DNA from: an uncultured Lachnospiraceae bacterium
GTDB lineage: Bacteria; Bacillota; Clostridia; Lachnospirales; Lachnospiraceae
DNA: 64,000 nucleotides
Direction: 5' to 3'
Assembly: GCA_947053345.1 (NCBI GenBank)
Contig: CAMRSM010000008.1
Coordinates: forward strand, 57,205 to 121,204
The notes under the pieces are model-generated. The model saw only the letters and a list, made by a program, of their open reading frames with translations, did not search any database and had not been told where the DNA came from. Each line of letters starts with the position of its first letter. Position 1 is the first letter of the stretch. This document shows, piece after piece, positions 1 through 64,000 of the stretch. Both the position numbers and the translations under genes were made by a program.

Positions 1-1
1 C

Positions 2-100
2 AAGAAACTGATCGAGCAGCACTATAAAGCACATGGATACACATCCCTCAACAGCTATGTCAATGCCCTAATCAATGCTGATATGGGCCTGCCTAGATAA
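2..100 (+). CDS. C-terminal fragment of a small protein (..KKLIEQHYKAHGYTSLNSYVNALINADMGLPR*), truncated by the window edge; resembles short ribbon-helix-helix-like proteins of mobile elements
   Basis: Open frame from window start to TAA at 98-100; identity is a guess from motif. Confidence 0.4.
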   Translation, partial: KKLIEQHYKAHGYTSLNSYVNALINADMGLPR

Positions 101-492
101 TACGGGAGTCAATATCCAGTCTGATAAAACGGTTTATTTTTCCTGTTAAACCATTAAGAAACGTTTCGGCATGATTTTCATTGTTTCGCAATCATTTTTC
201 TGAATACGGGGTATATATGGCATCCAGTCATGTAGAACGGGCTTTCTTTTCGTGCCGTTCCGATTCTCTTTCTTTGGGAACGCTGCGCGACCCCCGGTCG
301 GGCATACTACGCGGGCACAGCCCGCTCCGTGAGAAGCCCTCCCTTCCGGGGTATTGCGAACAAAATTTGTCAGGCTTCGCGCAAATCCAAGCACTACAGC
401 AACCATGAAAATATCCTGCCTCAAAAGTTGTCTCAACCTTGTCTCAACCTGCAAAGCCTTGCTCCGCGCGGGTTGTCTCATGTCTCAGAAGT

Positions 493-520
493 GCGCCTAG
501 GGTAATACTAACCTAGGCGC
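493..520. repeat. Inverted repeat GCGCCTAGG..CCTAGGCGC
   Basis: Arms 493-501 and 512-520 are perfectly complementary. Confidence 0.7.
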
Positions 521-542
521 GCGCGTAGCGCGAAAATTTGCT

Positions 543-626
543 TGCTACAAAAGTGCTACAAAAGTGCTACAAAAGTGCTACAAGCGCAAACCCTTGATTC
601 TACTGGATTGCGACATGCTACAAAAG
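543..626 (+). repeat. Iteron-like direct repeats TGCTACAAAAG (11 bp): 543-553, 554-564, 565-575, partial 576-584, 616-626, followed by an AT-rich tract
   Basis: Direct reading of the repeats. Confidence 0.85.
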
Positions 627-670
627 TTAATAAAAAATAATATTTATATATTGCGCGCGGGGATGCGGGG

Positions 671-713
671 GAAGCGGCGCGGTGGGGATAAACCCCACTC
701 CGCGCCCTGCTTC
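671..713. repeat. Strong GC-rich hairpin GAAGC-GGCGCGG-TGGGG-ATAA-CCCCA-CCGCGCC-GCTTC
   Basis: Nested complementary arms. Confidence 0.6.
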
Positions 714-1234
714 TTCTGACCCGCTACTCTCCCACTAACACCAAGCTCTGCAATGCAACAGGCGGTATTATTATCAAGGCAGGCTCTGCGCCCCTTCGGG
801 GCATTCTACAGACGGCTTTGTATGTGGGCTGTACCCTGCGCGCTACCGCTTGCCGCGAACCATGGCAGGCAAAAAGGAACTGCTACCGGACGAACTCTAG
901 CGCGCTACCGCTTGCACGCCCCCCTTCGGGATTGCTCCGCACGATTTTCACAAAAGTAGCCAAGAAAAGCATATGCTAATTAGTTCAATATGTTTTTGTA
1001 CTATTTTGGGGCATAATAAAAAGGGCATTTTTTTCAATGCCCCACATGTCATATCAACAAGCATTGCGTTTTATCCTGAGTTTAGCGAAATAATGGATAC
1101 TGCTCTTTCCTGCTTAGTAAGAATCCATTACCGGTATAAAATCTTTCGTATCCCCTATCATTTGAATTAAAAATCATTTGATGATTGCCCAACTCTATTT
1201 CTGAGATTTGTATAAACTGAAACGAGGATTTACG

Positions 1235-2296
1235 ATGAAAAACGATCTAACTTATTCGCAGCAAATTAACCAAGAAAACATAGTAAAACTTCGGCAACTC
1301 CGCGCCGAGCTTCCAAAATTTCTAGGTACATATTTTACAGGGGTTGATCAGGTTCTTGCCAGCCGAACAAAAATTGCGTATGCAATAGACTTAAAGACAT
1401 TTTTTGAGTACATAAAGAGCTCCAATCCACTTTACTGCAACAAAGAAATACGCGATTTTGGATTGGATATTCTTGAGACCTTAACTTCTGCAGATATCAA
1501 TGAGTATATGGAATACTTGAAACTGTACGAATCTTCAGAAGGAAAAACGGTAACAAACAACGAACGTGCTATCAAAAGAAAAATTTCGGCTGTGCGTTCC
1601 ATGTATCATTTCTTCCACAAATCGGAAGCAATATCGGTCAATCCTGCCATACAGGTTGATATGCCAAAGCTTCATGACAAGGCGATCATTCGTCTGGATG
1701 TCAATGAAGTCGCAGAACTTTTAGACGCGGTAGAATCCGGAAATACTCTCTCCAACTCCCAACAGCGTTTTCATGAAAAAAGTAAGCTGCGCGATCTGGC
1801 ATTGATGACACTTCTGCTTGGAACCGGTATCCGTGTATCGGAATGTGTTGGTCTGGATCTAATGGATCTTGATTTCAATAATGACCGGATCAAGATTGTC
1901 CGAAAAGGCGGATATGAAGCATTTGTTTATTTTGGCGATGAAGTCAGGGAGGCTCTTGAGGCTTATCTGGAAGAACGCGAAATGATAACCGGAATTATGG
2001 AAGGTCATGAGAATGCCCTCTTCCTTTCTTCCAGAAAACGTCGGCTCACAGTTCGCAGCGTTGAGAATTTAGTAAAAAAATATTCACAAACAGTGACAAC
2101 AATGAAAAAAATCACACCTCATAAATTGCGTAGCACTTATGGTACATCATTGTATCAACAAACGGGAGATATTTATCTCGTCGCTGATGTTCTCGGCCAT
2201 AAAGATGTCAACACAACAAGGAAACATTATGCAGCGATTGAAGAAGAACGCCGCCGCATGGCAAAGGACAAAGTAATACTGCGGAAGGAAAAGTAA
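1235..2296 (+). CDS. Tyrosine recombinase/integrase (XerC/D/S-like)
   Basis: Catalytic motifs GTGIRVSE, TPHKLRSTYGT, LGHKDVNTTRKHY; ATG at 1235 preceded by ACGAGGA (the ORF-track start at 1208 is a TTG). Confidence 0.9.
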   Translation: MKNDLTYSQQINQENIVKLRQLRAELPKFLGTYFTGVDQVLASRTKIAYAIDLKTFFEYIKSSNPLYCNKEIRDFGLDILETLTSADINEYMEYLKLYESSEGKTVTNNERAIKRKISAVRSMYHFFHKSEAISVNPAIQVDMPKLHDKAIIRLDVNEVAELLDAVESGNTLSNSQQRFHEKSKLRDLALMTLLLGTGIRVSECVGLDLMDLDFNNDRIKIVRKGGYEAFVYFGDEVREALEAYLEEREMITGIMEGHENALFLSSRKRRLTVRSVENLVKKYSQTVTTMKKITPHKLRSTYGTSLYQQTGDIYLVADVLGHKDVNTTRKHYAAIEEERRRMAKDKVILRKEK

Positions 2297-2315
2297 TTTT
2301 CCTTCCGCAGTATTT
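2276..2315 (+). terminator. Rho-independent terminator overlapping the integrase stop codon
   Basis: AATACTGCGGAAGGAAAA-gtaa-TTTTCCTTCCGCAGTATTTTT; the TAA stop lies in/next to the loop. Confidence 0.85.
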
Positions 2316-2342
2316 TTGATTATCTGATATTTCTGGTTTTAG

Positions 2343-2387
2343 GCTGAACGCTTGGCTTCGTATATGATACGGAGCCAAGCGTTCAGC
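2343..2387. repeat. Near-perfect 21-bp inverted repeat with 3-nt spacer (GCTGAACGCTTGGCTTCGTAT ATG ATACGGAGCCAAGCGTTCAGC)
   Basis: One non-Watson-Crick position (T/G). Confidence 0.8.
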
Positions 2388-2482
2388 GAATTTTACCCAA
2401 GATAAACTTCACGGACTATGTCGGCAAAATTCAATACTCTGTTTCCTCTCCTGCTCCAAACGGCTTATGTCCCATCAGCGGA

Positions 2483-5170
2483 TCATCTTCCTGTCGGATA
2501 ATCCTTAAAGAAACCTACAACCGTATCAAAAATTGTTTTTGCGGTCTTTCTCTGTGTTGCTTCCGTCGTAATAATCTTGCGGTCATCCGCGTTTGTAATA
2601 AATGCCAACTCAATCAGTACGGCAGGCATTCTGGTTTCGCGGATTACAACGAAATTTGCCGTAGCCACCCCTCGGTTCTTCGTGCCAAGCGCCTTGGAAA
2701 GGTTGTTCGTCAGTGTTGATGCCATCAGTTTTCCGTTTAATCCTCCGCGCATCGTACTCGTATTCAACAGGGAGTAATAAACGGAGGTTCCGTTTACGGA
2801 GGTTGAAGAAACCGCATTCATATGAAGACTGATAAAGAGATCTGCCTCCACTCTGGAAGCAAAATCTGCCCGCTCATACAGATCGATTTTTACATCCTCT
2901 ATCCTTGTAAAATATATTTTAATATCGGAATTTTTAAAATATTCTTTTGTGTAAAGGTTCAAAATTGTGAAATTGATATCCTTCTCGTTATATCCCCCAG
3001 CGCTTGCCCCCGGATCAATGCCGCCGTGACCTGCATCGAGAACAACGATTTTATCGTAGATTGCAGAAGGATTTCCAAGCTGCAGTGCAAAACCGCTTCC
3101 TTCTGCCCCCAACCGATAACCTTGGATGCGCGCTGTTGTCAGGATGATGTATGTTACGTTCCCGTCAGATCGAACCTCGATGTCTTCCACCACAGGATAA
3201 GGATTCACAACCGCGTTTGCCTGATAAAAACCGGTATGGTTTCCTGGTATGGAAATCACGATTTTCCGGTTCCAGTACTGATCCTCTACATAAAGATCCG
3301 AAACATCAATTCCTTCCGGTAACGGCACGAACATTCCGCCTGCAATCGGTCTGGAGTTGTCCGTGGAATCCGGAATCTTGTAATCTTCAAAATACAAATA
3401 CAGTGCATTACTCTCCTGCTCAAAACGCAATTTTGCATCAGCCCTCGTTTTATACATGAGCTTGATTTGGTTTGGTTCGGTCTCCACCATATATGCATGT
3501 TCAAAGTAATTTTCAAACAGCTCGTCCGGAAAAACAAGATTTCCAACGGTGTTGCATGTGTTATGGAAATACACCGCCTGATACCCGTTTTCTTCATCCA
3601 GGGTGTACTGGAAAGCACGGAGCCCCTTAAAGCGCATATACTGTCCGGCTTGGTTCTTTCCCGTCTCCAATCCGACAAGATAATTCGGAAAGACCGTAAT
3701 ATACAATGTACAGCCGTCCTCGGAGAGCGTCAGGTCGTAATATGGCAGTGAGTCCGAAAGAGTCAGTTCAATGACGGTTCCATTTTGGGAAGAATCCTGT
3801 CTTTGCAAGATATGTGTCACAAGACTTCCGGCAGCATTATTATATTCTTTTGTGAAACAATATGTATCACCCACCGTTACGGACAAACAGCCTTGCACAA
3901 GCTCACTCTTGACGGAACCAACCGGACGGTCAAACTTTAACACATATTGCTCATTGTAAATCTCCGCCTCGTTTTTTGTCAACTCCTGCAAAATGGCAAT
4001 ATCACCCGTTGCTGTCCGGACAAGCTCTGTCTGGGCATTATCCATTCGGTTTTCAAACCCAAGATAACGCTCTGCGTCCACGACAAAAGAATAATCGACC
4101 TGATCTTCCGCCACGGAAGGGAGGTAAGTCGGCAACGGTGCTTGTGTCGGTTTTTCCGGTGCAACATAGACCCCGACCTGGTCCGTCGTCCGGATTTCCG
4201 ATGTCTGAGTGGAAGAATTCCAGTTATAATCATATCCAAGCATCTCAGAAACAAAACGCCCCGGCACCATCAGAGCCATTGTCCCATCCGCAGTATTCGT
4301 GATGCAGACCGGGGCAACGCCGCAGTCAAAATATTCACCGTTACGGTAGGCGGCTGTACTATTCTCCTGCATGCTTAAAGTTATGTTTCCTTTTTTTAGT
4401 GTGATTTTTCCGGTTGCCTGGTTGAAAGAATAGCTGACCCCCATGGCCTTTTTGAAAACATTGTAGGCACGCAGCATCGCGGTATTATTGATCAGGATGC
4501 TCGGAAGGCTTCCAAGGGATATATTGGTTCCGTCGTAATTTACCTTCCCGGTCGTTCCAATATAGGACACCTGCTTGCCGTTATAGGACAATGTCATCGT
4601 ATCCCGGATGATCGCCGTCGATATATCACTGTCCCAACGGTAATTATAACCTAATGACTCGGCAACAAAACGGGTTGGTACCATGATGCGGCTGATACCG
4701 GCATCTACAAACCGTACTGTGACCGGAGCGGCATTTGCGGTGACTGTCTTTCCGTTCAGCAGGGCTTTTGTGCTGTTCATCGTCAGCACCAGTTCATTGC
4801 CATTCTTACGGAAAGTGATTGTGTTTTTTGCGGAGTCTTTTTTGCAGGAAACCCCAAGTGCACGGCTGAAAATCTCGTAGTATGGCCCAAGTGCCACTCC
4901 ATTGTCCGTGAGGATGCCGATGGTCTTTCCAAGGGAAACACTGCTTCCGTTATAATCATACAATGCCCTCGTGCCGGTATATGTAACTGTTTTCTTCGTA
5001 TTATAATAATATAGTTTGATTCCTCCTCCCTGCACTGGTCTGGCTGGAATCGTACATATTACCAAAACCATACACAGAAACAATACGGTTCCGCATCGTA
5101 ATTTCCCTGACCTGTTACGGCAAAATTCCTTTTCTTTCCATATAGTATTATTCCGAAACAATATGTACAC
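2483..5170 (-). CDS. N-acetylmuramoyl-L-alanine amidase (Amidase_3) with copper-amine-oxidase-like N-terminal repeats and AMIN-like region
   Basis: C-terminal VVLDAGHGGIDPGASAGGYNEKDINF..; two VPxRFVxExLGYxxxWxS repeats; N-terminal signal/TM. Confidence 0.9.
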   Translation of the reverse strand: MYILFRNNTIWKEKEFCRNRSGKLRCGTVLFLCMVLVICTIPARPVQGGGIKLYYYNTKKTVTYTGTRALYDYNGSSVSLGKTIGILTDNGVALGPYYEIFSRALGVSCKKDSAKNTITFRKNGNELVLTMNSTKALLNGKTVTANAAPVTVRFVDAGISRIMVPTRFVAESLGYNYRWDSDISTAIIRDTMTLSYNGKQVSYIGTTGKVNYDGTNISLGSLPSILINNTAMLRAYNVFKKAMGVSYSFNQATGKITLKKGNITLSMQENSTAAYRNGEYFDCGVAPVCITNTADGTMALMVPGRFVSEMLGYDYNWNSSTQTSEIRTTDQVGVYVAPEKPTQAPLPTYLPSVAEDQVDYSFVVDAERYLGFENRMDNAQTELVRTATGDIAILQELTKNEAEIYNEQYVLKFDRPVGSVKSELVQGCLSVTVGDTYCFTKEYNNAAGSLVTHILQRQDSSQNGTVIELTLSDSLPYYDLTLSEDGCTLYITVFPNYLVGLETGKNQAGQYMRFKGLRAFQYTLDEENGYQAVYFHNTCNTVGNLVFPDELFENYFEHAYMVETEPNQIKLMYKTRADAKLRFEQESNALYLYFEDYKIPDSTDNSRPIAGGMFVPLPEGIDVSDLYVEDQYWNRKIVISIPGNHTGFYQANAVVNPYPVVEDIEVRSDGNVTYIILTTARIQGYRLGAEGSGFALQLGNPSAIYDKIVVLDAGHGGIDPGASAGGYNEKDINFTILNLYTKEYFKNSDIKIYFTRIEDVKIDLYERADFASRVEADLFISLHMNAVSSTSVNGTSVYYSLLNTSTMRGGLNGKLMASTLTNNLSKALGTKNRGVATANFVVIRETRMPAVLIELAFITNADDRKIITTEATQRKTAKTIFDTVVGFFKDYPTGR

Positions 5171-5292
5171 GACCTTTCTTTTCTCTCTGCGTTACAACAG
5201 CTTCCTATCGTCATAATATCGGAAAAGCGTGTTATATTTGTGTCAGAATATTTAATTTATTTTTTCAATTTTTGTCCATCTCATAAAAAATG

Positions 5293-5673
5293 TTATGGTT
5301 CAATGTCATAATATGGAACGATAATATACGCCCCAGCGTGGATCGTATCTCCCTTTAAGCCATTGCTGCGCTTGATCTCCACAACATAATCCTGAAAATT
5401 TCCGCACTCTGGTGTATAATATGCCGCGGCGATACTCCAAAGGCTGTCCCCCGGCTGGATACAAACGCTCGTGACCGTCTTCACCGGAGCATTCCCGTCT
5501 TCTGCCGCAAGCGCCTTTGTCACAAAAAACAGGGAAAACACTGTAAGCAGCACGGCAAGAAACAAAATCAGAGCCCGGTCTGTAAAATACCGGAACAAAA
5601 ACAGCCTCCGCAAATTCCTTTTTCTTCTTTTTAGTGTGAACATACTTGGTTGTAACTCATAGATCATCATCAT
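5293..5673 (-). CDS. LysM-domain membrane protein, YneA-like SOS cell-division suppressor
   Basis: TM segment plus LysM (VCIQPGDSLWSIAAAYY..); divergent from lexA with SOS boxes between. Confidence 0.75.
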   Translation of the reverse strand: MMMIYELQPSMFTLKRRKRNLRRLFLFRYFTDRALILFLAVLLTVFSLFFVTKALAAEDGNAPVKTVTSVCIQPGDSLWSIAAAYYTPECGNFQDYVVEIKRSNGLKGDTIHAGAYIIVPYYDIEP

Positions 5674-5707
5674 ATCGGAACCCTCCTCTATCTGTTTTCA
5701 TTTTATC

Positions 5708-5721
5708 CGAACGTTCGTTTG
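5708..5721. promoter_or_regulatory. LexA (SOS) box CGAACGTTCGTTTG
   Basis: One mismatch to Firmicutes CGAAC-N4-GTTCG. Confidence 0.75.
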
Positions 5722-5733
5722 CCCTTATTATAC

Positions 5734-5747
5734 TGAACAAATGTTCG
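5734..5747. promoter_or_regulatory. LexA (SOS) box TGAACAAATGTTCG
   Basis: One mismatch to CGAAC-N4-GTTCG. Confidence 0.8.
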
Positions 5748-5853
5748 AATGTCAATACTCTTTTTTGTTCTTCTTTCCGTGTTGTTATTTTCCCACAAAA
5801 AGAGTCCCGAAAAACTCCCCCGTCACACAAAAAATGAAAATATCCTAAAATAA

Positions 5854-5867
5854 CGAACATTTGTTTT
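5854..5867. promoter_or_regulatory. LexA (SOS) box CGAACATTTGTTTT overlapping the lexA -35
   Basis: Near match to CGAAC-N4-GTTCG; overlaps -35. Confidence 0.7.
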
Positions 5868-5894
5868 GCATTTTGAAAGTATCTATGGTATAAT
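5866..5894 (+). promoter_or_regulatory. lexA promoter TTGCAT-N17-TATAAT
   Basis: -35 5866-5871, -10 5889-5894, 17-bp spacing. Confidence 0.8.
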
Positions 5895-5901
5895 GTCAAC
5901 A

Positions 5902-6083
5902 GACGTTATACCATCGCTGATTCGCCATCCGACCAGAGGGAGGGCATCTTCCTCGGCGAATCATATGCATGCTCTGCAGGGAAGCATGTCAAAACGACAT
6001 GATACCAGCGCCGGTTCGCCGTCCGACGAAGGAGTGCAATCCCTTTGGCGGGCTGTGTGCATATCCCGTGAGGGATCATGTCC
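5902..6083 (+). repeat. Two diverged tandem copies (~88 bp each) of a multi-hairpin element in the lexA leader
   Basis: Copies ~5902-5991 and ~5995-6083 align along their length, with paired arms preserved. Confidence 0.75.
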
Positions 6084-6191
6084 AAAGGCATGGCATAATA
6101 TCAACCGATATCCGAAACCACAAAATAACATTGAATCGTTACATAAGCCGTTCATGGCAGTCAGATTCATAATAAAACAGAACGGAGAAAA

Positions 6192-6812
6192 ATGATGTCA
6201 TACGGAAAAATCACACAGAAACAGCAAGAAATCCTGGAATATTTGAAAAAAGAGATCATCAACCGGGGATATCCCCCGTCGGTTCGCGAGATCTGCGAGG
6301 CCGTCGACCTTCGCTCCACTTCTTCCGTGCACTCCCATTTGGAGACGCTTGAGAGGAACGGCTATATTCACCGCGACCCTGCAAAGCCGCGTGCGATCGA
6401 GATTGTGGATGACAGTTTTAACCTGACGCGCAGGGAACTGGTCAATGTACCGATCCTTGGTGATGTGGCTGCAGGTGCGCCTCTGCTCGCCGTCGAAAAC
6501 ATTGAGGGCTATTTCCCGATCCCGACAGAGTACATGCCAAACGCCGAGACTTTTATGCTCCATGTAAGGGGGGAAAGCATGATCAATGCCGGGATCCTCG
6601 ACGGCGACCAGGTACTCGTCCAAAAACAGAACACGGCGCAGAACGGCGAATTTGTCGTTGCCATGATTGAGGATGGGGTGACAGTAAAAACATTTTATAA
6701 AGAAGACGGGCATATCCGTCTGCAGCCGGAAAATAACTTTATGGATCCCATCATCCTCGACGATGTCCAGATCATCGGTAAAGTAATCGGCATATTTCGC
6801 ATATTCCGCTAA
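6192..6812 (+). CDS. lexA: LexA repressor
   Basis: KITQKQQEILEYLKKEIINRGYPPSVREIC..; S24 peptidase C-terminus with GESMINAGILDGD. Confidence 0.98.
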   Translation: MMSYGKITQKQQEILEYLKKEIINRGYPPSVREICEAVDLRSTSSVHSHLETLERNGYIHRDPAKPRAIEIVDDSFNLTRRELVNVPILGDVAAGAPLLAVENIEGYFPIPTEYMPNAETFMLHVRGESMINAGILDGDQVLVQKQNTAQNGEFVVAMIEDGVTVKTFYKEDGHIRLQPENNFMDPIILDDVQIIGKVIGIFRIFR

Positions 6813-6912
6813 TGATGCGGCAAATCAAAACAGTTGCGGAATAAGCAAAAACAGTCATTTATTGAAACTTTTGCCACAAAATGCTTAAACCGCCAAAATG
6901 AACTTACATAAA

Positions 6913-6959
6913 AACACCCGGACGGGGATTTGATCTTTTATCATTCCCGTCCGGGTGTT
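6913..6959. terminator. Terminator between convergent lexA and rsfS
   Basis: AACACCCGGACGGG / CCCGTCCGGGTGTT. Confidence 0.8.
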
Positions 6960-6981
6960 CTGCCAAAAATCGGCCTACCAT

Positions 6982-7347
6982 CTAAAATAATTCTTCTTTT
7001 CCGATATCACGCCCATCCCTCCAGATGCGTTCCAGATCATAGAACAGACGATCCTCTTTCGAAAAAACATGTATCACGATATCTCCGTAATCCAACAGAA
7101 CCCATCCGGAGGAGCGGACACCTTCCACACGCTTCGGCTCAAAACCGCTCTTTGCGAGTTCCTCCTGTACTGCGTCCACCATCGCCTCCACCTGGGACGA
7201 GCTATTGCCGTTTGCAATCACGAAATAATCCGCCAGAATGGAGATTGTACCAATCTCGATTACCTTGATATCTTCTGCTTTCTTGTCCTCCAGCGCTTGA
7301 TACGCCAGCTTTGCCATAAATTTTGATTCTTCTGTCATATCTGTCAT
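6982..7347 (-). CDS. rsfS: Ribosome silencing factor RsfS
   Basis: ADYFVIANGNSSSQVEAMVDAV..; synteny with nadD/yqeK. Confidence 0.95.
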   Translation of the reverse strand: MTDMTEESKFMAKLAYQALEDKKAEDIKVIEIGTISILADYFVIANGNSSSQVEAMVDAVQEELAKSGFEPKRVEGVRSSGWVLLDYGDIVIHVFSKEDRLFYDLERIWRDGRDIGKEELF

Positions 7348-7361
7348 TTACCCCTTTCTTT

Positions 7362-7967
7362 CTATTTTCCGCACACTTCCTCATAATACCGCAACGTCGC
7401 AAGGGATGTCTCATCCATCCGCACCTTCTTCTCTGTGTCATCCCTCTCCTTTTTTTGCAGATAACCCACCGTATTCTTTGCGGCAAAATACACGGCAAGG
7501 TCAATATTTTCAAATGCCAGTCTGCGCAGCTCTTTTAAATCCGGCTCGACTGGCTGTTCCCTCCCGATCTCAATGTAATCCGAAAGGTAAATATTTTTTT
7601 CCATAAAAGACATTCCAGGCCGCCCGGTCGTGTGGAACCGGATCGCGTCCAATATTTTTTTATCTTTCACACCATACCGGTTCTCGGCATACCACGCACC
7701 AAGTTTCGCGTGCAGCAAATAAGGCTGCTGCTGCTCCACCGCACTGACAATAAGTCCTTTTTCCCTGCATTGTTTCAGAATTTCCTTTTCTGGCAGGCAT
7801 TTTGCACAATCATGCAGCAGGCCTGCGACCATCGCCTTTTCATAGTTTTTATTGTATGCCATTGCAATGCTCGCAGCAAGGTACGCCACACCGAGCGAAT
7901 GAATATAGCGTTTCCGTGTTAAGGTGCATTCCATTTCCTTCATAAGTGCATCAATCTTACCATCCAT
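7362..7967 (-). CDS. yqeK: HD-domain hydrolase, YqeK family (Ap4A hydrolase)
   Basis: HSLGVAYLAASIA..AGLLHDCAK; start MDGKID at 7967 with GGAG SD. Confidence 0.92.
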   Translation of the reverse strand: MDGKIDALMKEMECTLTRKRYIHSLGVAYLAASIAMAYNKNYEKAMVAGLLHDCAKCLPEKEILKQCREKGLIVSAVEQQQPYLLHAKLGAWYAENRYGVKDKKILDAIRFHTTGRPGMSFMEKNIYLSDYIEIGREQPVEPDLKELRRLAFENIDLAVYFAAKNTVGYLQKKERDDTEKKVRMDETSLATLRYYEEVCGK

Positions 7968-8589
7968 TCTCCCACTCCTTTTCCGGTTTCTGATAACAGC
8001 CATATTCTAATAGAAAATGTTCCACCGCTTCTGGGACAAGATAACGAACCGAGCGGTTTCCCGCAAGTCTTTCGCGTATTTCACTGGAAGAAATCTCCAT
8101 CTTTGGCGTATCAAATAACTGCACCCCAACACAGAACACACTCCGGATACGCTCTGCGGCTGCATGGATCTGCTCCGGGGAGAGCATTCCACGGCTTGTT
8201 GCCAAAAGGTGCACGTGTTTTAGGATGACTTCCGGGTTGCGCCAGGAAGGAAAAGAAATCAGTGAATCCCCCCCGATGATAAAATAGAATTCTGTCTCCG
8301 GGCTTCCGTTTTTTAACGCGCTCACCGTGTCTGCCGTGTAGGTTGTCCCGCCGCGCTCAAGTTCCAGCGTTGAAAGATAGAAAGCAGGATTTGCGGCGAT
8401 GGCGCGTTTGATCAGCTCACAGCGCTGTTCGTCCGGCAGAATGTAGGTATCCGCTTTTTCCTGCGTTCGTTTCGACGGCAGGAACATTACCGAGGAAAGC
8501 CCTGCCTGTTCCCTGGCAGACTCCGCCAATATCAAATGTGCCAGATGGATCGGATTGAACGTGCCGCCCATAATGCCAATTTTTTTCAT
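7957..8589 (-). CDS. nadD: Nicotinate-nucleotide adenylyltransferase
   Basis: MKKIGIMGGTFNPIHLAHL..; ISSSEIRERL. Confidence 0.97.
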   Translation of the reverse strand: MKKIGIMGGTFNPIHLAHLILAESAREQAGLSSVMFLPSKRTQEKADTYILPDEQRCELIKRAIAANPAFYLSTLELERGGTTYTADTVSALKNGSPETEFYFIIGGDSLISFPSWRNPEVILKHVHLLATSRGMLSPEQIHAAAERIRSVFCVGVQLFDTPKMEISSSEIRERLAGNRSVRYLVPEAVEHFLLEYGCYQKPEKEWENGW

Positions 8590-8603
8590 TGCCGCCGCTC
8601 CCT

Positions 8604-8906
8604 TTATTTTGGAAGTTCAATCTTTTTATTATTCTTTGATTCCCGGTATAACACAATTTTACGGCCGATCACCTGCACAACCTGCGAATTTGTACGCTCC
8701 GCCAACGTTGCCGCAATCTCTTTCGGCTCATCCATACAATTCTTAAGAACCGTGATCTTGATCAGTTCGCGCGCAGCAAGTGCTTCCCCAATGCCAGTTG
8801 TAAACTCCGGTGTCAGGCTTGACTTTCCAATCTGGAAGATTGGCTCAAGCTTCATCGCAAGCCCCTTTAAATAAGAACGTTGTTTGCTCGTCATTTTATC
8901 CACCAT
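8604..8906 (-). CDS. yhbY: CRS1/YhbY-type RNA-binding protein
   Basis: MTSKQRSYLKGLAMKLEPIFQIGKSSLTPEF. Confidence 0.95.
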   Translation of the reverse strand: MVDKMTSKQRSYLKGLAMKLEPIFQIGKSSLTPEFTTGIGEALAARELIKITVLKNCMDEPKEIAATLAERTNSQVVQVIGRKIVLYRESKNNKKIELPK

Positions 8907-8923
8907 ACCTTTCGCGGTTGTTT

Positions 8924-10213
8924 CTATTTATAATAATCAAATTCCAGGCCATACATACGCACCGTATCTCCATCCGCGATGCCAAGTGCTGTAAGCTCAT
9001 CCAGAATCCCATTCTCTTTCAAAAACTTCTGGAAAAACTCAAAACCCTTCTCAGAATCAATATTGGTATAGCCCAGCATTTTTTCAATGCGCGGTCCTTC
9101 AACTACATAGACCTTGTCCTGTTCGTCATAACTTACGGTGAAAGGCAATGTCATATCGAGCGAAGGATCCTCGAAATATTCGCGCTCAAAGACTTTCGGC
9201 GTATCCTGTATGCTCTTTAAGAGCTCCCCGACATAATACAAAAGCTCTTTCACCCCCTTGCCGCTGACGGCAGAAATCCCGAACACGCGGATTCCCTCCG
9301 GCTCAAACGTCTCACGGATTCTTGAAAGTGCCTCTTGCTCTTCCTCGCCATAAAGCACATCCAGTTTGTTGGCAGCAATTACCTGTGGCTTTTTCTGCAG
9401 TTCCCGGTTATAGGAGGAAAGTTCCGCATGGATCGTCCGGATATCTTCCACCGGGTCGCGCCCCTCGGTTGAGGCAGCGTCCACCAGATGGATGAGCACA
9501 CGCGTCCGCTCAATGTGCCTCAAAAATTCATGTCCAAGCCCCACACCCTCCGAAGCCCCCTCGATCAGCCCTGGGATATCCGCGATCACAAAGCCGTCGG
9601 CTCCGGGAAGATCCACCACACCAAGGTTCGGGTTTAAGGTTGTAAAATGGTAATTTGCGATCTTCGGCTTCGCGTTTGTGACGCGGGAAAGAAACGTCGA
9701 CTTCCCCACGTTTGGGAACCCGACCAGCCCGACATCCGCAATCACTTTAAGTTCCAGACGGATATTTAGCTCCTTCGCATCCTGTCCCGGCTGGGCATAT
9801 TTCGGAACCTGCATCGTAGCGGTGGCGTAATGCTGGTTGCCCTTGCCGCCGCGCCCGCCGCGCAGGATCACCTCGCGCTCGTTCCCGTGGGACATATCGG
9901 CAATCACCTTGCCGCTTGCCGCTTCCATGATGACTGTCCCCTCCGGAACTTTGATCACAAGATCCTCCCCATCCTTCCCGGAGCAATTATTCTTGCCGCC
10001 CTCCGCACCGTCCTCGGCACAGTATTTGCGGTTGTAGCGGAACTCAGAAAGGGTATTTAAACCCTTGTCCACCACAAAGATAACATCCCCGCCTTTGCCG
10101 CCGTCGCCACCATTTGGACCGCCCGCCGCCACAAAAAGCTCCCTGCGGAAACTTACATGCCCGTCCCCGCCCTTGCCGGAGCGGATATAAATATTCGCCC
10201 TATCCGCAAACAT
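8924..10213 (-). CDS. obgE: GTPase Obg/CgtA
   Basis: FADRANIYIRSGKGGDGHVSFRREL; GFPNVGKSTFLS; OCT domain. Confidence 0.99.
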   Translation of the reverse strand: MFADRANIYIRSGKGGDGHVSFRRELFVAAGGPNGGDGGKGGDVIFVVDKGLNTLSEFRYNRKYCAEDGAEGGKNNCSGKDGEDLVIKVPEGTVIMEAASGKVIADMSHGNEREVILRGGRGGKGNQHYATATMQVPKYAQPGQDAKELNIRLELKVIADVGLVGFPNVGKSTFLSRVTNAKPKIANYHFTTLNPNLGVVDLPGADGFVIADIPGLIEGASEGVGLGHEFLRHIERTRVLIHLVDAASTEGRDPVEDIRTIHAELSSYNRELQKKPQVIAANKLDVLYGEEEQEALSRIRETFEPEGIRVFGISAVSGKGVKELLYYVGELLKSIQDTPKVFEREYFEDPSLDMTLPFTVSYDEQDKVYVVEGPRIEKMLGYTNIDSEKGFEFFQKFLKENGILDELTALGIADGDTVRMYGLEFDYYK

Positions 10214-10241
10214 GGTTCTCCTCCTTTCACGGAATGAAAAG

Positions 10242-10276
10242 AAAAACCCCGAGAATATGACAACTCGAGGTTTTCC
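10242..10276 (-). terminator. Terminator/attenuator between rpmA and obgE
   Basis: Minus strand AAAACCTCGAG..TTCTCGGGGTTTTTC. Confidence 0.65.
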
Positions 10277-10297
10277 ACGTTTTAAGCCATTTTTCGA

Positions 10298-10588
10298 TTA
10301 CTCAGCCGCTTTTACCGGGTAAACACTTGCCTGCTTCTTGTCCCTGCCTTTTCTCTCGAATCTCAAGACACCGTCAACAAGTGCGTACAAGGTATCATCA
10401 CCGCCGCGTCCAACATTGACACCCGGATGAATCTTCGTGCCGCGCTGTCTGTAAAGAATATTGCCCGCTACGACGAACTGACCGTCCGCCCTCTTCGCGC
10501 CAAGCCTCTTGGACTCGGAATCCCTGCCGTTCTTGGTGGAACCAACACCCTTTTTATGAGCGAAAAACTGAAGGTTCAACTTCAACAT
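10298..10588 (-). CDS. rpmA: 50S ribosomal protein L27 with Prp-cleavable N-terminal extension
   Basis: [37 protein letters not shown]. Confidence 0.98.
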
Positions 10589-10623
10589 GACTTACACCTC
10601 CTTTAAACTTTCAACCTGTCCAC

Positions 10624-10950
10624 TTACTTCTTCGTATCAATCCGGATAAACCTGCGCCCGTAGACCTCCTCAACCATCCGAAGCCCTACCAGCAGCGAAC
10701 CCATCAAAAGTGCTGCCTGATCCGACATCGGGGAAACGATCCTGAAATCGACCATCCCCTTCTTCTCGTCCTCATCGTAGGAAAATGTATCCCCCGTAAG
10801 CGTCTCGACGGAGTTGATGGCCGTCATCGTCAGCACTGAAACTGCAGCACAGACAATATCATGTCCGCTTTCCGCGTAACCTGCATGACCCAAACACCGA
10901 AAACCGTCGATACGGCCGCCCTCATCCTGATATATAGATATTTTGATCAT
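10624..10950 (-). CDS. prp: Ribosomal-processing cysteine protease Prp
   Basis: GHAGYAESGHDIVCAAVSVL; between L21 and L27 genes. Confidence 0.95.
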   Translation of the reverse strand: MIKISIYQDEGGRIDGFRCLGHAGYAESGHDIVCAAVSVLTMTAINSVETLTGDTFSYDEDEKKGMVDFRIVSPMSDQAALLMGSLLVGLRMVEEVYGRRFIRIDTKK

Positions 10951-10956
10951 ATCAGA

Positions 10957-11265
10957 TTAAGCATTGATTTTGTCAATCTTAACCTTTGTATAAGCCTGCC
11001 TATGACCGTTCTTCTTGTGATAGCCGGTCTTTCTCTTATACTTGTAAACAATGACCTTCCTGCCCTTGCCCTCTTCAAGGACAGTTGCGGAAACGGTAGC
11101 ACCCGCCACGGTCGGATTCCCAATCTTTAACTCGCCGTTATTCACTGCAAGAACCTGGTCAAAGCTCACGGTGGAATCCTTCTCCACGCCAAGCTTCTCC
11201 ACCCGAATGATATCGCCTTCGGCTACTTTGTACTGTTTACCACCTGTTGCAATAATTGCGTACAT
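10957..11265 (-). CDS. rplU: 50S ribosomal protein L21
   Basis: [32 protein letters not shown]. Confidence 0.99.
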
Positions 11266-11269
11266 ATGG

Positions 11270-11348
11270 CACCTCCTGTTATCATTACTCGCCAGCTGCG
11301 GTGCCCGTTATGGACGGGACTTATAACCTCGCTGTGCGGCACACTCAA
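11270..11348 (-). ncRNA. Probable L21 leader (ribosomal-protein autoregulatory leader)
   Basis: Structured leader between the rplU promoter and SD: GTGCCGCACAGCGAGG..CCCGTCCATAACGGG..CCGCAGCTGGCGAG; from memory of the Firmicutes L21 leader class. Confidence 0.6.
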
Positions 11349-11350
11349 AT

Positions 11351-11379
11351 AGTTTATACCAAAAAATATCAGATGTCAA
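11351..11379 (-). promoter_or_regulatory. rplU promoter TTGACA-N17-TAAACT
   Basis: -35 at 11374-11379, -10 at 11351-11356 (minus strand). Confidence 0.8.
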
Positions 11380-11535
11380 GTAATTTTTACATTTTTCATG
11401 AAATCCTGTTATTGCGCTGCAGCCTAAAGCTTCGGTCATATGGCAGTGGAATCCCCCTGCTATGTAATACACAGGGAGATCTTAAATCCATCACCCCATG
11501 CGGGTGGGAAAGGCATTCACCATCCCCTGCTCGAT

Positions 11536-11958
11536 TTATTTCGTAAATGTATGCGTATATACGACCGTGCCGTCCGGGTTCTCATAAACCAGCTTTACTG
11601 CCGGATTCTTAATGTCGATTAATTCTGCCATCTCGTCAAGAACTGCGTCAAACTGGCTTTTGAACGTGTCAAGACCCGCATCAAACTTAGCCGTCGTCTC
11701 GTCACCTACCGGTACCGCCGTTTCATAGACATAGCGGTAAACAAGCGTATCGCCGTCTGCCTTGATTTCCATTGACATGCCGGAACCCTCAGTTTCCTTG
11801 ATCGCTGCATCAATCTGATCCTTCTGCGCATCCAGATAATCCTGCACGGAATCGAACTCCTTGCCGCTGCCACAGCCTACAAGCGCAACGGCCATTACAA
11901 ATACCAAACATAAGCTAGCCAATACAGTAGCAAATTTTTTCATATTCTTCATCGTCAA
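11536..11958 (-). CDS. Small lipoprotein, DUF4854-like
   Basis: Lipobox VALVGCGSG; FDSVQDYLDAQKDQIDAAIKETEGSGMSMEIKADGD.. Confidence 0.8.
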   Translation of the reverse strand: MTMKNMKKFATVLASLCLVFVMAVALVGCGSGKEFDSVQDYLDAQKDQIDAAIKETEGSGMSMEIKADGDTLVYRYVYETAVPVGDETTAKFDAGLDTFKSQFDAVLDEMAELIDIKNPAVKLVYENPDGTVVYTHTFTK

Positions 11959-12043
11959 CTCTCCTCACTTTCACTCTTCACTCTTTTCATAAACAGAGCA
12001 GCGAAAACAAAGATTCCAAAGCATATGAAAATGTAAAAATTAC

Positions 12044-12072
12044 GTGACACCTGATATTTTATGGATTATACT
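12044..12072 (+). promoter_or_regulatory. Promoter-like GTGACA-N17-TATACT in an inverted copy of the rplU promoter region
   Basis: 12022-12076 closely matches the reverse complement of 11349-11400. Confidence 0.5.
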
Positions 12073-12225
12073 AAATCCAAGATAATATTATAGCAGATTA
12101 TTTTTACAAATGCAACCGGAAAGCATGCAAAAAAACAAAATATCATACGGCTCTCGGAACTTACCATGCACAATTTGTTACATTTTTCAATATCCTGTCA
12201 AGAAACTTCCGAAAAATATCCGCGT

Positions 12226-12264
12226 GAAAAGCCCCGGAAGTAAAATTCCCCGGGGCTTTTCTAA
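12226..12264. terminator. Bidirectional rho-independent terminator
   Basis: GAAAAGCCCCGG..CCGGGGCTTTTC with T-rich tails on both strands. Confidence 0.85.
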
Positions 12265-12266
12265 AA

Positions 12267-13178
12267 TTATTTCGTAAATGTATGGGTATAAACAACAGAA
12301 CCATCTTGGTTTTCATACGATACTTTTACGGCCGGCTCCTTTACATCAATCAGGCGTTCCATCTCGTCAAGAACGCTGCCAAACTGACTTTCGTAAAGGT
12401 CAAGGCTGGCCTCAAAGGAAGCCGTCGTCTCATCTCCGATTGGCACTTCCACGTCATATACGTAGCGGTAGATGAGGGTATCACCGTCCGCCGTAATTTC
12501 CATCGACATGCCGGAACCCTCGATCTGTTTGACTGCCGCGTCAATCTGGTCTTTCTGCGCATCCAGATATTCCTGGACAGTGGCAAACATTTTGCCGCCG
12601 TCCGGCGAATCTGCGCCTCCCTTGACCACCTCGCCCGGTGTCGTTTTCACCCCATCTTTCGTAAAAGAACAGGAATATACAAGGGAACCGTCCGGATTCT
12701 CGTATAAAATCCGCACTTCCGGATCATCCCCATCAACCAGCTTTTCCATCTCCTCAAGGATTGCTTCAAACTGTGGCTTGTACGTGTCAAGATTTGAATC
12801 AAATGTATCAATTACATAGTCCGTCACTTCGACCGCTTCATCATAAACGTAACGGTAAACGAGCGCATCGCCATCCGCCTTGACCTCCATCGACATGCCG
12901 GAACCCATATTTTGCTTAATTGCAGCATCAATCTGATCCTGCTGTGCGTCGATATACGCCTGAACAGAAGCAAACATTTTTCCGCTGCCCAAAAGCTTGC
13001 CCGAAGAGTCGTCTTTCGAATCGTCTTCATTCTCCGAATTGTTCTGTTCCAAGTCCACATCGTTGCCGGAGGACTCCTCCTCCCCGTTGCCGCAGCCCAC
13101 GAGGGAAACTACCATAATCAGTGCCAGACATAGGCTGGCAAATAACGACAAAAATTTTTTCATGTTTTTTTCCTCCAT
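12267..13178 (-). CDS. Lipoprotein with two tandem DUF4854-like domains
   Basis: Lipobox VSLVGCGNG; two copies of F(A)xVQxYxDAQxDQIDAAxKQxxGSGMSMExxADGD. Confidence 0.8.
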   Translation of the reverse strand: MEEKNMKKFLSLFASLCLALIMVVSLVGCGNGEEESSGNDVDLEQNNSENEDDSKDDSSGKLLGSGKMFASVQAYIDAQQDQIDAAIKQNMGSGMSMEVKADGDALVYRYVYDEAVEVTDYVIDTFDSNLDTYKPQFEAILEEMEKLVDGDDPEVRILYENPDGSLVYSCSFTKDGVKTTPGEVVKGGADSPDGGKMFATVQEYLDAQKDQIDAAVKQIEGSGMSMEITADGDTLIYRYVYDVEVPIGDETTASFEASLDLYESQFGSVLDEMERLIDVKEPAVKVSYENQDGSVVYTHTFTK

Positions 13179-13193
13179 TTTAAGTTCCGCAAC

Positions 13194-13350
13194 CCCCCTT
13201 CCCCCAGTGCCCTTTTACGCGGAAGGCATTTCATCCGCCTTTGCTTCTGAAATCCCTTCCGGCACTGCTCTGGGGGTTTGCTGTCCCAAGTTCCGCAAAA
13301 CCTCTTTTCCAGTGCCCTTTCTTATGGAAAGGCACTGATTTAAATTTCCC
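13194..13350 (-). repeat. Palindromic intergenic repeat, one full copy (13194-13283) plus one truncated copy (from 13290)
   Basis: GTTCCGCAACCCCC..GGGGGTTTGCTG; internal CAGTGCC/GGCACTG and GGAAGG/CCTTCC arms. Confidence 0.75.
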
Positions 13351-13391
13351 TGTTGAAAAATTCCGGTTCTGTCACATCCCGTATGCCGTGT

Positions 13392-14408
13392 TTACCACTC
13401 CAGAGAACTGTTCTCGATCGTGCGGTCGCGCAGAAGAAGGTCGGAAACCGCCGTGCGCGGATCCTTGTGCTCGAACAGAACAAGATTTACCTGTTCGACA
13501 ATCGGCATCTGAACCTCGTACTTCTGGGAGAGCGCAAGCGCTGCCTTCGCGCAGAATACGCCCTCAACCACCTGGTTGACTTCCTTCATTGCCTCCTCCA
13601 TCGTAAGCCCCTTTCCGATGAGGTAACCTGCGTTACGGTTGCGGCTGTGCTTGCTCGTACAGGTCACAATCAAATCCCCGATACCGGAAAGACCCGCGAA
13701 AGTTTCCGCACGGCAGCCCATGGCGATTCCAAGGCGCATGATCTCCGCGATCCCGCGCGTCATCAGCGCCGCTTTGGTATTGTCACCAAAACCGAGGCCG
13801 TCGGCCACGCCTGCTGCGAGCGCGATCACATTTTTGATTGATCCGCCAAGCTCGATGCCGGTAACGTCCGGGTTCGTGTAAACACGGAAAAATTCCGTCA
13901 TAAAAATATCCTGAATAAAGGAAGCCGTTTTTTTGGATGCGGCTCCGACCACGCAGGTTGTCGGAATCCCCCTAGACACCTCCTCCGCATGGCTAGGGCC
14001 TGACATCACGGCAACGTCTGCCATCGGCAGTTCCTCGCGGATCACATCCGTCAGGGTCTTCATCGTGCTCTCCTCAATCCCTTTCCCGACATTGACAATG
14101 ATCTGCCCATCCTTGATATACTCCGCCGAAAGTCTCGCCGTCTCGCGCACAAACGGGGAGGCAACCGCCGAGACGATCAGATCCGGTTTTGCAAGCGCGA
14201 CGGCAAGCTCCCCCGTCACCTTCACTTCCTTTTGGAGCTTCGCGCCCGGCAGGTTCGGGATATTGTCACGGTCGGATAAAAGCGCCGCAACCTCCCGCTC
14301 AAGCTTGGACCAAAGCGTTACTTCATGTCCGTTCCCAGCCAAAAGTATCGCCAGAGCCGTTCCCCATGTACCGGCTCCCAAAACGGTGATATGATACATT
14401 TTATACAC
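13392..14408 (-). CDS. gpsA: Glycerol-3-phosphate dehydrogenase [NAD(P)+]
   Basis: ITVLGAGTWGTALAILLAGNGHEVTLW. Confidence 0.98.
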   Translation of the reverse strand: MYKMYHITVLGAGTWGTALAILLAGNGHEVTLWSKLEREVAALLSDRDNIPNLPGAKLQKEVKVTGELAVALAKPDLIVSAVASPFVRETARLSAEYIKDGQIIVNVGKGIEESTMKTLTDVIREELPMADVAVMSGPSHAEEVSRGIPTTCVVGAASKKTASFIQDIFMTEFFRVYTNPDVTGIELGGSIKNVIALAAGVADGLGFGDNTKAALMTRGIAEIMRLGIAMGCRAETFAGLSGIGDLIVTCTSKHSRNRNAGYLIGKGLTMEEAMKEVNQVVEGVFCAKAALALSQKYEVQMPIVEQVNLVLFEHKDPRTAVSDLLLRDRTIENSSLEW

Positions 14409-14458
14409 CCCTTTCTATGCATACCGCAGTTCTGCTGCGATACAGTGCCTATTTCTTC

Positions 14459-15115
14459 TCAGGCATCCTGCCCTTTGCCATCGTCCTTCGCAACCGTTAC
14501 CTTCTGCCCTATTTTGTTTTCGATTCCGTTCTTGATGCGGATGATGTTCTGTTTGTGGCGGAAATACGCTAACCCCATAAATACGAGACTGACGATCAGC
14601 GTATGTACAAAATACGGTTCGCCATGGTCCATGACCGCGATCCAGATCGGGAAGATCGTCACGATCACTAAGGATCCGACCGAAACGAATTTTGTGACGG
14701 CAACACTAAGCACAAATGCAGCGATATAGAGCGGGATCGCAAGCGGGTCATGTGCCGCCATAACCCCGGAGGTGACGGCAATGCCCTTGCCCCCCTTAAA
14801 ATGCAGCCAGAACGGAAAATTATGGCCAATCGCAACACCGAGCCCAACATACAGCCCCAAAAGTTCCGCATACGGCTCATCGCGGAAAATCACAAGGCGC
14901 GCCACAAGCATCGGCACCATCGCCTTTGCCACATCGCCGACGTAGGTAATCGCACCTGCCTTTTTCCCGAGCGTTCGGAACGTGTTGGTCGTCCCGATAT
15001 TGCCGCTCCCATAATTCCTGATATCCACATGGTTGAGTTTTCCGACAATGTAGCCGGTCGAAATACATCCAAACCCGTACCCGCATAGCAGGCATAAAAT
15101 AATTCGAAAGATCAT
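14459..15115 (-). CDS. plsY: Glycerol-3-phosphate acyltransferase PlsY
   Basis: DIRNYGSGNIGTTNTFRTLGKKAG; FPFWLHFKGGKGIAVTSG. Confidence 0.98.
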   Translation of the reverse strand: MIFRIILCLLCGYGFGCISTGYIVGKLNHVDIRNYGSGNIGTTNTFRTLGKKAGAITYVGDVAKAMVPMLVARLVIFRDEPYAELLGLYVGLGVAIGHNFPFWLHFKGGKGIAVTSGVMAAHDPLAIPLYIAAFVLSVAVTKFVSVGSLVIVTIFPIWIAVMDHGEPYFVHTLIVSLVFMGLAYFRHKQNIIRIKNGIENKIGQKVTVAKDDGKGQDA

Positions 15116-15132
15116 GTCATACCCCCTAAAGA

Positions 15133-16458
15133 TCAGCTGTTATCTCCCCGCTCCCGGATGATAAATTTCAGCGGTGTACCGGAAAAACCAAACGCTTCCC
15201 GTATCTTATTCTCAATGTATCTAGTGTAGGAATAATGCATCAGCTCTTTGTCATTGACAAACAGTACAAACGCCGGAGGCTTGACGGCAACCTGCGTGAT
15301 GTAATAAAGTTTCAGCCGCCTTCCCTTGTCCGACGGTGGCTGCTGCAGGGCGGTTGCCTCCATTAAAATCTCGTTGAGCACACCGGTCGCCACGCGCAGG
15401 TTCTGGTTCTGGATCACGACCTCAATCATGTCAAACATTTTGGTCATGCGCTGCCCTGTCTTTGCCGAGATGAACATAATCTGGGCGTAAGGGATAAAGG
15501 AAAGTATCTCCTTGATCCGCGCCGTATGTTTGTAAACGGTTTTGTCGTCTTTTTCGATCGCGTCCCATTTATTCACCGCGATGATAATACCTTTGCCCCG
15601 CTCATGCGCGATCCCCGCAATCTTGGCATCCTGCTCGGTCACACCCTCACAGGCATCAATCACGACTACCACCACATCCGCGCGCTCCACCGCTGTCACG
15701 GTACGGATAATGCTGAAACGCTCGATCTCCTCCTTGATCTTGCTCTTCCTCCGCAGTCCCGCCGTGTCGATAAACACATACTCCCTTCCGTCCCAGGTGA
15801 CCGGCGTGTCAATCGCGTCGCGCGTCGTACCCGCGATACTTGAGACAATCACACGGTTTTCCCCGATCAACTTATTGATAATGGAAGATTTTCCGACATT
15901 TGGCTTGCCGACGACCGCCACTTTCGGGCGCGTATCCTCCTCCTGCACGGCATCTGCCGGGTCAAAATGCGCCACGATGGCATCAAGGAGCTCGCCGAGG
16001 CCGAGCATGGAGGATGCCGAAACCGGAATCGGTTCCCCGATGCCGATATTATAAAACTCGTACACATCCGCCATAAACTTCTCAAAGCTGTCCACCTTGT
16101 TGACCGTCAGGACGACCGGTTTGCCGGAACGGCGCAGCATATCCGCCACCTTGCCGTCCGCGTCCGTCAGTCCCTGACGGACATCCGTCACAAATACAAT
16201 GACATCCGCCGTGTCAATGGCGATCTGTGCCTGCTCGCGCATACAAGTCAGCAGCATATCCTTGCTTTCCGGCTCGATACCGCCGGTATCAATCATGGTA
16301 AACTGCTTGTCAAGCCATGTGACCTCCGCGTAAATACGATCCCTCGTCACGCCCGGCGTATCCTCCACAATCGAGATGCGCTCACCCGCTAACGTGTTAA
16401 ACAATGTTGATTTTCCTACATTCGGACGACCGACGATCGCCACTACCGGTTTACTCAT
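15133..16458 (-). CDS. der: Ribosome biogenesis GTPase Der (two G domains)
   Basis: KPVVAIVGRPNVGKSTLFN and KVAVVGKPNVGKSSIINK. Confidence 0.99.
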   Translation of the reverse strand: MSKPVVAIVGRPNVGKSTLFNTLAGERISIVEDTPGVTRDRIYAEVTWLDKQFTMIDTGGIEPESKDMLLTCMREQAQIAIDTADVIVFVTDVRQGLTDADGKVADMLRRSGKPVVLTVNKVDSFEKFMADVYEFYNIGIGEPIPVSASSMLGLGELLDAIVAHFDPADAVQEEDTRPKVAVVGKPNVGKSSIINKLIGENRVIVSSIAGTTRDAIDTPVTWDGREYVFIDTAGLRRKSKIKEEIERFSIIRTVTAVERADVVVVVIDACEGVTEQDAKIAGIAHERGKGIIIAVNKWDAIEKDDKTVYKHTARIKEILSFIPYAQIMFISAKTGQRMTKMFDMIEVVIQNQNLRVATGVLNEILMEATALQQPPSDKGRRLKLYYITQVAVKPPAFVLFVNDKELMHYSYTRYIENKIREAFGFSGTPLKFIIRERGDNS

Positions 16459-16476
16459 ACTCTATAACCATACCTT

Positions 16477-17793
16477 TCATACGATTGCATGTACAAACGA
16501 CATCCCATCCGATTTTACAATATGCACCCGCGTTTGTAAAGTGGTTTCTACCTGGCTGACCGTATAATCATCCAAAAAATCACATTCCTGCCCCCGCAGC
16601 ATGGCCGATGGGATGAGCAGATAATCGCCAAGCGGCTTCCCCTTTAACTGCGCGGTAAGGTCCGTCCCCGTCACAAGCCCTGCCACGGTGATCTCCTCCC
16701 CGAAAAAATGGTTGACAACCGGATACACGTGGACAGTGATGTTGGGATATTTTTTCCGGATATCCTCTACTAACCGGCGAAGAACCGGGGCAATGAGCAC
16801 ACCGGTCGCAAGCGAAAGTTCTTTTTTTTCGTTCCCGCCCGGCAGGTTATTAAGCGCTTGTGCCACCTCATCCATCAAAAGCCTTACCATACCGACACCG
16901 TTTTCCAACTGCCCGTAACCTTCATAATAATCCGCATTTGGAATGGGTATCCCAGCCGTGAGAAACCACTCGTCACTCGCATGGACAAACCGTGTCCCAT
17001 GCTCTTTTAAAAGTTTCTCCTGCCAGGAAAACAGTTGTGTGAGCACTGCTGCCGCGTCTTCCTTCCCAAAGCTTTCCAGCGGGAAGAGCCCTTCGCGGTA
17101 TTTTGTTTTCCCGACCGGGACAACCGAAACGCTTTCCATAAACGGCAAAAAACCCGCAAGTTGTCCGATGCTGTAATCCAGCTGTGCGCCGTCATTGATC
17201 CCCTTGCACAAAACGATCTGCGCGTTCATCGTGATGCCCGCCTCATAAAATTTCACAAGCTTGTCCAGCGCCTCCCCGGCAAAACGGTTGTTCAGCATTT
17301 TACAGCGCAATTCCCGATCCATCGTGTGGATGGAAATATTGATGGGCGAAAGCTTGTAAAAGCAGATGCGCTCCACATCTGCATCACTCATATTGGTCAA
17401 CGTAATATAATTACCCTGCAAAAAGGATAATCTTGCATCATCGTCCTTAAAATATAATGTTTCGCGCATTCCCGGCGGCATCTGGTCGATAAAGCAGAAA
17501 ATGCATTTGTTCCGGCAGGAGCGGTATTTGTCCATCAGGCTCTCCTCAAAGGTGATGCCGAGATCCTCCTCATACTCCTTTTCAATCTCAAGCTCCCATT
17601 CCTCACCGGAAGCCTTGCGCACGAGCAGGGTCAGAAATTCGTCATTGACCAGATAATGATAGTCAAATATATCCGCAATCTTTTTGCCGTTGATCCGCAA
17701 AAGCTCGTCCCCCGGCACAAGCGAAAGTTCCGAAGCGATGCTGCCTGCTGCCACGGACCGGATGATATGGTGGTTGTCATATTCTTGTGCCAT
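16477..17793 (-). CDS. PDZ + DUF512 radical-SAM-like FeS protein
   Basis: N-terminal PDZ-like VAAGSIASELSLVPGDELLRINGKKI; CRNKCIFCFIDQMPPGMRETLYFKDDD; start MAQEYDN at 17793 with AGGAG SD. Confidence 0.85.
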   Translation of the reverse strand: MAQEYDNHHIIRSVAAGSIASELSLVPGDELLRINGKKIADIFDYHYLVNDEFLTLLVRKASGEEWELEIEKEYEEDLGITFEESLMDKYRSCRNKCIFCFIDQMPPGMRETLYFKDDDARLSFLQGNYITLTNMSDADVERICFYKLSPINISIHTMDRELRCKMLNNRFAGEALDKLVKFYEAGITMNAQIVLCKGINDGAQLDYSIGQLAGFLPFMESVSVVPVGKTKYREGLFPLESFGKEDAAAVLTQLFSWQEKLLKEHGTRFVHASDEWFLTAGIPIPNADYYEGYGQLENGVGMVRLLMDEVAQALNNLPGGNEKKELSLATGVLIAPVLRRLVEDIRKKYPNITVHVYPVVNHFFGEEITVAGLVTGTDLTAQLKGKPLGDYLLIPSAMLRGQECDFLDDYTVSQVETTLQTRVHIVKSDGMSFVHAIV

Positions 17794-17876
17794 AATATGT
17801 TTGCTCCTATTAAAACGATTTAAAGTCCTTTTCCATCCGCTTATTTTCTCCGGAATCTGCGGAAAAATTCGCTGCA

Positions 17877-19208
17877 CTACCGTTTCATTTCCCTGCACAC
17901 GGAACCGAAAACATCAAAATAATCCTCGAAAGTTTTCCGGCAGCAATCCGGGTTGTCGATCACGACATCCGGAACGCGCAGGCCGACCAGCGAAAAGCTC
18001 ATTGCCACGCGGTGGTCGTCATAGGTATGAACAGTACCGCCGTGGATACAAGAGCGGGCCGGGTCGATGCGCACCCCGTCCGCGAGCTCTTCGCAAAAGA
18101 CTCCCAGCCGCTTTAGTTCCGTGCAGATTGCCGCAATCCGGTCACATTCCTGCCCGCGGATATGCCTGATGCCCGTGATCACGGTCGGGGTATCCGCGAA
18201 AGGCGCAAGTGCTGCCAGTGTCAGCGCTTGGTCGGAAAACGCGTGCATATCGGCTTCCACACCCCGCAGCCGCCCGCCCACAGGTCCGGCCAGGATAATG
18301 CCTTCCCCTGTCTCCTTAACCGTTCCGCCCATGCGTTCTAGCACTTGCAAAAAGGCGATATCCCCCTGCACAGTGTCCATTTTAACCCCAGCTACCCGGA
18401 TTCGGATACCAAGCAGCATCGCCATTGCATAAAAATAACAGGCGGCAGAAACGTCCGGCTCAACCGCATAGTTCCGCCCCTGATAGGACTGCCCGCCCGG
18501 AACAAAATAAGAGATTTCCCCGTTCTCTTTGCTGCATAACGCCCTGACACCAAATTCCCTCATCATCCGCGAGGTCATGTCAATGTATGCCATTCCATGA
18601 CTGCCCTTCACATGGATTGTAAAATCCGCACCTCCGCGGCAGCAAGAAATCAACAAGGCACTTAAAAATTGGCTGCTGTCATCAATATTGACCGAAATCT
18701 CCCGCTTTTTTATCCCTGCGGATTTCACGGTAAACGGAAAATGTCCCTCCTGCCCCCCGCAGATAATTTCTGCGCCAAGTTCCCGCAGACCGGAAAGCAA
18801 CGGTGCCATCGGGCGTTTTTTCATCTGCTCGGAAGCATCAAGGAAATATTCCCCCTCCGATAAACCAAGCAGTGCCGTCAGGAAACGAGCCGCCGTCCCA
18901 GCACTCCCGACATAGATTTTTGCCTTCTGTTTCGGAATTTTTTCCGCGTCCCCGACGACTGTCACGGTTCCAGCACCCTCATCCGCAAAAACCTCAAAAC
19001 CCAACGCCTGCACGCACTGCATAAAATACCTGGAATCATCGGAGAACAGCACACCGGTCAGAACGCTTTTGCCCCGCGCAAGTACCGCCAGCAAAAGGGC
19101 GCGGTTTGTGATACTCTTTGAACCCGGAACCGAAACGGTAATGTCCTTGTTTTTTATGTTGTTAAGGTCGATCATCTCGACTGCGTATTGTTCCATAAGA
19201 ATCCCCAT
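17877..19208 (-). CDS. aroA: 3-phosphoshikimate 1-carboxyvinyltransferase (EPSP synthase)
   Basis: VPGSKSITNRALLLAVLARG. Confidence 0.97.
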   Translation of the reverse strand: MGILMEQYAVEMIDLNNIKNKDITVSVPGSKSITNRALLLAVLARGKSVLTGVLFSDDSRYFMQCVQALGFEVFADEGAGTVTVVGDAEKIPKQKAKIYVGSAGTAARFLTALLGLSEGEYFLDASEQMKKRPMAPLLSGLRELGAEIICGGQEGHFPFTVKSAGIKKREISVNIDDSSQFLSALLISCCRGGADFTIHVKGSHGMAYIDMTSRMMREFGVRALCSKENGEISYFVPGGQSYQGRNYAVEPDVSAACYFYAMAMLLGIRIRVAGVKMDTVQGDIAFLQVLERMGGTVKETGEGIILAGPVGGRLRGVEADMHAFSDQALTLAALAPFADTPTVITGIRHIRGQECDRIAAICTELKRLGVFCEELADGVRIDPARSCIHGGTVHTYDDHRVAMSFSLVGLRVPDVVIDNPDCCRKTFEDYFDVFGSVCREMKR

Positions 19209-19274
19209 GTGTGATAATTATTTTTTCTATCCGAAATAACCGCGTTCCAGCCCGCTTTTTCCGTCATGCCCGGT

Positions 19275-20195
19275 TCATCCATTCTCTTTTTGTTCTTCCG
19301 CCAGCATGATAAACCCTGCCATACTGCCGCGCCTGCCGCCGCTTGCACGGTGCGAAAAAAACAAATCCTGACGGCACATCGTACAAAGTCCAGAAACTGC
19401 AATATGTTCCTTCCTTATCCCAGCACGAAGGAGCATCCGTTTGTTTGCCTCCCACAAATTTAACATATACTTATCCTGCCCCGGTGTATCAATGTCCTGC
19501 GGTCTCCTTTTCCGGGACAGGATGTAATTGCCGGTTCCGCCCGCAGCGGATATTTCCGGCGAATCTGCACGGATTTCCCCAAAACACTGAAAGAATTCCC
19601 CGGCAACCTCCGCTCCAACCTCGTAACATTCCGGCCCGATCGAAGGACCGATAGCGACGAGCAGGTCGGACGGTTCACTTCCAAATTCCTCCTGCATCCT
19701 CTCCACGGTTTTTGCGGCGATCCCGCCCACGCATCCGCGCCATCCGGCGTGTGCTGCGCCCGCCGCATGCTTTACCGGGTCATAAAAGAACAGCGGGACA
19801 CAGTCCGCACCGAATACCAGCAGTACCGTGCCGCGCTCATTTGTGATGTGTGCGTCCACTTCGCAGTAATCACGCTGCGAAAATATCCCCTTGCCGCAAT
19901 CCTTCCGGTATGCCTTCCGGACATTCGTCTTGTGCACTTGATCTGTAAAGACCAGCTGTTCGGGCGAAAATCCCATACTCCTGCAAATGCGGCGGTAATT
20001 CTCAAACACCCGTTCTTCCTCATCCCCCCGATGAAACCCAAGGTTCATGGAAGCAAAACAGCCCCTGCTCACCCCGCCAAGGCGCGTGGAAAATCCACAG
20101 ACAATTTCAGGGTGCGCCTCAAACAACGGAAACGCCACATAGGGGGTCGTATCCACATTTTTTAGGACTGCGTTCTCATTTATCATCCGGTCCAA
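19275..20195 (-). CDS. pgeF: Peptidoglycan editing factor PgeF / multicopper polyphenol oxidase (YfiH) family
   Basis: TDQVHKTNV; GADCVPLFFYDPVKHAAGAAHAGWRG; IGPSIGPECYEVG. Confidence 0.93.
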   Translation of the reverse strand: MDRMINENAVLKNVDTTPYVAFPLFEAHPEIVCGFSTRLGGVSRGCFASMNLGFHRGDEEERVFENYRRICRSMGFSPEQLVFTDQVHKTNVRKAYRKDCGKGIFSQRDYCEVDAHITNERGTVLLVFGADCVPLFFYDPVKHAAGAAHAGWRGCVGGIAAKTVERMQEEFGSEPSDLLVAIGPSIGPECYEVGAEVAGEFFQCFGEIRADSPEISAAGGTGNYILSRKRRPQDIDTPGQDKYMLNLWEANKRMLLRAGIRKEHIAVSGLCTMCRQDLFFSHRASGGRRGSMAGFIMLAEEQKENG

Positions 20196-20217
20196 CCTGT
20201 TTTTCCTCCTATTTTAA

Positions 20218-20440
20218 GTTCCGCATATCCCCTCCCCACACCCTCTTTCCGGCAGTGGGATTTCCTTCCTCCCGGCTCCAGGAAATCCCACTGGGGCGTT
20301 GTCCAGGGATATGCTGTTTTAAGTTCCGCATATCCCCTCCCCACACCCTCTTTCCGGCAGCGGGATTTCCTTCCTCCCGGCTCCAGGAAATCCCACCGAG
20401 CCGGTGATCAGCGGACATGCTGTTTTAAGTTCCGCATATC
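20218..20440 (-). repeat. Palindromic intergenic repeat, two full copies (20218-20316, 20323-20422; period 105) plus a truncated third
   Basis: GTTCCGCATATCCCCTCCCC..GGGATATGCTGTTTTAA; inner AGTGGGATTTCC/GGAAATCCCACT. Confidence 0.9.
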
Positions 20441-20456
20441 AAAGGACAATACCCTC

Positions 20457-20876
20457 TTACGCCACACCGAATGCATTTTTTATCAGGCGGATTTTTTTGC
20501 CGGTTATTGCCACTACATCAAAGCGGCAGGGCATTGTCTCCGGGTAACCGTTTGTCAGCATATAATAGCGCGCCGTCTGTATGATGGTGCGTTGTTTCGC
20601 GGGGGTGACTGCTTCTTCCGGATAGCCGGAACCGCAGTTTTTCCGGTATTTTACCTCAATAAAAACAAGATATCCGTCCTCCTGTGCCACAAGGTCAATC
20701 TCCCCTGTGCGCGTGTAAAAATTCCGTGTCAATATCCGGTAGCCAATTTCGGAAAGATATTGCGCTGCCACAGCTTCCTTTTCATTTCCGAGCGTTCGTT
20801 TGTTTCCGTTTCCCTTATTGATCTTTACCACCCACATTTCCTTTTCTGAAACTTTGTATTGCGTTGGAAGCAGCAA
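20457..20876 (-). CDS. yraN: YraN family (UPF0102) putative endonuclease-fold protein
   Basis: GNEKEAVAAQYLSEIGYRILTRNFYTRTGEIDLVAQEDGYLVFIEVKYR. Confidence 0.95.
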   Translation of the reverse strand: MLLPTQYKVSEKEMWVVKINKGNGNKRTLGNEKEAVAAQYLSEIGYRILTRNFYTRTGEIDLVAQEDGYLVFIEVKYRKNCGSGYPEEAVTPAKQRTIIQTARYYMLTNGYPETMPCRFDVVAITGKKIRLIKNAFGVA

Positions 20877-20946
20877 AATCCTGCATCCTCCGGATTACTT
20901 TCATCCAAAAAACGGTCATGCCGCATCCGTGACAATACCAAAACCC

Positions 20947-21297
20947 TCAGCCCTTCTTTGCCTCTTTCATGACCCGCCCCTTAATGTTGTCCAGACGATC
21001 CACGAACATGAGAACCTCCGCCACGACTTCATAAAGCTCCGGCGGGATAAAGTCCCCGATTTCCAATTTTGACAGCGTATTTGCAAGGCGCTCGTCTTTG
21101 TGGACCGGAACATTGCTTTCCTTTGCCGTCTCGATGATCTTATCCGCCAAGACCCCCCTGCCGCTCGCAATGATTTTTGGTGCTTGGTCTTCCGGGTCGT
21201 AGCCGAGCGCGACCGCCGTCTTTTTCTTTTCCTCCGGCATCTGCGCGGTTACCACGGCATTCCTGCGTTCACGCCCATATGAATCCTTTGATGGCAT
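20947..21297 (-). CDS. ylqH: Stand-alone FlhB/EscU C-terminal-like export switch protein (YlqH-like)
   Basis: AVALGYDPEDQAPKIIASGRGVLADKIIETAKESNVPVHKDERLANTLSKLEIGDFIPPELYEVVAEVL; next to rnhB/rbgA as in Bacillus ylq order. Confidence 0.85.
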   Translation of the reverse strand: MPSKDSYGRERRNAVVTAQMPEEKKKTAVALGYDPEDQAPKIIASGRGVLADKIIETAKESNVPVHKDERLANTLSKLEIGDFIPPELYEVVAEVLMFVDRLDNIKGRVMKEAKKG

Positions 21298-21333
21298 ATT
21301 TCCCTCCCTATTTTAAATTCCGCATGTTCCCCT

Positions 21334-22164
21334 TCAATAACCGAAATTGTGCAAAAAGCTCCGGCGGTGGATCGGCGACGGTCCAAGCTCCTTTAGCGCC
21401 TTGATATGTTCTTCGGAACCATACCCTTTGTTTGCGGCAAAACCGTAGCCCGGATATACCTTATCATATTCCACCATCATACGGTCACGGGACACCTTTG
21501 CCAGAATGCTTGCCGCAGCGATTGAAATACTTTTTGTATCGCCTTTTATAATCGGCACCTGCGGGATCCGCACATCCGGGATCGTGACCGCGTCGTTCAG
21601 GAGAATATCCGGGATGACCGATAACTTTCCGATTGCCTCCCGCATCGCCTCATAATTCGCCTGCAGGATATTGATCTCGTCAATGCGGGCGGGTGAGGCA
21701 ACCCCGATACCGTACGAGATTGCCTGTGCGGTGATCTGCTCGTAAAGTTCCTCGCGCTTTTTTTCTGTAAGCTGCTTGGAATCATTGATATATAAAATAT
21801 CACAGTCTTTCGGCAGGATGACCGCGCAGGTTACAACCGGCCCTGCGAGCGGACCCCTGCCAACCTCGTCAATCCCCGCGATATAATCATAGTCCGCGTA
21901 GCGCCGTTCATATTCCTTCATCTTAAAGATGCGTTTCCGCTCCGTTTCTAGCTTTTCGAGCATGCCGCGGTATTTTCCCACCAATCTTTTTGCCCCCGGA
22001 CGGACATCCTGTTCAAAGGCTTTCAAATAATCTTCCAGTTTATCCCCCGCATTCTTTAAGACATTCTCCATTTGTACAAGCGTCAGCTTACCGCTTAACA
22101 TACGCCCTTGGATATCTTCAAAACGCTCACTGATCCTTGCGGTGAGATTCTTTTTTGAATCCAT
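21334..22164 (-). CDS. rnhB: Ribonuclease HII
   Basis: YIAGIDEVGRGPLAGPVVTCAVILP. Confidence 0.98.
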   Translation of the reverse strand: MDSKKNLTARISERFEDIQGRMLSGKLTLVQMENVLKNAGDKLEDYLKAFEQDVRPGAKRLVGKYRGMLEKLETERKRIFKMKEYERRYADYDYIAGIDEVGRGPLAGPVVTCAVILPKDCDILYINDSKQLTEKKREELYEQITAQAISYGIGVASPARIDEINILQANYEAMREAIGKLSVIPDILLNDAVTIPDVRIPQVPIIKGDTKSISIAAASILAKVSRDRMMVEYDKVYPGYGFAANKGYGSEEHIKALKELGPSPIHRRSFLHNFGY

Positions 22165-22346
22165 ATTTCCCCCTTATTCCTCCGCGCACGCGGCGCTTGG
22201 GCCTAGGTTGAAAAACACCCGGCCTCCATTATTTCCAGTCCGTATCCCCGGCAAACCTGTCAGGCTTTTTTGATATGTCCCGGGAGCTTTCTAACTTCCG
22301 CGGCAAATCACAAATCAACCGCGTGCGCCAGCCTTCTTCCTCGCAC

Positions 22347-23189
22347 CTAAGGTTCCTCCAGCGAAAAATTCCCGATGCGTCCGTTCCGGAAATCATCCAG
22401 CACGAACCCCGCCGCCTTTTCCAAGTCAAGGATGCCGCCCTTTTGCAGGCAGGCGCGCTTTTTTGCAATACGCGCAAGCACCTGGTTGCCGTCGGCGCAC
22501 TCCTCAACGCCGTATTTTTGCGCCAGTGCACCCGGATAATTCCCCGTCAGGAAATTGCAAAGTTCATATGCAAGCTCCGTTGCCACAAGGATTTCATCGT
22601 TGATTGACCCGATGAGTGCAATGCGCAGCCCCATCGCCTGATTATCAAACTTTGGCCAGAGTATGCCCGGCGTATCAAGCAGCTCGACATTTTTATTCAG
22701 CCTTATCCACTGCTTTCCTTTTGTCACCCCCGGCTTGTTGCCGGTCTTTGTAATCGCTTTTTTCGCGAACGCATTGATGAAAGTCGACTTTCCGACGTTT
22801 GGGATGCCGACGATCATCGCACGGACAGGGCGGTTCATGATACCCCGTCTTTTGTCACGCGCAAGTTTTTCCTCACAGGCATTCATGATCACATCGTTTA
22901 CATTCTTAATACCCAGGCCGGTCTTCGCGTTCACCGCCACGGTCAGATAACCCTGCGCCTCATAGTAAGCCCGCCATGCATCGGTCTTTTTGGGATCCGC
23001 GAGATCCGCCTTATTTAGGAGGAGCACCCTCGCTTTTGTGCTTGCCATCGTCTGGATATCAGGGTTTTTGCTGCTTAGCGGGATGCGCGCATCCACCAGC
23101 TCCACCACGACATCTATCAGTTTCAAATCCTCCTGCATCTGACGCTTTGCTTTCGTCATATGACCCGGATACCATTGGTACTGCATCAT
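22347..23189 (-). CDS. rbgA: Ribosome biogenesis GTPase RbgA (YlqF)
   Basis: QWYPGHMTKAKRQM; VGIPNVGKSTFINAFAKK; permuted G motifs. Confidence 0.97.
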   Translation of the reverse strand: MMQYQWYPGHMTKAKRQMQEDLKLIDVVVELVDARIPLSSKNPDIQTMASTKARVLLLNKADLADPKKTDAWRAYYEAQGYLTVAVNAKTGLGIKNVNDVIMNACEEKLARDKRRGIMNRPVRAMIVGIPNVGKSTFINAFAKKAITKTGNKPGVTKGKQWIRLNKNVELLDTPGILWPKFDNQAMGLRIALIGSINDEILVATELAYELCNFLTGNYPGALAQKYGVEECADGNQVLARIAKKRACLQKGGILDLEKAAGFVLDDFRNGRIGNFSLEEP

Positions 23190-23226
23190 AACCTCCCATC
23201 GCTGCCTGTGCGGCAGCCATATCATC

Positions 23227-23835
23227 TCACGGTTTTTCCTCCGCGTCTTCCTTGTAGCGGTTCATCGTTCCGATAAACCCAAACTCATTTAACCTCAGCC
23301 AGGCTTTCCCTACGATCTCCTCCCTGACGATCGTGCCGATATTGGCAAAACGGCTGTCCTCGCTGTTGTTGCGGTTATCCCCGAGGACAAAATACTCCTC
23401 CTCCTCTAGGGTAAAGCGGTCTTTCGCAAGCCCCGGAATCAACATTTTCTCGCAGTTGATCTTCTCCGGCATCAATTCGCCGTTGATGTAAACCGCACCG
23501 TCCATAATCTGGACGGTTTCCCCCGGAAGCCCCACAACGCGCTTTATGTCATAATAATCATGCTCATTCCCGCTCTGCTTAAAGACGACAACATCGCCCC
23601 GTTTCGGCGGCCGCAAAAGGTAAGCAAATTTATTTACAATAATGACATCGCCATCCGAGAGGGTGACCTCCATCGAGTCCCCCAACATGGACGTTTTCTC
23701 CAAAACAATATTTATGATAAAGTAGGCGAGGAAAATCACCGCGGCAATCTGAAAAATCCAGATCAAAAGCTTTGCCGCCGCGCTCCTGCGGCGTTTCCGC
23801 CGCCGCCCCCTCTGATATTCAATCTCAAATTCCAT
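23227..23835 (-). CDS. lepB: Signal peptidase I
   Basis: GDSMEVTLSDGD; IKRVVGLPGE; LGDNRNNSEDSR. Confidence 0.97.
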   Translation of the reverse strand: MEFEIEYQRGRRRKRRRSAAAKLLIWIFQIAAVIFLAYFIINIVLEKTSMLGDSMEVTLSDGDVIIVNKFAYLLRPPKRGDVVVFKQSGNEHDYYDIKRVVGLPGETVQIMDGAVYINGELMPEKINCEKMLIPGLAKDRFTLEEEEYFVLGDNRNNSEDSRFANIGTIVREEIVGKAWLRLNEFGFIGTMNRYKEDAEEKP

Positions 23836-24003
23836 ACGTATGACCGTGCCCTTTCTGGCAAAAACCCCTATTTCCTATTATACCGATTTCCGTCAACATT
23901 TCAAATACTTTTTTCCGGAATTTCCCGCAAACATCGTTGGAAGCGCACCGCAGGAAGCAGATTTTGTGCCGCCGCGCGGACAAAAGCATCCGGCGGTGCC
24001 CCT

Positions 24004-24047
24004 GCGAAAAGCGGGATGACAGTGTCTCCTGCCATCCCGCTTTTCGC
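24004..24047 (-). terminator. Long hairpin downstream of rplS
   Basis: GCGAAAAGCGGGATG / CATCCCGCTTTTCGC, 15-bp perfect stem. Confidence 0.6.
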
Positions 24048-24076
24048 GAAACTTATTTGAACTAATTTCACATCAA

Positions 24077-24424
24077 TTACTTTACAAGTTCCTTTACCTT
24101 CGCAGCTTTTCCGGTTCTCTTGCGCAGGTATGTCAGCTTCGCACGGCGAACCTTACCACGCCTTACAACTTCGATCTTTTCCACGATCGGGGAGTGCAGC
24201 GGCCAGGTCTTCTCAACGCCGACACCGTTCGAGGATTTACGCACGGTGAAAGTCTCCCTCGCGCCGCCGTTCTGCCTCTTAAATACTACGCCCTCAAAAA
24301 CCTGTGTCCTCTCGCGGTTACCCTCTTTTACCTTTGCGTAAACCTTCACGGTATCACCAACGTGGAATTCGGCAACCTCCTGCTTTAACTGAGCAGCTTC
24401 GATGTTCTTAATAATGTCGTTCAT
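24077..24424 (-). CDS. rplS: 50S ribosomal protein L19
   Basis: [28 protein letters not shown]. Confidence 0.99.
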
Positions 24425-24435
24425 TTATGCGACCT

Positions 24436-24509
24436 CCTTATTCTTCGATGTTCTTTCTACGTCCGGCGCACCGGTGCCCACGGGGCATGTACAGAGGAAC
24501 ATTCGTATC
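24436..24509 (-). ncRNA. Probable L19 leader
   Basis: Minus strand AUGUUCCUCUGUAC..ACGUAGAAAGAACAU closing helix enclosing GC-rich hairpins, upstream of rplS SD. Confidence 0.65.
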
Positions 24510-24519
24510 ACAATTTAGC

Positions 24520-24548
24520 ATTATAATATAATTCCCGGGAAAATGCAA
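24520..24548 (-). promoter_or_regulatory. rplS promoter TTGCAT-N17-TATAAT
   Basis: -35 at 24543-24548, -10 at 24520-24525 (minus strand). Confidence 0.8.
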
Positions 24549-24593
24549 GCAGATTTTTCGTTCTCCCCGGTGTTTTTCCGGCAAAAACAGGTT

Positions 24594-25409
24594 TCATCCT
24601 TCTCTGCCCCTACCGTCCAATGCATCCCCGCGCCCTGTGATCTCTCGGTAAAATTCCATCTCTTTTTTGTCCAAAAGCCCCTCCTGCACCGCCTGTAAAA
24701 GCAGTTCCGGGCGCACATCATACGTGCGCCGGATGGACTGTTCCCTGCGCCATTGCGCGATCTTGGCGTGATGCCCGGAAAGCAGGGTCTGTGGCACCGC
24801 AAGCCCCTCATAGACCTCCGGGCGCGTATATTGGGGATATTCCAGCAGATGGTCCTGAAAAGTTTCGGACTCCGTGGACTCCTGGTTATTCAAGACCCCA
24901 GGCACCAGCCTTGCGATCACGTCAATCATGACCATGACGGGCAGTTCCCCGCCGGTCAGTACATAGTCCCCGATGGAGACTTGGTCTGTCACGGCCAGCT
25001 TAACGGCGCGCTCATCCACCCCCTCATAATGTCCGCACAGGAAAATAAGATCCTCCTCTTTCGCAAGCTCTTTTGCCATTTCCTGCGTGAAAGTGCGCCC
25101 CTGCGGGGTCAGATAAATTACGCGCGGGCGTTTTCCCGCCCCCGCCCCATCCATTTTAATCCCTTCACGCGCTGTAATCTGCGCAAGTACTGCCCTATGG
25201 CAGCGCACGATCGGATCCGCTGCCATGACCATGCCCGCACCCCCGCCGTACGGATAATCGTCCACCCGCTTATGCCTGTCGAGCGTATAATCCCGTATAT
25301 TGACCGCGTTTAAGGTGATCAGCCCCTTTTCCTGCGCGCGGCCTAAAATACTTGCCGAAAGCCCCTGCGTGATCATTTCCGGGAACAGGGTCATCACATG
25401 AAAATTCAT
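24594..25409 (-). CDS. trmD: tRNA (guanine37-N1)-methyltransferase
   Basis: MNFHVMTLFPEMI; YLTPQGRTF; SIGDYVLTGGELP. Confidence 0.98.
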   Translation of the reverse strand: MNFHVMTLFPEMITQGLSASILGRAQEKGLITLNAVNIRDYTLDRHKRVDDYPYGGGAGMVMAADPIVRCHRAVLAQITAREGIKMDGAGAGKRPRVIYLTPQGRTFTQEMAKELAKEEDLIFLCGHYEGVDERAVKLAVTDQVSIGDYVLTGGELPVMVMIDVIARLVPGVLNNQESTESETFQDHLLEYPQYTRPEVYEGLAVPQTLLSGHHAKIAQWRREQSIRRTYDVRPELLLQAVQEGLLDKKEMEFYREITGRGDALDGRGREG

Positions 25410-25432
25410 AACGTTTCTCCTTACCCTACGGA

Positions 25433-25939
25433 CTAGACCAGCCCCGGCATGATGTAGGCAACGATCCGCTTGCCCTCCACGTCAATCTCGCGGATGCAGT
25501 CGTCAATGCATGGCAGCAGAACCTCTTTCCCGTCCTGCATGGTCACGACAAAAACATCGTTCGCCCCGGTCTGCAAAACATCCCTGAGCGTGCCAAATTC
25601 CTTCCCGTCCTCTTCATAAACCGTACTCCCGATGATATCACAGAGAAAAAACTCACCCGGCTCGAGCGGCACGGCATTTTCCCGTGTGACCAGAAGGTCG
25701 CGCCCTTTATATTTCATCGCGGTATCGATATCATCCATGCCCTCAAATTTGAGGATCACCATATTTTTAAAGAAACGAACGTCTTTTATCGCAAGCGGCT
25801 GCTTCCCGCTTCCGGTATCCACCAAAACCTCGTCCAGTTCCTGGAAACGCCTGGGGTCATCCGTGGTCGGGAAAACCTTTACCTCCCCGCGCACTCCGTG
25901 CGTGGTGGAGATCACCCCCACTCTCAGATAATCTTCCAT
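25433..25939 (-). CDS. rimM: Ribosome maturation factor RimM
   Basis: LRVGVISTTHGVRGEVKVFPTTDDPRRF. Confidence 0.97.
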   Translation of the reverse strand: MEDYLRVGVISTTHGVRGEVKVFPTTDDPRRFQELDEVLVDTGSGKQPLAIKDVRFFKNMVILKFEGMDDIDTAMKYKGRDLLVTRENAVPLEPGEFFLCDIIGSTVYEEDGKEFGTLRDVLQTGANDVFVVTMQDGKEVLLPCIDDCIREIDVEGKRIVAYIMPGLV

Positions 25940-25952
25940 AAAATCAATCTCC

Positions 25953-26010
25953 TATTTTAAGCCCTGTATGCGCCCTTCCGGTTCCCTTCTCCGGGCATAT
26001 TCGTGCCACA
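25953..26010 (-). repeat. Short, degenerate relative of the palindromic intergenic repeat
   Basis: TATTTTAAGCCCTGTATGCGCCCTTCCGG..CTCCGGGCATATTCGTG. Confidence 0.45.
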
Positions 26011-26101
26011 ATTTCCTACGACAGAAAAAAGGATGAAGCAATCCTGCTGCATTGCAGGATTTTTCCATCCACTCACCAAAGCTTTACAGCCATTGTATCT
26101 G

Positions 26102-26156
26102 CCCGCATATTCCGGAAATAAATCTTCCTGCGGTCCATTTCCGGAATTTTGGCGGG
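26102..26156. repeat. Palindrome with 11-bp perfect core ATTCCGGAAAT/ATTTCCGGAAT and flanking CCCGC/GCGGG
   Basis: Directly read arms. Confidence 0.7.
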
Positions 26157-26208
26157 AAAGGGGGGACACCCGCAAAAACCCATAGCAAGCCTGCCGCCCC
26201 TTAACAAT

Positions 26209-26439
26209 TCATTGCAGTATCTCTACCACTACCTTTTTGTCATCCTTCGCTGCAGCAGCTTTCACTACAGTTCGGATGGACTTGGCAATACGGCCCTGTT
26301 TCCCGATCACCTTGCCCATGTCTTCCTGTGCAACCTTTAATTCTACAACAAGAGCCTTATCGGTTTCAGTTTCCGTCACAACAACTTCTTCCGGATGATC
26401 AACGAGTGACATAGCAATTACCTGAACGAGTTCTTTCAT
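26209..26439 (-). CDS. khpA: KH-domain RNA-binding protein KhpA
   Basis: VAQEDMGKVIGKQGRIAKSIRTVVKAAA; between rpsP and rimM. Confidence 0.95.
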   Translation of the reverse strand: MKELVQVIAMSLVDHPEEVVVTETETDKALVVELKVAQEDMGKVIGKQGRIAKSIRTVVKAAAAKDDKKVVVEILQ

Positions 26440-26536
26440 CACGTTAATACCTCTTTCCTGCACATCACGGAGAGACCCGCGACGCTGCGTCGATCAGAAA
26501 TTTGAAAGTGTTTTCTTCCAAATCTTTGTCCCGGAA

Positions 26537-26782
26537 TTACTTTACGATACCGGCCTTTTTGAATAACCTGTTTACAGTCTCCGTCGGCTGGGCACCATTG
26601 GCAAGCCACTTCTTTGCCTCTTCCTCGTTTACGGAAAATGCAGTCGGCTCCTTCGTCGGATCATAAGTACCGATCTCGGCGATGAACCTGCCGTCACGCG
26701 GGGATCTGGAATCTGCAACGATGACTCTATAAAAAGGTGCCTTCTTCTGACCCATTCTCTTTAACCTGATCTTTACTGCCAT
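26537..26782 (-). CDS. rpsP: 30S ribosomal protein S16
   Basis: [42 protein letters not shown]. Confidence 0.99.
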
Positions 26783-26882
26783 TGTAATTTCACCTCCTTA
26801 GCAAAAAAATAATATATTTGGTACCGCACCGGCAGTCCGGTGCGGGAATACCCTTGAAAACCCGTTCTAAAACAGAACGTTT

Positions 26883-28247
26883 TTAAAACCCGAACGGAAG
26901 TTTAAAACCCCTGCGCTTTCCCTTCCCTCCCATAATACCGGACATCTGTTTCATCATCTTGCGTGTCTGCTCAAACTGCTTCATCACACGGTTGACCTCG
27001 CTGATGTCCACGCCGGCCCCCCCCGCAATCCTCTTTTTGCGCGGCGGGTTGATGATATCCGGGTTCGCGCGCTCCTTCGGTGTCATGGAGTAGATGATCG
27101 CCTCCATCTTTTTCATCGCCGTCTCACCCTCGCCGAGCGCGTCGTCGTCAAGCTTCGCGCCGCCCATCATATTGCCCGGCAGCATCTTCATGATCTCCGC
27201 CATGCCGCCCATTTTCTTCATCTGCTGCATCTGGTCGAGGAAATCATTAAAATCAAATTCCGCCTTGCGGATCTTTTTCTCAAGCTCCTTTGCCTTCTCC
27301 TCGTCGTACTCCGCCTGTACCTTGTCGATCAGGGTGAGGACATCTCCCATGCCGAGGATTCTGGATGCCATGCGGTCCGGATAAAACTGCTCCACATCCG
27401 AGAGTTTCTCGCCTGTACCGATGTATAAAATCGGCTTGCCCGTCACCGCGCGGATAGAAAGCGCCGCACCGCCGCGGGTATCACTGTCAAGCTTTGTCAA
27501 GATCACGCCTGTGATCTCGATCTTTGCATTAAACGTCTCTGACACATTCACGGCATCCTGTCCGGTCATCGCATCAACGACCAGGACCGTGTGGTCAACC
27601 TGCACATTCTCCTTGATCCGGACAAGCTCATCCATCATCCCCTCGTCGATGTGCAGACGGCCCGCCGTATCAATGAGGAGGATATTCTGCCCGTTTTCCT
27701 TCGCATGCTGCACGGCCGCTTTCACAATATCGACCGGTTTGTGGTTCGTCCCCATCGAAAAGACCGGGACATCCTGCTTCTTTGCGTTGACAGTCAGCTG
27801 CTCGATCGCCGCCGGACGGTAAATGTCACAGGCAACGAGAAGCGGCTTCCTTCCTTTTGACTTAAATTTCCCGGCAAGCTTTGCGACCATCGTCGTCTTG
27901 CCCGCGCCCTGTAAACCGCACATCATAATAACGGTAATCTCGTTTGCCGGCTTTAGCGTGATCTCGGTCGTCTCGTCCCCCATCAGGCGGATGAGCTCCT
28001 CGTTCACAATCTTGATGACCATCTGCCCCGGGGTCAGGCTCGATAAAACCTCCTCGCCGACCGCCCGCTCCTGGACGGAAGCGACAAAATTCTTTACCAC
28101 CTTGAAATTGACATCCGCCTCCAAAAGCGCCATCTTGACTTCCTTCAATGCCGCCTTGACATCCGCCTCGGAGAGCTTCCCCTTGCCGCGCAGGTTTTTA
28201 AATACATTCTGAAGTTTTTCCGACAAGCTCTCAAATGCCATAACCAA
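26883..28247 (-). CDS. ffh: Signal recognition particle protein Ffh
   Basis: MMCGLQGAGKTTMVAKLAGKFK; M domain at C-terminus. Confidence 0.99.
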   Translation of the reverse strand: MVMAFESLSEKLQNVFKNLRGKGKLSEADVKAALKEVKMALLEADVNFKVVKNFVASVQERAVGEEVLSSLTPGQMVIKIVNEELIRLMGDETTEITLKPANEITVIMMCGLQGAGKTTMVAKLAGKFKSKGRKPLLVACDIYRPAAIEQLTVNAKKQDVPVFSMGTNHKPVDIVKAAVQHAKENGQNILLIDTAGRLHIDEGMMDELVRIKENVQVDHTVLVVDAMTGQDAVNVSETFNAKIEITGVILTKLDSDTRGGAALSIRAVTGKPILYIGTGEKLSDVEQFYPDRMASRILGMGDVLTLIDKVQAEYDEEKAKELEKKIRKAEFDFNDFLDQMQQMKKMGGMAEIMKMLPGNMMGGAKLDDDALGEGETAMKKMEAIIYSMTPKERANPDIINPPRKKRIAGGAGVDISEVNRVMKQFEQTRKMMKQMSGIMGGKGKRRGFKLPFGF

Positions 28248-28262
28248 TCCTCTATTCTGAAT

Positions 28263-28664
28263 CTATAACTCTGACAGGATGCGCTCCGCGCGGGATACAA
28301 TCTCCCGGATGCGCCCCACATCGCCCGTCTGTGTGATTTCCCCTGAAATCTGCTGTATCTCCCCGACTAACTGCTTTGCACCCTCAAATTTTTTTGCCAG
28401 ATGGAGTTTTTCCTCATATCCGCGCAGCGCCTTTGTACAGCGCTTGATGGCATCGTGCACCCCCTGGCGGCTCATCCCGGTGTTATCCGCAATCTCAGCC
28501 AGTGAAAGATCATTTAAAATGTAATCCTCAAAAATCTGTTTTTTGTGGTCCCCTAAGAGCTCGCCATAAAAATCATACAGCATCGAAAGCTCAAAAACCT
28601 CCTGCAGCTTTTCTGCCGTACCGGCAAAAGCTCCCGAACCGCCCTTTGCTTTTCCTGTCTCCAT
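28263..28664 (-). CDS. ylxM: YlxM family DNA-binding protein (UPF0122)
   Basis: LSMLYDFYGELLGDHKKQIFEDYILNDLSLAEIADNTGMSRQGVHDAIKR. Confidence 0.95.
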   Translation of the reverse strand: METGKAKGGSGAFAGTAEKLQEVFELSMLYDFYGELLGDHKKQIFEDYILNDLSLAEIADNTGMSRQGVHDAIKRCTKALRGYEEKLHLAKKFEGAKQLVGEIQQISGEITQTGDVGRIREIVSRAERILSEL

Positions 28665-28670
28665 AAAGCA

Positions 28671-28701
28671 CCACCTGTAAAGCTTTTTTCTTTACAGGTG
28701 G
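28671..28701 (-). promoter_or_regulatory. Perfect 12-bp hairpin just 5' of ylxM; distal arm contains the SD-like sequence
   Basis: Minus strand CCACCTGTAAAG-aaaaaag-CTTTACAGGTGG-TGCTTT-ATG. Confidence 0.6.
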
Positions 28702-28739
28702 CAGTATAACGGATATGCAACAGTTTGTCAAGTGTTTTT

Positions 28740-30107
28740 TTATTTTATTACGTCAACTTCCGTGATCCCGTAATACGCAAACACTGCGGGAACATCCTGT
28801 CCGATCTCCTCCCCGCTGACAACTACGGGGATGGCAGGCGGGCAATGCACCGCAGCGGCTCCCATCACCCGCCCCGCCGACGCAAAAGCCGGGATGCGTT
28901 CCTGCGGCGCAAAGACCGCATCCCGCACGCCAAGCACCCGGCGCGGCGGCAAGAATTCCGGCGCTCTGCGCGGGATAGGGGGTTTTGGCGGGATGCCTTC
29001 CATACAGGAAAGTAATCTTGCAAAATCTTCCCGTGTATTTTCCGGCGCAGCCATAAAAACGAGGGCATCCGGGTCGGCATACTCACATTCCACGCCCGAA
29101 GCGCGCAAAAGGCCTGCCAGTTCCCCGCCCAAATACCCGCACTTTGCCGTCTCCAACGTAAGTTTTAACGGTTCGGTATACGCCGCCTTCCAGCCAAGCA
29201 CCAAAAGCCTGCCCCGCAGTACTTCCATATCCTGTGCACATGCGGCCAGCCGCTGCCTGTACCCCTGTGCCAGATAGCGGTTCGCTAAGTCAAGGGACTG
29301 CAAGATCAGGTAGGACGGGCTTGTGGATCCAAACAGCGCAAGTGCCTGGCGCGCGTTTTTCTCCGCATCGCAGCCAATGTCCGCCATAGCCTGGTACCCA
29401 ATATGCAGATAAGCCCCCCCGGTCAACACCGGCAGGGTCTTGTGGGCGGAATCACAGCAAAGGTCGGCTCCCATATCCATCGGATGCGCGGGAAGCGGAA
29501 GAAAATGCAGGTATGCCCCGTGTGCGTTATCTACCAAAAGGAGAGTCCCGTAAGCATGTGCGGTATCGGCAAGCGCACCGATCTCAAGCATCCCGCCGAG
29601 ATAGTCGGGGCTTGTCACATAGACCGCGGCAGGCGGGGCCGCAAGCCCGTCAAGTACCGCGGAAAGTCCCTGTGCCGTGACCGGGCAGGCACAAAGTCTG
29701 TTCTCCTGCGGTGCGTTCCCCCAGAGCCAGACAATATCAAAATCAAGCAAAGCAGCCGCCGTCAAAAAAGCCTTGTGTGCGTTCCGTGCCGCCACAATGA
29801 CCGGCCGCGTTTTTGCAGCAGCCCTCTCCCGCTGACGCGCCAGCGCCAAACACAACATGGCACGGATGACATGCGAGGAACCTTCCGTGGAATAAAACGT
29901 CGCACCCGTCCCGAAAAGAAGGGTGGCGTTTTTTTCACTCTCCCGGATGATCCCTTCCGCCTCGTACAAAGAATCCGCCCCTGCTATCTCGGTAATATCA
30001 AGCATCTCCACACCAAGCGGCCCTATCCCTTTATGTCCCGGCATATGAAAACGCGAAACCCCGCTTTTTGCATAGCTTTGCACAAAGTCATAAACTGGTG
30101 TTTCCAT
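28740..30107 (-). CDS. Aminotransferase class I/II-fold PLP-dependent Orn/Lys/Arg decarboxylase
   Basis: METPVYDFVQSYAKSGVSRFHMPGHKG; DSAHKTLPVLTGGAYLH PLP-lysine motif; start trimmed from ORF-track 30392 to METPVY. Confidence 0.9.
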   Translation of the reverse strand: METPVYDFVQSYAKSGVSRFHMPGHKGIGPLGVEMLDITEIAGADSLYEAEGIIRESEKNATLLFGTGATFYSTEGSSHVIRAMLCLALARQRERAAAKTRPVIVAARNAHKAFLTAAALLDFDIVWLWGNAPQENRLCACPVTAQGLSAVLDGLAAPPAAVYVTSPDYLGGMLEIGALADTAHAYGTLLLVDNAHGAYLHFLPLPAHPMDMGADLCCDSAHKTLPVLTGGAYLHIGYQAMADIGCDAEKNARQALALFGSTSPSYLILQSLDLANRYLAQGYRQRLAACAQDMEVLRGRLLVLGWKAAYTEPLKLTLETAKCGYLGGELAGLLRASGVECEYADPDALVFMAAPENTREDFARLLSCMEGIPPKPPIPRRAPEFLPPRRVLGVRDAVFAPQERIPAFASAGRVMGAAAVHCPPAIPVVVSGEEIGQDVPAVFAYYGITEVDVIK

Positions 30108-30117
30108 CTTCCACCCG

Positions 30118-31503
30118 CTATTCCTGCCGCGGCAGGGCATCCGCCACCTGCAACATGACGGCACATTCCATCCGCTTTTTAAACAGCTCGCAGCCTGCCG
30201 CGTAAATGCCGGAGACCGAACCGGCCGCATGGTACGCGTTCGCCGCACATCCCCCGGAACAATATAGTTTCGCCCAGCAATCCTCACATTCCTTTCGTGT
30301 GTAAGCGTTGCACGCGCAGAATTCCTCCTGTGCGCCATGATTTGAAATACCGTTCCAGATATCCCCCAGCTTATATTTTTCCTCGCCGACAAACTGATGG
30401 CACGGGTAAAGATCCCCCCACGGTGTCACTGCCATATATTCCGTGCCGGAACCGCAGCCGGAAATCCTCTTATATATGCATGGTCCTTTTGTCAGGTCGA
30501 TCATGTAATGGTAGAAGGTAAATTCTTTTCCCTCTCTTTTTGCGTCGAGCATTTTTTGCGCCAAAAGTTCATATTCCTTTAGGACAACCGTAAGATCCTC
30601 CTGTGTGAGCGCCGCAGGATCCGCCGGCGCACAGACCACAGGCTCCATGCTCAGCTCCGTAAAACCAAGCCTTAACATCTCGTCAATATCCCTTGTAAAA
30701 TCCGGGTTCTGGTGGGTAAAGGTTCCCCGCATATAATAATTCTTCCCGCCGCGCGCCGCCACAAGTTTCTGGAATTTCGGGACGATCCGGTCAAAACTCC
30801 CGTTACCCGCGTAATCCACGCGCAGCCGGTCATGGACTTCTTTGCGCCCATCCAGGCTCAAAACCACATTGCTCATCTCGCGGTTGGCAAAATCAATCAC
30901 ATCATCGTCGATTAACATCCCGTTGGTTGTCAAAGTAAAACGGAAATTTTTACGGTGCTCTTTTTCCACACTGCGCGCGTATAGGACGAGCTGTTTGACA
31001 ACCTCCCAGTTCATAAGCGGTTCCCCGCCGAAAAAATCCACCTCCAGATTGGTGCGGCTGCCCGAATGTTCGATCAGAAAATCAAGCGCACGCTTTCCGG
31101 TCTCGAAACTCATCAGCGCACGCTCGCCGTGATATTTCCCCTGGCTTGCAAAACAGTACGCACAATTTAAATTGCAGGTGTGCGCGACATGCAGGCAGAG
31201 AGCCTTGACCACATTCCCGGAGCGCTCCTTAAACTCATTTGCAAGCGGCGCGTATGTATCCGGTGTAAATAATTTCCCCTGCTGTTTCAGTTTTGCCACA
31301 TCCGCGAGGCAAAGCCGTATTTCCTCCCTTGTCACATCCTCCCTGCCGCGGTATTTTTCAAGTATCTGCGCTGTGATCTCCTCCTCTGTTTTTTCCTCGT
31401 AAAGTCCAATGATATCGTACGCCACCTCGTCGACCGCGTGGACCGACCCGGAGCAGGTGTCGAGTACGATATGATAACCGTTTAATTTATATTGATGTAC
31501 CAT
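30118..31503 (-). CDS. scfB: SCIFF (six-cysteine) radical SAM maturase with SPASM domain
   Basis: CLHVAHTCNLNCAYCFASQGKYHG; C-terminal CACNAYTRKECEDCWAKLYCSGGCAANAY; adjacent to SCIFF precursor; start MVHQYK at 31503 with SD. Confidence 0.93.
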   Translation of the reverse strand: MVHQYKLNGYHIVLDTCSGSVHAVDEVAYDIIGLYEEKTEEEITAQILEKYRGREDVTREEIRLCLADVAKLKQQGKLFTPDTYAPLANEFKERSGNVVKALCLHVAHTCNLNCAYCFASQGKYHGERALMSFETGKRALDFLIEHSGSRTNLEVDFFGGEPLMNWEVVKQLVLYARSVEKEHRKNFRFTLTTNGMLIDDDVIDFANREMSNVVLSLDGRKEVHDRLRVDYAGNGSFDRIVPKFQKLVAARGGKNYYMRGTFTHQNPDFTRDIDEMLRLGFTELSMEPVVCAPADPAALTQEDLTVVLKEYELLAQKMLDAKREGKEFTFYHYMIDLTKGPCIYKRISGCGSGTEYMAVTPWGDLYPCHQFVGEEKYKLGDIWNGISNHGAQEEFCACNAYTRKECEDCWAKLYCSGGCAANAYHAAGSVSGIYAAGCELFKKRMECAVMLQVADALPRQE

Positions 31504-31535
31504 TTCCAAATCTCCCTTCCAAAGATTTATATGAA

Positions 31536-31637
31536 AAGGGGGCCGCTGCAAACTACAATCCTCCGCAATATGCGGCGGGGTTCCTTCCGGATACCGCCCC
31601 CCTATTGCGGGGAAATGCCATTTTGCAACAGCCCCTT
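31536..31637 (-). repeat. Nested imperfect palindrome between scfA and scfB
   Basis: AAGGGGGCCGCTGCAAA (31536-31552) vs TTTGCAACAGCCCCTT (31622-31637); CCGCAATA (31563-31570) vs TATTGCGG (31603-31610). Confidence 0.7.
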
Positions 31638-31651
31638 AAAATAACGTTTTA

Positions 31652-31801
31652 CTACCTCTCGTCCTTCTTCTCGCACTTCTGGTTTGCAATACCGCAGCTG
31701 GTCTTGCACGCGGACTGGCAGGAAGTCTGGCACTCACCGCAGCCACCCTTTTTTGCGCTCTCGCAAAGATTTTTGGTTTCCAGGGTCTGAATTCTCTTCA
31801 T
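31652..31801 (-). CDS. scfA: SCIFF ranthipeptide precursor (49 aa): MKRIQTLETKNLCESAKKGGCGECQTSCQSACKTSCGIANQKCEKKDER
   Basis: Not in ORF track (too short); translated by hand; Cys-rich CxxCQTSCQSACKTSC core immediately upstream of scfB. Confidence 0.93.
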   Translation of the reverse strand: MKRIQTLETKNLCESAKKGGCGECQTSCQSACKTSCGIANQKCEKKDER

Positions 31802-32018
31802 AGTACTCTCTCCAATTCTAAATTTAATAAATTATTTCCAAGCAAGTATAGCATAGGAGCCGTAAAAAGTCAAGGACAAAGCCCGGTGCAAAAAATATCC
31901 GGTCCGCAAATGCCGCGCTGCCGGATATTTCTCATGGAACCACGCATCCCTGCAGAGGCTGCTTTTCTCACAGCCCCCCACAAAAACGCCATTCGGATTT
32001 TAATGATTTCTCTGGGAT

Positions 32019-32492
32019 TTAGCAGCAGGAAAAACCGTTCTGGGCTTCGCCGTTGATGACCGGATAAGCCATCCCCTCGGTTACATTGATATAGATTTCA
32101 AGAGTTTTGATCGAGGATTCCCTCTTGCCGGATGCCACCCAGTTTTTCTTTGCGATCTCCGCAACATTTTTTGTCTCGATATTCTTGCCCTCAAACTGGA
32201 TGATGACTGCAGCCTCGGCATTCTTTGCCGCGCGGCCTGTCTTTTTTCCCTCCGCAATCTTTTTCTCTACCTTCTCGGCAGCTTTCTTTATCGTTTTCTT
32301 TGCCTCCGCTTTTTTTGCCTCGGCCTTCGCCTTCGTGGAACCGGCAGGACGGCCTACCTTCCTGGCTGGTTTTGTTTCCTCCGCCACAGCTGCAACTGCC
32401 TCTTCCTGCACTGCCGGTTTTGTCTCCACTGCTGCTGTATCTTTCTCTGCCGCTACATTCGCCGGGAGCGGATTCTTTCTTGGTCTTCCCAT
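32019..32492 (-). CDS. DUF6465-like protein with AT-hook-like GRPRKNP/GRPAGS motifs and Lys/Ala-rich linker
   Basis: MGRPRKNP..KVGRPAGSTKAKAEAKKAEAKKTIKKAAEK..VIIQFEGKNIETKNV; start trimmed to 32492. Confidence 0.65.
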   Translation of the reverse strand: MGRPRKNPLPANVAAEKDTAAVETKPAVQEEAVAAVAEETKPARKVGRPAGSTKAKAEAKKAEAKKTIKKAAEKVEKKIAEGKKTGRAAKNAEAAVIIQFEGKNIETKNVAEIAKKNWVASGKRESSIKTLEIYINVTEGMAYPVINGEAQNGFSCC

Positions 32493-32673
32493 AAACCATC
32501 TCTCCTTTTCTGCGCTGCTTTTCCTATACAGCCCCGTGTCAGCAGCGCAGACACGGAGTGCTGTGTGATAATTCACACCCTGTTTTATTTCTAAAAATAA
32601 CCGCCATCTATTTCACCCACGGATTATGTAATAGAAATATTCCTTTGCAACAGGTTGATTGTTTACGCAAAGA

Positions 32674-32702
32674 ATAATATTACAAAGTTCCGGAAAATGC
32701 AA
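32674..32702 (-). promoter_or_regulatory. Promoter TTGCAT-N17-TATTAT for the DUF6465-like gene
   Basis: Correct spacing, minus strand. Confidence 0.6.
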
Positions 32703-32787
32703 GTGAAAATTTAATAATTTTGTAAGAATTATTTATTTTAATAAAAATATCCCTTTTTTTCCGCTGTTTTTTATTGTTATTTTATTA

Positions 32788-33783
32788 TTAATGCAGGACT
32801 TCCCGGTAAACCCGCAAAACATTTTTATAAAAGATCCCCTCGATCTGCTCCTGCCCAAACCCGGCTTTCCACAGCGCGTCCTCAAGCATCGGCAGGCAGG
32901 AGGCATCGTAAAGTTCGTGGTTGGTCGCAATGCCGTCAAAATCGGAACCAAGACCGATACATCCGCACCCCGCGACCTTCCGGATATGCACGATGTGCTC
33001 TACCGCCTGTGCGATGGTCGCGTATACTTTTTCTTCCGGCTCGTACCGGTGCAGGAAGGAAGGCTCATAATTGATTCCTGTCACCCCGCCGCACTCCGCC
33101 AATACTTTTAACATATCATCCGTCAGGTTGCGGACATTGCCGCATACGGCGCGGGCATTCGAATGGCTGGCAACAAACGGTTTCTTCGAATATTTTGCCA
33201 CATCGTAAAAACCTGCGTCCGAGAGGTGGGAAACATCGACGATCATGCCAAGCCGTTCCATTTCCTGCACAAATTCAATCCCGGCCGGTGTCAGGCCATT
33301 TTCCGTATCCGGCACACCATAAGCAGCTTCCTTTCTCCGGTTGGGGAAACCGAGTTCATTCGGGTAATTCCAAGTCAGGGTCAGCATCCGCACACCGAGG
33401 CGGTAAAAATCACGCAAAAACGCCGGATTCCCTTTGCAGGTTCCGCCCTCCTCGACCGTTAACAGGGCGGACATCCTGCCGCCCTCCATATTCCTTATAA
33501 TATCATCATAACTCCTTACCGGGGCAATCAGGTCGCTGTTCGCCGCCAGTTCCGTATAAAATGTGTCCGCCAGTTCCATGCACCACTCAAACGGGTTTTC
33601 TCTTTTTTTCATTTCCACGAACAGGGCAAAATTCTGCACAAGGTAATCCCCTTTTTTCATTTTTTCAAGATCAATGTGCAGATTGTTTTTCCGCAGTGCG
33701 GTGCCCTTTGGCGTATCAGATTTCCGGTCGTACAAAATCTCTGATATTGTGTCGCAATGCATATCCGCAACTTTCATACGCAT
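32788..33783 (-). CDS. Membrane dipeptidase (peptidase M19 family)
   Basis: VADMHCDTISEIL; MIVDVSHLSDAGFYDVAKYSKKPFVASHSNAR; IGLGSDFDGI. Confidence 0.93.
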   Translation of the reverse strand: MRMKVADMHCDTISEILYDRKSDTPKGTALRKNNLHIDLEKMKKGDYLVQNFALFVEMKKRENPFEWCMELADTFYTELAANSDLIAPVRSYDDIIRNMEGGRMSALLTVEEGGTCKGNPAFLRDFYRLGVRMLTLTWNYPNELGFPNRRKEAAYGVPDTENGLTPAGIEFVQEMERLGMIVDVSHLSDAGFYDVAKYSKKPFVASHSNARAVCGNVRNLTDDMLKVLAECGGVTGINYEPSFLHRYEPEEKVYATIAQAVEHIVHIRKVAGCGCIGLGSDFDGIATNHELYDASCLPMLEDALWKAGFGQEQIEGIFYKNVLRVYREVLH

Positions 33784-33866
33784 CCATCCTTTCTCAAAAT
33801 AAAAATGATCCGCTCCCTTTTTTCCGGTGTATCCCTTTCGTGGTATCCGCTCCCGCGTCCTGCGGA

Positions 33867-34340
33867 TCAAAAAACCGTAAGATCCGCATACTTTGCCCCA
33901 AGATAGCAGATCAGTTTTTCCCTCTCAGTGAAAAGCTGGCCGCCGCGCACCCCCGCACTGATACTGACCCGGTCAAAAAGTTCCGCCGTGTTATCAAAAT
34001 ATGTCGGGAATTTCTTCTTCATGCCAACCGGCGAACAACCGCCCCGGATATAACCGGTCAAACCGAGAAGTTCTTTCACATGCACCAGCTCAATTTTTTT
34101 ATCGCCCACAGCTTTCGCCGCTTTTTTTAGGTCAAGTTCTTTCGCGGCAGGGATGCAGAATACAAGATAACCGCATTTATCCCCCTTCGCCACAAGCGTC
34201 TTAAATACCTGCTCTGGCGGCAGCCCGGTCTGTTTTGCCACATGGATCCCAGCAAGGTTATTTTCGTCCACTTCATATTCTAAAAGTTCATAATCAATCT
34301 TCGCCTGTGCCAACAGGCGCATCGCATTCGTTTTTACCAT
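33867..34340 (-). CDS. ybaK: Cys-tRNA(Pro)/Cys-tRNA(Cys) deacylase YbaK family
   Basis: TGLPPEQVFKTLVAKGDKCGYLVFCIPAAKELDLKKAAKAVG..GYIRGGCSPVGMKKKFPTY. Confidence 0.93.
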   Translation of the reverse strand: MVKTNAMRLLAQAKIDYELLEYEVDENNLAGIHVAKQTGLPPEQVFKTLVAKGDKCGYLVFCIPAAKELDLKKAAKAVGDKKIELVHVKELLGLTGYIRGGCSPVGMKKKFPTYFDNTAELFDRVSISAGVRGGQLFTEREKLICYLGAKYADLTVF

Positions 34341-35592
34341 GAAAAACCATCCCTTCCTCATGCAGCGGGCGGCGGACTTTTTTGCGGGTGATCTCGACAA
34401 GGTGCAGCGGTGTAATATCCACAAGCGTTGTTTTCACCGGGTCTTCGGCAAGGTATTCCCGGAGCGTACGCATCAGCGTATCCACCGCGCCGTCTTCCTG
34501 CATGTCAATAAAATCAACCAGTATGATTCCGGAAAGATTCCGCAGACGGATTTGATAAGCAATCTCTTTTGCCGCCTCCAAATTGATTTTTAAAAAATGC
34601 TTCTCGATTTTTTCGCGCCCCTTCACTGCCTTTCCGGTATTGACATCAATGACCGTCAGGGCTTCCGTCGGTTCGATCACAAGACTTGCGCCGCTCTTTA
34701 GCCAAACTTTTTTCTGCAGGGCTTCCCGAAGGCGGTGCTCCAGCGAGTAAAGCACTTTAAGCGGAAGCTCCTCCTGATAAAGTTTTAGTTTGGAAAGATC
34801 CTCCGTCTGGTACTCCGAAAGGTAAGCGTACATCTGACCATACAGTGCCGGATCGTCCGTGACAAATTCCTCTAGCTGTCCGCTGTATTGGTCGCGCAGA
34901 CCGCAAAGATATGCCGGCAGGGGTTCTTCCAAAACAGAAAAACGCGTCCGGTGGATGCCGTTCAACAACAATTTTTCGTAGCGGCGCTTCAGCCCCGCCA
35001 ATTCTGCCGTAAGCTCCCCTTCCCCCGCCTGCGCCGCGTTGGTGCGCACAATAAAACCGCAGCCGTACCCAGTATCCACGGTGTGCCGCGGCTGCAGGGT
35101 ATCCGCCGGTTCCCGCCCTTGCTCTTGCCTCCCGGCATACCCTGAAAATAATTCCTTCAGGCGGGCGCGCACTGCCGGATCCGTGATTTTTGACGATACA
35201 CCGACCCCGCTCTTTCCGTGGATCAAAACCGCGAATTTTCCGGTCAGGTTAATGTTGGTTGTCACGGAAGCAAGCTTTGATTTGATCGGTTCACGCTCCA
35301 CCTGCACCACAAGTTCGTCCCCCGCATGGATCCTTCCGTCCGGGTGGGTATCTGCAGTGATTGGTGCGGCCGCCTGCCCCAACGCGAGATAGCCCATAAT
35401 TCCCGGTTTTATTTCAACAAATGCCGCATTGATGTTGGAAACGATGTTCGCCACCCTGCCGACATATATCCCGCCGACACGGATTTTCTGCGGTTCCTGT
35501 TCTTCCACCGAAAATTGCACCGGGCGTTTTCCGTCGTAAAGCGCGGAAATAATCTTGTTTTTGCAGGGCGTGATCAACAGTTGATATCCCAT
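34294..35592 (-). CDS. rng: Ribonuclease E/G family protein
   Basis: S1-like GGIYVGRVANIVSNINAAFVEI; EALTVIDVNTGKAVKG; GIILVDFIDM. Confidence 0.94.
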   Translation of the reverse strand: MGYQLLITPCKNKIISALYDGKRPVQFSVEEQEPQKIRVGGIYVGRVANIVSNINAAFVEIKPGIMGYLALGQAAAPITADTHPDGRIHAGDELVVQVEREPIKSKLASVTTNINLTGKFAVLIHGKSGVGVSSKITDPAVRARLKELFSGYAGRQEQGREPADTLQPRHTVDTGYGCGFIVRTNAAQAGEGELTAELAGLKRRYEKLLLNGIHRTRFSVLEEPLPAYLCGLRDQYSGQLEEFVTDDPALYGQMYAYLSEYQTEDLSKLKLYQEELPLKVLYSLEHRLREALQKKVWLKSGASLVIEPTEALTVIDVNTGKAVKGREKIEKHFLKINLEAAKEIAYQIRLRNLSGIILVDFIDMQEDGAVDTLMRTLREYLAEDPVKTTLVDITPLHLVEITRKKVRRPLHEEGMVFHGKNECDAPVGTGED

Positions 35593-35687
35593 GACCGCCT
35601 CCTTAAAGATGATTTGCTCTTTCTTGAATGTTTTTTATGCTCTGCACTGCCAGCCTTGTCCGGATGGCAAATGCACCCCTTCCGGCC

Positions 35688-36527
35688 TCACAGCCTCCAC
35701 AGCGGGACAAATTCCCGCGTGCCGTCCTTTAAACCGACGGATTCTTCCCCTTCGTTCCTGTCAGGCATCCGCAGGCGGAGATCACAGTAAGTTTCCATCC
35801 GGTGGAATTGCAGTGCGCTCTCCTGATATGGTACGCCATATGCCTTGCAGAAGCTTTCCATCACAAGCCCCGGCTTTAAGTTGTCCGTGCTGCCGTTTGC
35901 GAGCTTTAAAAACACCTGCAGCCCGTTCCCATAGGTCTGTGCGTGGCAGATTCCGTCCTCCGGTGCGCCCTCCCCATTCCATACATCAGCCGCCGAAAAT
36001 CCCCAGCCAAAAATCAACGGCCGGATATCCACGGTTTTTGTGCTCTTTTTTGATTCTTTTTCCACAATGATTTCCGTCTGCCCAAGAAATGCCGAAAATT
36101 TTTCCCGAAACCCGGAAAAATATTTTGCGTATGGTTTGCCGTCCACCTCCAAATCCTTCACCGCCGCCATATAATCCGCGCACGCCGTCAGTGCCATGAT
36201 GGACTCTTTTTTCTGGTTCGGATGCCAGTCCGGCAGTTTTGCAGCCCGCTGCACGAAAAATCCTTCCGTCATCACGGCATTCAGCCGTTGTATGATCTCC
36301 CCCAAAGGATAATCCTTCGTCAGCTCCATGTCCATGTATTCCCCGTCGCTTGTTTCCCCAAGGCCGAGCGGTGCCGCAAAATATAACAGCGGATGTGGGT
36401 TAAACCCTTCCGAATATGCCACCGAAAGCCCGGAACGCCGGATCGCTTTCTGGAAATACCGCACGACATCCAGATGCCCAAGAAACTTTGTAAATCCGTA
36501 TTTTGAAAATTTCACCCGAACATTCAT
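35688..36527 (-). CDS. TIGR03936/DUF2344 family protein
   Basis: RVKFSKYGFTKFLGHLDVVRYFQKAIRRSGLSVAYSEGFNPHPLLYFAAPLGLG. Confidence 0.93.
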   Translation of the reverse strand: MNVRVKFSKYGFTKFLGHLDVVRYFQKAIRRSGLSVAYSEGFNPHPLLYFAAPLGLGETSDGEYMDMELTKDYPLGEIIQRLNAVMTEGFFVQRAAKLPDWHPNQKKESIMALTACADYMAAVKDLEVDGKPYAKYFSGFREKFSAFLGQTEIIVEKESKKSTKTVDIRPLIFGWGFSAADVWNGEGAPEDGICHAQTYGNGLQVFLKLANGSTDNLKPGLVMESFCKAYGVPYQESALQFHRMETYCDLRLRMPDRNEGEESVGLKDGTREFVPLWRL

Positions 36528-38500
36528 GCGTCCATACCTCCTTCCCGGACTTTCCCGCTGGTCTCCTCTATTTTTTCCGGATTTTGTTTTTGCCTTGGCG
36601 CATTTTTCTTTTCTTCGTTTTCTGCTTCCTTTGCGTTTTCCCGTTCCTCATAGCACACGCCGCCGTGGAATGAATTTGCCCCGCAGCCGGCGCACGCCCT
36701 GCGGCAATTCGGTGTCACCACCTCCGCAAGCCCCTTTTGGTATTCGCGCCATAAAAATTCCTTCGTGATACCGGCATCGATAAAATCCCACGGGAAAATC
36801 TCGTCCTGCGCACGCTCCCTGGTCGTATAAAATGCGGGATCCACACCGTTTTGCTTAAAAATTTCCATCCAGAGGCCAAATTTAAAATATTCCGACCAGG
36901 CATCGTAAATGCAGCCCGCGCGGTAAGCATCCAGAATGGATTTTGAAAGCCTTCTGTCACCGCGCGCGAAAATCCCCTCCATCAGCGTCGTATCCGCATC
37001 GTGCCAGTTATAGCGGATGCTCCTGCCGTTGCGCATTTCCTTTAAGCGCGCGCTCACGATGCGCTGTTTCTGCAGAAATTCCTCCATCGCATTCATCGGT
37101 ACCCACTGAAATGGCGTAAACGGTTTCGGCACAAAAAAGGAGGTGCTGATCACGATCTCCGGCTTGCCGCGGCGGACTTGCTTTGGCAGTTTATAATAGC
37201 ACTCCGCGATTTTATTGCCAAGCTCCGCAATCTCCCCGATGTCCTGCTTTGTCTCCCCCGGCAGCCCAAGCATAAAGTAAAGTTTCACGCGGTTCCAGCC
37301 TGCCGCAAAAGCGTCCGATGCCCCCTGCAAAATGTTCTCTTCGGTCAGCCCCTTATTGATTACATTCCTCATGCGCTGTGAGCCCGCTTCCGGCGCAAAC
37401 GTAAGGCTGCTCTTGCGGATATCCTGCACCTTGCTCATCACGTCCAGGGCAAACGCGTCGATGCGCAGGGACGGCAGCGAAATATTGATTTTCTGTTCCC
37501 GGAATTCTTCGATCAGATAATATACCAGTTCCGGCAGTTCTTTGTAATCGCTGGAGCTTAACGAACTTAGTGTAATCTCGTCCATCCCGGTGTTCTGGAT
37601 CATCAACTTCGCACGTTCCTTTAAAAATGCAAGGTCGCGGGCGCGGATCGGCCGGTAGAGCATCCCTGCCTGGCAGAAACGGCAGCCGCGGATACAGCCG
37701 CGCTGGATCTCCAGCACCACACGGTCCTGCACCGCCCGGATAAACGGGACGACCGGCTTTTCCGGGTAAAACGTATCGCTCAACCCCATCTCCACCTGTT
37801 TGCGGATCACCGGTTTTGCCAAAGGGTGGTTCGGCGCAAAGGATGCGACCGTGCCGTCCTCATGGTAGGTGACATCGTAAAACGCGGGCACGTACATCCC
37901 CTCGATCCCTGCCACCTTTGCCAGATAATCCATGCGGGTTCCGCCGTTTCTTTTGTTTTCCTTGTAGGCATCCAGCACCTGGTCATAGACCGTCTCACCC
38001 TCCCCGATATAAAAGAAATCAAAAAAATCGGCGATCGGTTCGGGATTGTAGGAGCATGGTCCCCCGCCGATCACGATCGGGTCGTCTTCCCCGCGCTCCG
38101 TCGCGAGCAGCGGGATTCCTGCAAGGTCAAGCACCTGTAAGATATTGGTATAACACATTTCATACTGGAGGGTAATGCCGAGAAAATCAAATTCCCGCAC
38201 CGGATCCTGCGATTCCAGCGCAAACAGCGGGATATTCCTCTCCCGCATGATATGGTCCAGATCCACCCACGGGGAGTAGACGCGCTCACACCACGTATCC
38301 TCCCGCTTGTTAAACATATCGTATAATATCTGGATGCCGAGATGGGACATCCCAACCTCGTACACATCCGGGAAACACATGCAGAAGCGGATAGAAACCG
38401 CCTCCTTATCTTTCATGACCGAATTGACCTCCCCCCCGGTATAGCGGGCAGGTTTTTCAATCTGCAGTAATATATCGTCAGGTAATGCAAGCTTTCTCAT
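36524..38500 (-). CDS. TIGR03960 family B12-binding-domain radical SAM protein
   Basis: EIQRGCIRGCRFCQAGMLYRPIRARD; FCMCFPDVYEVGMSHLGIQILYDMFN. Confidence 0.95.
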   Translation of the reverse strand: MRKLALPDDILLQIEKPARYTGGEVNSVMKDKEAVSIRFCMCFPDVYEVGMSHLGIQILYDMFNKREDTWCERVYSPWVDLDHIMRERNIPLFALESQDPVREFDFLGITLQYEMCYTNILQVLDLAGIPLLATERGEDDPIVIGGGPCSYNPEPIADFFDFFYIGEGETVYDQVLDAYKENKRNGGTRMDYLAKVAGIEGMYVPAFYDVTYHEDGTVASFAPNHPLAKPVIRKQVEMGLSDTFYPEKPVVPFIRAVQDRVVLEIQRGCIRGCRFCQAGMLYRPIRARDLAFLKERAKLMIQNTGMDEITLSSLSSSDYKELPELVYYLIEEFREQKINISLPSLRIDAFALDVMSKVQDIRKSSLTFAPEAGSQRMRNVINKGLTEENILQGASDAFAAGWNRVKLYFMLGLPGETKQDIGEIAELGNKIAECYYKLPKQVRRGKPEIVISTSFFVPKPFTPFQWVPMNAMEEFLQKQRIVSARLKEMRNGRSIRYNWHDADTTLMEGIFARGDRRLSKSILDAYRAGCIYDAWSEYFKFGLWMEIFKQNGVDPAFYTTRERAQDEIFPWDFIDAGITKEFLWREYQKGLAEVVTPNCRRACAGCGANSFHGGVCYEERENAKEAENEEKKNAPRQKQNPEKIEETSGKVREGGMDA

Positions 38501-38671
38501 GCTGTCTGCTCCCTTTCTTAGTTTCTTCGCAATTTGATTTGGGTGTATGTTCGATTTTTCAGAAAATATTCTACGATATTTTTCAGGAGATTGCAAGGAA
38601 ATTTGGCGCAAGTGTATTATTGTGAGAAAACTTAGGGGCGCGCAGCACCAAAAAACTGCACGCCCGCTTCC

Positions 38672-41600
38672 CTAATACCATAATCTCCCCCACAATCTAT
38701 GCTTATCCACCGCCTCATTTTCCCATGCGTTTTTCATACACATATCACGTATGTAAAGGTAGTCATCCGTCCTTTTCGCACTTGGCCAATGCGGATATCC
38801 GACCAATTCATCCGCCACTTCTACCGCTTCCTCCTTCTGACCGGTTAAGAACAAATGGTATAATTTCTGCTCGTGAAAGCGAATCCAATCTGCCTGTTTT
38901 CCGCGTTTTGTGGCGCATTTCTCGCAATCCTTTATTGCTTCTGATAATTCTTCCAAAAAAGAAGCACCTTTTTCCACATCTTCTAAGCGATTCGAGATAA
39001 TGGCCGAGCGGTGGATCGCCATAACAAGATGCCGGCGATCGTGCTGGCTTTTTGCCAAATCCAAATATTCCTGATGCTGTTCCCACAAATTTTGCGGCGG
39101 TTTCTCCCCTTTTTTCCAGTTTGAAATCAAAAACGCATTATTAAGACCTATAAAATTAAGGTATCTCCAGTTTTTCTGGTAATCGGGAAGTTTTTCTATT
39201 CGTTCTTTTAAATCCTGATAAATTATATTGGGATCTTTTTCTTTTTTCATCACGAGTGTTTTATATAATTTTAGCTTTATTTCAATGGCATCTTCCTCTG
39301 AAAAATAATGTTTAACCGCGGGAGAAGCCGCATATACAAGCCACTCTTTCGATTTTTTATACTCCCAGATAGTACATAAATATTCTCCAAATCCTCTGCC
39401 GTAGAAGGCGCTTAACTGGCTTCCGTCTTTCTTGATAAATGGCTCTAACCGGCAATAAATCTGATATATTTTCCGATCTTCATCTAAAAAATCTTCGTTA
39501 TAGTAATATTCTGCAAGGGCGATGCCTGTCCAATATGTTGCTTCCGGATCCTTTTCTTTCAGGCCAAGCACCCCATTTTCATCTGCCTCCAACTCAAATA
39601 CGGCTTTTAATATATCAGGATTTTTATTATTATTGCTCTTCTTATACTCCGACATCGCCCCTTGCAGGCTGGTGCGGTTATTAACGTAAAAGCGGAACGG
39701 CTGCCCGTTTTGTTCCGCCTTTTGCTTTAAATGATACAACTTTACATGTGCCACACTATAATCCGGTAAATACCAGAAGACATTTTCACTGCAGAAATCT
39801 CTTTTTTCCAACAAATCATATATCTGTTCACACAAACATCCATCTTCCGAATAAAGATAAAGCCAATCAAGCGGAATATTCTTTATGGCCGGAAGCGCCT
39901 CCCGGATATAGGCATCATAGTCCTCTCCACATTCACACATGTGGAGGCGCTTCAAATTGCTATATTCCCCTAATCTTTCGATATCCCCAAACCTTAGCCC
40001 GGAAATATTCAGTTCTGTTACAAACCCAGGCGCAATCAGTCCTTCCGCGTACTGCAAAGAATCCCATGCCGTACTTCGGATGTCGAGTGTTTTGTGTACG
40101 CACATTTGTTCCAAAAATTCTTCTGCGAAATCATTATCACGGTAAGAAAATCCTTTAATTTCAGGAAGATATTCATAAATTTGCGCAATCGGAACAAAGG
40201 GTTCGTCCACGACCTGGAGCAAACCTTGTTTCCCCAGTTCCATAAAGTCATTGTACGATATTCCTTTTTTTCCAAGATTGCGGATACTCAAAACAATCTT
40301 TTCCCTGAGCTCTTTTTTCTCTGTACAGAATATTCCATAATATACCTGCCGCAAATTCTCGGAGACTTTCTCATTACATAAGAATTGTTTTCTGGCTGAA
40401 AAATCAGCTTTTCTAAACAGATACCTAGCCAGGAAATATTCAAAAAGTGTCAAATGGCAAAACTCAAACTTCTCTCCTGTTTTATCTGATACCATAAAGC
40501 AATGTGAAATTACGAGTATCATCGGCCCTTCATCATTTCCGGCCGTCTTTGTTTCGTTAATTGTTTCGAGACAATATTGGTTTAATATTTTCTGTAGCTG
40601 CTCATGGGTAATGACATTTTGTTGTCCCTGTTCCATCATTACCTCTATGATACCATCCATACAATTTTTCATTATATTATAAAAGTTTATCCAAATATCA
40701 GGCTTTTCTTCCGAAGAGTCCTGGTAATAAACATGAAATTCCCATTTCGAGACAGCCCGAACCAAGACATCAAAAGCACAAGCTTTATCCGTATCCGATA
40801 CAATATCCTGCATATAAGGATTCCATTGCTTTTCATATTCTTGCATATATGCATACACATACCGGATATACATCGGGTAATGGAAGATGGAATTCGGATT
40901 GCTTTTTAGTATTCTTTTCAATAACCTGATATATTTTCCTTCCTTTTTTTCCGGATACCGGGACTGATGCCGCTGTTTTTCCTTTAATAATCCCTTTTCT
41001 TTTTTCTTTAATCCCTTTAACGACTTATATACTTTAATAATATCCTTATCTGACATTCTCATGATCTCAAGATTTATCATGGTAAAATTTTCTTTTGCCA
41101 ATTTCAGATCACTGACAGAATGCTTTAAAAATTCCGGGCGCATCCCAAATATCATATTGTCTGCGACCAGCCCGCAATCTTCAAACACCGAAAATATCTT
41201 TGCATCCGTCCCGTTAAGAAAGATAGAAAAAAAATCTTCCCCGTTCCAAAACGGAATTGCCTCGTCCACCCCGTCAAAAAAAGCAATAACCCTCTCCCGG
41301 TCTTTCAAGTTACTATCTTTTTTCTGATGGCCCAAACATTCTTTTAAGTGTTCCAGATTTCTTATATTTTTCATTTGAAAATATACACATTTGTGCGTTT
41401 TCCATAGAATACAATACAATTTTCGCATTGCTGTCGACTTCCCCGATGCCGGCTTACCATATATTGTAAAAAAATCCCCCTTTGAAATTTTGATCTGCTT
41501 TGCTAATTCCCGCATCGTCAATATTTCGCCGTTAGCGGACTCAAATTTCTGCGGCACATAGTACTCAATCTGATATTCTAATTCTATTTTTGAAGTAACA

Positions 41601-41722
41601 TAATAGCGGTTAAGGACATCGTACAAACGGTCGATTGCTATCTTTTGGAAGAATAGCTTTTGATAAAGCGCCGGTACATAAGGAAGCACTTTCTGAATTA
41701 TCTCTAAAATCCAATCCAACAT
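38672..41722 (-). CDS. NACHT-family STAND NTPase with C-terminal LRR/TPR-like region
   Basis: Walker A YGKPASGKST; Walker B VIAFFDGVDEA; NACHT-type spacing; low GC relative to neighbours; start MLDWIL at 41722 (ORF-track start is TTG). Confidence 0.8.
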   Translation of the reverse strand: MLDWILEIIQKVLPYVPALYQKLFFQKIAIDRLYDVLNRYYVTSKIELEYQIEYYVPQKFESANGEILTMRELAKQIKISKGDFFTIYGKPASGKSTAMRKLYCILWKTHKCVYFQMKNIRNLEHLKECLGHQKKDSNLKDRERVIAFFDGVDEAIPFWNGEDFFSIFLNGTDAKIFSVFEDCGLVADNMIFGMRPEFLKHSVSDLKLAKENFTMINLEIMRMSDKDIIKVYKSLKGLKKKEKGLLKEKQRHQSRYPEKKEGKYIRLLKRILKSNPNSIFHYPMYIRYVYAYMQEYEKQWNPYMQDIVSDTDKACAFDVLVRAVSKWEFHVYYQDSSEEKPDIWINFYNIMKNCMDGIIEVMMEQGQQNVITHEQLQKILNQYCLETINETKTAGNDEGPMILVISHCFMVSDKTGEKFEFCHLTLFEYFLARYLFRKADFSARKQFLCNEKVSENLRQVYYGIFCTEKKELREKIVLSIRNLGKKGISYNDFMELGKQGLLQVVDEPFVPIAQIYEYLPEIKGFSYRDNDFAEEFLEQMCVHKTLDIRSTAWDSLQYAEGLIAPGFVTELNISGLRFGDIERLGEYSNLKRLHMCECGEDYDAYIREALPAIKNIPLDWLYLYSEDGCLCEQIYDLLEKRDFCSENVFWYLPDYSVAHVKLYHLKQKAEQNGQPFRFYVNNRTSLQGAMSEYKKSNNNKNPDILKAVFELEADENGVLGLKEKDPEATYWTGIALAEYYYNEDFLDEDRKIYQIYCRLEPFIKKDGSQLSAFYGRGFGEYLCTIWEYKKSKEWLVYAASPAVKHYFSEEDAIEIKLKLYKTLVMKKEKDPNIIYQDLKERIEKLPDYQKNWRYLNFIGLNNAFLISNWKKGEKPPQNLWEQHQEYLDLAKSQHDRRHLVMAIHRSAIISNRLEDVEKGASFLEELSEAIKDCEKCATKRGKQADWIRFHEQKLYHLFLTGQKEEAVEVADELVGYPHWPSAKRTDDYLYIRDMCMKNAWENEAVDKHRLWGRLWY

Positions 41723-42143
41723 GAATATATCATTTCCCTTCTTTTCATGAAAAAGTATTTTGTTCCATATTTCCAACAAATCCGTTCAATATTCTGTCAA
41801 TTCAAACAATATATCTTTATATTATAAAAAAAGAGGGGGAAATATCAATAATCATAGCAAAAAGTGAAATAGAGTTAACTTTGTCATCACGATATTCTTC
41901 ACATTATTTTTCAAATCCGGAAAGATAAGATATGTGGACTTTATCATTTTTGCGATTTCGTCAAATGGCTCATAGAAGAAAATTATAAATATGTTTGACA
42001 TACCTACTATATTGATGTATGATAAAAGAGTTTTATTTGGATTTTGAATATGGTTTGCTGGTTCTATGAGGGAGGTTGGAACGTGGGATTATTCTAATTT
42101 GCCACATGGAATGTGGTATACAGATCAAAGAAAGGAGTTCCCT

Positions 42144-43118
42144 ATGTGGTGCCCAAAATGTAAAAACGAATATCGTGAGGGGATTACCGTGTGCACAGAC
42201 TGTAAGATCCCGCTCGTGGAGTTCCTGGACGAATCTAAGGAAAACACGGAACTGCTCCACGCATTTGCCGAGGAGGCAGAAGCAAAAAAACTGATCTCCT
42301 ATCTGGAGTATTCCGGGATTTCAGCCCATGACGAGTGGCTTGGGGAGGAACAGCTTTATGCCGTATTCGTCGACAAGAAAGATTATAAGCAGGCGCGCAA
42401 GGCATTCGCTGCATTTTTCACCGTCGAGACCGCCGCGAATTACGAAAAGCTTTTTGACCAGACACAGGGGGAAATGAAACCCTCCGGCCAGACGGCGGGT
42501 GGGGAACATCTTTCTTCCGATGGGACTTTTTTAAAGGATGCCCCGTACACGGCCGATTCGGATGATCTTTCGGAAGCTGAGGTGGGTGCCGACGGCGGAC
42601 AAACCGATGAGGAGGATGAAATGATGGAGGAAATTCGTTCCGCCGTCACCTTCGCAAAACAGGCAAGCTATGTCTCCAAGGCAGAAAAAAGCGCGGATTA
42701 CCGCTCCTCCGCCGTCACCTTTACGCTGTTTGGCATCGTCGGGATCATCGTCATGGGATTGCATTGGGCAGGTGTTTTTTCGTTCTTCTCAACACTCTCC
42801 TCCGTGATCGTTACAGTTTTGTTTGCCGGTTTCCTTATCGTCGGCATCGACAGCTTTTACCGCGCGAAAAAAGCCAAGGCGGAGTCCGTGGAAGAAGAGC
42901 GCTTTATCGGGGAATTAAAAGGCTGGCTTGAGAAAAACCTCACCTACAAGATGCTCGCTGCTGCCGATTCCATCGACCAGACAAGGGAAGAGAATTTCTT
43001 AAATGAAATGAATGAGATGAAGCGGATCATCCAAAAGCAGTTCGGAGAGCTTGACCCTGCATTTCTGGAACAATTCACGGAAGAATATTACAACGACCAT
43101 TTTGAGAATTTGCAGTAA
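42144..43118 (+). CDS. Zinc-ribbon / DUF2007-like membrane protein
   Basis: MWCPKCKNEYREGITVCTDCKIPLVEFL; two hydrophobic segments; SD AAAGGAG before ATG at 42144. Confidence 0.75.
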   Translation: MWCPKCKNEYREGITVCTDCKIPLVEFLDESKENTELLHAFAEEAEAKKLISYLEYSGISAHDEWLGEEQLYAVFVDKKDYKQARKAFAAFFTVETAANYEKLFDQTQGEMKPSGQTAGGEHLSSDGTFLKDAPYTADSDDLSEAEVGADGGQTDEEDEMMEEIRSAVTFAKQASYVSKAEKSADYRSSAVTFTLFGIVGIIVMGLHWAGVFSFFSTLSSVIVTVLFAGFLIVGIDSFYRAKKAKAESVEEERFIGELKGWLEKNLTYKMLAAADSIDQTREENFLNEMNEMKRIIQKQFGELDPAFLEQFTEEYYNDHFENLQ

Positions 43119-43141
43119 CAGAAACTAAAATAAACAACCGT

Positions 43142-43185
43142 GGGGCGGATACAAGGGAGATTGATATTCCCCTTGTATCCGCCCC
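43142..43185. terminator. Convergent-gene terminator
   Basis: GGGGCGGATACAAGGG / CCCCTTGTATCCGCCCC. Confidence 0.8.
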
Positions 43186-43263
43186 GCTGCCGTCATCGGT
43201 TTTCCTTTGCCGCCAAAGCCAGGGTCATCCGGATTCCCGGAATTTCCGGCACAGGTCTGTCCG

Positions 43264-44547
43264 TCACTTTGAATCTTTCACCCGCATCAATTTATCCACC
43301 ATCTTCCCCGCCGCATCCGAGATATTCGGAAACAGAGGCTCTAGGGCATCCGTCACTGTAACGGAAATATGGTAATCCCCGTCATACCAAGTATATACCG
43401 TATTCACAAAATCCATGCGGCCGATGCGGATATCTTCATCCTCCTTGATACGGATGGTGATACTGCGCAGGGTAAGCTCATAACGGATCTTTAAGATTTC
43501 CCTTTCCCCCACCGTCATCTTCTGCGAGCTTAAGTTCTTTACCGCCGCCTTTTCCGCGTGGTACGCCGACTTCCAGCTTTGCTGTAAGGCATTCTTAGTG
43601 TAAACCGAGGTCATCACCGCAGAGAGCAGATCATAACTCTGCGCCTCTTCCACCCGGTCCATAATGACCTGGATATTCGAGATGGCATTCTGTCCACCCT
43701 CGTTTTTCACCTGGGCCGAAAAAGCAATGCGGTTCTTCGAGCTTTCGCTGACATGGATTTCATATTTCAGGGGCAGGGTCACGGAAAACGTTCCGATTTC
43801 CTGCTGTTTTGTGCGGTAACTAACCGGTGTCACCGTGACGGTGAGCATATCCTGTGCCAATACGTTATCCGCAGCTTTCTCCCGGTCTTTCACCCAGGCC
43901 TTGTAGTTGTTACTGTTCTGGAAAGCATACACATACACGGCATAACTCCCATAATCTTTTGCCATAAAATTTCCGTCTGCGTCGATGAAAGCGTCATCCG
44001 TATGCTCCCCCGTTAACGTGCGCACCTCGTAATGAATATAATTTCCAACATTCTTGTTTGTCCCAGTGTTGGTCTTGCAGGTGTATGTGAGGGCGTAGGC
44101 CGTATTCTTGTGCAGGGCATTGTACGAAACTCCCTTTATGCTAAGCGAAATGCTTTTGATGTTGTCATAAACCCGCACGGTCACGGTTTCCTGCGCTTTT
44201 GTCCCGTCCGGTGCCGTAACGGTGCAGGTCACGGTTGTCTTCCCCGGCGCGGCAGCGGTAAGCTTCCCCGTCCCGTCCACCTTCACCACGGCTTTATCCT
44301 TGACGGAAAATTTTATCTTATCCTCCCCGGAAACACCCGATACCTTTAGCTGGAAAGTATCCTTCCCCTCCTGCCCGAGCAGGAGGACAACATAAGTTTT
44401 CGACAACTTAACCCCTGCCTGTGCCGGCACAACGGCACAAAAGAAAAGCGCCGCAAACAAAATACAGAAAAATGCTGTGAAATGCCGCTTCTTTCTTCCA
44501 ACCTCTGCAAAATCCACTGTCTTTTTGCATGTTTTTTCACTTATCAT
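43264..44547 (-). CDS. Secreted/membrane-anchored protein with bacterial Ig-like (Big_2-type) domain
   Basis: Signal/TM FTAFFCILFAALFFCAVVPAQA; GTGKLTAAAPGKTTVTCTVTAPDG. Confidence 0.7.
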   Translation of the reverse strand: MISEKTCKKTVDFAEVGRKKRHFTAFFCILFAALFFCAVVPAQAGVKLSKTYVVLLLGQEGKDTFQLKVSGVSGEDKIKFSVKDKAVVKVDGTGKLTAAAPGKTTVTCTVTAPDGTKAQETVTVRVYDNIKSISLSIKGVSYNALHKNTAYALTYTCKTNTGTNKNVGNYIHYEVRTLTGEHTDDAFIDADGNFMAKDYGSYAVYVYAFQNSNNYKAWVKDREKAADNVLAQDMLTVTVTPVSYRTKQQEIGTFSVTLPLKYEIHVSESSKNRIAFSAQVKNEGGQNAISNIQVIMDRVEEAQSYDLLSAVMTSVYTKNALQQSWKSAYHAEKAAVKNLSSQKMTVGEREILKIRYELTLRSITIRIKEDEDIRIGRMDFVNTVYTWYDGDYHISVTVTDALEPLFPNISDAAGKMVDKLMRVKDSK

Positions 44548-44648
44548 GTTTTCGTCCGCGTGGCATTCCAAGCCCCGGATCAAAATACCGATTCCGGGAA
44601 CCCTGCCACTCTCCTTTCCCATCATGAAATGAACAAACCAAAAACATA

Positions 44649-47600
44649 CTACCGGAAAAGCTCTTCCAACTCTTCCCTTGTCAGCCGGTTGACAAATACC
44701 TCCTTTGTCTGGATAACCGAATCGGACAGTTCTTTTTTCTTTTCCTGCAATTTATAAATCTTTTCCTCGATCGTCCCCTTCGTCAGAAGCCGCAGGACAT
44801 GGACAGTGTTTTTCTGTCCGATACGGTATGCGCGGTCCGTCGCTTGGTCCTCCACGGCAGGATTCCACCAAGGGTCGTAGTGGATGACCGTGTCTGCCCC
44901 AGTCAGGTTAAGGCCGGTGCCCCCTGCTTTCAGAGATATGAGGAAGATAGACTTTTCCCCGCTGTTGAAGCGTTTGACATACTCCAGCCGCGTTGCCGCC
45001 GGCGTGCTCCCCTCCAGATAAAAATAGTCGTGCCCGCCCTTATCAAGCTCCGCGGAAATCAGGTGCAGCATGGCGGTGAACTGTGAGAATATCAGGATGC
45101 GGTGCCCGTTTGCGAGCGCATCCTCCAATATCTCCAGCAAAAGGGCAAGCTTTCCGCTTCCTCCGGAATAATCACCAAGGAAGGTTCCCGGATGGCAGCA
45201 GATCTGGCGCAGCCTTGTCAGGGCGGCAAGAATCTTTAAATGCGTTTTCTCGATGCCGTTTTTCTCGATCTCAAGGTTTAGCTCCTTGCGTATGCTTGAC
45301 ATGTAGGAGAGGTATACCTTCTTCTGCTCTTCGGTCATCTCCGTCACGATCTTCTCCTCAATCTTTTCCGGCAGCTCCTTCAGCACGTCTTTCTTCATAC
45401 GCCGCAGGATAAACGGCCGTATGCGGCTGTTTAGATGGGCAAGCGTGACATTGTCATTATTCATGATCTTCTTTTCAAAACGCATAACAAATTTGGAATG
45501 GCTCATCAGGTAGTCCGGCATGATAAAATCAAAAATGGACCACAGCTCAGAAAGGGAGTTCTCAATCGGAGTGCCGGTCAGCGCGAAACGGTGTTTGGCT
45601 TTTAACATTTTTACGGACTGGGCATTGATGGAAGTCGAATTCTTGATAAACTGCGCCTCGTCGATAAAAACCGTATCAAAACAGATATCCTGATAGAACA
45701 TGATATCACGGCGGATCAGCGGGTAAGAAGTGATGAGGACATCCCACGAATCCACCGCCTCGACGATCGCCTGACGGTCGGCCGGCATACCGATGCAGAG
45801 TCCTACCCGCATCTTGCCCGAAAACTTTTCGAATTCATCCTGCCAGTTGTAAACAAGGGAGGACGGGCAGACAACCAAAAATTTCCCCCCCGTCTCGCGC
45901 AGCTGGGATGTCATATAGGCGATGGCCTGCAGCGTTTTTCCGAGACCCATATCGTCCGCCAGGATACCGCCGAGGGCATTGAGTGCCAAAGTCTTGAGCC
46001 ACAAAAAACCGGTCACCTGATAAGGGCGCATCTGTGCGGTGATCTCCTCCGGCACTTTGTATTCCCTTTTCTCCGGGGTCAGGATGCGCTCTATGAGCTG
46101 ATGGAACCCCTCGCTTTTTTCCACGGAAAAATCCGACTGTTTGAGCACTTCCTCAAGGAAAAAAGCGCTGCTGGTGGAAAGCTTTAAGGCTTGTCCGTTC
46201 AACTGCTTCGTCGTGACATTCAGATTTTCCAAAATATCGGAAAGACTGCGGATATCATCATTCTCCAGATTTAAGAAGCTCCCGTCCTTTAAGCGGTAAT
46301 ATTTCTTTTTCAGCTGGAAAGACCGGAACATTTCATGGAGTTCCTCCTGCGAGATATCATCGTAGGAAAGATCCATCTCAAGCAGGTCGATATCTTGGTC
46401 CACGCGCAGGCCGATCCGGAACTTTCCGCCGCTTCTTATGCCGATTTTCTTAAAATCCTCGGAGTAATACAGCGTGCAGTGCTGCGAGAGTTCTTCCATG
46501 TCGTTTTGGAGGAACACAAAGATCCCCGCGTCATCCTTTAAGATATAAAAGCTGGCGTGCGGCTCAAAATTCATGTTCTCCAAAAGCTGCATAATCTGCC
46601 GCTCTTTCTCCCGCTGCCGCACAATGATATAACCCGCCACATGCGGCTCCTGAAAACAGTTAAACTCGTAATCCCCGTACCGGAAGCGCAGTTCTGCCTT
46701 GATCGCGTCGTTGTATTTGTCAAAATAAATGCTCGCTGCAAGATCATAATGCAGATAATGCTCCTGAAGTTCCTCCGGGATCGGCAGCTGCATTGTCGTA
46801 TGCAGGCGCGGAAGCACTTCCTCAAGGAAGCGCTGCTTGTTGTCACCGCGGAAAATCAGCGCCTGCTTTCCCCCGCCGAGATTATTATAAAACGGGAGGT
46901 AATTTCGGATAAACCGGCGGTCCGGCTCATACAGTACGCCACGGTAAAAAAGCAGTTCCCCATCTTCCGTCAGCGGGATGATCGGTTCTTTCAGTTCGTA
47001 GTCGAGGCTGATCGCGTCGTCGCACACGTCCAAATCATATTTTATCTCAGGGTTTCCCCGGATGAAACAGGTGTTCTCGTATACCCTGCCGTAGAGTTCA
47101 AGCGTAAAGCGGCTGCCCACAAGCACATGCAGCAGCTGGATCAACATTCTTTTGGAGAGCGTGAGCTGCGGCTTTAAAAAAAGTTTGGAACTGTTGGCAT
47201 GGTCGGTAATGCTCTGCACTTCCATGACATTGAGCAGATAGTCAAGGAGCGTCACCGATTCCTTGTCAAATTCACTCTCATGGGAAAGATACCGGAATTC
47301 CTTGCCGAGGATGATATTTTCCCCCGCGGCATAGTCCAGCAGGAATTTCTTGAGCAGCTGGATCTTGTAATACTTCCCGCTGCCCGCCTGCAATGTCAGG
47401 AACGCCCTGCCATCCTCGCCCCTTAGCATGGACCTAAGCGTGATGGTCGCACTGACATGGAAGATATCCCCGGTAATCCTGGCCTCCTCCTGGTTCGCGA
47501 AATAGTCAAGGATCTGGAATACCCTCTTTTCTTCCGGGTTCTGCGGGACTTCCATCAAGGATTTTTCCTGGTATTTCAGCAGGAATAAAAGCGATGCGAC

Positions 47601-47852
47601 AACATGCTTGCACGCCCCCTTTTCCTTGACATGGGAAGGGCAGTTGCACGCATGGTCAAAGGAACCGTCCTCATGCTCGGTAATCGTGACGGAATAGCTG
47701 TAATTTCCCTTCACGGCCATCCGGTACTGGCGGTTTGTCTTGGAATACGCGACATTACAGACCCTCCCCGCCTTATAATACTGCAGGCCGCGGGAATAGA
47801 TCACATCGTTCGTCGCCAGATTCCGGATACCGGTTCGGGATAATGCTAACAT
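44649..47852 (-). CDS. SNF2-family DEAD/DEAH helicase with SWIM zinc finger and SNF2-associated domain
   Basis: CNCPSHVKEKGACKHVVASLLFLL; LADDMGLGKTLQAIAYM; IDEAQFIKN; ATDRAYRIGQ. Confidence 0.96.
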   Translation of the reverse strand: MLALSRTGIRNLATNDVIYSRGLQYYKAGRVCNVAYSKTNRQYRMAVKGNYSYSVTITEHEDGSFDHACNCPSHVKEKGACKHVVASLLFLLKYQEKSLMEVPQNPEEKRVFQILDYFANQEEARITGDIFHVSATITLRSMLRGEDGRAFLTLQAGSGKYYKIQLLKKFLLDYAAGENIILGKEFRYLSHESEFDKESVTLLDYLLNVMEVQSITDHANSSKLFLKPQLTLSKRMLIQLLHVLVGSRFTLELYGRVYENTCFIRGNPEIKYDLDVCDDAISLDYELKEPIIPLTEDGELLFYRGVLYEPDRRFIRNYLPFYNNLGGGKQALIFRGDNKQRFLEEVLPRLHTTMQLPIPEELQEHYLHYDLAASIYFDKYNDAIKAELRFRYGDYEFNCFQEPHVAGYIIVRQREKERQIMQLLENMNFEPHASFYILKDDAGIFVFLQNDMEELSQHCTLYYSEDFKKIGIRSGGKFRIGLRVDQDIDLLEMDLSYDDISQEELHEMFRSFQLKKKYYRLKDGSFLNLENDDIRSLSDILENLNVTTKQLNGQALKLSTSSAFFLEEVLKQSDFSVEKSEGFHQLIERILTPEKREYKVPEEITAQMRPYQVTGFLWLKTLALNALGGILADDMGLGKTLQAIAYMTSQLRETGGKFLVVCPSSLVYNWQDEFEKFSGKMRVGLCIGMPADRQAIVEAVDSWDVLITSYPLIRRDIMFYQDICFDTVFIDEAQFIKNSTSINAQSVKMLKAKHRFALTGTPIENSLSELWSIFDFIMPDYLMSHSKFVMRFEKKIMNNDNVTLAHLNSRIRPFILRRMKKDVLKELPEKIEEKIVTEMTEEQKKVYLSYMSSIRKELNLEIEKNGIEKTHLKILAALTRLRQICCHPGTFLGDYSGGSGKLALLLEILEDALANGHRILIFSQFTAMLHLISAELDKGGHDYFYLEGSTPAATRLEYVKRFNSGEKSIFLISLKAGGTGLNLTGADTVIHYDPWWNPAVEDQATDRAYRIGQKNTVHVLRLLTKGTIEEKIYKLQEKKKELSDSVIQTKEVFVNRLTREELEELFR

Positions 47853-47940
47853 GCCAAAAAACCTCCTTAAAACCTTATTCTGCTATTGTACCATATTTCG
47901 GAGGATTTGTGCATCATAAATTTCATTTTTTTCAATGTTT

Positions 47941-49275
47941 TTAAAAATCCCCGCACTTCCAGCGCATCAGCACCTGCTGCAAACAATACCAAAAGTCCGG
48001 TTCCGCTACCGATTCCGTCGTTCGGATCATCGCGGTGGTGTATACTTTTTCGTCAATTCGGTATACGATGGAACCAACCACATCCCCTGCCATAACGGGT
48101 GCAAAAAGCGTGTCTTCGTAATGGATCTCGACGGACGGCTGCTCCCACGCAGCAAGCAGGAGCGGTTCTACTGAATGCGCGTCCGCCGCGATATGCACTT
48201 CGTCGGAAATCCCCCCCACAACCGGGATGGTGTTTCGGTATTCCGTCAGATCCGGGAGCATCTCATCCGCCTGCTGTCCGTTGACGGATAATTTTGCACG
48301 GGAACCAACCGGCTCCTTATTAAAATATGTAAGGCCATAATTCATGAGTTTCTGCGTGTCGCTCCATTTATAACTTTTGTTCGGCGGCCAGCCGCACGCA
48401 AGCATGGTGGCAATCAGCGTGTGCTCCCCCTGCTTTAACGCCCCGACAAAACAGTAGCCCGCTTTTCCGGTAAATCCGGTTTTGATGCCGATTGCGCCGT
48501 CCATCATATAAAGAAACCGGTTTTTGTTGGATACGGTAAACGACCGCCCGGTCGTAAGCTCCTGAAACCGGTAGGTTGCCGTGTTTGTGATTTTGATAAA
48601 ATCCGGGTTCTTGATCGCGTAGGAAGCAATCTTTGATAATTCTATTGCTGTCGTATGATGGTTTTCAGAATCCAGACCGTTCGGTGTCTCAAAACAGGTG
48701 TCTTTTAACCCAAGTGCCGCTGCCTTTGCGTTCATCATCGCGCAGAACCCCTCCACGGAACCGCCCACATGTTCCGCTAACGCCACGGCGACATCGTTGT
48801 GGCTCTCAAGCATCAGGGAATAGACTAGATCCCCGAGGCGGTATTGCTCCCCGGTGCGGATATTCAACTGCACGTCCGGCTGTGCCGCCGCATTTTTTGA
48901 TACCGTCACCACCTCATCCATCGAAGCATGCTCCAGCAGAACAATCAGCGTCATAATCTTAGTGGTACTCGCCATCGGCAGCACCTCATTCCCGTGGTTT
49001 TCAAAGAGCACCCGGTCATTCTCTGCGTCAAGCAGGCAGGAAGCATAGGCGTACAGTCCCTTTGGTACGACCCGTTCCACCTCCTCTTCCACCTCCGCGC
49101 GTACGGTTTCCTCCGGTTCCCCTTCCTCGGCATATACGCACATACAGGAAAAAACTTTCGCGCAGGCATTTTCCCCGTTTTCACGTAAGGCCTTCAGCAA
49201 CGGATTTCCCCGGCACAAAAACAGAAGCATACAAAAAAGACACAGACAAAGCAGATTTTTCTTCCGCAGCAATCT
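47941..49275 (-). CDS. D-alanyl-D-alanine carboxypeptidase (DacF/PBP5-like)
   Basis: MASTTKIMTLIVLLEH (SxxK); KTGFTGKAGYC. Confidence 0.93.
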   Translation of the reverse strand, partial: RLLRKKNLLCLCLFCMLLFLCRGNPLLKALRENGENACAKVFSCMCVYAEEGEPEETVRAEVEEEVERVVPKGLYAYASCLLDAENDRVLFENHGNEVLPMASTTKIMTLIVLLEHASMDEVVTVSKNAAAQPDVQLNIRTGEQYRLGDLVYSLMLESHNDVAVALAEHVGGSVEGFCAMMNAKAAALGLKDTCFETPNGLDSENHHTTAIELSKIASYAIKNPDFIKITNTATYRFQELTTGRSFTVSNKNRFLYMMDGAIGIKTGFTGKAGYCFVGALKQGEHTLIATMLACGWPPNKSYKWSDTQKLMNYGLTYFNKEPVGSRAKLSVNGQQADEMLPDLTEYRNTIPVVGGISDEVHIAADAHSVEPLLLAAWEQPSVEIHYEDTLFAPVMAGDVVGSIVYRIDEKVYTTAMIRTTESVAEPDFWYCLQQVLMRWKCGDF

Positions 49276-49379
49276 CATATTCCCCTCATTTCCGCTGCAG
49301 CCTGTTGCGGTACAGCCAGACATTATTTTGCCATCGGTTCAGAATATGAGAAAATAGCTTTGTCTATGCCTTTTCGTGA

Positions 49380-50051
49380 TTAAATCATTTCCACATTTTC
49401 CGTCGGGCGCGCGACAAGTACGGTCAGGTTTCCGTTGCGGCAGCGCACTGCGTCGATAAACTCCTTCTGGCGTTCTTCACAGACAAATTCCGCCGTGTAG
49501 GTCAGTTCAAACATACTGCCCATATTGGTTGTCTTCACCCGCTCTAACGATAAATTTTTCAGATACTCGGCGAACAGGTCGTCAAACACATTCGTATAAT
49601 CAAGGCTTTCGGGGATGGTGATCTTGATCTCGCGCGTCCTCTGTTTTGTCTCCCCAAATTTTGAGTGGTCGAGCACGAACAACAAAATGCAAAAAACCAC
49701 CGTGGCAAAAAGTGCGTAAGTCAGGTAGCCCATCGCATTGGTCAGCCCGATCGCCATCGCGAGGAAAATCACGCTGATCTCCTTGGCGTTGGCGGGTTGG
49801 GAGCGGAAACGCACGAGCCCGAATGCCCCCGCGATCGCAACACCGGTCCCGATGCTGCCGTTCACCATCATAATAACAATTTGGACAACCGCCGGCAGGA
49901 TGACTAAGGTGATTGCAAAGCTTTTTGTGTATTTTCCCTTTGACATATAGGTAACAGAAAGCAAAAGCCCGAAAATGATCGAGCATACGGTCAGCAGCAA
50001 TACATTTAGGATCGTCATGCCGCCAGAGGAATCAATGATACTGGTAAACAT
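49380..50051 (-). CDS. DUF4956 domain membrane protein
   Basis: GTGVAIAGAFGLVRFRSQPANAKEISVIFLAMAIGLTNAMGYL; adjacent to VTC gene. Confidence 0.88.
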   Translation of the reverse strand: MFTSIIDSSGGMTILNVLLLTVCSIIFGLLLSVTYMSKGKYTKSFAITLVILPAVVQIVIMMVNGSIGTGVAIAGAFGLVRFRSQPANAKEISVIFLAMAIGLTNAMGYLTYALFATVVFCILLFVLDHSKFGETKQRTREIKITIPESLDYTNVFDDLFAEYLKNLSLERVKTTNMGSMFELTYTAEFVCEERQKEFIDAVRCRNGNLTVLVARPTENVEMI

Positions 50052-50078
50052 ATTTTCTTCTCCTTTGGTCCGTTTTGT

Positions 50079-50822
50079 CTATTGTTCCAGAAATTCCATG
50101 TTTTTCTGGAATGCAAGCGAGCGCCCGATACCCGCCGTAACTTCTTTTTTGTAGATCGTGCCGTATTTCGAGAATGATACCGGATAAAGGGAGAGCTTTT
50201 CCATCAACCTTACCAGCCAGAGTGGGTAAGCTTTTGCCGCTTTCACCTCAAGCAGCCAATAATCCCGCAAAAAAAGCTCGTCCGCGGCATCCCCAAAGCT
50301 GAGGGAGAGATGGTTTCTGCGGCTGCGGATATGGGAGTCAAACGTCATGCGGAAATCTGGATCCTCCCTGCCATACCACGCGATGCGGTCATAAGCGAGA
50401 TAAAGCTTCGGCACGGTCTTATGGAAGGCGATAAAATAATCAATCTCCCGCAGCACCTGCGAATCCTTCTTTGGCCGGATGCCGCGCAGGAGATAGTCCT
50501 CCGCCTCAGACAGCTTCAAGCTGATTCTACGCTTGTAGACAACATCCCTGTATTTCTTCTTAAGTTCAAGGTACACGTTGTCGTCCGCCCCGGGAATCCC
50601 GTAGCTGCGCAGTCGGAGCTTTTCCTTGTACACCGGCTTCTCGTTTGAAAGGCGAACAAGTTCATCATTCTCGGTATCAAAATAGATATTGCAGATCTTG
50701 GACAGTCCATAATCGTCCGGTATCATATACGGTCCGATTGCTTCTATAAATTCCGTGTACTGTGCGGGGGTAAGCATATACTTTTTCTCCACCCGCTGAA
50801 ATATGTAACCGTTTCCCGCCAT
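50079..50822 (-). CDS. VTC-domain polyphosphate polymerase-like protein
   Basis: FQRVEKKYMLTPAQYTEFIEAI..NIYFDTENDELVRLSNEKPVYKEKLRLRSYG. Confidence 0.9.
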   Translation of the reverse strand: MAGNGYIFQRVEKKYMLTPAQYTEFIEAIGPYMIPDDYGLSKICNIYFDTENDELVRLSNEKPVYKEKLRLRSYGIPGADDNVYLELKKKYRDVVYKRRISLKLSEAEDYLLRGIRPKKDSQVLREIDYFIAFHKTVPKLYLAYDRIAWYGREDPDFRMTFDSHIRSRRNHLSLSFGDAADELFLRDYWLLEVKAAKAYPLWLVRLMEKLSLYPVSFSKYGTIYKKEVTAGIGRSLAFQKNMEFLEQ

Positions 50823-51001
50823 CCGGATTCTCCTCTTCCGGGATCTTGCATGTCACGGTGGAACCCTGCCGCCACGCGGCATGCCTTTCTCCCTGAAAAT
50901 TCTGTAGATATGGTACATCAAATTTATGTACAAACTGTGTAGGAAAAATGTAAATCCTGTGGAAATGGGTTCCCGGATGCTCCTTGACCACAAATGCATT
51001 C

Positions 51002-51577
51002 TCACGGGTCAACATTGAGCGTAAGCTGTATTTCCTCCTCCGCCTCAAGCTTAAAATCTTCAAGCTTTTCCGGGTTTACCGCCGGAAGTTCCTCCAGCGA
51101 TGCGATCCCGAAACTGCGCAGGAAGTCTTCGGTCGTCCCGAACAGGATCGGCCGCCCCGGCGCATCCATTCGTCCAACCTCACATACCAGATCGTATTCA
51201 ATCAGCTTATTTACCGCATGGTCGCTCTTTACCCCGCGGATTGCCTCAATTTCCTGCTTTGTGATCGGCTGTTTATAAGCGATGATCGAGAGCGTCTCCA
51301 GCAGAACATCGGTCAGCACATGCTTTTTCGGGACATGCGCAATCCGAACCAGATACTCATACATAGATGCTTTCGTACACATTTGGAACGCACCCTCCAG
51401 CTCAATGATCTTGATACCGCGCCCATTCTCCTCATAGCGCTGCATCATGCCGCGCACGGCTTCCCGCACCGTATCCTCGTCAAGCCCAACGGCAGCGGCG
51501 ATCCGTCTGACCTCGACGGCCTCGCCCATTGTAAAGAGGATCGCCTCCACGATCGCCTCAAGTTCGTTTCTTTCCAT
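51002..51577 (-). CDS. scpB: Segregation and condensation protein B
   Basis: LEAIVEAILFTMGEAVEVRRIAAAVGL..TLSIIAYKQPITKQEIEAIRGV. Confidence 0.97.
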   Translation of the reverse strand: MERNELEAIVEAILFTMGEAVEVRRIAAAVGLDEDTVREAVRGMMQRYEENGRGIKIIELEGAFQMCTKASMYEYLVRIAHVPKKHVLTDVLLETLSIIAYKQPITKQEIEAIRGVKSDHAVNKLIEYDLVCEVGRMDAPGRPILFGTTEDFLRSFGIASLEELPAVNPEKLEDFKLEAEEEIQLTLNVDP

Positions 51578-51598
51578 GCTGTTTCCTTTCTATACAGA

Positions 51599-51870
51599 GT
51601 TCCGCATACGCCCTCCCCCAGCACCGCATCCGCCGGAGGAATTTCTGGCCTCCCTGCTCCCACAAATTCCTCCGGGTACTGTTCCGGGCATATGCTGGTA
51701 CAGAGTTCCGCATATGCCCTCCCCCAGCACCGCATCCGCCGGAGGAATTTCTGGCCTCCCTGCTCCCACAAATTCCTCCGGGTACTGTTCCGGGCATATG
51801 CTGGTACAGAGTTCCGCATACGCCCTCCCCCAAGCACCGCATCCGCCGGAGGAATTTCTCGCCTCCCCAT
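51599..51870 (-). repeat. Palindromic intergenic repeat array, copies start at 51599, 51705, 51811 (period 106; last truncated)
   Basis: GTTCCGCATATGCCCTCCCCCAGCACC..GGGCATATGCTG; inner CCGGAGGAATTT/AAATTCCTCCGG. Confidence 0.93.
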
Positions 51871-51873
51871 GTT

Positions 51874-52653
51874 CTACCCGAACGAAAAATGATCCACCGG
51901 GGCAACATCTTCCGCCAGATAATCAATCTCGATGTCCTCAAACAGTTCCACCTGACGGATTGCAATGCGCCCCATTTTCATCAGTTCCAGCACTCCTAAA
52001 AAAGTGACAATGAGCTCCATCTTGTCCCGGCTGCCCGAAAGCAGGCCGCGGAAACTAAAATGCCTGCACTGCATCCCAAAATGCTGGATCTGAAGGATTT
52101 TGTCCGAGAGATTGACCTCCTCCCGCTCGATGCGCCCGAAACGGCTGCGGATCGGGTCAATCTTGTCGGTCTGCCGCTTCATGACTGAACGGAAGACGGC
52201 GTGCAGCTTTGAGAGTGTCAGATCAGCCAAGAGTTCCTTAGCATGGATTTCCTCCTTGAAATCCGCGATTTCCGGCGGCACGGTGCTCCTCTTAAAAAGC
52301 ATCATCGAGGCATCCAGCTGACGGTCTTTCAGCTCCTGTGATATATATTTGTACATTTTATATTCCAGAAGCCGCTCGACAAGCTCCTGCCTTGGATCAA
52401 TGATCTCCCCATCCTCTTTTGCTTCCTTCGGCAGCAGCATCTCCGACTTAATCCGCAGCAAGGTCGCCGCCATGACAAGAAATTCACTCATCACATCGAG
52501 ATTCTTCCTCTCCATCTGGTGGATGTATTCCATGTACTGCTCCGTGATCTGCACGATCGGGATGTCATATATATTTATTTTATTCTTATCAATCAGATGA
52601 AGGAGCAGATCGAGCGGACCCTCGAACGCCTCCAACTTTACCGGTATTCCCAT
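51874..52653 (-). CDS. scpA: Segregation and condensation protein A
   Basis: MGIPVKLEAFEGPLDLLLHLIDKNKINIYDIPIVQITEQYM. Confidence 0.97.
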   Translation of the reverse strand: MGIPVKLEAFEGPLDLLLHLIDKNKINIYDIPIVQITEQYMEYIHQMERKNLDVMSEFLVMAATLLRIKSEMLLPKEAKEDGEIIDPRQELVERLLEYKMYKYISQELKDRQLDASMMLFKRSTVPPEIADFKEEIHAKELLADLTLSKLHAVFRSVMKRQTDKIDPIRSRFGRIEREEVNLSDKILQIQHFGMQCRHFSFRGLLSGSRDKMELIVTFLGVLELMKMGRIAIRQVELFEDIEIDYLAEDVAPVDHFSFG

Positions 52654-52817
52654 ATTACACCATTCCAAGCGAATTTTTTCCGAAAAAACGGCTGCCGGAC
52701 GGTATCAAAGTCCGGCATACCCTATAACTATACTCATTTTTCCGGCAGTTGTCAAGAAGCTTGCGCCGTTTCATCCCAACAGCAAAATACGGCAATCCCG
52801 CAAGGTCTTGCGCGTCC

Positions 52818-54074
52818 CTAGCGTTTAAAATACTGCTTCCAAACCGACAAAAGCACATCCGAATATTTCGCCTTTGCCACCGCATCCGCAGTCACAAGGG
52901 GGACGCTTCCCAGTTCCTTCCCTTCATATACGAAAGAAGCGCGCCCGGCGGGTGTCCCTGCTGCAACCGGGGCATTCAGGCTTTCTTCGTATGTGAGCAC
53001 AAGCTCAATGGAATCCTTCTTAATATCCTTCCCGCACAGCTTCGCAAATTCCTGCTGCGGCACGAGTGCGATTTCTTTTGCCACGCCGGATCTTACCGGC
53101 ACACTTTTAATTTGATCTTCCGAGAAATCATGCCGGTATAACTGGTAATTTGCAAAACCGTAGTTTAACAGTTCCGCCGCCTCCTGAAATCTTGTTTTTG
53201 TGTCCGGTGCCGCCATGATAACCGCAATCAGGTTCATATCGTCACGCCTTGCCGTCGCGGAAAGACAGTACTTTGCAAGCCCGGTGGATCCTGTCTTTAA
53301 CCCGGTGATCCCCTGATAGGACTTGATCAGCTTATTTGTGTTTGTCAAGCCAAATTCCGTCTGCCCCCTTGACGTTGTATGTACAAAAGTATCCATCCAG
53401 ACCGTGGAGTAATTGCTGATCTCCGGATGGTTCATGATCAGCTCGCGCGACATTTTTGCCACGTCGAGGGCACAGGAATAATGTCCGTCCGTGTCCAGCC
53501 CGTAACAATTCACAAAATGAGTGTTTTCCATGCCAAGCTGCGCGGCGCGCTCGTTCATCTGCGCCACAAAAGCCTCCTCCGAGCCTGCGATGAATTCCGC
53601 CATAGCGACACTTGCGTCGTTTGCACTCGCGATGCTGATACATTTGATCATTGTCTCGACGGGCTGCTTCTCATAAGGTTCCAGATAGACCTGGGAGCCC
53701 CCCATTGACGCTGCGTGTTCGCTTACGCTCACCTCGTCCGTCAGGCTGATCTTCCCGCTCTGCACCGCCTCAAAGATCAGCAGCAGTGTCATAATCTTTG
53801 TGATACTTGCCGGGCGCAGCTGCTTGGTCGCATTCTTTTCCACAAGCACCTCGCCGGTGGAACCCTCCATAAGCACATACGCCTCGCTTGCCAGCGTAAT
53901 CTCCTCCGCCGCGGCACGCCGGCCCGGAAACAGGCCCGCTGTCAAAAAAATGACACAGCACAGCGCAATCAACTGTTTTACACCCTTTTTCCTGTTGTTT
54001 CTTTCTCTTTTTCCCTGGGTTCTTCCTGCCTTTTTTCCGTGTTCTGTCTTCATACATTCCATGTCCGCACGCAC
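52818..54074 (-). CDS. D-alanyl-D-alanine carboxypeptidase (second DacF/PBP5-like)
   Basis: LRPASITKIMTLLLIFEAV; KTGSTGLAKYCLSATA. Confidence 0.94.
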   Translation of the reverse strand: MRADMECMKTEHGKKAGRTQGKRERNNRKKGVKQLIALCCVIFLTAGLFPGRRAAAEEITLASEAYVLMEGSTGEVLVEKNATKQLRPASITKIMTLLLIFEAVQSGKISLTDEVSVSEHAASMGGSQVYLEPYEKQPVETMIKCISIASANDASVAMAEFIAGSEEAFVAQMNERAAQLGMENTHFVNCYGLDTDGHYSCALDVAKMSRELIMNHPEISNYSTVWMDTFVHTTSRGQTEFGLTNTNKLIKSYQGITGLKTGSTGLAKYCLSATARRDDMNLIAVIMAAPDTKTRFQEAAELLNYGFANYQLYRHDFSEDQIKSVPVRSGVAKEIALVPQQEFAKLCGKDIKKDSIELVLTYEESLNAPVAAGTPAGRASFVYEGKELGSVPLVTADAVAKAKYSDVLLSVWKQYFKR

Positions 54075-54198
54075 CTAAAAAATATCTTGTCATATTGTAC
54101 GGGCAGGCGGACGAATTTATTACTGAAAATGAACAAGCAAAAGACTGCTTTTTCGGCAGCCCACCTCATAGAATAGAAAAAAACGGTGGTTTTCTTCC

Positions 54199-54774
54199 AT
54201 GCCCAATCCCCGACGAAAAAACGCCCGCCACAGGAAAAAGTGCCGCAAAACGTTTTTTATTGTCCTTGCCGGCATTTTCATCCTAACCCTCCGCCCGGTA
54301 CTTTACCGGACACCGTGGCATCTTCCTTTCACGTTGCATTTTACGGAAAGCTATGTGCTGCTCGCGCCGGGTGACGGCTGCACCCTGAAGGTCAACGGCT
54401 TAGCTTCCATCGCATCCTGCAAAAGCTCTGTCCCCCTCGTGGCGACCGTCACGCAGGGCGGTTATGTCCGCGCCAGAAAATGCGGTAAAACGGTGATCAC
54501 CGCCACACTGCGCGGAAAGGGCGGAAAAAAAATCCGCTGCCTGGTCCAGGTAAGCGAACCAAACAAAAAAAGCCTTACCCTCCGCGTGAAACAAAGCGCT
54601 CATCTTTATCTGAAAGGGCTGCGCTTCCGTCTCGGGGTTAAATATAAAAGCGGTGACAGCCGGATTGCCAAAGTAACAGGCACGGGCAAAGTCACCGCTG
54701 TCAGCAAAGGAAAAACGGTCATTACCATCACCTACAAAGGAAAAAGTTTTGAGTGCAGTGTGACGGTAAAATAA
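54199..54774 (+). CDS. Small secreted protein with Big_2-like repeats
   Basis: N-terminal TM; GTGKVTAVSKGKTVITITYKGKSFECSVTVK. Confidence 0.65.
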   Translation: MPNPRRKNARHRKKCRKTFFIVLAGIFILTLRPVLYRTPWHLPFTLHFTESYVLLAPGDGCTLKVNGLASIASCKSSVPLVATVTQGGYVRARKCGKTVITATLRGKGGKKIRCLVQVSEPNKKSLTLRVKQSAHLYLKGLRFRLGVKYKSGDSRIAKVTGTGKVTAVSKGKTVITITYKGKSFECSVTVK

Positions 54775-54793
54775 TGACCGATCCTTCCGCAAT

Positions 54794-54831
54794 ATACGGC
54801 AGGAAACCAATCCGACCGTTCCCTGCCGTAT
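54794..54831. terminator. Convergent-gene hairpin
   Basis: ATACGGCAGG / CCTGCCGTAT. Confidence 0.65.
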
Positions 54832-54841
54832 TCCGCTTCTG

Positions 54842-56008
54842 TCAGGCAAGCTCACTCATAACAATATTTTTGATTTTCCGGATCAGCGTGCCTGCCTGTC
54901 CGATCCCGACCTGCTGTGTCCCAAAAAGCATGGTGATCCCATACATTGGCTCATTAGAGAAAAATGTGCCAAGCCAACCGTCCCAGCCATATTCTCCCTT
55001 GCCCGAAAACAGCATCGTCCCCGCCTCGTCCTCACAGACACGCATCAGGCTGCCATAAGTGTAGCCTCCCATCCAGACCCAGCCCTGCCATAAGTACGGC
55101 TTCTGGTTTCCGTTCAGGCCGCCGTGGGTCATATAGCGCACCGCGGCAGCAGGCAACAGTTGTTTTCCCTTCCATTTCCCATCATCCAAAAGCATCTGCG
55201 CAAACTTCGAATAATCGTCAAGCGTCGAGCACAGCCCGGCACCGCCGGATTGGAAAGCAGGGATCACATCCCGCTCGTAGCGCAGTCCAAGATGGTCGGT
55301 GCGAAACTCCGCAAGTCCCTTTTCGCTGTAATCATAAACTCTGGCAAAACGCTCCCGCTTCTCCTTCGGCACGTAAAAATCCGTATCCTCCATCCCGAGC
55401 GGCTCAAAGAAATTTTTATTCAGGAAGTCACGGAAAGACATGCCGCTAATTTCCTCCACCAGAGCACCGAGGACATCTGCGGACGCGCCGTAGCAAAAGC
55501 GCGCACCCGGCTCAAACGCAAGTTCCGCCGCCGATATTTTCTGCGCAAATTCCCGCGTGGTCATCGGGTCATTTCCGTACAGCCGATCCGCAAGCTCCCC
55601 GAACACCTGACCGCTCTGCCTGCCCCACGGCGTGTCGTCCGGATAAACGATACCTGAAGTCATATTCATCAGGTCGCGCACCATGATCGGTGTTTTGGCA
55701 GGAACACTTCCCCCTTCCTGATAGACACGGGCATTCCAAAAACATGGCAGATATTCCCCAAGCCAGCCGCCAAGGTCAAGCTTCCCCTGCGCCGCCAGAA
55801 GCATTACTGCCGCCGCAGTCACAGGCTTTGTCATGGAATACATCCGAAATATCGTATCCCTCGTCATTTTTATGCCATGCTCAAGATCCCGGAACCCGTC
55901 TTCGCAGTAAACCTGCTCCACACCGTTTTTTAAAACAAGTACATTTGCACCCGCAACATCCCCGCGCGCGGTCGCGCGCTGCAATGCCGCATCAATCTTC
56001 TCTTTCAT
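54842..56008 (-). CDS. Serine hydrolase (beta-lactamase class C/esterase family)
   Basis: FRMYSMTKPVTAAAVMLL (SxxK); FCYGASADVLGALVEEISG. Confidence 0.92.
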   Translation of the reverse strand: MKEKIDAALQRATARGDVAGANVLVLKNGVEQVYCEDGFRDLEHGIKMTRDTIFRMYSMTKPVTAAAVMLLAAQGKLDLGGWLGEYLPCFWNARVYQEGGSVPAKTPIMVRDLMNMTSGIVYPDDTPWGRQSGQVFGELADRLYGNDPMTTREFAQKISAAELAFEPGARFCYGASADVLGALVEEISGMSFRDFLNKNFFEPLGMEDTDFYVPKEKRERFARVYDYSEKGLAEFRTDHLGLRYERDVIPAFQSGGAGLCSTLDDYSKFAQMLLDDGKWKGKQLLPAAAVRYMTHGGLNGNQKPYLWQGWVWMGGYTYGSLMRVCEDEAGTMLFSGKGEYGWDGWLGTFFSNEPMYGITMLFGTQQVGIGQAGTLIRKIKNIVMSELA

Positions 56009-56128
56009 CCCTTCCTCCTTTTCCTCTGCGCCAAAGCCGGCACAACATTTATTTTTCCGGCCGTTTTGAAAAACAGTACTTTCCGCATACCAATGCAGTA
56101 TAATACAGTCTTAACAATTCTGCAAAAA

Positions 56129-56836
56129 TTACAGAATGATATACGGGGAATCTTTCTCTCTCCTTTGATACACCTCTTCCAGCGAATGGATCACCTCTTT
56201 TTTCGGCCGTACCGGATTTTCCTCATGGCTTGACACAAGGTATGTTACGTCAAGCTTCTTTAATACGGCGAGCATCTCCTGCAATTTCTGGACATTGTAG
56301 ACCATTTTTACGACATATCCGGATTCCGCAGGTTGCAGTCCGTTTCCGTCTGCCCGATCCTTTTGTGTCCCATCTGTTTCGCCACCCCCCGCATGTCCCG
56401 CAGGAAACCGCTTTCCGGCCGCATACAGCGCATCCCCGCAAAATGCGTACTCCCTGCCGTAACAAAGCGCGACACAGTCCTTCGCGTGGCTTGACGGGAG
56501 CGGAAGCAGCCGGATGGGAAGCGAGGGGTCTAACACGGTCTCCCCTTCCACCACATTCCCGCTTCCCACATGCTTTAAGGTCTCCCGCCCTGCAAATAGT
56601 GCCCTGCAGACGACCGACCCCATATTTTCCGTATGGTCAGCGTGAAAATGCGACAATATTACGACCACATCCTTCCCGATGGCCGCAATGCGCTCTCTCG
56701 CCTCCCGGCAGCTTCCCACATCGTACACATAGACACAAGAATCGGTCTCAATAAAAAATACATCCGCAGACAGTGGGACATCGCTTGCCGGAAGATACGT
56801 GATCCTACCGGATAAGTTCCTCAAAATGCCTGACAT
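56129..56836 (-). CDS. MBL-fold metallo-hydrolase
   Basis: VVVILSHFHADHTENMGSVV; start trimmed to MSGILRN at 56836. Confidence 0.9.
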   Translation of the reverse strand: MSGILRNLSGRITYLPASDVPLSADVFFIETDSCVYVYDVGSCREARERIAAIGKDVVVILSHFHADHTENMGSVVCRALFAGRETLKHVGSGNVVEGETVLDPSLPIRLLPLPSSHAKDCVALCYGREYAFCGDALYAAGKRFPAGHAGGGETDGTQKDRADGNGLQPAESGYVVKMVYNVQKLQEMLAVLKKLDVTYLVSSHEENPVRPKKEVIHSLEEVYQRREKDSPYIIL

Positions 56837-57287
56837 AGTCCTCTCTCCCTTTTCCGCAAAAGGCCGCGGCATCAAAGACCGGGATTCCCGTCTGGCGCAG
56901 CGCCCGCGCAAACATCCCCTCGCCGGGAACCAGCCGTCCCGTAAAACTTCCGTCATAAACCTGTTCCACCCCGCAGGACGGGCTTCGCGGCTGTAAGATT
57001 GCCGCCGTGATTTCCTCCTCCCGTATCCTGTCAAGCACCGCCTTTACTCCCGCACGGAAACATGCATCCACATTCTCGCCCGCCCGGTTGATAGCCACGC
57101 CGTCCACCAGTTCAACAGGTACGCGCGGCACGGGAAGCCCTCCTTCCACCTCCGGGCAGACCTCCATGACTTCAACCGCCTTTTCTTTTAGGTAACGTAC
57201 CAGCGCTTCGCTGTAATTATTCCCGCCGTCATACTTACAATTACGCCCTAACAGACAGGCGCTGACCAGCACTTTTTTCTTTCCCAT
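56805..57287 (-). CDS. DUF523 family protein
   Basis: KKVLVSACLLGRNCKYDGGNN..VCPEVEGGLPVPR..LQPRSPSCG. Confidence 0.93.
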   Translation of the reverse strand: MGKKKVLVSACLLGRNCKYDGGNNYSEALVRYLKEKAVEVMEVCPEVEGGLPVPRVPVELVDGVAINRAGENVDACFRAGVKAVLDRIREEEITAAILQPRSPSCGVEQVYDGSFTGRLVPGEGMFARALRQTGIPVFDAAAFCGKGREDYVRHFEELIR

Positions 57288-57339
57288 AATTTCCCCTCCT
57301 TCAAAACGGTACCGGCTGCAAGATCTCTCCCAGCACTTT

Positions 57340-58146
57340 TCATTCTTCCGTTTGGGACGGGCTGCTTTTTGAAGCCGGGGCATTTTCCATTCCCCCGCCT
57401 TTTTCACAAATTTTGGGAAGCAGCACATACAGCAGCAATCCGGCGGCAACGACCACGACCGAGATCAGCTGCGAAGTGGACATCCACCCAATGCTCCCAC
57501 GGTAGTCATTTCGCCAAAATTCGACCACAAACCTTCCCACCCCGTAAAGCATAAGATAAGCGGATGCCACGCGCCCGTTCCTCGGTCTTTTGGACGCGTA
57601 AAACAGCAGCAGACCGCAGATCAGAAAATCTCCCGCCGAGGAGATCAGCTGTGTCGGGACAAGCGTTACACCATTCGGCGCAAATTTTGAATTGCGGAAC
57701 GTAATGCCGTACCAGGCATCCGTCTCCCTCCCATAACAGCAGCCCGCAAAAAAGCATCCAAGCCTGCCGAGTCCCTGCGCCAATGCCACTGACGGCATGA
57801 CAAGGTCAAAATATTTCAGGAAACTGACCTTTTTTTTGCGGCAGTAAAAAAAGCTGACCAGCACCCCGCCGATAATGCCGCCGTAAACAACATACCCGTT
57901 CTTAAAATCCCACAAAATCGACGGATTTTTTATAATTGCCGGAAGCTCCACGATATAGTACAAAAGCCTTGTCCCGGCCAAACCGCCCACCATCGCGCAA
58001 ACGAGAATCCCCCACAGGATATCCTCGCTCAGGCCAAATTTCTTACTGCGGCGCACACACAAATAGTACGCGCTTAAAAAACCGAGTGCGATCATCAGCC
58101 CGTACATATGGATCGTTACCGGTCCGATGGAAATATCATTAAACAT
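57340..58146 (-). CDS. lgt: Prolipoprotein diacylglyceryl transferase
   Basis: GPVTIHMYGLMIALGF; GRLGCFFAGCCYGRETD; HSRPT-equivalent region diverged. Confidence 0.93.
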   Translation of the reverse strand: MFNDISIGPVTIHMYGLMIALGFLSAYYLCVRRSKKFGLSEDILWGILVCAMVGGLAGTRLLYYIVELPAIIKNPSILWDFKNGYVVYGGIIGGVLVSFFYCRKKKVSFLKYFDLVMPSVALAQGLGRLGCFFAGCCYGRETDAWYGITFRNSKFAPNGVTLVPTQLISSAGDFLICGLLLFYASKRPRNGRVASAYLMLYGVGRFVVEFWRNDYRGSIGWMSTSQLISVVVVAAGLLLYVLLPKICEKGGGMENAPASKSSPSQTEE

Positions 58147-58202
58147 ACACATACCTCTTTTCTTATTTGTTGGTTTCACCGTGCCCTTTCACCGTAAGAG
58201 CG

Positions 58203-61200
58203 CTACTCAATGCTTTTCAGGGATTCGATCATATCAATTTTTTTCAGTTTGAAATGCATCATCATGCCGATAATCACCGCGAACAGCACCGTCAGCAGAC
58301 CGCTGTAAAGAAAACTTACCGGTTTGATGATGTGCCCGAACATCACCATATCAACCTCGCAGGTCGTGATCACATAGCCGTGCAAAAGCTTCCCGCCCGC
58401 CATGCCAAGCAGGATGCCGATCAGCGTCAGCAGCACATTCTCGCGGTACACATAACCGCTCACCTCCGCGTCGTAAAACCCTAAGACTTTTAAGGTTGCG
58501 AGCTCGCGCCGGCGCTCGGTGATGTTGATATTGCTGAGATTGTAAAGTACAACAAATGCCAGCAGACCCGCACATATAATCAAAACATAGGTGATGATAT
58601 TCAGGCTTTGCAGCATGTCATCAATCTGTTTTTGCAGGGTGCTTGTCACCATGACCGAAGTCACGATCTCATTTTCCCTTAAGATATCCGCCGCGACCCG
58701 CTCCTCATCCGCCGCCGCGTCCGCCGTGAATCTTAAGAAGCATTCGTTGTATATCGGTTTTTCCCCAAAAATCTGTTCATACGTACTTTCCGTCATAAAC
58801 ACGTAATGATAAATATAGTTCTCTGCCACCGCTTCAACCTTGACCGGATAAAACACCGAAGCATCCGGTTCAAGCTGTACCGTATCCCCCGCCTGCACCT
58901 TCAACATCCTTGCCAGCTTTTCCGTGATGATGACCCCGCCATCGCGGATGGAATATTCCGTTTTTGAGGCGCGGTCACGGAAGCAGAAGAACTTCCCAAA
59001 TGCCGCCGCATCCGGCAGCACGACGATGCTGATGCTCTTTGTTATCCCGTTTGCCGTGATATCGAGGGTACTCTCCCTGGCAAAGGAGATATCCGCGATA
59101 TCGGGATTTTCTGAAAACCACTGCCACAGGGTATTTTTCTCTTCCTGCGCTGCCTTGTCCCGGATCGAGACTGAGCTGTCATACCGCCATAGCTGCCCGT
59201 ACTGGATCTGCGCCATGACACCGATGGAATCCTTCAGCCCGAAACCTACCAAAAGAAGCGCCATACAGCTTCCGATGCCGATAACCGTCATAAAAAATCG
59301 TTTCTTATAGCGGAACATATTGCGCAGCGACGCTTTCCAGGTAAAACTTAAATGCTTCCAGATAAGACCGACCCGCTCGAGAAAAATCCGCTTTCCTGCC
59401 TTTGGTGCCGTCGGGCGCATCAGTGAGGCCGGCTGCTCCTTAAATGCCCTCATGCATGCGGAAAGGGTGGCGGCAAGCGTACAGACGACCGCAAGGACAA
59501 CAGCCATGACCGAGTAGTACGCGTGGATCGGCATCACCACACCCGGCAGACATGGATACATCAGCTTATACGTTGTAATGACAATGTACGGAAATATCTT
59601 CCCGCCGGAAAAAACACCGATCACGCTTCCAATCAGCGTCGCATACAGCGCATACTTAATATATTTCCCCGCCACTGCCCTGCGGGTGTAACCAAGCGCC
59701 TTGAGCGTACCAATCTGCGTGCGCCCTTCATCCACCATACGTGTCATGGTCGTCAGGCTGACCAACGCCGCGACAAGAAAGAAAATAGCAGGGAACACCA
59801 TACTGATGGCATCCATGCGGTCGGCATCCTGTCCAAAACCGACATAAGATTCAATGGTGTTCCGGTCAAGGATGTACCACTCCGGGATCTCCATATCCGC
59901 AATTTCCCCACGGCTGTCCTCAATCTCGCGGTACGCCTTGGCGATCGCTTCCTTGTTCTTGGCAAGTGAAGCGTAATATTCTTCTTTAGCGTCTGCAAGA
60001 TCCTGCTGTTTCTGTTTTAACGACTGCTCCGTCCCGTCAAGTTCTTCTGCCGCCAAAACAAGCGCATCCTCCGCCTCCTGCTTCCTGCCCGCAAGCTCGG
60101 CTTCCTGCCCTGCCACTTCCTGCTCTTTTTCCTCAAGCAGCGCGCGCGCCTGCGCCACCTGCTCCTCTGCCTTTATGATCTCCTCCTCGGATATACCCAT
60201 GACTGCCAATATCCGTTTGATATCATCCGGTCCCTGGCTGATTGCTTTAAGCTGCTCTACATACGCCTCATATTCCTCTCTGGCGGCAGTTACCGGCGCT
60301 TCCTCCTTCGCAAGCTTTTCCCAGGCTTTTTCCAATTCCTGTTTCGCCCCGGCAAGCTGCGTGTCATACTCGGCAAAACGCCCCGGCAATTCTTCCCATT
60401 CTTTTGCGAGCTGGGCTCTTCCCTCCTCAACCTGTGCAAAACCATCGGCCACCGCCTGCTCCACGTCAAGGATTTCCTGTTCCCCGTCAAAAAGTGCCCG
60501 CTCATTCTCCTGCACTTTTTCAAACGCTTCCTCAAGTTCTTTGTAGGCATCCGCCTGAACCTCGCCAAGACGCAGTTTTGCGCGTTCCCTGCCAACCGCC
60601 TCAAGCGCCCCGCGCTTATCCCCCACGAGATCGTCATACGCATCCTCATAGGAATTGAGTTCCTTCGTACCGTCAAATACGACATAGATTTCCGCGTAGT
60701 AATCCACCGTGAAGCATTCCGGCACAAGCACGACATACCCCGCAATCTTCCCATTGCCAATCGTCCCTGAGCCCCGCGCAGAGGACATATAGCGCCCCGT
60801 GCGGACTGCGCCCACGATGGTCACGGTATTTTCCGCAAGCGTATCCGAAATCTCATTCTCTGTCCCGGAATGAAACGTCAATGTATCCCCGATATGGAAA
60901 CCGCGGCTTTCCATAAAACTCTGGTCCACGGCACACTCTGCGGCATCTTTTGGCAGCCTGCCCTCCATCACAAGGTATTCATTGATCTGGTCCGTCATGG
61001 AATACAGGCGCACGGCGACATCCGCGTCCCCGTGCCTTAAAAGGACATCCGCCGAAAACGCGCCGCAGACTGTCCGTACACCGTCCGCCCCTTTTATGGC
61101 ATCGACATCCGCATCGCTTAGGCCAAGCGGGGAGACGATGCGGACATCCATCATATTCGAATCATCATAAAAGGAATCCGCCGTAAGGAGCATGTTGGTC

Positions 61201-61322
61201 TTGCAGGCACGCAGCCCTGCAAACATTGCCACCCCAAGCGCCGACATCAGCAGGATGGAAATGAAGCGTTGCAGCGAACCATGTATCTCCCTTTGAAATT
61301 CCTTCCGCAAAGCATTCTTCAT
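58203..61322 (-). CDS. FtsX-like ABC transporter permease with long coiled-coil extracytoplasmic insertion
   Basis: Paired FtsX-type TM blocks; Glu/Ala-rich coiled coil in first half; next to ATPase gene. Confidence 0.92.
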   Translation of the reverse strand: MKNALRKEFQREIHGSLQRFISILLMSALGVAMFAGLRACKTNMLLTADSFYDDSNMMDVRIVSPLGLSDADVDAIKGADGVRTVCGAFSADVLLRHGDADVAVRLYSMTDQINEYLVMEGRLPKDAAECAVDQSFMESRGFHIGDTLTFHSGTENEISDTLAENTVTIVGAVRTGRYMSSARGSGTIGNGKIAGYVVLVPECFTVDYYAEIYVVFDGTKELNSYEDAYDDLVGDKRGALEAVGRERAKLRLGEVQADAYKELEEAFEKVQENERALFDGEQEILDVEQAVADGFAQVEEGRAQLAKEWEELPGRFAEYDTQLAGAKQELEKAWEKLAKEEAPVTAAREEYEAYVEQLKAISQGPDDIKRILAVMGISEEEIIKAEEQVAQARALLEEKEQEVAGQEAELAGRKQEAEDALVLAAEELDGTEQSLKQKQQDLADAKEEYYASLAKNKEAIAKAYREIEDSRGEIADMEIPEWYILDRNTIESYVGFGQDADRMDAISMVFPAIFFLVAALVSLTTMTRMVDEGRTQIGTLKALGYTRRAVAGKYIKYALYATLIGSVIGVFSGGKIFPYIVITTYKLMYPCLPGVVMPIHAYYSVMAVVLAVVCTLAATLSACMRAFKEQPASLMRPTAPKAGKRIFLERVGLIWKHLSFTWKASLRNMFRYKKRFFMTVIGIGSCMALLLVGFGLKDSIGVMAQIQYGQLWRYDSSVSIRDKAAQEEKNTLWQWFSENPDIADISFARESTLDITANGITKSISIVVLPDAAAFGKFFCFRDRASKTEYSIRDGGVIITEKLARMLKVQAGDTVQLEPDASVFYPVKVEAVAENYIYHYVFMTESTYEQIFGEKPIYNECFLRFTADAAADEERVAADILRENEIVTSVMVTSTLQKQIDDMLQSLNIITYVLIICAGLLAFVVLYNLSNINITERRRELATLKVLGFYDAEVSGYVYRENVLLTLIGILLGMAGGKLLHGYVITTCEVDMVMFGHIIKPVSFLYSGLLTVLFAVIIGMMMHFKLKKIDMIESLKSIE

Positions 61323-61343
61323 GCTTGCTCCTCCTTTCCCTCG

Positions 61344-62045
61344 CTACCATTCGATCCCCATCACATCCACCGGATCCGTATTTTTCGTCACCTCGCCCAC
61401 CTTGCCGTTTTTGATGCGGATCACTTTGTCCGCCATCGGCGCGATTGCTGAATTGTGGGTAATGACAATGACCGTCATCCCCTTATCCCGGCAGGTGTCC
61501 TGCAAAAGCTTTAAAATCTGCTTCCCCGTATTGTAGTCCAGCGCCCCCGTCGGCTCGTCGCAGAGCAACAGCTTTGGATTTTTCGCGAGTGCCCTCGCGA
61601 TGGAGACGCGCTGCTGTTCCCCGCCGGAAAGCTGTGCCGGGAAATTCCCCATACGCCCGGCAAGACCCACCTCCGCGAGAACTTCCTCCGCACCACGCGG
61701 GTTTTTGCAGATTTGCAGAGCCAGTTCTACATTTTCCTTCGCTGTCAGATTCTGCACAAGATTGTAGAATTGAAACACAAAGCCAATGTCATTCCTACGG
61801 TAAGTCGTCAGGCGCTTCTCACGGTACTTACTGATATCCTCCCCGTCCACAACAACACTGCCGCCGTCGCACACATCCATGCCTCCGAGAATGTTGAGTA
61901 CCGTCGTCTTGCCTGCCCCGGAAGGTCCGGCGACAACAACAAACTCCCCCTTTTCCACTTCAAAACTAATCCCGTCCGAAGCATGGATCGTTACATCCCC
62001 CATTTGATATGTCTTCTTAACATCCTTCAATTCCACAAATGCCAT
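61344..62045 (-). CDS. ABC transporter ATP-binding protein (MacB/LolD-like)
   Basis: [48 protein letters not shown]. Confidence 0.96.
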
Positions 62046-62065
62046 CGCAAACCTCCTTATGATCC

Positions 62066-63367
62066 TCACAAAACAGCGAGTACATGTTCTCTTTTCCCCA
62101 CCGCGTCCTGTCCGATGGCGACCGCGGACAAAAATCTTTTTTCTGCCGCAGCCACTCCCGCCGCATCGTTTGTATACAAAACCGCGAGTGCATCGCCCTT
62201 TGCCACATAATCGCCGATCTTGGCTTCCATACGGATACCTGCCGTTAAGTCAATCTTACTATCCTTCGTCTCCCTGCCCGCACCCAGACCAAGCGAGACA
62301 AGACCGATCTCTTCCGTCTGCATGGAATGGATATAACCGTCCCGCTCCGCCCGAACCACATGCTCAATGGCAGCGCACGGGAATTGTTCCGGATGCAGCG
62401 CAAAACTTACATCACCGCCCTGTGCCGCAACAAACTCACAAAACTTCCCAAACGCGGTGCCGTCCGCGACCGCACCGCGCGCCATCGCACAGCCTTCCTT
62501 AAAATCCGCCGCCCTGCCCGCGCCAAGGAGCATCTGCGCAGCAAGCGTGACGGAAGCGTCCATCAAATCTTCTGCCCCTTCCCCGTGCAGTGCCGCAATG
62601 GCTTCCTTGACCTCAAGAATGTTGCCGATACTATATCCGAGCGGCTGTCCCATATCGGTCACGACCGCACAGGTGCTCCGACCCGCACCGTTCCCAATCT
62701 TTACCATCATTTTCGCCAGCGCGGCGGCATCCTCCTTTGTCTTCATAAACGCGCCGCTGCCGGCCTTGACATCCAAAACAATCACATCCGCCCCGGCGGC
62801 AAGCTTTTTGCTCATGATACTGCTCGCGATCAGTGACATATTGTCGACCGTTGCCGTCACATCCCGCAACGCGTATATTTTTTTGTCCGCCGGCGCAAGG
62901 TTTGCTGTCTGGGCAGCCACCGCAAGCCCTATCTGGTTGACCTGTGAAAAAAACGCCTCCGTAGAAAGCCCGGTCTTAAATCCCGGAAAACTTTCCAGCT
63001 TGTCGATCGTCCCTCCCGTATGTCCCAATCCCCTGCCGGACATTTTTGCTACCGGAACACCAAGGGATGCCACAATCGGCCCGACGATCAGCGTTGTCTT
63101 ATCCCCCACGCCGCCGGTGCTGTGCTTGTCCGCCTTTTTCCCGGAAATCGGCGCAAGATCCAACATATCCCCGCTTTTTGCCATCGCCATCGTGAGCGCC
63201 AGCGTCTCCTGCTCCGTCATACCCTTTAAGCATACCGCCATCAAAAACGCAGACATCTGGTAATCCGGAATCCCCCCTTCCGTAAACCCTTTCACGATAT
63301 AATCAATCTCTTCCCCGGAAAGCTCCTTTCCCGCCTTTTTTGCAGAAATACAGTCATACATCCTCAT
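62066..63367 (-). CDS. pdp: Pyrimidine-nucleoside (thymidine) phosphorylase
   Basis: SGRGLGHTGGTIDKLESFPGF; KHSTGGVGDKTTLIVGPIVASLG. Confidence 0.96.
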   Translation of the reverse strand: MRMYDCISAKKAGKELSGEEIDYIVKGFTEGGIPDYQMSAFLMAVCLKGMTEQETLALTMAMAKSGDMLDLAPISGKKADKHSTGGVGDKTTLIVGPIVASLGVPVAKMSGRGLGHTGGTIDKLESFPGFKTGLSTEAFFSQVNQIGLAVAAQTANLAPADKKIYALRDVTATVDNMSLIASSIMSKKLAAGADVIVLDVKAGSGAFMKTKEDAAALAKMMVKIGNGAGRSTCAVVTDMGQPLGYSIGNILEVKEAIAALHGEGAEDLMDASVTLAAQMLLGAGRAADFKEGCAMARGAVADGTAFGKFCEFVAAQGGDVSFALHPEQFPCAAIEHVVRAERDGYIHSMQTEEIGLVSLGLGAGRETKDSKIDLTAGIRMEAKIGDYVAKGDALAVLYTNDAAGVAAAEKRFLSAVAIGQDAVGKREHVLAVL

Positions 63368-63678
63368 AAGATCCACCTCGCATTCTTCCATAGATAGAGC
63401 AGCTTACAATTTCAACCGCTTTCCCACACGGCACAAATAAGATAAGTCTTCCTGTGCCCTCTCGCCAGCCAAATGGCACGATATCGATATATTATAAGCA
63501 TATTCTATACCGAACCTATAGAATAATCAACCGTTTACGATCAAAATCATGGATACATTCCGTTTTTTCGTTGACATTTGCCAAAAATAAGTATACAATG
63601 TTTGTGCCATGCAATATTTGTTAATTTAACGTTTTAAACCATTGATGTGGTGTCGGAATATAACACGCGGAACAAAAA

Positions 63679-64000
63679 CAGCATATGCCCGGAAGGGATT
63701 TCCGGGAGCCATGCGGACAGAAATGCCTTCCACGGTTTAGGGGGATTGGGAGGGCATATGCGGAACAAACACAGCATGTGCCAAGACATGCCCGGAAGGG
63801 ATTTCTGGGAGCCATGCGGACAGAAATGCCTTCCACGGATAGGGGGATTGGGAGGGCATATGCGGAACAAACACAGCATGTGCCCGGACAATGCCCGGAA
63901 GGGATTTCTGGGAGCCATGCGGACAGAAATGCCTTCCACGGATAGGGGGATTGGGAGGGCATATGCGGAACAAACACAGCATGTGCCCGGACAATGCCCG
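63679..64000 (+). repeat. Palindromic intergenic repeat array in opposite orientation: copies 63679-63766, 63772-63866, 63874-63971, fourth cut by window edge
   Basis: CAGCATATGCCC..GGGCATATGCGGAAC; inner GGAAGGGATTTC/GAAATGCCTTCC. Confidence 0.92.

Follow-up and report, generated by a model that had tools for sequence, protein, structure and literature searches.

The 64,000-nucleotide stretch of DNA analysed here (the window; positions 57205 to 121204 of contig C8 of genome G000, CAMRSM010000008.1, GCA_947053345.1, its right end being the contig end) carries members of a family of structured repeats with units of ~105 nt, of which this Lachnospiraceae genome (4.1 Mb) has at least 167 copies in ~110 arrays. 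The units fold into a hairpin whose helices covary, with an asymmetry between the two strands; they lie in the sense orientation immediately 5' of ribosome-binding sites, they are homogenised within arrays, they are patchily distributed among genomes, and the sites that they occupy vary between species. With moderate confidence we regard them as a structured RNA element that proliferates in the leaders of mRNAs and between cistrons, which would supply a portable hairpin plus spacer at the translation start.

The scpA-scpB array and the extent of the family

The genes scpA (51874..52668, 264 aa, with homologues in 80 Lachnospiraceae) and scpB (51002..51577, 191 aa), both mechanically called open reading frames of the minus strand, are separated by a repeat array for which tandem-repeat analysis gave 2.6 copies of a 106-bp unit with 97% matches (51593-51867). 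The minus strand is the meaningful reading direction (CAGCATATGCC...GGCATATGCGGAAC-linker). Read in this way, the array begins directly after the scpA stop codon with a 5'-truncated third unit consisting of the 3' half and linker only (51805..51867, minus; tandem-repeat and repeat searches, sequence), continues with a second unit (51698..51803, minus; 88.4 bits with covariance model R2) and ends with a complete unit of hairpin and linker (51590..51697, minus; 94.8 bits, E 4e-22, E-values being rough), followed by the Shine-Dalgarno (SD) sequence AGAAAGGA and the ATG of scpB. The array ends at the SD region of scpB (AGAAAGGAAA, 51581..51590, minus). In folding predictions one unit reached -54.2 kcal/mol on the minus (coding) strand, compared with -35.0 for shuffled sequence (z = -5.7), and -41.0 kcal/mol on the opposite strand (z = -4.1).

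A sequence-only reading of the window had described a dispersed, structured repeat family with a 106-bp-period array between these genes. This description was confirmed in sequence and coordinates, including the quoted unit ends and the inner stem CCGGAGGAATTT/AAATTCCTCCGG, and the copies noticed at 13.2, 20.2 and 63.7 kb proved to belong to the same family (67-77% DNA identity). At 20.2 kb, 2.2 copies of 105 bp precede a pgeF/YfiH-like gene (19275-20195, minus): a unit at 20209..20316 (minus; 103.2 bits), a second at 20317..20422 (minus; 75.1 bits, also found by tandem-repeat analysis) and a truncated remnant at ~20423-20440. At 13.2 kb, one full unit (13175..13283, minus; 74.7 bits) and a remnant lie 5' of a lipoprotein-like gene of 298 aa with a likely start ATG at ~13163. 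The 63.7-kb array, on the plus strand, comprises at least three copies of 103 bp (63679..63771, 62.5 bits; 63772..63873, 92.8 bits; 63874..63979, 106.6 bits) and continues off the contig end (window 64000 = 121204). About 80 nt 5' of it, a consensus scan predicted a sigma-70-like promoter, TTGACA-17-TACAAT (63571..63599, plus; 11/12, with 1.1 sites per region in shuffled sequence), so that the sense strand of the unit is also the predicted transcribed strand.

The ~9 copies estimated for the window amount to 8 full units by model R2 plus truncated ones. A covariance model made from seven window copies (R1) found 144 copies, and 95 stretches covering every array found by R1 were retrieved; model R2, built from 145 copies with 34 pairs, located 161 copies in 104 arrays within these stretches, and a whole-genome search added six places, giving the total of at least 167. 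Copies elsewhere in the genome are therefore abundant. Arrays contain 1-5 units in a single orientation throughout, with no mixed-orientation cluster, and are homogenised locally, the median identity being 92% for adjacent units vs 59% for random pairs. Because 23 of the 104 arrays run off their contig at the 3' side, array lengths are underestimated and the real arrays may be longer. Contigs of G000 break inside arrays at window position 64000 and at the ends of C6, C7, C15, C35, C37, C41, C46, C60 and C72, and arrays of this kind explain contig breaks in the genomes carrying them. Separately, near-identical loci on two contig pairs (L175/L177 on C33/C34 and L189/L207 on C43/C70) suggest duplicated contigs or a strain mixture in the assembly.

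Hairpin structure and covariation

The sense-strand consensus, CAGCAtntgcCCGgAc...CCggaaGgaaTTT..GGGAGcngnGCGGAC..AAAtnccTtcc...GGgAGGGnanaTGCGGaAC-TtaAAAtAg, describes a long imperfect hairpin. Its outer helix (~10 bp) gives way to a purine internal loop of the GGA/GGA type, which is followed by the middle helix (~8 bp), a bulge of 8 nt and the 14-bp inner helix; in this genus another GGA/GGA loop lies close to the tip. The linker GGAACUUAAAA comes after the hairpin. The two 3x3 internal loops are kept as G.A, G.G and A.G in 73-86% of copies, the middle pair of the outer loop being more variable; copies from other genera retain the outer loop in a GNA/GNA form and have a different tip.

Covariation of the pairs, which the sequence-only reading had proposed as a check, was very strong when pair changes were counted against slid and shuffled controls. 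In an alignment of 139 distinct copies (A2), 25 of the 27 pairs were altered on both sides, in 635 cells, compared to 58-92 cells after sliding by 1-3 columns and 196 after shuffling, and in a second alignment (A3), of independent copies that come from other species and genera, the same held for 32/34 pairs (402 cells vs 51-68 slid), both alignments having been fitted to the model and hence being biased towards its structure. A plain MAFFT alignment of the seven window copies, not fitted to the model, had both-side changes in 12/27 pairs. Mutual information over 98 copies of <90% identity ranked stem pairs first and added the middle helix, and columns 6-9 of the outer stem vary between copies by paired changes. 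The compensatory covariation of its helices, which exceeds the controls, is as would be expected of a structured RNA element. Moreover, the ratio of G-U to A-C combinations on the sense strand was 1.78 in A2 vs 1.21 when shuffled (maximum 1.29), and 2.93 in A3 vs 1.35 (maximum 1.53). An excess of G-U over A-C beyond that expected from composition suggests that it is one strand that folds, as RNA does.

These results bear directly on the main rival explanation, which we consider rather unlikely: that the units are selfish interspersed DNA palindromes, inserting at SD sites or surviving only there, with no role for the host, and with a hairpin kept paired by arm-to-arm template switching during replication together with selection for copying. 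Template switching is able to create and maintain hairpins and to mimic compensatory change (PMC8794818), so that covariation as such would be compatible with this explanation. However, the G-U excess implies that one strand matters, and the GGA/GGA mismatches persist although template switching should erase them; taken together, strand asymmetry and conserved mismatches in the loops speak against a selfish palindrome kept paired by template switching as a full account.

Position at ribosome-binding sites and turnover of sites

The 3' flank was readable and non-redundant for 79 arrays, and in 78 of these a same-strand open reading frame started 8-39 nt past the model end (median 13). In 75 of the 79 the start lay at 8-24 nt and was accompanied by an SD motif, whereas 5.1% of random spacer points satisfied the same criterion. 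In the 78 arrays the last unit is followed, in this order, by an A-rich spacer, the SD sequence and the start codon of the same-strand gene. In the single exception, a three-unit array (L160 2501-2810) precedes the SD and start codon of an 8-codon open reading frame (MGRDVMFA), possibly a leader peptide or a decayed gene, with a gene ~118 nt beyond. In other species and genera the start was found at 9-18 nt in nearly all readable cases, for example those of atpE, atpF, metK, galE and purE.

An independent gene call classified the flanks as co-directional in 54 cases and divergent in 10, and no classified array had a convergent downstream gene, although convergent array-free spacers occur nearby (15/165). 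The 10 divergent upstream genes indicate that the element also leads the first genes of operons. The defining trait is the position directly 5' of a same-strand SD, first genes of operons included, and not the separation of two genes that the sequence-only reading had emphasised, scpA-scpB being one of ~110 sites; its proposal of a role at the mRNA level within operons stays the best reading of data in which arrays do lie inside operons. One operon (L187, G000:C41:4402-12656) has grpE, dnaK and dnaJ each with an array of its own. As to the selfish palindromes considered above, a constant sense and an 8-24 nt spacing in several genera, with convergent spacers present and unused, exceed what tolerance would produce.

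The downstream genes include scpB and, as named by eye from their translations, fusA, guaB, clpX, mutS, mutL, grpE, dnaK, dnaJ, metG, proS, purH, glmS, mfd, rplQ, rpsK, glnA, flhA and pilT. No functional theme or conserved regulon was found among these unrelated, often essential housekeeping genes. In two other genera the element precedes purE, and in two it precedes an amidohydrolase-like gene (L467 and L475; L476 and L480), a hint of recurrent target genes across genera. Folding, performed for a single state only, left the SD-AUG region unpaired to the same extent with the real and the shuffled hairpin (0.610 vs 0.606; p = 0.86), so that no direct effect on initiation shows in silico, and an SD-sequestering riboswitch or thermosensor was rejected on account of this equal accessibility.

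The covariance model found the family in nine other genomes with 2-130 copies each, seven genera in all. Counts with R2 were 88, 12 and 11 in three congeners and 0 in two others, both of them incomplete assemblies, the within-genus genomes being all draft assemblies and at least some of them MAGs; in six other genera they were 130, 100, 70, 47, 2 and 2. The element is dispensable, as the two congeners with incomplete assemblies have none. In an evenly drawn sample of Lachnospiraceae at least 8 of 397 genomes were positive, a lower bound under strict filters, and an order-wide sample yielded nothing convincing outside the family, its one weak single match (35 bits) being taken as chance. None of 80 other Lachnospiraceae scpA-scpB loci carried the element.

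Comparison of orthologous sites showed that the occupied sites vary among congeners. Sampled genes filled in this genome were also filled in 11/22 cases in the closest congener, in 3/15 and 2/23 in two others, and in 0/16 and 0/9 in the congeners without the family (counts that exclude two pattern matches in G004, at abcF and clpC, lacking model support). The dnaJ site is filled in two congeners (G001 included) and empty in a third, and the dnaK site is filled only in this genome and empty in relatives. The empty sites retain the SD region that follows the array in filled ones: TAGGAGGAAAAATCC at fusA, CAGGAGG at rpsK, TAGGAGG at rplQ and AAGAAAGAGAGG at guaB. In the filled and empty orthologous sites of fusA, rpsK, rplQ, dnaK, dnaJ, scpB and guaB the host SD region is kept with the element adjoining it, so that the element joins its host on the right immediately before the SD sequence of the latter. 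The left ends, on the other hand, are variable, many arrays opening with a 3' unit fragment, and a direct repeat of constant length closing the element on this side was looked for and not found (match lengths from 0 to 54, with no peak). As regards a target-site duplication, such as a MITE would leave, an SD-like stretch stands on both sides of the element at rpsK and rplQ, while most left flanks are variable truncations; the short variant unit 5' of rpsK (L199 4759-4821) lies between such stretches (CTAGGAGG / CGGGACAGAGA...AAAACAGGAGG), possibly the footprint of an insertion event. At most shared sites the orthologous copies resemble each other no more than random ones do, so the element sequences must be replaced or scrambled quickly; gmt (89%, G004) and glgP (77%, G001) are exceptions. 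The dnaK-dnaJ spacer also contains a conserved inverted repeat, ACCCGGGTGTGGGAGAAATTTCACATCCGGGTTTT, in G000, G001 and G002 (L254-L257), which is terminator-like and independent of the element.

Several observations speak for selfish palindromes, namely the patchiness among genomes (some with 2 to at least 167 copies, congeners and most of the family with none), the random set of downstream genes, the fast replacement at shared sites, the left ends resembling truncations and the homogenised tandem copies. It is the strand asymmetry, the persistent mismatches and the constant placement that weigh against them.

Possible role, spread and relation to known repeats

In the reading that we favour, tandems of 1-5 units ending directly 5' of the SD sequence of a same-strand gene would work at the mRNA level, giving the translation initiation site a portable module of hairpin plus spacer. 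The most likely role would be protection of the cistron on its 5' side, against nucleases or against long-range pairing, or that of a general platform for binding of proteins or ribosomes; a gene-specific switch is less favoured because folding predicts unchanged SD-AUG accessibility. Since the right end is fixed at the SD, the left end is ragged and no Y1 transposase was found, we suggest that the element may spread by copying anchored at the SD sequence, with a fixed right and a free left end, followed by tandem duplication. More tentatively, the family could represent a new class of portable translation-initiation RNA that propagates itself at SD sites by such SD-anchored copying, brings its own unpaired spacer and sets mRNA stability or initiation globally for ~3% of the host genes. 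Small interspersed palindromes of bacteria are usually seen as tolerated extragenic DNA; here, more than 160 copies occupy almost exclusively one functional address, the 5' edge of the ribosome-binding sites of core genes, always in the sense orientation, with covarying structure of RNA grade and in seven genera. This raises testable questions, namely how a repeat finds SD sites and spreads, and what effect an upstream hairpin of a general kind has on translation or on the decay of mRNA in Firmicutes, and it would provide a natural counterpart of synthetic leader insulators.

A regulon in which a ligand or a protein (e.g. a GGA binder of the CsrA kind) recognises the hairpins in trans and controls the ~110 genes together appears improbable. 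GGA motifs do recur in the loops, the genome has a CsrA gene and tandem multiplicity could tune affinity, but CsrA does not track the element, being present in congeners without it, the loops differ in other genera, the downstream genes share no functional theme and SD accessibility shows no switch-like effect. The REP/BIME-like or MITE-like identity put forward by the sequence-only reading can be given very little credence, since the short, palindromic, intergenic units in more than 100 copies come with no REP-associated Y1 tyrosine transposase (RAYT; PF01797) in this 98%-complete genome (a control search being positive in 5/14 genomes), are head-to-tail and never of alternating orientation, have stem sequences not conserved between copies, and were not matched by any of 50,697 phage or 72,556 plasmid records. 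The GT(A/G)G head of REP is also absent (the ends read CAGCA...TGCGGAAC), and the "terminal repeats" formed by the outer stem are unlike transposase-bound ends because paired changes make them differ freely between copies.

In position the element can be likened to the TAACTGA repeats and in build to the BOX and REP repeats. The TAACTGA direct repeats of Beggiatoaceae, Cyanobacteria and Bacteroidetes, of which a genome may have more than 100 sets and for which a translational role was proposed, are likewise tandem, taxonomically patchy and located just 5' of the start codons of unrelated and essential genes, ribosomal proteins included (PMC4679880). However, they are 7-mers that overlap the ribosome-binding site, with SD motifs in only ~10% of repeat-bearing regions (PMC4679880), whereas the element here is a 105-nt covarying hairpin next to an SD sequence that is nearly always kept; identity with them was rejected because the unit consensus lacks TAACTGA and a separate SD is retained. 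The BOX, RUP and SPRITE elements of Streptococcus pneumoniae are also small interspersed repeats of modular build that vary in internal copy number and can be transcribed in 5' or 3' extensions of operons, and BOX was reported to modulate downstream genes (PMC3049150). They are over-represented between convergent genes (PMC3049150), in contrast to the arrays classified here, which keep a constant place and strand with respect to the start codon and none of which has a convergent downstream gene despite the available convergent spacers, and a BOX/RUP-like placement was discarded. REP/BIME sequences with RAYT are similarly palindromic, clustered and of high copy number (PMC2817692), whereas the element here is head-to-tail only, ~105 nt long and 5' of genes.

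A search of Rfam over the window gave no match at gathering or relaxed thresholds, the best sub-threshold hit having 22 bits against a threshold of 82. In viral contigs an exact 21-mer and a gapped pattern had no matches and a 15-mer had 92, by estimate about chance for such a collection; of the 80 viral loci kept, just one matched the model strongly (37 bits), and it resembles a phage coding sequence and was rejected. Mycobacterial intergenic repeats of the MIRU type form tandem units of ~50-100 bp between operon genes, as here; they are not known to have a covarying hairpin or a fixed relation to the SD sequence. In the open-access literature searched, only analogues and no earlier description of the element were found. 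The window also contains, at 543-583, an 11-bp tandem repeat, TGCTACAAAAG, in 3.7 exact copies.
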